Assembly (NCBI GenBank): GCA_937868485.1
Contig: CALMML010000078.1
Location: 1-33,218 of the forward strand
Direction: 5' to 3'
Length of the DNA stretch: 33,218 nucleotides
Source of the DNA: an uncultured Myxococcales bacterium
Lineage (GTDB): Bacteria; Myxococcota_A; Polyangia; Palsa-1104; JAEUJZ01
The translations under genes were made by a program, and so were the position numbers. Shown in pieces: positions 1 through 33,218 of the stretch. Position 1 is the first letter of the stretch, and the number at the start of each line of letters is the position of its first letter. Under the pieces are notes generated by a model. The model searched no databases. It worked only from the letters and a program-made list of their open reading frames with translations, and was not told the origin of the DNA.

Positions 1-1914
1 GCTCTTCGAGTGGTTCTCCGCCAGATCCTTGAACAGCGGGATCGCCTTATCGAAGTAGTTGTTCTCGAAGAAGATACGCGCACGACGGTACTTGATCGTC
101 GGCAGTTCCGGCGCTTCCGGCACGTACTGGATGTACGTATCGAAGGCGTCCATCATCTTCTGAATCTTTTCGGGAATCGGCTTCGGCGCGAGCTGCTCTT
201 CCTCGTTCTGCTTGTCCTTGTCCTTGTCCTTCTTCGCTGCCGCTTCGGCCTGCTTACGCGCTGCACGCTTTTCAGCGAGCGCCTTCTTGGCCTCTTCCGC
301 TGCGTCAGCACCTTCGTCGGACACGTCCAAGCAGTTCTTCCACGAGATAACCGCTGCGTACGCTGCATCCTTTAGGTACTTGCCCTTCTGATCCATCTTC
401 ACGACGTCGGTGTAGACGGGAGCCGCCTGGCAGTACCAGTCACTCGCGGACTTGTTGTCCATCGAGCCCAGCTTGAACAGCAGCTCGGCGTACCAGAAGT
501 GCATCAGGTAGCTGTCCTTTTCCTTCGGGAAGCGCCGGATGTACTCCTTGTACAGGTCGGAAGCGTTGGCGTAGGTGTCCATCACGCCGGTCTTCTGCGC
601 TTCCTTGTGCCACACCGTCGCAAGCTCGCGGAGCATACCAGCGGTGTTGTCACGGCACTCGTCGAGGGACTCCTTCTTCACGTTCTTCATCTCGGAGACC
701 TTCTCGTAGATCGCCGAGAGACGCTGGAGTTCCTTCACCGTCTCAGGCACGGCGCGTGAGCCGGTCATCGACAGCGTATTCTTCAGAATTTCCGTCTGCC
801 AGCTGCAGAGCTTGTCCGAGTTGGGGTTGAGCTTGATGAGCTCGCGGTAGACCTTGACCGAGTCGAGGAACTTACCCTGGGCGTTATAGAGGTCGGCCAG
901 GATTTCCAGCATGTTCGGCGCGAAGTCCTTGCCGTACTTCTGGAAAAATGGCCAAGCCTTCTCGGGAGTTCCCACGTTGGCGTAGGTACGAACCAAGTCC
1001 TTACGCGATTCTTTGAGAAGCTGCGGATCTCCCTTGGCTTTGCCCGGACGCGGCTTGCTGGCGAAGTCGATGACGTCGATGAACGTCGCCATCGCAGACT
1101 TAAAGTCGGTCTGGTTGTAGTACACCCAGCCCTTCTTATAGAGCGCGAAGCCGTACACCGGACTGTCTTGGTAGGCGAGAACCTTCTCGTAGAACTTCAG
1201 CGCGTTTTCGAGATCTTTGTTCTCGAAGAAGTACTCACCGAAGGACAGATACGCGTGTGGCAGGAACTGCGACTGCGGATAGTCCTTGATGAGCCGCTTG
1301 AAGAACACACGAGCCTGGTCCTCTTTCTTCACCTGCGTCAGCAGATACGCGAGGTAGAAGAGCACCTGGTCCATCTTGTTGTAGGACTGGTACTTCGGAC
1401 CGTTGGCGACCTCGAGGTACTTCTTCACGGCCTCCATCAGCCACGCTTTTTCACGCTTCTCGTAGTCCGCCTGAAGCGTCTTGAGCTGATTTTCCTTGGC
1501 CGGATCGCCCTTCTCCTTGGCGTCGAAGATCTTCTCGTCGAGATCACGCGCCTTGAAGTTGTAGTAGCTCTGCTGCTCTGCGTATAGCTCAGCCATACGG
1601 AAGAGCAGATCCGGCTTCTCTGGATCGCTGTCGCCCGTCGCATCGATAAGACGCTGGAGGACCTTGATCTGAGCGTCCGTCACCGCCTTGAGCTCGGTTC
1701 CCTTGCCAGAAAACACGTCGGAAATCGCGATATCTGGCTTCTTCTTATCGCGATCGGCCTTGGAAACCGGCTTCGTTAGCGCTGTCTGCTTGGCGTCGAC
1801 GGCTTCCTCTTTTTTCTGGATTTTCCCACTCGCGAATGCGGTTGAGAGTCCGCCCAGGACCAATGCTGCGACCAAAGGTCCACAGAGGATTCGGGATGCA
1901 GGTGCTTTAAACAT
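1..1914 (-). CDS. Exported TPR protein, GltD/AgmU-like (3' end outside window)
   Basis: The first 638 codons are present; the gene runs off the left edge with no stop. It begins with a signal peptide (about residues 1-28, hydrophobic core LVAALVLGGL, likely cut after AFA) and continues as tandem TPR-like helices rich in Tyr, Phe and Lys. Examples are LFYLAYLLTQVKKEDQARVF and ALKFYEKVLAYQDSPVYGFA near residues 190-265. A charged Lys/Glu/Ala stretch, probably coiled or disordered, lies near residues 530-585. The ATG at 1914 is the first start after an upstream gap and carries a weak AGG 6-8 nt away. It lies 139 bp behind the GltE-like gene on the same strand, so the two are probably co-transcribed. 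In Myxococcus the large periplasmic TPR protein AgmU/GltD is encoded close to the TPR lipoprotein AglT/GltE, and this pair fits that size and order. The match to the Glt system is an inference from domain type and neighbourhood. A generic periplasmic TPR scaffold is the alternative. Confidence 0.8.
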   Translation of the reverse strand, partial: MFKAPASRILCGPLVAALVLGGLSTAFASGKIQKKEEAVDAKQTALTKPVSKADRDKKKPDIAISDVFSGKGTELKAVTDAQIKVLQRLIDATGDSDPEKPDLLFRMAELYAEQQSYYNFKARDLDEKIFDAKEKGDPAKENQLKTLQADYEKREKAWLMEAVKKYLEVANGPKYQSYNKMDQVLFYLAYLLTQVKKEDQARVFFKRLIKDYPQSQFLPHAYLSFGEYFFENKDLENALKFYEKVLAYQDSPVYGFALYKKGWVYYNQTDFKSAMATFIDVIDFASKPRPGKAKGDPQLLKESRKDLVRTYANVGTPEKAWPFFQKYGKDFAPNMLEILADLYNAQGKFLDSVKVYRELIKLNPNSDKLCSWQTEILKNTLSMTGSRAVPETVKELQRLSAIYEKVSEMKNVKKESLDECRDNTAGMLRELATVWHKEAQKTGVMDTYANASDLYKEYIRRFPKEKDSYLMHFWYAELLFKLGSMDNKSASDWYCQAAPVYTDVVKMDQKGKYLKDAAYAAVISWKNCLDVSDEGADAAEEAKKALAEKRAARKQAEAAAKKDKDKDKQNEEEQLAPKPIPEKIQKMMDAFDTYIQYVPEAPELPTIKYRRARIFFENNYFDKAIPLFKDLAENHSKS

Positions 1915-1971
1915 TTCGCCTGATTCTCGCTCAGTGAAGGTCTTCGCCTCATGCTCGGTACGGAAATGGCT

Positions 1972-1994
1972 TAGGCGACCTTGCGGGTCGCCTA
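1972..1994 (-). terminator. GC-rich hairpin between the two TPR genes
   Basis: A perfect 9-bp inverted repeat (TAGGCGACC / GGTCGCCTA) has a 5-nt loop. It lies 59 bp past the stop of the GltE-like gene and 57 bp before the start of the next gene. On the minus strand it is followed by AAGCCATTTCC, not a clear U-tract. It is more likely a partial attenuator or an mRNA-stabilising stem than a full terminator. Confidence 0.45.
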
Positions 1995-2053
1995 TTCCAG
2001 TCAGCTATCCGTCCGACACTCTATCGGGACAAACCACTTTTGCACTGCCAGTC

Positions 2054-3727
2054 TTACCCCGGTGGCATGCCGGCCGGAGCCGCGCCACCCTTCGACTGCT
2101 CACAACGATTGACGACCCGGAAGCGATAGTAGCCCAGCTCGTCCTTCCAGTATTCGCCATTGAACTTCCAGTAGACGTGCTCATCGTCGGCAGAGATGTT
2201 CACAGCTTTCTTCGCCGTGCCGCTCACCGCCGCCTGCTCGCCCTTGATGTTGGCCTCGAGCACACCCTTCTGGCCTTGCAGGGTTTCGTACTCGATCTTG
2301 ATCGCCTGCTTGATGAGCTCCTGAATCTCGCTCGCCAGCCGCTCCAGACGCTTGCGAGCCAGACCACCCGCTTCGTTTTCCGCGATCGAGCGCTGCAGCG
2401 TCAGATCCTGAAGAACCGTGCCAGCAACCGCCGTCGACTTCCAGCTCGGATCGGCCTTATCAACCTGCGACAGCTCGCGATCCAGCTCGGTAACGTAGTC
2501 TAGCGTCTTGGCCAGCGTACGATCCTGAAGAGCACCTTCCGACGCGCGCTGCACGCGATCCGACAGACCGGCCTCACCCGACCGAATCTTGAGGATGTAC
2601 TTATACAGCTCGGCGTTGTCGGGATACTTCTTCACGAGCGACAGGATCTCTTCACGAAGCGCCGGGTAGGTCTGGTTGAACTCAACCAGCGTCTCCATCG
2701 CACGCTCGTAGTTGCAGCGCTGGAAGAAGATCACGGCGCGCAGAATGATCGACTCGGGGAAGAACTCGTTTTCGAAGAACGGAGCATTCAGCGTGTGAAT
2801 GTTTCCGAGCGCTTTGTCATCGGCATCGATCTGGAAGTGTGCCCAGCTCGACTCGAACAGCGACGGCAGCCAATCCGGCGATTCCGACGGCAGCTTGTCG
2901 TAGAAGCGAATCGCTTGCGGGAACTGACGCGTTGCGTAGAACACGCGCGCCAGAGCCAGGTTCGCCATGTCTTCGAACTCAGCCGTCGCCGTATCACCCA
3001 GCTTCGCCTTGCGAAGGATCTGACGGAACGCCTCGGCAGCATCTTTTCCGCGGTTCTCACGAACGTGGATGATGCCTTCCAGGTACTTCGAGCGAGCGAA
3101 GAACTCGTTCGTCTCCGGCACAAGCGCGAACAACTCCAGCGCTTCTTTGAAGTTGCTCTTGGTGTAGTGGTAGCGAGCCAGCAGGTAGTACAGCTCGTTG
3201 CGAACCGGCTCGAGCGCGGGCTGCTCAAGATCCTGTCGGTTGTACTTACCGATCTTCTCGAGCACACCTGCCGATTCCGGCAAGAAGCGCGACAGCGACG
3301 CGAGCCACTGCAGCGTCTTCTGGTAGTAGCGGTGCGACTGACCCTTATCAACGATCTTGTTGAAGTAGGACAGCGACGCCGAATAGAACTTGAGGTTGAA
3401 CAGCGTCTTGCCCATGAAGAACTCGGCACGCTGTTTGTTACCCTCGTCGTCCCCCGACTGACCTTCGACGACCTTATTCAGCTCGATCGAAGCCATATAG
3501 TAGTCTTCGCTGTCGTAGAGCTTAAGCGCTCGCTCAAGCGTCTTCGACGGAGGGGCACTGCTCTCAACCGTCGGTGCAGCAGCGGTGCCACCCTGGGCCG
3601 CAGGACTAGCTGCCGGCTGGGCAGGCTGCAGGTCAGCGTCTTTTTGCTTCTTCTTCGCCACTGCCGGGCCGGCAAACGCCAGGCAAGTTGCGACAGCAGC
3701 GACGGTGTTCCTCAGAGTACGGTTCAT
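2054..3727 (-). CDS. Exported TPR protein, GltE/AglT-like
   Basis: 557 aa. The start at 3727 is chosen because AGGGG lies 7 nt upstream and because a good signal peptide begins there (hydrophobic AAVATCLAFAG, cleavage after AVA near residue 24). An in-frame start 20 codons upstream would bury the signal peptide. There is no lipobox, so the mature protein would be periplasmic or surface-exposed rather than lipid-anchored. A short Ala/Pro/Gln-rich linker (residues 28-60) leads into about 8-10 TPR-like repeats (residues 60-400). A helical region follows (about 420-500), then an acidic/aromatic C-terminal segment with HVYWKFNGEYWKDELGYYRF. I recall this kind of C-terminal segment from myxobacterial TPR proteins annotated near gliding-motility genes. 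TPR proteins of this size include AglT/GltE, an outer-envelope part of the Glt gliding complex. That assignment is inferred; GltE itself is a lipoprotein, so the missing lipobox counts against strict orthology. Confidence 0.85.
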   Translation of the reverse strand: MNRTLRNTVAAVATCLAFAGPAVAKKKQKDADLQPAQPAASPAAQGGTAAAPTVESSAPPSKTLERALKLYDSEDYYMASIELNKVVEGQSGDDEGNKQRAEFFMGKTLFNLKFYSASLSYFNKIVDKGQSHRYYQKTLQWLASLSRFLPESAGVLEKIGKYNRQDLEQPALEPVRNELYYLLARYHYTKSNFKEALELFALVPETNEFFARSKYLEGIIHVRENRGKDAAEAFRQILRKAKLGDTATAEFEDMANLALARVFYATRQFPQAIRFYDKLPSESPDWLPSLFESSWAHFQIDADDKALGNIHTLNAPFFENEFFPESIILRAVIFFQRCNYERAMETLVEFNQTYPALREEILSLVKKYPDNAELYKYILKIRSGEAGLSDRVQRASEGALQDRTLAKTLDYVTELDRELSQVDKADPSWKSTAVAGTVLQDLTLQRSIAENEAGGLARKRLERLASEIQELIKQAIKIEYETLQGQKGVLEANIKGEQAAVSGTAKKAVNISADDEHVYWKFNGEYWKDELGYYRFRVVNRCEQSKGGAAPAGMPPG

Positions 3728-3887
3728 GCGCAAACCCCTGTCTCCAAACCGCTTCGGCACATGCGGATAGTTTTTCGATGCCACCAAGTGTGGGCCATGC
3801 TCACCAACGAGATCTGACCGTCAGGTCGGTGCCTTGTTAGCACGCGCCATGTCGACAGAATTGTGTCTTCCGTAGCCAAGCTCGGCG

Positions 3888-3917
3888 ATTATACGGACCG
3901 CAAACTCTGGGTGTCAA
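3888..3917 (-). promoter_or_regulatory. Consensus sigma70 promoter for the TPR operon
   Basis: On the minus strand, TTGACA (3917-3912) and TATAAT (3893-3888) are both exact consensus hexamers, separated by 18 bp. The predicted transcript start near 3881 gives a leader of about 154 nt before the ATG at 3727. No other promoter of this quality is seen in the window. Confidence 0.8.
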
Positions 3918-4205
3918 GGCTCGGTTATCTGCGAGGGACTCGGCATCCAAGCGAAGTCCAATCCGAAACCGCGCAAAGTGCCCCGCGAGCCCAGCGCAGC
4001 CGCTATCCCACATTGGGATTTCTGAACATAGAATGCCGCGAGGATGCCGGGCGCGCAGGCTCATGGCAAACCTACACCGTACCCTATTCGCGACGGAACA
4101 TTCGTGGGTAAGCTTGTCTCGCAGGCCGCTCTCCACATCCGAAAGACGGACGGCGCACACCACGCCAGCCCCGGCGGCACAGCTTGGCAGCAAGGGACGC
4201 AGCGC
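3918..4205. other. Intergenic region between divergent promoters, no gene seen
   Basis: This stretch separates the minus-strand TPR promoter from the plus-strand lipoprotein promoter. The short ORFs crossing it on both strands lack ribosome sites and recognisable composition. The only structure noted is a small hairpin, ATCCCA-CAT-TGGGAT, at 4005-4019. I see no RNA gene, but one cannot be excluded by eye. Confidence 0.5.
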
Positions 4206-4233
4206 TTGACTAGGCACCACGAACGTGTATGCT
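4206..4233 (+). promoter_or_regulatory. Sigma70-type promoter for the Cys-rich lipoprotein
   Basis: TTGACT (4206-4211), a 16-bp spacer and TATGCT (4228-4233). Transcription would start near 4240, giving a 35-nt leader that contains the GGAGG ribosome site at 4259-4263. Confidence 0.65.
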
Positions 4234-4274
4234 GTCCAAGACTTGTGACATCCAGGTCGGAGGATCTATTAAGT

Positions 4275-4787
4275 ATGAAGCGCCGTCTAGCCGCGTGGTT
4301 TTCGTTTTGCTCGCTCGGCTTCGCCCTGCTGCTGTCGGGGTGTACCGATAATCAGATCGGCCGAGCCTGCAATAATCCGCTTGCTTCGAAAGTGACCAGC
4401 GGAGTGACCTTCGTAAACCCTGCTCCAGATTGCCCGACGCGTCTGTGTATGATCACCCCGAAGGTGTCGGACACCACCAACGCGCTGGCCAAGGCAGATC
4501 ACCGAACGAACGAGCTCGCGATCTGCACGGCTGAGTGCAACACCGATGACGACTGTGGCAGCCCCTACGAAAACGACAACCGCTGCGGCAAGTACGTCTG
4601 TGCAGTGGCTTCGGTCGTTCCCGATCCGACGGGCGAGACCTTCTGCTGCAAGAAGCTCTGTATGTGCGACGCCGATCGCCAGAAGGGCTTCAACATGGAC
4701 GGCAACGGCGCGAGCCTCCCGAAGGACTCGTACGGCGTCTCGATTCCGCCGGCCTGCCAAGATCCAGCGACCGCCTGCAAGCTGTAG
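4275..4787 (+). CDS. Cysteine-rich lipoprotein of unknown function
   Basis: 170 aa. The start is set by GGAGG 11 nt upstream and by the lipoprotein signal that follows (MKRRLAAW, hydrophobic core, lipobox LLSGC with acylated Cys23). Thr at +2 would favour outer-membrane sorting under the E. coli Lol rule, which may not hold here. The mature part has roughly sixteen further cysteines in clusters such as CTAEC, DDDCGS, CGKYVC and FCCKKLCMC, which suggests several disulfides outside the cytoplasm. I recognise no catalytic motif or named family; small Cys-rich lipoproteins are common in Myxococcota. The gene is a single unit, with its own promoter upstream and a strong terminator downstream. A longer ORF starting at 4044 is in frame but would place the signal peptide internally and starts before the promoter. 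Confidence 0.85.
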   Translation: MKRRLAAWFSFCSLGFALLLSGCTDNQIGRACNNPLASKVTSGVTFVNPAPDCPTRLCMITPKVSDTTNALAKADHRTNELAICTAECNTDDDCGSPYENDNRCGKYVCAVASVVPDPTGETFCCKKLCMCDADRQKGFNMDGNGASLPKDSYGVSIPPACQDPATACKL

Positions 4788-4814
4788 TCGCGTCGTCGCT
4801 CGATCCTTCCTCTC

Positions 4815-4850
4815 GGTCTTGACTGCTTCGTCAAGACCTTCTCTCTTTCC
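4815..4850 (+). terminator. Intrinsic terminator after the Cys-rich lipoprotein
   Basis: A perfect 9-bp stem GGTCTTGAC / GTCAAGACC with a 6-nt loop (4815-4838) is followed by the pyrimidine-rich TTCTCTCTTTCC. It lies between two converging genes. The opposite strand lacks a U-tract, so it mainly serves the plus strand. Confidence 0.75.
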
Positions 4851-4871
4851 TTTCCGACCTGTCTAGCGAGG

Positions 4872-6419
4872 CTACGGCCACGGACCAAACTGCTCCAGCA
4901 GCTCGGAGTCCAGCCCGCTTTGCTCGATGATCCGCGTATACAGCGCCGCCGACGCACGGGGAGCGCGCTGAAAGTTGTTCTGATAGTCCACCTTGATCAG
5001 GCCAAAGCGCGCGGTGAAGCCTTCGGCCCACTCAAAGTTGTCGATCAGCGACCAGTGGAAATAGCCACGCACGTCCGCGCCTTGCAGTCGCGCCAGATAC
5101 AGCTCGCGTAGGTGTTCGACGAGAAGCCGCTGCCGGTCGACGTCATTGTCCTTCGAGTCCGCCGTGCCATTTTCCAGCACATAGATGGGCAGGTAATAGC
5201 GGTTGTGCGCTTCACAGAGCGCTTCCTGAAAGCCCTGCGGATACGACGCCCAGCCCAGCTCATTGGGCCGATCGGAACCAGCCTGCGCCGGGTCGTGCAT
5301 CAGCACCTCAAACTTGGTCGGATTTCGCCAGCTGCTCTTCACGTAGAAGCGCCCGTAATAGTTCAGCCCGACAAAGTCCTGCGTGCCCGACAGCCCTGGA
5401 ATCGCCAGCTCAACGTTCATCACCTTCGAGCGCAGCACGCCGCTGTGGATCGCATCCAAAAAGTCCCACACAAACGCCTGCTCGATCAGCATCGCCGTCA
5501 CGCGATCGAGCGGGTTGTGATTCCGCAGCGGCGCAAAGGTACGAACATGCTGTGCAATTCCGACGGAAACGGGCTTTCCTCGACGCGCCGCATCTTCCTT
5601 GAGCAGCCGGTACGAAAGCGCGTGCGCCCGCAGAAGCTGCGCCACCACCGGAACCAGCTCTTTGGGTCCACTTCGCTTTTCCAGCGGCGGAAACGTCCCA
5701 TCCAGATAGCCCGCATACGCGTAGACCATCGGCTCGTTGAGCGTGCACCACTGCTCCGCGCGTCCACCGAAGTGCTCGACGACAGCACGCACAAAGCGCT
5801 CGAACAGCGCCAGCGCATCGGGTCGCTCCCAGCCTCGCTTGCCTTCTTTTTCCTGCCAAAACCACTGCGGACTGACGAAGTGAAACAGCGTCACCGACGG
5901 TTTGAGCTTGTACCGATCGAGCGCATCGAAGATCCGCCGATAGTACGCAAGTCCGAGCGGATCGGGCTCGGTCTGTTCTTCCGTCGGAAACAGTCGACTC
6001 CACGAGATCGAAAAGCGATAGGCATTGTGCTTCATCTCCGCCGCCAGCTGGAGATCGCTCTCGATGCGCGCATCAAAGTCGGTCTTTTTCTGTCGCACAT
6101 CCTCGGGAAAGTCCGACAGGCGATGGATGTGCCCGGGCAGCGCTTGACCCGGCGCTCGCTGCAGCACGCGATCTTGGGCGATCACGTCACGCTCAAACGC
6201 CGCCCAGTCGTCGTTCTGGGTGTTTTCGATCTGATACGCTGCCGTCGCGGTGCCCCACAGAAAACCAGTTGGAAACAGATACGGTGGCGCAATCAGCGAC
6301 GGAGATCGTGTTGTAAAGCGGCGACGATTGCCAAACAGAGGCAGCGCCAGCGTCGGAACCAGCACGGCTCCCAGCCCGAGCGCAGACAGAAACAGCTTGC
6401 GACGCAGAGAAGATGCCAT
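4872..6419 (-). CDS. Glycoside hydrolase family 1 (beta-glucosidase-like), exported or anchored
   Basis: 515 aa: about 450 aa of GH1 TIM barrel behind a basic, hydrophobic N-terminus (RRKLFLSALGLGAVLVPTLALPLF, residues 6-29) that acts as an uncleaved anchor or signal peptide. The GH1 opening motif FLWGTATAAYQIE is at residues 53-65. The acid/base Glu229 lies in TLNEP and the nucleophile Glu416 in VLENG. NYYGRFYV (354-360) and the aglycone-side YFHWSLIDNFEWAEGF are typical of the family. The family reaction is retaining hydrolysis of beta-glycosides. At the usual TLxHW site the sequence is TLFHFVSPQWF, closer to the archaeal-type arrangement than to typical bacterial BglA, so the sugar specificity is uncertain. 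The gene stands alone, convergent with the lipoprotein gene. Its export is unusual, since many bacterial GH1 enzymes are cytoplasmic. Confidence 0.93.
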   Translation of the reverse strand: MASSLRRKLFLSALGLGAVLVPTLALPLFGNRRRFTTRSPSLIAPPYLFPTGFLWGTATAAYQIENTQNDDWAAFERDVIAQDRVLQRAPGQALPGHIHRLSDFPEDVRQKKTDFDARIESDLQLAAEMKHNAYRFSISWSRLFPTEEQTEPDPLGLAYYRRIFDALDRYKLKPSVTLFHFVSPQWFWQEKEGKRGWERPDALALFERFVRAVVEHFGGRAEQWCTLNEPMVYAYAGYLDGTFPPLEKRSGPKELVPVVAQLLRAHALSYRLLKEDAARRGKPVSVGIAQHVRTFAPLRNHNPLDRVTAMLIEQAFVWDFLDAIHSGVLRSKVMNVELAIPGLSGTQDFVGLNYYGRFYVKSSWRNPTKFEVLMHDPAQAGSDRPNELGWASYPQGFQEALCEAHNRYYLPIYVLENGTADSKDNDVDRQRLLVEHLRELYLARLQGADVRGYFHWSLIDNFEWAEGFTARFGLIKVDYQNNFQRAPRASAALYTRIIEQSGLDSELLEQFGPWP

Positions 6420-6498
6420 AGCTAGGTTGTACTGCGCTTCGTAGGCTTCCGAAAGCTTTGGAATCTTTTGCCCTGTTATTTTGATTGATAATCAGAAG

Positions 6499-6526
6499 AA
6501 TCTATTCACACAGTGCGTTCTGTCAT
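6499..6526 (-). promoter_or_regulatory. Candidate promoter for the GH1 gene
   Basis: On the minus strand: ATGACA (6526-6521), a 16-bp spacer and TAGATT (6504-6499), within an AT-rich patch. It would give a leader of about 70 nt. A second candidate -10, TACAAC, ends 6 nt before the ATG, which would make a leaderless message instead. Confidence 0.4.
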
Positions 6527-6581
6527 TTTTCACATATTCTTGTCTTTCGCTACAAAACAGTTGTGTGCGCCATTTTGTTTA

Positions 6582-6610
6582 TTGAATGATGTCGCGCACT
6601 TGGCCGATAT
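6582..6610 (+). promoter_or_regulatory. Candidate promoter for the uracil-DNA glycosylase gene
   Basis: TTGAAT (6582-6587), a 17-bp spacer and CGATAT (6605-6610), ending 20 nt before the ATG at 6631. Confidence 0.4.
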
Positions 6611-6630
6611 GTGGGTAGTCTGTGTTGCAA

Positions 6631-7386
6631 ATGACGCGCCTCACAAGAAAGCCGAAGACTCCGCAGCAGACCGCACAGCAGACAAGGACGCTGGCCGCGC
6701 TGGAAGCAGCGATCCCGCAGTGTCAGGCGTGCGTTCGGCTGCGTGAGCACTGCCAGACCGTCGCACAGACCAAGGTCCGACGCTTTGCCAGCGACGAGTA
6801 TTGGGGCAAGCCGGTGTCAGGCTTTGGTGATCCAGCGGCGCGGGTTCTGATCGTGGGTCTGGCTCCAGCTGCTCATGGCGCGAACCGAACCGGACGGGTG
6901 TTTACGGGCGATCGCAGCGGAGACTTTCTGTACGCAGCGCTGTATCGGGCGGGACTGGCCTCGCAGCCAGACTCGGTGTCTCGCGACGACGGTCTGATCC
7001 TTTATGGAGCGTACGTGAGCGCGGCGGCTCGCTGTGCGCCACCGGACAATCGCCCGACGCCCGATGAGCTGGCAACCTGTCGGCCCTTTTTGCGCGCGGA
7101 GCTGTCCCTGCTGCCCAAGCTGCGGGTGGTGATTGCGCTGGGAGCGATCGGACACCAAGCGGTGGAGCTGGCGCTACGCGATGTCGCACAGCCGGGCGAC
7201 CCGCGTGTTCCAAAGTTTGCGCATGGCCAGCGATCACTGCTGACACTGGACCCGACGCGCTCACTGTGGCTGCTCGACTGCTATCACGTCTCACAGCAGA
7301 ACACGTTCACCGGGCGGCTCACACCGAAGATGCTGGATGACGTGCTGCGTCAAGCCAAAGTGCTGGCCCAGCTGGACGCAGCGTAA
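6631..7386 (+). CDS. udgB: Family 5 uracil-DNA glycosylase (UdgB type)
   Basis: 251 aa, a cytoplasmic DNA-repair enzyme that removes uracil and related deaminated bases in base excision repair. The 4Fe-4S ligands are visible as C31 and C34 (CQAC), C135 (ARCAPP) and C150. Motif A is GLAPAAHGANRTGR (76-89), with Ala where families 1 and 4 carry an Asp or Asn; this is diagnostic of family 5. Motif B is HVSQQNTFTG (219-228). The length fits the family. ATG 6631 is chosen over a GTG three codons upstream because no better ribosome site supports the longer form; the site is weak in either case. The gene is alone on its strand, and the next gene converges with a 33-bp gap. Confidence 0.92.
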   Translation: MTRLTRKPKTPQQTAQQTRTLAALEAAIPQCQACVRLREHCQTVAQTKVRRFASDEYWGKPVSGFGDPAARVLIVGLAPAAHGANRTGRVFTGDRSGDFLYAALYRAGLASQPDSVSRDDGLILYGAYVSAAARCAPPDNRPTPDELATCRPFLRAELSLLPKLRVVIALGAIGHQAVELALRDVAQPGDPRVPKFAHGQRSLLTLDPTRSLWLLDCYHVSQQNTFTGRLTPKMLDDVLRQAKVLAQLDAA

Positions 7387-7419
7387 CCAGATCTTTCGCC
7401 CATTGATCGGTATCGAACA

Positions 7420-7908
7420 TTACTGACAGGTGCTGTAGGCCGACAGTGCGACGGTGACGGGCGGATCGGAATACTCGAGGCTGGTCTTGGCGAGCGCTTC
7501 GCCGAGATAGGGCACGCACTTGCGCGCCGAGGTTCCTGGCTTCTGAATCGCTTCGACGTGGACCACAACCTGTCCAGACGGCAGCTCCGCCATCGAATAG
7601 CGATCGAGCCCACAGACGACGTTGCTCCACACCGCCAGCACCGCCTGATCGCTCGGTCGCAACAGATAGACATCCATCGAGCCGATGCCCATCGCCGCGC
7701 AGCGCGACTCGGTCAAGGTGAGTCCGCTCTGCGTCCAGCGAATCGCCAGCTTGTTCTGTCCCGGTCCTGACGAGGCTCCGTTGGGTCCTTCGCTGTGCCA
7801 GCCCGGATCGCAGCCGCCAAGAAGAAGCGGCACGACCACAAAGCCCCAAAGAAGTCGTCGCAGGGTTGGCTTTTGAGTGGTTTGGTTCGTGATAGAGTGC
7901 GCGCGCAT
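7420..7908 (-). CDS. Lipoprotein of unknown function
   Basis: 162 aa. Two adjacent ATG codons occur (7911 and 7908). GGAGG (complement of 7914-7918) lies 5 nt before the second and only 2 nt before the first, so 7908 is preferred. The signal peptide has a 20-residue polar N-region, the core LLWGFVVVPLLL and the lipobox LLGGC (Cys33), followed by Asp at +2, which signals inner-membrane retention in E. coli. The mature part is about 130 aa, probably beta-rich, with Cys residues near SRCAAMG, NVVCGLD, RKCVPYL and the C-terminal STCQ; disulfides are likely. I recognise no family. Its start region overlaps that of the divergent adaptor gene, so its promoter would have to lie inside that gene. Confidence 0.75.
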   Translation of the reverse strand: MRAHSITNQTTQKPTLRRLLWGFVVVPLLLGGCDPGWHSEGPNGASSGPGQNKLAIRWTQSGLTLTESRCAAMGIGSMDVYLLRPSDQAVLAVWSNVVCGLDRYSMAELPSGQVVVHVEAIQKPGTSARKCVPYLGEALAKTSLEYSDPPVTVALSAYSTCQ

Positions 7909-7909
7909 C

Positions 7910-9106
7910 ATGACCTCCGTGGCCAAGCCGTCTCGCCTCGCAAAGTGGGTTGGGCGAGTCGTTTTCATCCTAGCACTCATCGTCGCTGTCGTGGTGGCGC
8001 GTCGGATGTGGCCAGAGCGGCCGCTTACGATTCGAGCCGCCTCGGTGCAGGTCGGAACCGTTCGTGATGTGGTCTCGTCATCGACGGCAGGTGAAGTCGC
8101 ACCAGAGACCCACGCGACGCTGCGCGCAGAGCTAGGCGGTCAAGTGATTGCCGTCGCCAAAAAGCGCGGAGAGCGGGCCAAAAAGGGTGAGCTTCTGGTG
8201 CGCGTCGATCCCAGCGATCTGGACGTCAAGCTCCGTCAGGCAACAGCGGCGGTGGCGACGGCAGAAGCGCAGGTTCAGCAAGCGGCTGCGCGCGTCGATA
8301 CGATGAAGCGTCAGTCGGATCGAGCCCAAAAGCTGCTGCTGGGCGGTGCGGGAACGGCGCAGGTCAGCGAAGACACAGCGGCGGCGCTTCATGAAGCCAG
8401 TCGCGCGCTCCAGACGGTGCAGTCTCAGCGAGAGCAAGCGCTGGCGCAGCTTGTCGCGGCGAAGGTGGCCCGAGCAAAAGCCGACATTGTCGCGCCGTTT
8501 GATGGCCTGCTCACCGACGTACACATTCAGCTGGGAGACACGGTTCCGCCCGCTGCGCCCGTCGTCCACATCATGGATGACTCGCGACTTCACGTCGATG
8601 CAACGATCGATGAAGCGGATGTCGCACGGGTGAAGCCCGGTCAGACGGCAGAGCTTCATCTCGACGCGCTGCCGAATCGAACGATCAATGGCCGGGTGAC
8701 GAGAACCGATCCAGCGGTCAAGCGCGATCTGAAAGGTGCTCGCACGCTCACCGTCGAGGTGGAAGTGAGCGATCTGGAAGCGGCTCGGGTCGCAGGACTT
8801 TTGCCCGGCATGTCAGCCAACGTCGAGATCTTGGTGGCCGAAAAAACGGGCGTGCTGTCGATTGCGTCCAACCTGATCGTCGGACGAGGTCTCCATCGCT
8901 TTGTCTATGCGCTGGTTCCCGAAGGAAAGCATCAGCGAGTTCACAAGCGTGCCGTCGAGGTTGGCGTGTCCAACTGGGATCGCAGCGAAGTCGTCAAGGG
9001 ACTGTCCGCTGGTGAGCTGCTCGCTGCGTCGCTGAACGAAAAAGGGCTCGACGATGGCGTATTGGTCAGCATCACCAGCGTCGATGGACACAAGGATTCG
9101 CGGTGA
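7910..9106 (+). CDS. Periplasmic adaptor (membrane fusion) subunit of an ABC efflux or secretion system
   Basis: 398 aa in the MacA/HlyD/RND-adaptor fold. An N-terminal membrane helix (residues about 14-31, VVFILALIVAVVVA) anchors it in the inner membrane. A first beta-barrel/lipoyl half follows (LRAELGGQVIAVAKKRGERAKKGELLVRVD), then an alpha-helical hairpin rich in Ala/Gln (about residues 110-190). The second lipoyl half is IVAPFDGLLTDVHIQLGDTV, after which come the beta-barrel and membrane-proximal domains. Adaptors of this type bridge an inner-membrane ABC or RND pump to an outer-membrane TolC-like channel. The stop overlaps the start of the ABC ATPase gene by 4 nt, so the two are translationally coupled. 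ATG 7910 is chosen, but the ribosome site is poor (GATAGAG), and an in-frame GTG at 7919 is possible. No permease or TolC gene is beside it. Confidence 0.9.
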   Translation: MTSVAKPSRLAKWVGRVVFILALIVAVVVARRMWPERPLTIRAASVQVGTVRDVVSSSTAGEVAPETHATLRAELGGQVIAVAKKRGERAKKGELLVRVDPSDLDVKLRQATAAVATAEAQVQQAAARVDTMKRQSDRAQKLLLGGAGTAQVSEDTAAALHEASRALQTVQSQREQALAQLVAAKVARAKADIVAPFDGLLTDVHIQLGDTVPPAAPVVHIMDDSRLHVDATIDEADVARVKPGQTAELHLDALPNRTINGRVTRTDPAVKRDLKGARTLTVEVEVSDLEAARVAGLLPGMSANVEILVAEKTGVLSIASNLIVGRGLHRFVYALVPEGKHQRVHKRAVEVGVSNWDRSEVVKGLSAGELLAASLNEKGLDDGVLVSITSVDGHKDSR

Positions 9107-9900
9107 GCGTGTCGGAGCCTGCGCTGCCAAAAGCGCCGCGACCGACCGAGCTGTCGCCAAGCCACGATCCGGTGATCGAAATTCAGGGGCTGACGCGGCA
9201 CTTTGTGCTCGGTGATGAGCTGGTGGAAGCGCTGCGTGGCGTCGATCTAACGATTCATCGCGGCGAGTATGTCGCGATCGTCGGACCGTCGGGATCGGGC
9301 AAGTCGACGCTGATGAACCTGCTCGGCTGTCTGGATACTCCGACGGGTGGACGGTACTGGCTCGATGGCATTGAAGTGCAGTCGCTCGATGATGATGAGC
9401 TGGCGGAAAGTCGCAATCGCAAGATCGGCTTCGTGTTCCAGAGCTTCAACCTGCTGCCGCGTGCCACGGCGGTCGAAAATGTGGCGCTGCCGATGCTGTA
9501 TGCCGGTGCGAGTCGTGCCTCGCGCAAGCAGGCGGCGATCGAGGCACTGGAGCGCGTCGGTCTGGGCGGACGGCTGTATCACCGTCCTGAGCAGCTCTCC
9601 GGTGGTCAGCGTCAGCGCGTCGCGATTGCGCGGGCGCTGGTGAACCGTCCGGCAGTGCTGCTGGCCGACGAGCCCACCGGCAACTTGGATCAGCGAACCG
9701 GCGCAGAGATCATCGCGCTGTTCGAGCGGCTTCACCACGAAGGTGTGACGGTCATCTTGGTGACACACGATCACGGGCTGGCAGAACGCACCGATCGGCA
9801 GATCCTGATCGTCGACGGAAAAGTCGCGCGGGATACCGGATCGGTGACTGAGCGCGCTAGGTCGCTGGAATCGAAACCGTCAGAAGCAGCTCCGGCTTGA
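9103..9900 (+). CDS. ABC transporter ATP-binding protein (MacB/LolD/FtsE group)
   Basis: 265 aa. Walker A GPSGSGKS (61-68), Q-loop Gln113, signature LSGGQ (165-169), Walker B VLLADE (185-190), D-loop GNLDQ and switch His222 are all intact. The pattern TLMNLLGCLDTPTGG plus a DDELAESRNRKIGFVFQSFNLLP-like region places it in the MacB/LolD class that powers type VII ABC mechanotransmission. It starts with GTG overlapping the adaptor stop, so it should act with that adaptor. In most such operons a MacB-like permease gene follows or is fused to the ATPase; here the ORF ends about 230 residues after the first domain residue and the next gene is on the other strand. The permease must be elsewhere or lost. 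The N-terminal 20 residues are Pro/Ser-rich and extra. Confidence 0.93.
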   Translation: MSVSEPALPKAPRPTELSPSHDPVIEIQGLTRHFVLGDELVEALRGVDLTIHRGEYVAIVGPSGSGKSTLMNLLGCLDTPTGGRYWLDGIEVQSLDDDELAESRNRKIGFVFQSFNLLPRATAVENVALPMLYAGASRASRKQAAIEALERVGLGGRLYHRPEQLSGGQRQRVAIARALVNRPAVLLADEPTGNLDQRTGAEIIALFERLHHEGVTVILVTHDHGLAERTDRQILIVDGKVARDTGSVTERARSLESKPSEAAPA

Positions 9901-10399
9901 CCCGCAGTGTGCCAAACGCGGCACTGTAGGGCTTGATGCCAAAGTCGGGCTGCTGTAGGCGAAGCTCCGAGACCCAGCGATCGGCCTGGCGACGTACATG
10001 TGCGGTGAGGGTGCGATGCTGTCCGTGTAGCGTAAGCTCGCCAACAATTTCCAAGCCGCTCGCGCGCTCGCTGATCTGGCTGGACACAAAGCGGATGTCG
10101 GGATAGCGGTCACTTTGGAGCACGTCGCGTGCGATGTTGCGCTCGATCTCGGCGCGGTTGTCGGCAGATAGTGCGCTGGGCTGATCGTGACCGTCGCGCT
10201 GGGCACAGACGACGCGGAGGCTCTTGGAATCGAACGTGGCTTCAATGCGCGAGACAACCTGCGCACCAGGCCAGTACGAAATCGAGCAGCGCTCGACGAC
10301 GATCTTGAGATCGTGCGCAACGCTGGAAAGCAGACCTTCTTTGAAGGTGAAGACGTGACAGCTGGCTTGCGGGCTGGTGACGACGATGGGTTCGCTCAT
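9857..10399 (-). CDS. YceI-like (polyisoprenoid-binding-fold) protein, cytoplasmic form
   Basis: 180 aa. The YceI beta-barrel pattern is visible: an opening strand with SCHVFTFKEGLLSSVAHDLKI, then ATFDSKSLRV, the helix AEIERNIARDVLQSDRYPDIRF, GELTLHGQHRTLT, and a closing FGIKPYSAAFGTLRVKPELLL. Family members with a signal peptide bind isoprenoid-type lipids in the periplasm. This one has no signal peptide, so its ligand and compartment are uncertain. The 3' end overlaps the ABC ATPase gene tail to tail by 44 bp. No Shine-Dalgarno sequence is seen. A TACACT hexamer (complement of 10409-10414) ends 9 nt before the ATG, compatible with a very short or absent leader. Confidence 0.85.
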   Translation of the reverse strand: MSEPIVVTSPQASCHVFTFKEGLLSSVAHDLKIVVERCSISYWPGAQVVSRIEATFDSKSLRVVCAQRDGHDQPSALSADNRAEIERNIARDVLQSDRYPDIRFVSSQISERASGLEIVGELTLHGQHRTLTAHVRRQADRWVSELRLQQPDFGIKPYSAAFGTLRVKPELLLTVSIPAT

Positions 10400-10531
10400 G
10401 CGCTGGGCAGTGTATCACCGAGCGAAGACCGCCGGAGCACACCGGACGAACCTACGTAGGCCGACAAAACCGACCTTTCGGCATAGCTCTCACCGTCGAC
10501 CACAGCGACGAAAAGACCACATCTCTTTGGT

Positions 10532-10561
10532 TTGACACTTTGCTATCTGGCCGTCGATACT
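10532..10561 (+). promoter_or_regulatory. Promoter of the giant TPR operon
   Basis: TTGACA (10532-10537, exact consensus), an 18-bp spacer and GATACT (10556-10561). The predicted start near 10568 gives a leader of about 120 nt. The leader carries two copies of the palindrome GTGCAC (10571-10576 and 10594-10599) and a stem GCTTGG/CCAAGC (10600-10618). Confidence 0.65.
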
Positions 10562-10664
10562 AAGGACTTAGTGCACTACCAGGCCTTCTAGGCGTGCACG
10601 CTTGGTGCTGTGCCAAGCAGCCTTCATTGTTCGTGTTTTGGCCGGACCGAAGGAGCCTAGGGCT

Positions 10665-10739
10665 GTGGGGTTACGACGAGCGCATCCATGTCTTCCACCG
10701 ATACCCCTGCGGATCAGAACAGTAATCAGCGGCCTGTGA
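10665..10739 (+). CDS. Possible 24-codon leader ORF overlapping the TPR gene start
   Basis: A GTG at 10665 is preceded by AAGGAG (10650-10655, 9 nt away), the only good ribosome site in this leader. It opens a 24-codon frame ending at TGA 10737-10739, past the ATG at 10688 in another frame. The large gene itself has no strong ribosome site. Translation of this short frame could modulate the downstream start. It may equally be chance. Confidence 0.25.
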   Translation: MGLRRAHPCLPPIPLRIRTVISGL

Positions 10740-13700
10740 GCCGTGCCTTCGAGTCGGACACCACGTCGAGTGCAGCCGAGGCGGTGATTGCCGCGCTCGA
10801 TGATGCCGATGTCGCCCTCGATCCGGGCGATGTAACCGTTGATTCCGACGACGATGCGGTCACGATGCTGCCGGACAGTGGCTCGGACGCCATTGAAATC
10901 CTGGACGCAGAGCCGCTCAGCGCCACAGAAAATCACCTGGCGGGAACGATTGATCCGGTGGATCTGCTCAAGCGTCGGGCGCGCAACGAAAGCACGCGCG
11001 ATCGTCTGACGGCCATCGAAAGGCAGCTTCGCGACGAAACAGAGCAGCCGGTGTCGGCAGCGCTCCAGCACGAGATCGCGGCGCTGACCGAGCAGACTTC
11101 CGAGGGAGAAACCGACGCAGCCCATGGCTACGCAGCGGCGCTCAAGCTGGATGCGGCACTTCGTCCCAACCTGTGGGCGCTGCGACGGATTTATTACCGA
11201 CGCGGAATGTGGCCAAGCCTGCTGCGGCTGCTCGACATTGAAGCGGACTCTGCGACGAGTGCGCGAGAGCGAGCCGAGCTGCTGACCGAAAAAGGTCACA
11301 TCCTGGAAGATCGTCTGAGCGACGTCGATGGGGCAATGTCCTGTTATCGCGCCGCACACGAGCTGGATCGGGAAGCGCTGGCTCCGCTGGTGGCGCTGGA
11401 AAAAGTGCTGACGAAGCAGTCCTCTCAGTCGTCGCTGGCCGGTACAGCGGGACGACCGAGCGACGATCTTCTGGCAGTGTATCGAGCGCTGGCGACGGCA
11501 ACCAAAGATCCGGGCCGACGGGTGGCGCTGCTCATCGAGCAGGCGCGCATCGAGGAAGAGTGGAGCGAGCAAGCGGCCAAAACAGGCGGTCGTCGCGATG
11601 TCACGACGGCGCTGAACTATCTGCACGATGCGTACGATGTCGGCGTCGATCAGCTAAAGGTCATCGACGAGATTGTGCGTGTCACAGCAGCAGCAGGACG
11701 GATTCCCGACTGTCTGACCGCGCTGGAAATTCGCGCCGAAATCCTGGACATGCAGGCGGAAAACGCACCGCCGCAGCGCAAGCAGCTTCTGACGGATCAG
11801 ATCGTCGGAATTCGTCGCTGGCAGGCGCATCTTGCCAAGGATCGCGTCGGAAACCTGGAGCTGGCTTGGCAGTATCTCGACAAGGCCCAGGAAAAGTCTC
11901 CGACGGACCCGCTGCTTGGACCGGACTTGCTGTCGGTGGCAGAAGCACTTGGGCAGCCGGAAAAGCTGATTCAGCTCCTGCTCGACCGAGAGAGTGAGCT
12001 GCGGATTGTCCGCCCGGAAGATGGACCTCCGCCCGTCGGTGTGTGGCTCAAGCAAGCGGCTGCGCTGTGGCAGGCGGGACGCAATCAGGAAGCGGAACAG
12101 CTTGAAGCGAAGATCGCGGAGCTTGGTCCGTCGCACCTGATCCTGCAAGCACTGCGACAGCGACGCGCGATGCAGAAGCGAGATCTTCCGTCGCTGGCGA
12201 AGCTGCTGATCGCGGAAGCCGAGCAGGCTCAGCAAGGGCAGATCTCTCCGAGTGGAGAGAAGGTTCAAGATCTGGCCTGGGCGACGGAGTCACTGATCGC
12301 TGCGGCGGACTGCTTCGTGCAGAGCGGGGATCTGACGGCAGCCGAAGCGCTGGTGGTGCGGGCAGAGTCGCTGTTGCCAAAGCCGCTCGTCGGAGCTTCG
12401 CTGGCTCATCGACGACTGCTCGACGCGCAGCTGGAAGAAATCTACATCCGCAGCGGTCGCGAAGGACTGCTGGCCGGGCTGTTTGAGCGACGACTGACCG
12501 AAGGAAATCCGTCGGATCAAGAAGAGACGCTGATCCGAGAGAGCCTGATCGATCTGTACAGCGGAGTCTTGGCAAGTCCCGAGGCTACCAGTCGACATCA
12601 GCTCGCGCTTTCGCAGAAGACAACGACGGATCTGCGACTGATTCGCCGACAAGTTCTGTTTGCTCGTCAGCGCGGCGACGTGGCGCAGGAAGAAGCGGCG
12701 CTGCGACGCTGGATCGAAGCGAGCGCGGGACAAGGGCAGCCTCAGATTTCCGACGAGCTACGACGGTCAGAGCTGCTGGTCAAGCTGGGTCGTCTCGACG
12801 ATGCAAGCGCGCTGTACGAGCACATCCTGACCGAGCAGCCGGGACATCCGCAGGCGATCGAAGAGCTAGAGCGGATCTATCTGGCGCAGGGCAAAAAAGA
12901 CGAGCTGTCGAAGCTGCTTCAGCGTCAGATCGAGCTGGTCAGTCGCAGCAGCGGCGAAGAAAAGTCGCTGGACGCGGTGGCGGCGGAGCGAGCGCTCTAC
13001 GCGAAGCTGATCGACGTGGTGGAAAACGAGCTGAAGAAGCCCGAGCAGGCCGCGACGCTGCTAAAGACGCTGCTGACGCGCGATCCCTCGTATCTTCCGG
13101 CACTGTCGGCGCTGACTACGTATTACCGACGGGAAAATGACTCGTCGAAGCTGCAAGTGACGCTGGGTCAGGTGGCAGAGCAAGCTCCGACGAGCCTGAT
13201 TCGAGGCGAAGCGCTGCTGTCGCTGGCAGAGCTGCGCGAATCACTGGCAGCACGTCCGACGGATGTCGACGAGCTGTACGAGCAAGCGATCCAAGCGCTG
13301 CCGCTTCCCTCGGCACAGGCCACTCGGGCGGCGCTCGGACGACTGCGCGCGGTGATGCAGCAGCGCAAATACGACAAGCTTCCCGACGTGATGGAAGCGC
13401 TGGCGGACTCGCTGCCGACGGAAGATCCACTGACGGCAGAGACGGTCGCGCTGCTGATGGAAGAGCGCGCGGCACAGCTGATTGTGGCAGCGACTCCGAC
13501 GAGCAGTGCGATGGAGCGAGCGGATGCGCAGCTTGTCAAAGCACGCAAAGATCTCCGTCAGCTTCCGTCGGTGAAAAGTGAGTCGCAGGTTCAGCTTCTG
13601 ACGACGCGTGTGCTGCTGAATCAGCGACGGGAAGACGGAAAAGCGCAAGGAACGGCGCTGGCGGATCTGGCCGAGCAGCTGCTCACGCACGACGATCCGG

Positions 13701-16213
13701 GCGCGAAGGTGGTTGCGGCAGAGCTGCTGGTTCGCTCAGGACTACTCGGTGCGCTGTTCGACGACGAGCCGGGACAGCACATCGAGACGACGCGACGGCT
13801 GCTGCTGGCCTATCGGACGCTCGGAGATCAGCCGCTGGTCGTCGTGGCACTGGCGGATCTGTTGTCCGACCCGACGGTGCTCGAGCAGATGGCGCAGCTT
13901 CCCGACGTGGTGAAGGTGCTGCGCGCGCGTCAGTCGCTGTGTCCCGAGTCGGAGCGAGGCGACCGCGTGGCGTTCATCTTGCTCGAAGCGGAAGCGTTCC
14001 TGGCACAGAGCGCCGCCGATGAAGTGGATGATGTCGCTGCGGCGAAGCTGCGGCAGTCTGCGGCGGAAGCTGCGCTGCGGGCACTGGCACTGGACCCACA
14101 GTCCGTCGCTGCGCTGATGCTGCTTCGTCAAGCCACTGAGCCGAGTGACAGCGAGCTGGATCCTCTTCGCGATCAGCCACTCACTCCCGACGGAGCGGCT
14201 CGACTGCGGGCGTATGCGCTGTATACGCTGCGACTCGCATCGCTGCTCAGCGACGGAGACGCTCGAACCGATCTATACAGTGAAGCGGGACAGCTGCTGA
14301 CGCGCATCGGTGATCAAGACGGAGCGGCGGCTTCGCTGCGCACTGCTCTCGACGGAAGACCGCTGGATGACAGCATCTTCCAGCCGCTTCTTTCGCTGCT
14401 TCAGCGTCGAGCGGAACAGACGGGCGATAACGGACCGCTGCTGGAGCTGCTCGACTTCCGACTGGCTCAAGTGGCGCGAACCGACGATGAGCGACGACAA
14501 GACCTGCCGATTCGGGTGGCGCTGCTGTCTCAGCGAGCGGCGTTGCATCTTCTGACGGGACAAAACCTGATCGCGGCCAGCGATTTGGAGACGCTGCTGT
14601 CACTTCAGCCCGATCACACGCTGTCGCACAGGCGGTTGGCTGCCCTGCGTGCCCAGCACGGGGACTTGGCGGCAGCGGCGATGCACTATCGAAAGCTGCT
14701 GGAGCTGGCGACGGACGCGCAAGAGCAGCTGACGATTCATCGCAGCCTCGGAGAGCTACTGCTTGATTCGACGCCAGAGCATGCGATGGTTCACATCGCG
14801 GAGTCGCTGCGCATCGGAGCCACGCTACGCACCGAAGGCGGCCAGAGCGAGACATCCGACGAGGTTGAGCAGCGCGTTCAGCAGCAAAAGCGACTGCTCG
14901 GGCTTCAGCTTCGCAAAGGGGATCGAGAGACTGCGCTCGAAACGCTGCGGCGAATCGTCGACGAACTGCCAACGAGCAAAGATCTTTCGTCGCTGCGACA
15001 GAGTGTTCTGCTCGAAGTGGCGAGCCTGTACGAGCGAGACCTGGGCGATCGCGGCGCTGCCCTGTCGATCCTGGACAAGCTCCTGTCGGAACAGCCGCTT
15101 CAGCTGACGGCGCTGGATCGCTTGGTTCAGCTGGCGTCCCAGAGCGGAGAGACGGCACGAGCCCAAGGTGCGCTCAGTCGAGCACGCGACGAAGCTCGCA
15201 AGCAAGCCGCTGCGCTGGCGGACGTCGATTCGCCGCTTTCGGTAACGCCGTTTGCGACGCTGGCACAGGTGTTCGAGTGGCAAAAACAGAGCGTTTCGTA
15301 CAGCTTGGCCGGTCAGGCGAGCGGTCTGGTGACGCGCGCGCTCGGTGGAAGTGCCGAGCTTCCAGCACCGCCGCCCGCTCGTCAGCCAGAGCGTTCCGTC
15401 GGTCCACCGCTGCGCAGCACTGCGTTTTCGACGGACGCGCGTGGAATTTTGCTCGATATGTGGCAGGAGATCTGGGAAACCGGCACCAAGCTGCTCGGGC
15501 CGGATGTCGCGCAGCTGTCGAACAGTCCCAAAGATCGACTGAATGCGAAGAAGATTCCACCCAGCTGGATCACCGTCGACAACCTGGCGCAGCGCTTCGG
15601 GCTTGGAAACACCGATCTGACGATTGCGTACTCGCTGGTTGCGGGAAAAGAAAAAGACCTGTGCGTTTCCGTCGGGAGCACGCTGGTCTGCGGCAGTGCA
15701 TTTACCGAAAGCCTGTCGTCGTGGTCTCAGAACAACTGGTTTCGACTGATTCGTCGGCTGGCGCTGCTGCCTGATCGCTTGGGAGCAATCGAGTGCGCAC
15801 CGACGGAGCTTGTGCTGTTTTTCGCGGCGTGCTGTCAGCTGGTTTCGGTGCCAACGCCCGCGCTGTCGGGTCCAGAAAAGACCAAGCTCGACGACAAAGT
15901 CCGGGCGCTGGACCGAGCGATTGCCCGCAAAGAGCGCTCAGCGCTGCGCAACCTGGCGTCGCGCATGCAAGAGCTGTCGGGTGAAAACGGCAAGAACCTG
16001 ATCCTGGGCTGGCAGCGCGCGATCCTGCGAGGCAGTGCGACGCTGGCTCTGGCGATTACCGGCAACCTTTCGACGGCGCTGGCGGAAGCTGGCGTCAAGC
16101 TTGATACCGACGACGAACACGAAGCGAAGACGGCCCGTGCGCTGCTGTGCTGGAGCGTATCGGCGGAGCTTATCGATCTTCGTCGCGAACTCGGTTTGAT
16201 TGAGAAGGAGTGA
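10688..16213 (+). CDS. Giant TPR/alpha-solenoid protein A with conserved C-terminal domain
   Basis: 1841 aa, no signal peptide and no membrane helix, so probably cytoplasmic. The first ~95 residues are acidic and disordered (ALDPGDVTVDSDDDAVTML). From about residue 110 to 1530 it is almost wholly TPR-like helix pairs, some clear: ALRRIYYRRGMWPSLLRLLD, DDASALYEHILTEQPGHPQA and AALSILDKLLSEQPLQLTAL. A Pro/Arg linker (about 1555-1580) leads to a 260-residue C-terminal domain starting near 1580. Protein B ends in a divergent copy of this domain (shared pattern LAQRFGLGNTDL, then RLIRRLALLPDRL..., TLALAITGNLSTAL, LRRELGL). I cannot assign a biochemical function; TPR arrays usually scaffold protein complexes. 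An upstream stop at 10658-10660 and no other in-frame start fix ATG 10688. Protein B follows 4 bp later in the same operon. It could be related to AgmK-type giant TPR proteins, but I cannot verify this. Confidence 0.88.
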   Translation: MSSTDTPADQNSNQRPVSRAFESDTTSSAAEAVIAALDDADVALDPGDVTVDSDDDAVTMLPDSGSDAIEILDAEPLSATENHLAGTIDPVDLLKRRARNESTRDRLTAIERQLRDETEQPVSAALQHEIAALTEQTSEGETDAAHGYAAALKLDAALRPNLWALRRIYYRRGMWPSLLRLLDIEADSATSARERAELLTEKGHILEDRLSDVDGAMSCYRAAHELDREALAPLVALEKVLTKQSSQSSLAGTAGRPSDDLLAVYRALATATKDPGRRVALLIEQARIEEEWSEQAAKTGGRRDVTTALNYLHDAYDVGVDQLKVIDEIVRVTAAAGRIPDCLTALEIRAEILDMQAENAPPQRKQLLTDQIVGIRRWQAHLAKDRVGNLELAWQYLDKAQEKSPTDPLLGPDLLSVAEALGQPEKLIQLLLDRESELRIVRPEDGPPPVGVWLKQAAALWQAGRNQEAEQLEAKIAELGPSHLILQALRQRRAMQKRDLPSLAKLLIAEAEQAQQGQISPSGEKVQDLAWATESLIAAADCFVQSGDLTAAEALVVRAESLLPKPLVGASLAHRRLLDAQLEEIYIRSGREGLLAGLFERRLTEGNPSDQEETLIRESLIDLYSGVLASPEATSRHQLALSQKTTTDLRLIRRQVLFARQRGDVAQEEAALRRWIEASAGQGQPQISDELRRSELLVKLGRLDDASALYEHILTEQPGHPQAIEELERIYLAQGKKDELSKLLQRQIELVSRSSGEEKSLDAVAAERALYAKLIDVVENELKKPEQAATLLKTLLTRDPSYLPALSALTTYYRRENDSSKLQVTLGQVAEQAPTSLIRGEALLSLAELRESLAARPTDVDELYEQAIQALPLPSAQATRAALGRLRAVMQQRKYDKLPDVMEALADSLPTEDPLTAETVALLMEERAAQLIVAATPTSSAMERADAQLVKARKDLRQLPSVKSESQVQLLTTRVLLNQRREDGKAQGTALADLAEQLLTHDDPGAKVVAAELLVRSGLLGALFDDEPGQHIETTRRLLLAYRTLGDQPLVVVALADLLSDPTVLEQMAQLPDVVKVLRARQSLCPESERGDRVAFILLEAEAFLAQSAADEVDDVAAAKLRQSAAEAALRALALDPQSVAALMLLRQATEPSDSELDPLRDQPLTPDGAARLRAYALYTLRLASLLSDGDARTDLYSEAGQLLTRIGDQDGAAASLRTALDGRPLDDSIFQPLLSLLQRRAEQTGDNGPLLELLDFRLAQVARTDDERRQDLPIRVALLSQRAALHLLTGQNLIAASDLETLLSLQPDHTLSHRRLAALRAQHGDLAAAAMHYRKLLELATDAQEQLTIHRSLGELLLDSTPEHAMVHIAESLRIGATLRTEGGQSETSDEVEQRVQQQKRLLGLQLRKGDRETALETLRRIVDELPTSKDLSSLRQSVLLEVASLYERDLGDRGAALSILDKLLSEQPLQLTALDRLVQLASQSGETARAQGALSRARDEARKQAAALADVDSPLSVTPFATLAQVFEWQKQSVSYSLAGQASGLVTRALGGSAELPAPPPARQPERSVGPPLRSTAFSTDARGILLDMWQEIWETGTKLLGPDVAQLSNSPKDRLNAKKIPPSWITVDNLAQRFGLGNTDLTIAYSLVAGKEKDLCVSVGSTLVCGSAFTESLSSWSQNNWFRLIRRLALLPDRLGAIECAPTELVLFFAACCQLVSVPTPALSGPEKTKLDDKVRALDRAIARKERSALRNLASRMQELSGENGKNLILGWQRAILRGSATLALAITGNLSTALAEAGVKLDTDDEHEAKTARALLCWSVSAELIDLRRELGLIEKE
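16205..16210 (+). promoter_or_regulatory. Ribosome site that decides the start of giant TPR protein B
   Basis: AAGGAG inside the last codons of protein A lies 7 nt before GTG 16218. It rules out the upstream in-frame TTG at 16200, which would precede the site, and implies translational coupling across the stop at 16211-16213. Confidence 0.8.
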
Positions 16214-16217
16214 AGAC

Positions 16218-19200
16218 GTGCCTCCGGCTGATCAAGACAGCAAGAAGCCTGCACCGACTGACTCGCTGCTCAGCGACTTTGACTTTGGCGACGAGGACTT
16301 CAACTGGGATCAGGCTTCTGACAGCCCGAACCCGATGTTTAACTCCGAAGACGAGCTGCCGCCGGAGCTGCGCAGAGCCGTGGTTCCCCCGCAGGCCGCC
16401 GCATCGTCTTTGGCTGCCACGAAAGCACCCGAGCCGGTTTCCGTAGAGCCCGCGCCAGGGAGTGCGATCGCGTCCCCAGCCAGTGCGCAGCCAGCCGCTC
16501 CGTCGAGCACACGAACCGTCGATCCGCTCGCGCTCCCGCCGGTAGAAGGAGACGCAGCGCCGCTGCCACCGCTCCTTGCGGGTGGTCTGCTCGACGACTT
16601 GGACTTGGATCTGCCTGCGCCTCCGTCGCCGTCAAATCCAGGCGTGTCGAAGGGTGACAGCAAGCCGGTCACGGTAAAATCCGCCGTCGCTGAATCCTCG
16701 GTCGGTGAGCTGTCGGATCTGGCACTGCCGGTTCCGTCGCCGCTCGCAGCGGTTCAAGCAGCACCGACGAGCAAAGCGGCATCGAGTGCGCCTGCTCCGT
16801 CAGAGTCTTCAGCGCCCGCCGTGAGCTTTGAAGCGGAACCGGAAGGCGAAGACGAAGAGGACGAATACGACGTTCAGATCGACGCAGCTCCGGCGGTGAG
16901 TGCAGAGCCCGCGCAGGCTGCAAAGTCGGCCCAAAGCGACGCATCTCTGACGGACTTGGTTCCAGGCTTTGGGGTCACAGCGGGACTGGATCACGCGCCC
17001 AGCACGAATCCGCTCGCTGAGCGATCGGTCGAGTTTTCGCTGCCACCGCCTCCGTCGCTGCCGCTGGTTCAACCGACGCCGATTCACAGGTCCGGCGAAG
17101 TCGCAAAGCTACAGCCGAGCGATCGTCCGCTTCCGACGGCAGAGCCGCTGCCGCCACCGCCCGCGTCATCGATTGAGCCGGTTTCCGTCGAGCCACCGAT
17201 CAAGCCGACGCTGGAACGACTGGCCGAGCTGCCGCCGATTCAGCCGAGCGCGTCGCCGCAGCCGATGCGCAACCTGGGCACGCCGATTGTGCCGCGTCGT
17301 CTGCCCTTGCCAAGCCTGGAGAGCCTGCCACCGCCTCCGCCGTGTGCGACGGGTCCGGCTGGTCTGGAGACAGCTGCGCGACGGATGGCACTGCATCTTC
17401 TCGACGCAGAAGCCGCCAGTACGAGCAGCGAGCGAAGTCGTGCGGTGGCGCTGCTGCTGGCCGCAGCCAGTCATGCCGAAGCGCTGCGCGAGTCGTCGGA
17501 AGCCATCGATCGCTATCGTCGCGCACTGGAGCTGGTTCCGACCAACCGAACGGCGCTGCGTGGTCTGCGTCGCCTGCTGCAAGCACCGGGACCGATGGCA
17601 CAGCCCGATGAAGCGGCGCAGCTTATCGAACAAGAGCACGCGCAGAGCAGCATCAGTGAGCAACCGGGCCTGCGGCTGCACCGCATCGAGCTATTGCGAG
17701 CAAGTGGGCAGCTGGGTGAGGCAAAGCAGCTCTCACAGGCGTTTTTGGCCGAAATTCCGCGTGGAACGCACCGAATTGGGCAGAGCGTCGCGCTGCTTGC
17801 GCTCAGTGATGTCGCGCTGGCACAAGGTGAAACGGCGGAGCTTACCGCGACGCTCGATGGCGTGCTGGCACTGCCGACGCTGGCGGGACCGCTGCGTCCG
17901 GCGCTCCAGGTTCATCGGGCTCGGCTCGACGAGCCATCGGGACGCGATCAAGCCACGATGCAGCGCTACGAAGCGTCGCTGAGCCAGAAACCCACGCTGT
18001 CTGCGGGTCTGGGACTGCTGCGAACGGCGTGTCGCGTGCCCAGACTGCGCAAGGAAGAGCCTACGCCGCTTGCCAAGGCCGCCAAAGCGGTTGCGGGTCT
18101 TACAGTGCCTGTCGCACTGAAAACGGCGCTGTGGAGCCTTGTGGCGCAAAAATCCAGCGATGCAGACGAGCTGGCGGCGCTCACCGAAGCGGCGAAGCTG
18201 GGCGATGGCAGCGCGTGTGATGCGCTGGCACTGCGGGCGGAACAAGCGCAGGACTTCGCAAGCGCAGCGACGCTGCATCAGCAAGCGGCGGAGCACAAAA
18301 AAGATCCGTGGCAGCGCAGTGAAGCGCTCAAGCGGGCGGGTCAAGCGTGGCTGCGAGCGGACAAGGACGAAGCGGCGCAACAAGCGCTGGTGCAGTCGCT
18401 GTCTGTCGGATCGACCACCGATGTGCCGGTCGATGCGATGGCGAGTCGACTGCTGTCGCGGGCCTGTCAGAAGCTCGGTCGTCCGTCGGATTTGCTGAAG
18501 CTGTGGCAGAACCTCGGGCAGTCGTCGGACGGTCAGGGTGCGTATGCGCTGCTGTATGCGGCAGAGCTACAGCTGACCCAGCAGCCGGGCGACGAAGGCC
18601 GACGGCTGGCGATGGTCGAGCTGCAAAACGCGCTCAAGGTGCGACCGGACTTTTACGAAGCAGCGCAGCGACTGTCGACGCTGCTGCTCGCGAGTGGCGC
18701 GCCGAAAGATGCGGCGCAGGTGCTGCTGGCGGCGACGCAGAAAGCGGCAGAGGCTGTGGCGACGGAGGTGTGTCGTCGCGTGCTTCGCGAGGAAGCGGCG
18801 GCGCAGCTGCTGCGGGTTGGACAGCACGAAGAAGCGGCGCGGGTGCTGCTCAGTGACTCGATGGTTCCAAGCGCGGTGTCGGATGTGGCCCCGACGCTGG
18901 CCCCCGCACGAAGCTGGCAGCTGGCCCAGCTGGCAACCCGACTGCGAGGTCTCGCGGACCCGACGCTGCTTCAGCAGCTTTCCGACGTACTTCATGCGGC
19001 GGCAGGTGTGGCGCAAGGCAGCAGTGCAGCGACGCTGTGGTTTTCGCGAGGTAGCTTGCTCTCGTCGATTCAGCCGACACCGGTACCCGAAGGAGGTCCG
19101 GTCGAAGAGAGCTTCCGTCAAGCGCTGCTGGCAGAGCCCGGTCACATTCCGGCGCTGCTCCGTCTGTCGCTGCGCGCACAGAGCACGGATCGTCAGGCGC

Positions 19201-22200
19201 TTCGTCACAGCCCGCTCAGTCGGTTTGTGACGTCAGGGCTGCGCACGCAGTTTGAACGCAACCAAGGAAAGCCGTCGCAGCCGCTGTGGGGAACGCTGCT
19301 GGCGCTGTCGGAAGAGCTGGATGCGGATGAGCCGACGCTGGCGCTCAAGACGTATCGCGAGCTGCGCAAGTGGGCGGACACGCTGCCGAGCCTGCTCGGG
19401 CTGGACGACTGGATTTATGTGACGGCGTGGCGCGCGGGTCAGGGACTGGATCTCGTCGAGCGCGAGCTGTCGCAAAATCCCGACTCGGATACACGCTATG
19501 CGCTGCTGCTGCTGGCGGGTGAGCAGCTGGAAGCCCAAGGAAAAGCGAAAGCAGCGACGGAACGATATCAGCAAGCGCTGGAGCTGCGTCCCGGTCATCC
19601 GGTGGCCAAGCAGAAGCTGGTGCAGGCGTATCTGGCGGCGGGAATGCTCGACGAGCTATCGCGGCACACCGTCGCAGAGCTAAAAGACGCGCCGGAAATT
19701 TCGACGCGGGTGCAGGCCTTCGAGCGACAAGCGCTGCTCGCGAACCTTCAGATTCACGATCCAGCCGAGCGCAGCGAAGCCATTGTGGCGGCATATCGAA
19801 ACGTGCTCACCGTCGATGCCAACAATCACTTGGCGATGCGCACGCTCGAACGTCACTTCATTGCCCGAGAGCAGTGGGGCGAGCTGATTCATCTGTACGA
19901 GCAGCTTGGACTGACGGCGACGGACACACCGTTTGCGGTTCACATCAGCTCGGATCGCGCGCGCCTTCGTCAGCGACTGCTGTGGCAAGAAGGTGGCGAT
20001 CCCGAAGCGACGCACAACCAGATGGAAAACGACTTCCGTCTGGCGCTGTATCGCGATCAGACGTGTCGTCCGGCGCTGCGCTTTCTGCATGAAGGTGCGG
20101 TGCTGCGCGACGATCAAGCGCAGCTTGCCGAGCTGTCGCAGCGCGTCGGAGAGCTGTCGATCAGCAGCGGTCCGGGCGAACAGACGGCGAAGCTGGGATC
20201 GGCGATCTTCCTGACGAGAGCAGCCGAAGCAGCGGCCTCCAGCGGTGGCGATCCCGAGCAGGTGATTTCGCTGTACAAAGCGGCGCTCGCTCGCGTTCCG
20301 GGACTGTATCCGACGCTGCGCGGGCTGCTGCACCACTCGCTGCTGCACCTGCGCTATTCGGTCGCGCTCGCAGCGGCGGAACAGCTGGCGGAAACGCTGT
20401 ACGACACCGACGAGCGCTATCTGCACTACATGCTGGCGGGTGTGCTGGCACAGAACCTGGTTCCCGACGTGGTGCGCTCTCGCAAAGCGCTGCGTCGAGG
20501 ACTTGCGCTTCAGCCGGATCGCGAAGAAGCGTTTGAGCGGCTCCGTCTGTCGTATGGCACCACGAGCAGCACCAGCGTCGAAGATGCCCGCGCGCTGGCC
20601 GAGCTTATCAAAGACCGTCTGCGTCGAACCGATCTGTCGGAAGCGCGAATCGTTGGGCTGCGCGTCGAGCTGGGTCAGCTGTACGCAGGACCGCTACAAA
20701 ATCGTGCGCACGCCAAGTACGAGCTGGGCGAAGCACTGCGTCTACAGCCCAATCAAGCGGCGGCGCTGTACTGTCTGGGCAAGCTTCACGCCGACGACGG
20801 AGAGTGGCAGCACGCAATCGATCCGCTCCGTCGCTATGCACAGATCGAAAAGCGTCCGACGCAGATCCTGGCTGTGCAGCTTCTCCTCGGAGAGATCTTC
20901 AGCGAGCAGATTCACGATCCGCAGCAAGCGATTGCCGCGTACACCAAGGTTGTGCAGATTCAGCCGACGAATCAGACCGCGCTCACCAAGCTGGCGGATC
21001 TGTTCCTGTCGCAGAATCGTCCCGGTGAGACGCTGCCGCTGCTCAAGCGACTGGTCAAGTACACCGAGGACAAGCAGCGCAAGATTGGCTACTACCATCG
21101 CATTGCGGCGCTGTCGGAGCTGTCGGCGGACTCGCGTGGGGCGCTCGAAGCGCTGCGCTCGGCGGTGGAAGTCGATCCGCTCGATCTGTCAGCCATTCGC
21201 GAGCTGGGACGCTATTACGAGCGAACGAGCGATGTGCAGTCGCTGCGCTTCCATCTCGACGCAGCAGCGGGTCGGTTCCGTCCGCAGCTTCAGGGCAAGC
21301 CTCGGGACGCGACGGTGCATCAAGCACTGCTGGCCATCTTGACGATGCGACGCAGCGAGCAAGCGCACCTCGCAGCGGGCGCGATCACCGCGTTTGGCGG
21401 CGTCGTGCCCAAAGACCTTCAGACGCAGCTCGAAAAGACGCTGGCACGCAAAGAACCGACGAAAACGGGACTGCGCGATCCGGCGCTTGATGATGTGCTG
21501 TATCCGTCGGTGGTTTCGTCGAGCATTCGGACGCTGTTCAAGCTACTGGCGGAGCCGCTTGGCAAGCTGTATGTCAGCGACGGACGAAAGCTTCAGACGC
21601 TCGGGGTCGATCGCAAAGAACGGCTGCCTCGGTCGGGACATCCGGTGCGCGATCTGGCCAACAAGCTGGCGGCGGATCTCGGCGTCGGTGAGTTCGACAT
21701 CTATCTGACGGCAGCGCAGAGCAAAAACGAAGCCGGTCAGTCGGTGCCGTACTACACCATCGAGCCGCTGGAGCCACCTGCGCTGATCATCTCGAGCGTG
21801 CTCATCGACGGAGCGTCCGAAGCAGAGCGACGGTTCCTGCTCGGAGGACTGCTCAAGATCCTGCACAGTCAGCTGCACTTGCCGCTGCGCTTGTCGTCGG
21901 AAGATCTGGCGGTGCTGTTCGGCGGTCTGGTTCGTCAGCAAGTCAAAGACTATGTGCCGATTGGCTTTACCGATAAGCGGATCGAAGCCGAAGCCGTGCG
22001 TCAGCGACGAGCGATTCCCAGCAAGCTGACCTCTCAGCTGGTGACGCTGTCGATGGAGTTCTACGCAGCGGTGCCAAACTACGACGGCATCGCATCGGCT
22101 CTGACGATGAGCAGCCACTTCTTCGGCCTTCTGTGGTGCGGTAGCGTACCGGCTGCGGTGTCGGCGCTGCGTCGCAAAGGTCCGTCGGCAGAAGCACAGA

Positions 22201-22271
22201 TCGATGAACTGCTGCGCTTTGCCTTCAGTCGAGAAGCCGACGAAATCCTGCGCATCCTCAGTGGCTCGTAG
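16218..22271 (+). CDS. Giant TPR/alpha-solenoid protein B with Pro-rich N-terminus
   Basis: 2017 aa from a GTG start with a strong ribosome site, 4 bp after protein A. Residues 1-380 are disordered and rich in Pro, Ala, Ser and acidic residues. This region opens with an acidic/aromatic patch (DFDFGDEDFNWDQ, about 21-33) and contains three LPPPP tracts near residues 275, 311 and 370. TPR-like repeats fill about 380-1740. The clearest are ALYCLGKLHADDGEWQHAID, AIAAYTKVVQIQPTNQTALT and ATERYQQALELRPGHPVAKQ. The last ~260 residues (from about 1755) form a domain related to the end of protein A, with LAADLGVGEFDIYLT, ERRFLLGGLLKILHSQLHLP, FFGLLWCGSVPAAVSALRR and LLRFAFSREADEI. No signal peptide or membrane segment is present. 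Function is unknown. The operon arrangement and the shared domain suggest A and B act together, perhaps as a heteromeric scaffold; this is inference. No catalytic motif is seen. Confidence 0.88.
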   Translation: MPPADQDSKKPAPTDSLLSDFDFGDEDFNWDQASDSPNPMFNSEDELPPELRRAVVPPQAAASSLAATKAPEPVSVEPAPGSAIASPASAQPAAPSSTRTVDPLALPPVEGDAAPLPPLLAGGLLDDLDLDLPAPPSPSNPGVSKGDSKPVTVKSAVAESSVGELSDLALPVPSPLAAVQAAPTSKAASSAPAPSESSAPAVSFEAEPEGEDEEDEYDVQIDAAPAVSAEPAQAAKSAQSDASLTDLVPGFGVTAGLDHAPSTNPLAERSVEFSLPPPPSLPLVQPTPIHRSGEVAKLQPSDRPLPTAEPLPPPPASSIEPVSVEPPIKPTLERLAELPPIQPSASPQPMRNLGTPIVPRRLPLPSLESLPPPPPCATGPAGLETAARRMALHLLDAEAASTSSERSRAVALLLAAASHAEALRESSEAIDRYRRALELVPTNRTALRGLRRLLQAPGPMAQPDEAAQLIEQEHAQSSISEQPGLRLHRIELLRASGQLGEAKQLSQAFLAEIPRGTHRIGQSVALLALSDVALAQGETAELTATLDGVLALPTLAGPLRPALQVHRARLDEPSGRDQATMQRYEASLSQKPTLSAGLGLLRTACRVPRLRKEEPTPLAKAAKAVAGLTVPVALKTALWSLVAQKSSDADELAALTEAAKLGDGSACDALALRAEQAQDFASAATLHQQAAEHKKDPWQRSEALKRAGQAWLRADKDEAAQQALVQSLSVGSTTDVPVDAMASRLLSRACQKLGRPSDLLKLWQNLGQSSDGQGAYALLYAAELQLTQQPGDEGRRLAMVELQNALKVRPDFYEAAQRLSTLLLASGAPKDAAQVLLAATQKAAEAVATEVCRRVLREEAAAQLLRVGQHEEAARVLLSDSMVPSAVSDVAPTLAPARSWQLAQLATRLRGLADPTLLQQLSDVLHAAAGVAQGSSAATLWFSRGSLLSSIQPTPVPEGGPVEESFRQALLAEPGHIPALLRLSLRAQSTDRQALRHSPLSRFVTSGLRTQFERNQGKPSQPLWGTLLALSEELDADEPTLALKTYRELRKWADTLPSLLGLDDWIYVTAWRAGQGLDLVERELSQNPDSDTRYALLLLAGEQLEAQGKAKAATERYQQALELRPGHPVAKQKLVQAYLAAGMLDELSRHTVAELKDAPEISTRVQAFERQALLANLQIHDPAERSEAIVAAYRNVLTVDANNHLAMRTLERHFIAREQWGELIHLYEQLGLTATDTPFAVHISSDRARLRQRLLWQEGGDPEATHNQMENDFRLALYRDQTCRPALRFLHEGAVLRDDQAQLAELSQRVGELSISSGPGEQTAKLGSAIFLTRAAEAAASSGGDPEQVISLYKAALARVPGLYPTLRGLLHHSLLHLRYSVALAAAEQLAETLYDTDERYLHYMLAGVLAQNLVPDVVRSRKALRRGLALQPDREEAFERLRLSYGTTSSTSVEDARALAELIKDRLRRTDLSEARIVGLRVELGQLYAGPLQNRAHAKYELGEALRLQPNQAAALYCLGKLHADDGEWQHAIDPLRRYAQIEKRPTQILAVQLLLGEIFSEQIHDPQQAIAAYTKVVQIQPTNQTALTKLADLFLSQNRPGETLPLLKRLVKYTEDKQRKIGYYHRIAALSELSADSRGALEALRSAVEVDPLDLSAIRELGRYYERTSDVQSLRFHLDAAAGRFRPQLQGKPRDATVHQALLAILTMRRSEQAHLAAGAITAFGGVVPKDLQTQLEKTLARKEPTKTGLRDPALDDVLYPSVVSSSIRTLFKLLAEPLGKLYVSDGRKLQTLGVDRKERLPRSGHPVRDLANKLAADLGVGEFDIYLTAAQSKNEAGQSVPYYTIEPLEPPALIISSVLIDGASEAERRFLLGGLLKILHSQLHLPLRLSSEDLAVLFGGLVRQQVKDYVPIGFTDKRIEAEAVRQRRAIPSKLTSQLVTLSMEFYAAVPNYDGIASALTMSSHFFGLLWCGSVPAAVSALRRKGPSAEAQIDELLRFAFSREADEILRILSGS

Positions 22272-22280
22272 CGACGACAG

Positions 22281-22308
22281 CTTGCACCACGTCCAATCCT
22301 GCTATACA
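22281..22308 (+). promoter_or_regulatory. Candidate promoter of the esterase gene, leaderless geometry
   Basis: CTTGCA (22281-22286), a 16-bp spacer and TATACA (22303-22308). The -10 element ends 8 nt before the GTG at 22317, so transcription would start at or next to the start codon. Confidence 0.45.
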
Positions 22309-22316
22309 CGGCAGGC

Positions 22317-23342
22317 GTGACGACGAAACATCCGCCCTGCACTCTCGATTCCCTGACGGTCCACGGCCTCTCGCTCATCGGCAATCGCTACGGCGACCCG
22401 ATCGAGCGTGCCGTGCCCGTCATCTTGCCGCCGAGCTATCACCGTGAGCCGAGCCGTCGCTATCCGGTGGTGTATGTGCTCGCGTCGTTTACCGGCGCGG
22501 GCTATCAGCTCCTCAATCGCTCTCCCATCGCCGAAGCGCTCGACGAGCGAATTGCCCGACTGCTTGCGACCGACCCGAGCATTCCCGAGTTCATCACCGT
22601 GCTGCCCGACTGCTACACCGCGCTCGGTGGCAGCCAGTACGTCAACTCACCGGTGCTCGGCAGCTACAGCGATCACGTGGTCCAGGACGTGGTTCCGCTC
22701 ATCGATCGCAGCCTCCGCACGCTTGCCAGCGCTGCGCATCGAGCGGTCGTCGGACGCTCGTCGGGCGGAATCGGTGCGCTGTGGCTGAGCATGAACCATC
22801 CCGAGGTCTTTTCCGCCGTCGCAAGCCACGCCGGAGACGGCTTCTTCCGCATGACCACACCGCCGGAGCTGCTCAAGTTCAGTCGTCGTGTCCGTCGCTA
22901 CGGTGGCCCACAAGGAGCCCTGACGACCTGGCTCGAAGCAGGAAAAGGTCCGCGTCCGTCGGATCTGTTCGATGTGATGACCATCTTTGCGAGCGCTGCG
23001 GCCTACAGTCCCGACGACAGCTCTCCGCTTGGGTTTGCGCTGCCGGTTCACTGGCACGACGGAACCATCGACGAAGCCGTCTTTGCGCGCTGGCTTCGCT
23101 ACGATCCCGTCGAGATCTGCACCGAACCGCCGTATCGCGACGCGCTCGCTTCGCAGAAGCTCATCTTCATCGATGCGGGAACACGCGACGAATACTACCT
23201 GGACTTTGCGGCGCGAAAGCTGGTGTCTCGGCTGCGCGAGCTGGGCATTCCAGTGGTTCACGAAGAGTTCGATGATGGCCACATGAACACCAACTATCGC
23301 TTCGATCGCAGCCTGCCTGCACTCGCTCGCGCCATCGGCTAA
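22317..23342 (+). CDS. Alpha/beta-hydrolase, esterase D/enterochelin-esterase-like
   Basis: 341 aa, with no signal peptide. The fold begins with an IERAVPVILPPSYHREPSRRYPVVYVL-type segment typical of the putative esterase (esterase D, Fes, antigen 85-like) family. The nucleophile elbow is GRSSGG, giving Ser148. A candidate catalytic His322 is in DDGHMN. The Asp is probably 291 or 287 in the IDAGTRDEYY segment, where the acid usually sits. These enzymes cleave carboxyl esters or thioesters such as S-formylglutathione or siderophore esters; the substrate here cannot be told. It lies 45 bp after giant TPR protein B but has its own promoter-like sequence. No classical ribosome site precedes the GTG start, and an ATG alternative in frame is lacking nearby. 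The gene is followed by two palindromic repeats before the convergent lipoprotein gene. Confidence 0.85.
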   Translation: MTTKHPPCTLDSLTVHGLSLIGNRYGDPIERAVPVILPPSYHREPSRRYPVVYVLASFTGAGYQLLNRSPIAEALDERIARLLATDPSIPEFITVLPDCYTALGGSQYVNSPVLGSYSDHVVQDVVPLIDRSLRTLASAAHRAVVGRSSGGIGALWLSMNHPEVFSAVASHAGDGFFRMTTPPELLKFSRRVRRYGGPQGALTTWLEAGKGPRPSDLFDVMTIFASAAAYSPDDSSPLGFALPVHWHDGTIDEAVFARWLRYDPVEICTEPPYRDALASQKLIFIDAGTRDEYYLDFAARKLVSRLRELGIPVVHEEFDDGHMNTNYRFDRSLPALARAIG

Positions 23343-23358
23343 TCCGTCGCTGAGCGCT

Positions 23359-23389
23359 CAATATGAAGCATATAAAATGCCTCTTATTG
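23359..23389. repeat. 31-bp palindromic hairpin repeat, copy 1 (imperfect)
   Basis: Left arm CAATATGAAGCAT (23359-23371), loop ATAAA, right arm ATGCCTCTTATTG (23377-23389). Eleven of 13 positions pair. The left arm is identical to that of copy 2, while the loop differs completely. Confidence 0.85.
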
Positions 23390-23420
23390 AGCCTTCCTGT
23401 TCTGCGCACGTTACAGCCTT

Positions 23421-23451
23421 CAATATGAAGCATCCCGCATGCTTCATATTG
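23421..23451. repeat. 31-bp palindromic hairpin repeat, copy 2 (perfect)
   Basis: Left arm CAATATGAAGCAT (23421-23433), loop CCCGC, right arm ATGCTTCATATTG (23439-23451). All 13 positions pair. It begins exactly 31 bp after copy 1 ends and is much more AT-rich than the surroundings. No U-tract follows on either strand, so it is not a typical intrinsic terminator, although it could serve as a bidirectional one between the converging genes. Confidence 0.9.
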
Positions 23452-23474
23452 GCGCGCACACGCTACGAATCCGA

Positions 23475-24035
23475 TCAGAAGACGTTGACGCCAAGGACGA
23501 TCGTGCCGTTATAGGACACGTCATCGGTTGGCGTACTTCCCGTCGCTGTCGATACAAGTCGCGCGCCTTCCTGAAGCAGCGGCAGGATGTCCAGGTTGCT
23601 CACCAAGCGCGGCGCAATCTGACCGGCTGGACCTTCCTTCGACGGAATGTCGGCCACCTTCACACGCTGGAGCACACTTCCCACCCGCGTCGGCTCGATG
23701 AAAAACTCCGCCGTGTTGAGATAGTCGAACGTGTCAATGTCACCGATTCCGCGCGAGGTGCCCGTGATCACCAGCGAAAAGTCTTTGATGAACGCTTGTC
23801 GCGGCGGATTGGCATTGTGAATCCGTGCTTCGTCGGACAGGTTCACCGTAAAGACAAACGGCGTCGGAAGCAGCGTCGACAACGTACCGCCCGCTTGGCC
23901 GACTTGGCGCTGCTCGGGCAGATCGATTGTCACGTCGAAAGCTTCAGGCTGGCAGCCAGTGGCAGCGAGGCCCAGGAAAGCGGCCACAGCGGCAAGGCGT
24001 GACCACGTCGAAACAGAGGCAGTCCGTGTTTGCAT
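23475..24035 (-). CDS. Lipoprotein of unknown function
   Basis: 186 aa. The signal peptide has a hydrophobic core (LAAVAAFLGLA) and lipobox AATGC with Cys28, followed by Gln, so the protein is probably outer-membrane directed. The mature protein is about 158 aa, Thr/Val-rich and likely beta-sandwich, with segments such as FDVTIDLPEQRQVG, FVFTVNLSDEARIH and a C-terminal GTIVLGVNVF. There are no cysteines after the lipobox and no known motif. There is no ribosome site. TAGAAT (complement of 24042-24047) ends 6 nt before the ATG, the geometry of a leaderless transcript. It is divergent from the acyltransferase operon and convergent with the esterase gene across the palindromic repeats. Confidence 0.8.
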   Translation of the reverse strand: MQTRTASVSTWSRLAAVAAFLGLAATGCQPEAFDVTIDLPEQRQVGQAGGTLSTLLPTPFVFTVNLSDEARIHNANPPRQAFIKDFSLVITGTSRGIGDIDTFDYLNTAEFFIEPTRVGSVLQRVKVADIPSKEGPAGQIAPRLVSNLDILPLLQEGARLVSTATGSTPTDDVSYNGTIVLGVNVF

Positions 24036-24041
24036 GGCAGC

Positions 24042-24047
24042 ATTCTA
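24042..24047 (-). promoter_or_regulatory. -10 element of the lipoprotein gene, leaderless geometry
   Basis: TAGAAT on the minus strand matches the -10 consensus at five of six positions and ends 6 nt before the ATG at 24035. No convincing -35 is seen 16-18 bp upstream. Confidence 0.4.
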
Positions 24048-24187
24048 ATCAAAAAATCCGGCCTCGCCTTGGTTCAGACCGTCAAAGCAGCGTCCAACAC
24101 CAAGCCGTTTACAGCACTTTCCCGGCGCGGGCTCGGTCTGGTACATTGCTCGGGCGGCCAAGCCACGTCGCCGCGATGAGAGCCGGT

Positions 24188-25123
24188 ATGCTAAAGAGCA
24201 CCCTTGACTCGGTCTCGCGAGAGGTTCCCCCCGATCTCTTGCTGAAGTGGAATGAGATTCTTTCCCGTCTGACAAACGTGCTGCAGATCGCCAAGGATGC
24301 GCGCCATCACTGGATCGATCCGGTGGTGTCCGAGGCGATTGATTCTCTCCCAAATCGTATCAACTCCCAGGGCTTCGATCCGTGGGGTTTTTCGCCGCAG
24401 GAAGCCAAGTTTTATTACTCGCTGGCGCGTCACATCTACGACTACTTCCGTCCCGAGATCTTCGGCATCGAAAACATGCCCAAAGGTCGCGTGCTGATCG
24501 TTCCGAATCACTCGGGACAGCTGCCGTTTGACGGGCTGGTGGTGGCGCAAGCGACGCTGCTGCAAGCCAAGCCGCCGCGCCTGGTGCGAGCGATGGCCGA
24601 GCGCTGGGTCTCGACGCTGCCGTTTGTAAACGAGATGTTTGCGCGATCCGGCGTCGTGCTGGGCGATCCAATAAACTGTCGAAACCTGCTCGAAGACGAC
24701 CAAGCGATCCTGGTGTTTCCCGAGGGAACCAAAGGCTCGGGCAAGATCTTTCAGCAGCGCTATCAACTGGCTCCGTTTGGACGCGGCTTTATGCGGCTGG
24801 CGCTTCAGACGAAGACTCCGATTGTTCCCGTCGCTGTCATCGGTGCCGAAGAGTCGATCATCAGCATCCACGACTGGAAAGGGCTCGCCAAGCTGCTGCG
24901 TGCGCCGTATGTGCCGATCAGCCCGCTGCTGCCGCTGCTCGGACCGCTCGCGTACTTTCCGCTGCCGACGAAGTTTCGTATCTACTTCGGAGAGCCGATG
25001 CACTTTGACGGTCCGTTCGACGACGAAGACAGCGTCATCCAGCGCAAGGTCGATCAAGTCCAGGATCGCGTCCAAGCGATCGTCAACGAAGGCCTAGCCC
25101 AGCGTCGCTCGGTCTTCTTTTAG
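24188..25123 (+). CDS. PlsC-like lysophospholipid acyltransferase
   Basis: 311 aa. The acyltransferase core is seen as NHSGQLPFDG (107-116; catalytic His108 and Asp115), the FPEGTKGSGK motif (177-186) and a PIVPVAVIGAEE strand (211-222). Spacing between His and Asp is six residues instead of the usual four; I recall similar longer HSGxxxxxD motifs in a branch found in actinobacteria and myxobacteria. The expected role is transfer of an acyl group to a lysophospholipid or other lipid acceptor at the inner membrane. The N-terminal 85 residues are helical and specific to this branch. Two in-frame ATGs compete: 24188 (GAGAG 5 nt upstream, chosen) and 24176 (no site). Longer starts would overlap the divergent lipoprotein gene. 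It forms an operon with the SDR gene 11 bp downstream, whose ribosome site overlaps this stop codon. Confidence 0.9.
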   Translation: MLKSTLDSVSREVPPDLLLKWNEILSRLTNVLQIAKDARHHWIDPVVSEAIDSLPNRINSQGFDPWGFSPQEAKFYYSLARHIYDYFRPEIFGIENMPKGRVLIVPNHSGQLPFDGLVVAQATLLQAKPPRLVRAMAERWVSTLPFVNEMFARSGVVLGDPINCRNLLEDDQAILVFPEGTKGSGKIFQQRYQLAPFGRGFMRLALQTKTPIVPVAVIGAEESIISIHDWKGLAKLLRAPYVPISPLLPLLGPLAYFPLPTKFRIYFGEPMHFDGPFDDEDSVIQRKVDQVQDRVQAIVNEGLAQRRSVFF

Positions 25124-25134
25124 GGGTCTTTGTC

Positions 25135-26073
25135 GTGGCACACATTCTCATTACCGGCATTGCGGGAGGACTGGCGCAGCTTGTGGCGTCCAAGCTGCTG
25201 GCGGAAGGACATCAGGTGGTCGGCGTGGACTACCGCGACCTGAGAACTCCGCTCGATCCGTCGCTGCAAAAGCTTCAGGTTCATCGCGCGCACTACAACA
25301 AGACCATCATCGAGGACATCTTCCGTCATCAGTCCTTCGACGCAGTGATGCATCTCGGACGCGCGTTCAGCCTCAAAGACTCGGCGGGCAAGCGCTTCGA
25401 TCTAAACGTCGTCGGATCGCAGAAGATCATGAACCTGGCGGTGCAGCACAAGGTGCGCAGCCTGGTGGTGCTGTCGACGTTTCACATCTACGGCGCGCAT
25501 CCGTCGAATCACATCCCGATTGCCGAAGACGAGCCGCTGCGCGCTGGTGTGCAGTTTCCGCAGCTCGCCGACGCGATCCAGATGGACAACATGTCCTCGA
25601 CGTGGGTCTATCGCCATCCGCAAGTCAAGACGTGCGTGCTGCGCGCGACGAACCTGATCGGACCGAAGCTGCACAACACGCTGACGCAGTTTCTGCGGCT
25701 TCGTCATGTGCCGTATCTGCTCGGGTTCAATCCGATGATGCAGTTTCTGCACGAAGACGACATGGCGGAAGCGATTGTCTCGGCGTGGCGACAAGAGCTG
25801 GTCGGTGTCTACAACGTCAGCAGCGACGAGCCCGTTCCCTGGCGCACCGCGATTGAGCTGACCCGCGCCAAGACCTTTCCGATCCCTGCGCCCGTCGCGG
25901 ATGTCTTTTTGCGGATGACCGGCAACTTCCCCGGCTACCTCATCGACTTCTTCCGCTATCCCTGCGTCATCACCGACCGTCAGTTCCGCAGCAAAGTGCC
26001 GTGGTTTCCTCGTCGCGGACTCGAAGAGACGCTGTGGAGCTCTGTGTCCGACGCGCGCATGAACCAAGTATAA
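25135..26073 (+). CDS. Extended SDR (NAD-dependent epimerase/dehydratase fold), atypical active site
   Basis: 312 aa from a GTG with AGGGG 8 nt upstream. The Rossmann motif TGIAGGLA (7-14) and Asp32 at the end of strand 2 (VGVDYRD) indicate NAD(H) binding. VMHLGRAFS, VVLSTFHIYG (Ser114/Thr115) and the C-terminal half follow the GalE-type extended SDR plan. At the place of the catalytic YxxxK the sequence reads FPQLADAIQMD, with Phe141 and Ala145, so both key residues appear to be missing. Either catalysis uses another residue or the protein is a binding or regulatory member. It is translationally coupled to the PlsC-like acyltransferase. A similar SDR next to an acyltransferase is, to my memory, found in mycobacteria (Rv0501/Rv0502). 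A role in modifying a glycolipid or phospholipid is plausible but unproven. Confidence 0.88.
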   Translation: MAHILITGIAGGLAQLVASKLLAEGHQVVGVDYRDLRTPLDPSLQKLQVHRAHYNKTIIEDIFRHQSFDAVMHLGRAFSLKDSAGKRFDLNVVGSQKIMNLAVQHKVRSLVVLSTFHIYGAHPSNHIPIAEDEPLRAGVQFPQLADAIQMDNMSSTWVYRHPQVKTCVLRATNLIGPKLHNTLTQFLRLRHVPYLLGFNPMMQFLHEDDMAEAIVSAWRQELVGVYNVSSDEPVPWRTAIELTRAKTFPIPAPVADVFLRMTGNFPGYLIDFFRYPCVITDRQFRSKVPWFPRRGLEETLWSSVSDARMNQV

Positions 26074-26115
26074 AAAAAATCCCTCCGCGCGAGTCTTCAC
26101 GACCCACGGGAGGGA
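26072..26115 (-). terminator. Intrinsic terminator of the groES-groEL operon
   Basis: On the minus strand, TCCCTCC (26115-26109) pairs with GGAGGGA (26086-26080) across a loop of about 22 nt. A run of eight T (26079-26072) follows at once. The T run overlaps the stop codon of the convergent SDR gene. Confidence 0.85.
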
Positions 26116-26151
26116 CTTGGCACCGAAGCCAGGCGAACCCGGCTCTAGCGA

Positions 26152-27798
<1,647 letters not shown>

Positions 27799-27819
27799 TC
27801 AAAGCTGCGAATCGACGAG

Positions 27820-28116
27820 TTAGTCCAGCACGGCGAGGATCTCGTCCTCGCGAAGGATGAGGTGCTCGGTTCCGTCGAGCTTGACCTCGCTGCCGGCGTA
27901 CTTGCCGAACAGCACCTTGTTGCCCACCTTGACATCGAGGGCCACCGTCTTGCCGTTGTCGAGCGTCTTGCCGGGACCAACAGCCACCACCTCGCCCTGG
28001 ATCGGCTTTTCCTTGGCCGAGTCGGGGATGATGATGCCGCCCTTGGTCACTTCCTCCTCGGGGAGGCGCTTGACAATGACACGGTCGTGCAGGGGTCGGA
28101 TCTTAGTTCCTGTCAT
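27820..28116 (-). CDS. groS: 10-kDa co-chaperonin GroES
   Basis: 98 aa. The sequence begins [34 protein letters not shown], including the mobile loop (TKGGIIIPD) that binds GroEL, and ends with the usual [12 protein letters not shown]. It forms the seven-subunit lid of the GroEL chamber. A longer reading from GTG 28137 is possible, but AAGGAG (complement of 28126-28131) lies 9 nt before ATG 28116 and inside the extra codons, so the short form is the real one. Confidence 0.98.
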
Positions 28117-28219
28117 CGGTTCGTTCTCCTTGCTCACAATCTCTGGCTAGATGGATTCCCTGGGGACGTTTTGAAGCTCTTTTGAGCGGTCACCGAGGGT
28201 GTCGAGTCCTAAAAGTGCG

Positions 28220-28246
28220 TTAGCACTCACGCGGGGAGAGTGCTAG
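28220..28246 (-). promoter_or_regulatory. CIRCE operator (HrcA repressor site)
   Basis: TTAGCACTC, a 9-bp spacer and GAGTGCTAG. Eight of nine pairs of the inverted repeat match the CIRCE consensus TTAGCACTC-N9-GAGTGCTAA; only the last base differs. It covers the predicted groES transcript start (about 28248). HrcA represses chaperonin genes through this site until heat stress. No hrcA gene is in the window. The rel promoter lies 97 bp away on the other strand and is probably not controlled by it. Confidence 0.95.
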
Positions 28247-28254
28247 CAGCCGGT

Positions 28255-28282
28255 AGTTTAGGTACGGACTTTCTTGGCGCAA
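28255..28282 (-). promoter_or_regulatory. groES-groEL promoter
   Basis: On the minus strand: TTGCGC (28282-28277), a 16-bp spacer and TAAACT (28260-28255). The predicted start falls at the edge of CIRCE, the usual layout for HrcA-controlled promoters. Confidence 0.6.
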
Positions 28283-28342
28283 GGGGCATTTTTTCATCCG
28301 GCTTGCTGCGGAAAAGTCCAAAGAAAGGGCCGCTTGTGGCGG

Positions 28343-28371
28343 TTGCGTCGGAAAATGAGCCAGCGTAAAGT
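28343..28371 (+). promoter_or_regulatory. rel promoter, leaderless geometry
   Basis: TTGCGT (28343-28348), a 17-bp spacer and TAAAGT (28366-28371), ending 6 nt before the GTG at 28378. The transcript start would coincide with the start codon, and no Shine-Dalgarno sequence is present. Confidence 0.5.
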
Positions 28372-28377
28372 GCGGCT

Positions 28378-30528
28378 GTGCTGTCGCCCCAAGAGCTACT
28401 GACCCGAGTAAGTGCCTATCAACCATCGGCAGATCTGGAGCTCATCAAGCGAGCGTATGCCTTTGCCGAGCAAGCGCATCAGGGTCAGCTTCGCAAGTCT
28501 GGGGATCCGTATCTGATTCATCCGCTCACCGTCGCGCAGATCATTGCGGAACTGCGGCTGGATGTCGCCTGTATCTGCGCCGGACTGCTACACGACTGCG
28601 TCGAAGACACGAGTGCCACCGTCGATGACATCAGCAAGCTGTTTGGCGCCGATGTAGCGCTTCTCGTCGAGGGTGTGACGAAGCTTGGCAAGGTTCGCTG
28701 GCAGACGCGCGAAGAACATCAAGCGGAAAACTTCCGCAAGATGCTGATGGCGATGGCGCGCGACATCCGCGTCATCTTGATCAAGCTGTGCGATCGGCTC
28801 GACAACATGCGGACGCTCGGTGCGATGGCGCCGGAAAAGCAGGAACGCATCGCGCGTGAGACGATGGAAATCTACGCGCCGCTCGCGCACCGACTCGGTA
28901 TTCAGTGGATCAAAGCCGAGCTGGAAGACCTGTCGTTTCAGTACCTGTATCCGAAGGAATTTCAGGATCTTTCGGACAAGCTCCACACCTATTTTGAAAA
29001 TCGTCAGCAGTACATCGACGAAGTGGCGCAGGTGCTGCGCGACGAGCTTACGCAAAACGAAATTCCGGCGCGCGTCTCGGGACGACCGAAGCACCTGTGG
29101 TCGATTTATCAAAAGACCGTCAAGACCGGGCGCGATCTGGATCAGCTCTTCGACATCATCGCGTTCCGAGCCATCGTCGGAAACGTTCGCGACTGTTATG
29201 CGGCGCTCGGCGTGGTTCATACCAAGTGGACGCCGATTCCGGGTCGCTTCAAAGACTTCATCGCGCTGCCGAAGCCGAACATGTACCAGTCGCTGCACAC
29301 GTCGCTGATTGGTCCCAAGGCCGAGCGCATCGAAGTCCAGATTCGTACCGAGGAAATGCACAAAGTCGCCGAAGACGGCATCGCGGCGCACTGGAAGTAC
29401 AAAGAAGGCAAGCCCGGCGGCAGTGATCCCGACGACAAGAAGTTCGCGTGGCTCAAGCAGCTGATGGAGTGGCAAAAGACGCTGGCGGACCCGACGGAGT
29501 TTATCGAGACCGTCAAAGTGGACCTGTTCGCCGACGAGGTGTTCGTGTTCACGCCGAAAGGTGACGTCAAAGGTCTTCCGACGGGCGCGACGCCGGTGGA
29601 TCTGGCCTATCTGATTCACACCGACGTGGGAAATCACTGCTCGGGAGCGCGCGTCAACGGACAGCTCGTGCCGCTGCGCTACAAGCTGCGCAACGGTGAC
29701 ACCGTCGAAATCGTCACGAGCCCGAATCAGAAGCCGACCAAAGACTGGCTGAAGTTTGTCAAGACCTCGTCGGCAAAAGCCAAGATTCGGCACTTTATGC
29801 GCAGCGAGCAGCGAGAGCGCGCCAAGGCGCTTGGACGCGATCTGCTCGATCGAGAGCTGCGTCAGCACGACATGACCTACGCCAAGAGCGAGCGCTCGGG
29901 TGACTTGGTGCATGCCGTCAATGAGCTTCGTCAGCAGAGCCTCGATGAGATGCTGATGAACATTGGCTACGGAAAGCTGCTGCCGGCGGATGTCGTCGAA
30001 GTGCTGCTTCCTGAAGGTCAGCGCACGGTCCGCACGAGCAGCGAGCCAGCGACGAAGCTTCCCAGCCTGGCCAAGCGATCACCGGGACTGAAGCCACCGG
30101 GCATTCGCGTCGCGGGCGAAGACGATGTGCTGGTTCGGTTCGGCAAGTGCTGTTCTCCCGTCGCGGGCGATCCAGTCGTCGGAGTGATCACGCGCGGTCG
30201 CGGCGTCACGGTTCATGCCAAGACTTGCTCGACGGCGATGGAACAGCCAGAAGAGCGTCGGATCGACATCGAGTGGGATTCCGAGCACAAAGCAGCGCGT
30301 CCAGCGACGGTGCAAGTCGTCTGTGCGGACAAGCCGGGCATCTTGGCGCTGTTGTCGCAGACGTTCCACGATCACGGGCTCAACATCTCGCAGGCCAACT
30401 GCCGAACGCTGGATGACGATCGCGCGGTGAACACCTTCCGCGTCACCGTGGTTGATGTCGATCAGCTCCAGAAAATCATTCGTGCGCTACAGAAGTTACA
30501 AGGTGTGTTCGCCGTCCAGCGGATGTAG
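28378..30528 (+). CDS. rel: Bifunctional (p)ppGpp synthetase/hydrolase (Rel/SpoT type)
   Basis: 716 aa, full length for long RelA/SpoT homologues. The N-terminal HD hydrolase domain keeps HDCVED (H72, D73, E76, D77), so ppGpp breakdown should work. The synthetase domain has GRFKD at 289-293; Lys in this RxKD motif is the mark of bifunctional Rel/SpoT enzymes, where monofunctional RelA has ExDD. It also has PNMYQSLHTSLIG and the VEVQIRTEEMH-like strand VQIRTEEMH. TGS (VFTPKGDVKGLPTGATPVDLAY), helical, CC/zinc-finger-like (GKCCSPVAGDPVVG) and C-terminal ACT domains follow for ribosome and tRNA sensing. It makes and degrades the stringent-response alarmone in the cytoplasm. The gene is divergent from groES and read from its own promoter. 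The GTG start has no ribosome site. Confidence 0.97.
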   Translation: MLSPQELLTRVSAYQPSADLELIKRAYAFAEQAHQGQLRKSGDPYLIHPLTVAQIIAELRLDVACICAGLLHDCVEDTSATVDDISKLFGADVALLVEGVTKLGKVRWQTREEHQAENFRKMLMAMARDIRVILIKLCDRLDNMRTLGAMAPEKQERIARETMEIYAPLAHRLGIQWIKAELEDLSFQYLYPKEFQDLSDKLHTYFENRQQYIDEVAQVLRDELTQNEIPARVSGRPKHLWSIYQKTVKTGRDLDQLFDIIAFRAIVGNVRDCYAALGVVHTKWTPIPGRFKDFIALPKPNMYQSLHTSLIGPKAERIEVQIRTEEMHKVAEDGIAAHWKYKEGKPGGSDPDDKKFAWLKQLMEWQKTLADPTEFIETVKVDLFADEVFVFTPKGDVKGLPTGATPVDLAYLIHTDVGNHCSGARVNGQLVPLRYKLRNGDTVEIVTSPNQKPTKDWLKFVKTSSAKAKIRHFMRSEQRERAKALGRDLLDRELRQHDMTYAKSERSGDLVHAVNELRQQSLDEMLMNIGYGKLLPADVVEVLLPEGQRTVRTSSEPATKLPSLAKRSPGLKPPGIRVAGEDDVLVRFGKCCSPVAGDPVVGVITRGRGVTVHAKTCSTAMEQPEERRIDIEWDSEHKAARPATVQVVCADKPGILALLSQTFHDHGLNISQANCRTLDDDRAVNTFRVTVVDVDQLQKIIRALQKLQGVFAVQRM

Positions 30529-30566
30529 CGACCGTCGCCACGGCGGCTTTGATGTAACATGGTGGA

Positions 30567-31541
30567 ATGGAATCTGACGCACTGTGTCACGTTCGTTCGC
30601 CGGTTCGATCTGGGGTGGCGCGCTCGGTCGTTTTGTACGTCGCAGTGCTTTGTGCAAGCAGCTCCCTTCGCGCAGAGACAACGGCGACGGTGCTCGACTG
30701 TGAAGCGCCCGCGCAAGTAACGGCAGCCGAGCGGGCGTTCTTCGACAGCGAGCTTGCACAGGCGCTCAAGGATCAGCAAATCGCGCAGACCGCCAAGAGC
30801 GATCGCGATCTGGTGTTTGCCGAAGAAAAGAAGCTCCAGACCTGCCAGACCGCCGTCTGTACCGAGCGCATTGGCCGCCTGCTCGGTAGCCGCTTCATCG
30901 TCCGCAGTTCCGTCGGTGTCACGCGTGACGGAAGCCCCGTAAGCGACGCGGAGCCCAAAAAGGACAAGAGCGGCAAGGTCATCGCACCGCAGTCTTCGCC
31001 CGCCGATTGGAAGCTCAAGCTCGAGCTGTTTCACGTCGACGTGGGCGCGATGGGCGCGCAGCTTGCGACGGACTGTCTCCGCTGCGACACGGCGCAGGCT
31101 GGCAAAGCGCTGTCGGATCTGCTGCAAAAAGCGCTGTTTGAAGAAGCGTCGCGGCCTCGTGGATCGCTTCAGGTCAGCTCGAAGCCGCCGGGAGCACTGG
31201 TGTTTGTCGACGGAACCGACCTTGGTGTCACGCCGTTTAAGCGACCGACGTACAGCGGCAAGCACCGACTGATCTTGCGCAGCGCCGGGTATCGCTCGGA
31301 TCAGCGCGACATTGACGTGCCGGACTCGCAAAAGCTGCTGCTCGATATCACGCTGACCGAGGGTGAAGACCCAGCAGAGCTTGTCCAAGAGCAGCGAACG
31401 CCGATCTACAAAAAGTGGTGGTTTTGGGTTGCCGTCGGTGGTGCTGCTGCTGCCGTCGCTGGAGCCGCCACAGCTGGAGCCATCGCCTCGCAAGGACCGA
31501 CGTCGAACGGAACGCCTTCCACGAACCACATCGTCTTTTAA
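30567..31541 (+). CDS. PEGA-domain envelope protein with C-terminal membrane anchor
   Basis: 324 aa. An N-terminal signal (about residues 18-36, VARSVVLYVAVLCASSSLRA) is followed by an alpha/beta region (40-190) with five cysteines, of the kind seen in proteins that predict a TolB-like domain. A PEGA domain comes next (199-264: GSLQVSSKPPGALVFVDGTDLGVTPF) and a C-terminal helix WWFWVAVGGAAAAVAGAATAGAIA (284-307). PEGA domains are surface or periplasmic beta modules in bacteria with complex envelopes. No enzyme motif is seen. TAACAT (30555-30560) ends 6 nt before the ATG and there is no spaced ribosome site, so the message may be leaderless; read-through from rel (38 bp away) is also possible. 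The next gene follows after 17 bp and has its own ribosome site, so the two form an operon. Confidence 0.85.
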   Translation: MESDALCHVRSPVRSGVARSVVLYVAVLCASSSLRAETTATVLDCEAPAQVTAAERAFFDSELAQALKDQQIAQTAKSDRDLVFAEEKKLQTCQTAVCTERIGRLLGSRFIVRSSVGVTRDGSPVSDAEPKKDKSGKVIAPQSSPADWKLKLELFHVDVGAMGAQLATDCLRCDTAQAGKALSDLLQKALFEEASRPRGSLQVSSKPPGALVFVDGTDLGVTPFKRPTYSGKHRLILRSAGYRSDQRDIDVPDSQKLLLDITLTEGEDPAELVQEQRTPIYKKWWFWVAVGGAAAAVAGAATAGAIASQGPTSNGTPSTNHIVF

Positions 31542-31558
31542 TCAGGGGCAAAGCACAG

Positions 31559-33109
31559 ATGTACGCACCTCGCTCCGCGTTCAATCCGGTTGCTGGCAAT
31601 GAAGTGACGACGCTGCGACGGCACACTCAACGAACGTCGCTGCGTCTTGGCGGGCTGCTGATGGCGTTGGCGCTCGGTTGCTGCGGGAAGCCAGCAGGTC
31701 CGTTTGTGACGGTGCTGCTCAGCAACTTTCCGCCGGAAACCAAGAGCGTGACGCTGAAGGTGTCGCTCAACGGCGTCGAACGGACCGAGCGCTTTACCGG
31801 CAACGACAAGCTGAGCCTCGTCACGATCGAATTTCCCGCAGGGACGCGTGGCACCGCGAGCTTTTCGGCGCAGACGCTGACGGACAAAGACTGTCTGCTC
31901 GGCAGCGGCACAAGCGACCTCGCGATCGACGACGACAAAGCGTTCGATGTCGGGATGCCGATCGTCGCAGAGCCGCTCAGTCACTGTGGCCTAAACGGCG
32001 TCAAGCTCACGCTTCGGAAGATGGGCACGGCGCAAGGCACCGTCAGCTCTACCCCGGCGGGCGTGATGTGCGATAGCTCGTGCACCGAACAGGTCGTCGA
32101 GTTCCGTCAAGGCTCGCAGGTGATGCTGTCGGCACAGCTGAGCGGCGACGACGAGCTAGCCGGCTGGAGCGACGGCTGTACCGGCAGCTTGCCCAGCTGC
32201 ACCTTCACGATGGATGGCGACAAGACCGTCGTCGTCACGATCAACCGCTGTCAGGGCTTCTGTCCGCTTCCTTCGACGGGAACCAGTGCGGATTTGTACG
32301 CGGTCTGGGGATCGAGCCCATCGTCGGTGTACGCAGTCGGCGCAGGCGGAGCCATCGTCAAGTTCGACGGAACCAGCTTTTCGCCGATGACGAGCGGCAC
32401 CACAAACACCCTGCGCGCCATCAGCGCCCCGCGAGACAACACCAGCCGAGTCCTCGCTGCGGGCGACGCGGGCACCTTGCTAGAGCTGAGCGGCACGACG
32501 TGGAAGCCCTTCGCGACGGCGGCTCCCAACTTCCAGATCACCGGCGTCGCGGCCAACACCGCAGGCAACATCTACATCGCGGGCGCGTCGGGAAACTACC
32601 GCAAGCTCGAAGGCACGTCGTGGAACACGCCCGGCACGTATAACAACAACAAGAACCTCACCGGCATCTCGTTTATGCCCGGCAACGAAGAGCACTTCAT
32701 GTCCGGCGCTGGCGGCCTGCTGGTTCGCTATAACCCCGCCGAGCTGATCTTCAAGTACCCCGGACAGAACACCAACACGTCGGCAAACCTGAGCGGAGTC
32801 TGGGCAGGCTCCACCGCGATTTACCTGATCGGCGATAATGGGACGATCGTAAAACGCAATGCGGGCAACAGTCAGGACGGCCAAGTCATGCAGAGCGGCA
32901 CATCCGCCAACCTGCGCAGTGTCTACGGAGCCAACAACCAGACGATCTTCGTCGTCGGTGACGGTGGAACCGCGCTCAAAGGCGACGGCACCGCTTGGGT
33001 CAAAGTTCCGACGCGCACCACACGCACGCTCTACAGCGTGTTTGCCGTCGACAGCAGCAACATCTTCGTCGTCGGAGAAGCTGGCACCGCCCTGCGCTTT
33101 AAGCCCTAG
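31559..33109 (+). CDS. Lipoprotein with InlB-type repeat and beta-propeller
   Basis: 516 aa from ATG 31559 (AGGGG 10 nt upstream). A 28-residue polar N-region precedes the core LGGLLMALALGCC, with lipobox ALGC (Cys41). An internal GTG at 31604 could give a shorter signal peptide. After an Ig-like region (50-150), a divergent InlB B-repeat-like module is visible (about 155-240: GTVSSTPAGVMCDSSC, AGWSDGCTGSLPSCTFTMDGDKTVVVTI). Six or so propeller blades follow with the motif LYAVWGSSPSSVYAVGAGGAIVKFDG, repeated as LRSVYG...FVVGDGGTAL and LYSVFAVDSSNIFVVGEAGTAL. The propeller type resembles Ycf48-like/WD-like repeats used in binding. The protein is expected on the outer surface or in the periplasm, with no enzymatic motif. 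It forms an operon with the PEGA gene and possibly the MFS gene. Confidence 0.88.
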   Translation: MYAPRSAFNPVAGNEVTTLRRHTQRTSLRLGGLLMALALGCCGKPAGPFVTVLLSNFPPETKSVTLKVSLNGVERTERFTGNDKLSLVTIEFPAGTRGTASFSAQTLTDKDCLLGSGTSDLAIDDDKAFDVGMPIVAEPLSHCGLNGVKLTLRKMGTAQGTVSSTPAGVMCDSSCTEQVVEFRQGSQVMLSAQLSGDDELAGWSDGCTGSLPSCTFTMDGDKTVVVTINRCQGFCPLPSTGTSADLYAVWGSSPSSVYAVGAGGAIVKFDGTSFSPMTSGTTNTLRAISAPRDNTSRVLAAGDAGTLLELSGTTWKPFATAAPNFQITGVAANTAGNIYIAGASGNYRKLEGTSWNTPGTYNNNKNLTGISFMPGNEEHFMSGAGGLLVRYNPAELIFKYPGQNTNTSANLSGVWAGSTAIYLIGDNGTIVKRNAGNSQDGQVMQSGTSANLRSVYGANNQTIFVVGDGGTALKGDGTAWVKVPTRTTRTLYSVFAVDSSNIFVVGEAGTALRFKP

Positions 33110-33123
33110 CGAGGTCGCCTCGC
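33109..33123 (+). promoter_or_regulatory. Hairpin covering the ribosome site of the MFS gene
   Basis: GCGAGG / CCTCGC form a 6-bp stem with a TCG loop. The stem includes the only Shine-Dalgarno-like bases (GAGG, 33111-33114) and ends 1 nt before ATG 33125; it also overlaps the stop codon of the preceding gene by one base. It may restrain translation until ribosomes read through from upstream. Confidence 0.4.
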
Positions 33124-33124
33124 C

Positions 33125-33218
33125 ATGAGCACCGCCGCCGTCCCCCGCCACGAACGAATCGGCATCTTCACCCTCGGCGCAGTCCAGTTCGTCAACATCC
33201 TGGACTTTATGATGATCA
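33125..33218 (+). CDS. MFS transporter, N-terminal fragment (cut by window edge)
   Basis: Only the first 31 codons are in the window. The peptide opens with a short polar leader (STAAVPRHER) and runs into a first membrane helix GIFTLGAVQFVNILDFMMI. QFxNILDFMM is typical of TM1 in drug-efflux-type major facilitator proteins. Substrate and full length are unknown. It starts 15 bp after the propeller lipoprotein and may be co-transcribed. Confidence 0.7.
   Translation, partial: MSTAAVPRHERIGIFTLGAVQFVNILDFMMI

Follow-up and report, generated by a model that had tools for sequence, protein, structure and literature searches.

The best described relative of the genes analysed here is GltI (AgmK, MXAN_4863) of Myxococcus xanthus, a cytoplasmic TPR scaffold of the Agl-Glt gliding machinery. 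It is a TPR protein of 4132 aa whose gene group is confined to the Myxococcales and occurs at times in multiple copies (PMC3169522). In a 2026 review, GltI is described as a large scaffold which, together with GltG, links AglQ to MreB (PMC13104615). The two giant TPR proteins encoded by the pair described below, called A and B, are likewise devoid of a detectable signal peptide, and proteins in the GltI position of several genomes carry the same C-terminal domain as A and B. However, the glt cluster encodes GltI as a single chain of 3.3-4.1 kaa, whereas A and B are separate products of 1.8-2.0 kaa each, from genes predicted to make up an operon of their own.

Two other groups of proteins are relevant for comparison. 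SgmX (MXAN_5766) is, like A and B, a cytoplasmic myxobacterial TPR protein without an enzymatic domain, and it acts as an effector of MglA-GTP and has 14 TPRs; unlike A and B, it is 1060 aa long and is described as consisting of TPRs only (PMC7668184), with no pseudo-M48 tail reported. The SgmX operon (MXAN_5766-63) was considered as a counterpart of A-B and dropped, because published papers give its synteny with a TamAB-type operon. The M48 metallopeptidases (BepA, Ste24/ZMPSTE24 and HtpX) resemble the C-terminal tails of A and B in a profile similarity extending over about 185 columns and in a weak similarity of fold, and BepA, like A and B, combines an M48 domain with TPRs. In contrast to these enzymes, the tails lack all zinc ligands and the catalytic Glu, and they are C-terminal and apparently cytoplasmic.

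Organisation of genes A and B

The window, i.e., the whole stretch of 33,218 nucleotides that was analysed, contains two adjacent genes located on the same strand:

10688..16213, + strand: gene A, ATG start, 1841 aa, member of the 'first gene' clade
16205..16210, + strand: AAGGAG, identified from the sequence as the putative ribosome-binding site of B, inside the 3' end of A
16214-16217: gap of 4 bp between A and B
16218..22271, + strand: gene B, GTG start, 2017 aa, member of the 'second gene' clade

These ORF coordinates agree with the sequence-only reading of the window, which had reported neighbouring genes of 1841 and 2017 codons, 4 bp apart, and an AAGGAG motif within the first of them. 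The motif is separated from the GTG codon of B by 7 nt, and an in-frame TTG codon is also present at position 16200. From their signals, A and B are predicted to be one operon with translational coupling.

The Pfam annotation of both proteins showed TPR_14, TPR_19, TPR_11 and other models above the cut-off and left the C-termini without a match, while the NCBIfam models that were found were generic TPR models only, far under the cut-off. No credible transmembrane segment or signal peptide was detected in A or B. To determine the extent of the TPRs, ortholog alignments were divided into segments of 200 residues, and the profiles of these were compared with known TPR stretches; for B, a crude count of TPR motifs did not exceed that in shuffled sequences, and the profile comparison was used in its place. 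The resulting layout of the proteins is as follows:

Protein A: leader, about residues 1-120; TPR-like solenoid, about 121-1520; C-terminal pseudo-M48 domain
Protein B: leader, residues 1-360; TPR-like solenoid, about 361-1760; C-terminal pseudo-M48 domain

The TPR signal of A is weak around residues 840-1160. The earlier description of both proteins as nearly all TPR-like is appropriate for the solenoids, but it does not extend to residues 1-360 of B, a Pro/Ala/Ser-rich and weakly conserved leader that is probably disordered.

Upstream of the pair, at positions 7877-9900 of the window, an operon contains two overlapping genes, one for a membrane fusion protein of the HlyD type and one for an ABC ATPase, and the same arrangement was found in the congeneric genome G002. 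No permease gene follows this operon and none was found in the window.

The C-terminal domain and its relation to M48 peptidases

Both proteins end with a tail of about 265 residues:

15404..16204, + strand: C-terminal domain of A, residues about 1573-1839, profile match 7e-67
21477..22265, + strand: C-terminal domain of B, residues about 1754-2015, profile match 4.9e-78

The similarity of the two tails is invisible in pairwise comparison, as BLAST gave an E-value of 0.9 and the single-sequence hhalign was equally uninformative. The comparison of order-level profiles, which were built independently for A and B with the bridging sequences left out, aligned 248 columns with a probability of 99.2, an E-value of 1.1e-19 and 18% identity. 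Moreover, iterative profile searches seeded with A alone or with B alone reached one common family. Relatives of each tail were found in a search of 38 related genomes, and several of the weak matches of the B tail there turned out to be the A partner at the same locus. The profiles thus show the two tails to be one homologous domain, and the divergent shared C-terminus that had been noticed by eye is confirmed, including its landmark pairs, which were correct within 1-2 residues in the profile alignment.

The domain is present in 117 of 191 genomes drawn from the phylum, with at most 12 copies per genome. In every collected member, it is hosted by a giant TPR protein, and the match stops 10-22 residues before the C-terminus. 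The Pfam analysis of 55 members revealed scattered chance matches only, with no consistent family and no M48, and no PDB sequence was matched by the domain profile. A contig scan with a single GltI tail as the query matched only one named MAG, 'Myxococcota bacterium isolate SKYG55'.

The structure prediction suggested by the sequence-only reading yielded confident AlphaFold2 models for both the B tail (pLDDT 95, pTM 0.91) and the A tail (pLDDT 92, pTM 0.89), and M48 structures topped both Foldseek lists; however, the models derive mostly from one common alignment and therefore do not constitute independent evidence for a common fold. Against the PDB, the best matches of the B tail were Ste24p (E 0.13) and ZMPSTE24 (E 0.38), with BepA at ranks 5-6, and the best match of the A tail was the M48-type peptidase 3c37 (prob 0.80, E 0.14); E-values of 0.13-0.4 are not significant alone.

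When the tail profile was compared, using hhalign, with one built from 13 HExxH-containing M48 candidates of related genomes, the probability was 97.5 and the score 82.9 over about 185 columns covering the zincin core, while the best of 200 column shuffles, with gap-rich columns removed, scored 17.8. An earlier shuffle control, performed before the removal of these columns, contained 1 outlier among 132. The column mapping from hhalign showed that structural, non-catalytic M48 positions are retained in the tails and that the catalytic H, E and H have mostly given way to R, A and L, respectively, and the distal E to various residues, with L and R in the lead; replacements of the first H by G, of the E by L and of the second H by I were also seen, as in the following site of B:

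21846..21860, + strand: codons G-L-L-K-I, residues 1877-1881 of B, aligned with the M48 HExxH motif by hhalign column mapping, with no catalytic residue left

The HExxH motif is absent from all the tails analysed (0/74), in agreement with the observation that no catalytic motif could be recognised in the domain, and the third zinc ligand is lost too. Based on the profile score, the structural positions that are kept and the catalytic positions that are replaced, the tail, for which no fold had been proposed in the sequence-only reading, is best read as a catalytically dead, M48-related domain in which HExxH and the third zinc ligand are lost. That the tail is not derived from M48 and that the likeness reflects a generic alpha/beta similarity is highly unlikely: although no Foldseek match is below E 0.1, TM-scores are just 0.28-0.34 and Pfam detects M48 in 0/55 members, the profile score greatly exceeds all the shuffles (82.9 vs. 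at most 17.8), structural M48 positions are retained and M48 structures rank first for both tail models.

Phylogeny, pairing and the relation to GltI

The topology of the maximum-likelihood tree based on 74 tails showed that the 18 upstream genes of the pairs all belong to one clade (support 96/87) and the 18 downstream ones all to another (94/83), while proteins of 3.3-4 kaa, alongside some shorter single ones, form a third region; the tree has long branches and is rooted at the midpoint only. Linked pairs were found in nine families (f1, f2, f3, f5, f10, f13, f14, f15 and f17) and also in f38, which belongs to another class. Four extra A-B pairs were recognised from neighbouring ORFs, and the survey of the phylum revealed further pairs, including the one in G145, also of another class. 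Two exceptions were noted: in G009, an unrelated ORF follows A, with B on another contig, and the A and B genes of G133 likewise lie on separate contigs. Many families retain A-B as a tandem in fixed order, and the adjacency noticed in this one genome is therefore conserved across families. As judged from the tail tree, three ancient lineages, namely A, B and GltI, share one architecture.

The 3.3-4 kaa members were identified as GltI/AgmK because they occupy the position after gltC-D-E-cglF-gltG, as gltI does in M. xanthus; in these genomes, the label GltI rests on synteny (gltG, gltJ and cglF) together with size. In the congener G002, the order is gltC, a gltD-like gene, a gltE-like gene, cglF, gltG, a TPR lipoprotein gene and a gene for a giant TPR protein with the tail, and the score of cglF is above the curated cut-off. 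The same gltC-gltG-giant arrangement follows from the contig positions in G004, G029, G026 and G034. In G039, a member of 3928 aa is flanked on one side by a gltG homologue and a TPR lipoprotein gene and on the other by a gltJ homologue (NF033760 500 bits and NF033761 129 bits, both under the equivalog cut-offs). When Tgl and GltJ models were used to search for Myxococcus-like genomes, none passed the cut-offs. A single member of 1714 aa (locus L063, contig C18 of G030), found on the same contig as gltC and gltG at a distance of about 25 kb from gltG, is possibly a further paralogue tied to Glt.

A and B have the features of the GltI superfamily, i.e., they are giant TPR proteins with no signal peptide and with the shared C-terminal domain. 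However, they do not occupy the position of gltI, as about 7 kb separate them from gltC, which is on the other strand, and a separate GltI follows gltG in G002, and in the domain tree each of them falls outside the GltI lineage in a clade of its own. The pair is best placed within the GltI superfamily, as a branch of two genes whose products carry a pseudo-M48 domain not modelled before. No description of the A-B pair or of the domain was found in the open-access literature, outside which most subscription journals lie. The view of the pair as unnamed and undescribed thus holds in that no described complex was found to match it, but the family itself is known, A and B being ancient paralogues of GltI/AgmK.

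Proposed role of the pair

The reading that we prefer, with a probability of about 0.6, is that A-B would be a GltI-type two-protein cytoplasmic scaffold with the pseudo-M48 tails as non-catalytic binding modules. The association of A with B, their partners and their function are what we infer here. A and B may form a heteromeric cytoplasmic platform acting like GltI, in which the TPR solenoids would bind client proteins. The pseudo-peptidase tail may have retained the peptide-binding fold and lost the chemistry, and it could dock a peptide or an edge strand belonging either to a partner or to the other subunit. M48 proteins can bind in this way, as an edge strand of BepA is reported to contact immature LptD (PMC8423444). 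The platform would most likely serve a Glt-related machine of the envelope or surface, which is the weakest step of the proposal. A role as a scaffold, as suggested by the sequence-only reading, fits the findings.

A broader version of this proposal is tentative. According to it, A-B may be the core of a separate, undescribed Myxococcota cytoplasmic platform parallel to GltI, a scaffold of two subunits with dead-protease tails that would connect some envelope motor or polarity system with the cytoplasm, and GltI, A, B and the single paralogues would make up a platform family with up to a dozen members per genome.

No partner gene is conserved at all A-B loci. Ser/Thr kinase genes adjoin the pair in several families (loci L050, L051, L168, L174 and L176), and several of the kinases have a Cys-rich N-terminus. 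A protein of 1.3 kaa, which starts with an MJ0042 zinc ribbon and contains a long tract of TPRs, adjoins the pair in G146 and also in G145, a genome of another class:

L184:9252-13241, - strand, and L182:9547-13332, - strand: zinc-ribbon TPR proteins at the G146 and G145 loci

It is doubtful that, instead of being a structural platform, A and B function as regulatory hubs associated with neighbouring Ser/Thr kinases or with SgmX-like polarity control, with the TPRs binding a GTPase or kinase substrates and the tail sensing a peptide. Kinases flanking A-B at 7 of the 16 loci compared, some of them Cys-rich at the N-terminus, and the zinc-ribbon TPR protein beside the pair in G145 and G146 are in line with this explanation, as is the example of the TPR protein SgmX, an MglA effector in M. 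xanthus (PMC7519303). However, at the A-B loci the positions and orientations of the kinases vary, no kinase adjoins the pair in the window and no conserved GTPase neighbour was seen. Moreover, such Ser/Thr kinases are very numerous in myxobacteria.

The window also contains genes related to the glt cluster, both outside the A-B operon:

1..1914, - strand: gltD-like TPR protein, N-terminal 638 residues, cut by the contig end
2057..3787, - strand: gltC homologue, NF033756 343 bits, E 3.6e-102, under the 450-bit equivalog cut-off

The gltC homologue is located about 7 kb from A. The gltD-like protein shares 29% identity over 142-146 aa with the product of the gltD-position gene of L120; in G002 its counterpart has about 1248 aa and is located between gltC and gltE/cglF/gltG. 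The GltI of the genome carrying the analysed pair is encoded on another contig (C60). In G002, A-B and the glt cluster share one contig, with A-B and gltC about 7 kb apart in opposite orientation, and gltE, cglF, gltG, the lipoprotein gene and gltI at 130.4-153.7 kb of C55.

That A and B are regular components of the Glt gliding complex, namely an extra, split copy of GltI in the same machine, is likewise improbable. Such an explanation would account for gltC and the gltD-like gene in the window, for the gltC-G-GltI cluster at 7-30 kb in the congener and for the size of A and B together (3858 aa), which is about that of one GltI. On the other hand, the linkage of A-B and glt was seen in this genus only, and since gltC and A-B are on different contigs in G003 and G004, it may be local. 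The divergence of A and B from GltI predates the split of these families, and many genomes carry Glt genes without a detected A-B pair. Because there are families with GltC and without a match of the B tail, e.g., f6 and f9, A-B is seemingly dispensable for Glt.

Few parts of the gliding motor are as little understood as GltI, and the pseudo-M48 tail of GltI-type proteins together with the ancient A-B branch provides testable handles. The preferred reading of A-B as a GltI-type scaffold suggests that a myxobacterium may have several GltI-type cytoplasmic platforms, which would bear on the diversification of Glt-like machines.
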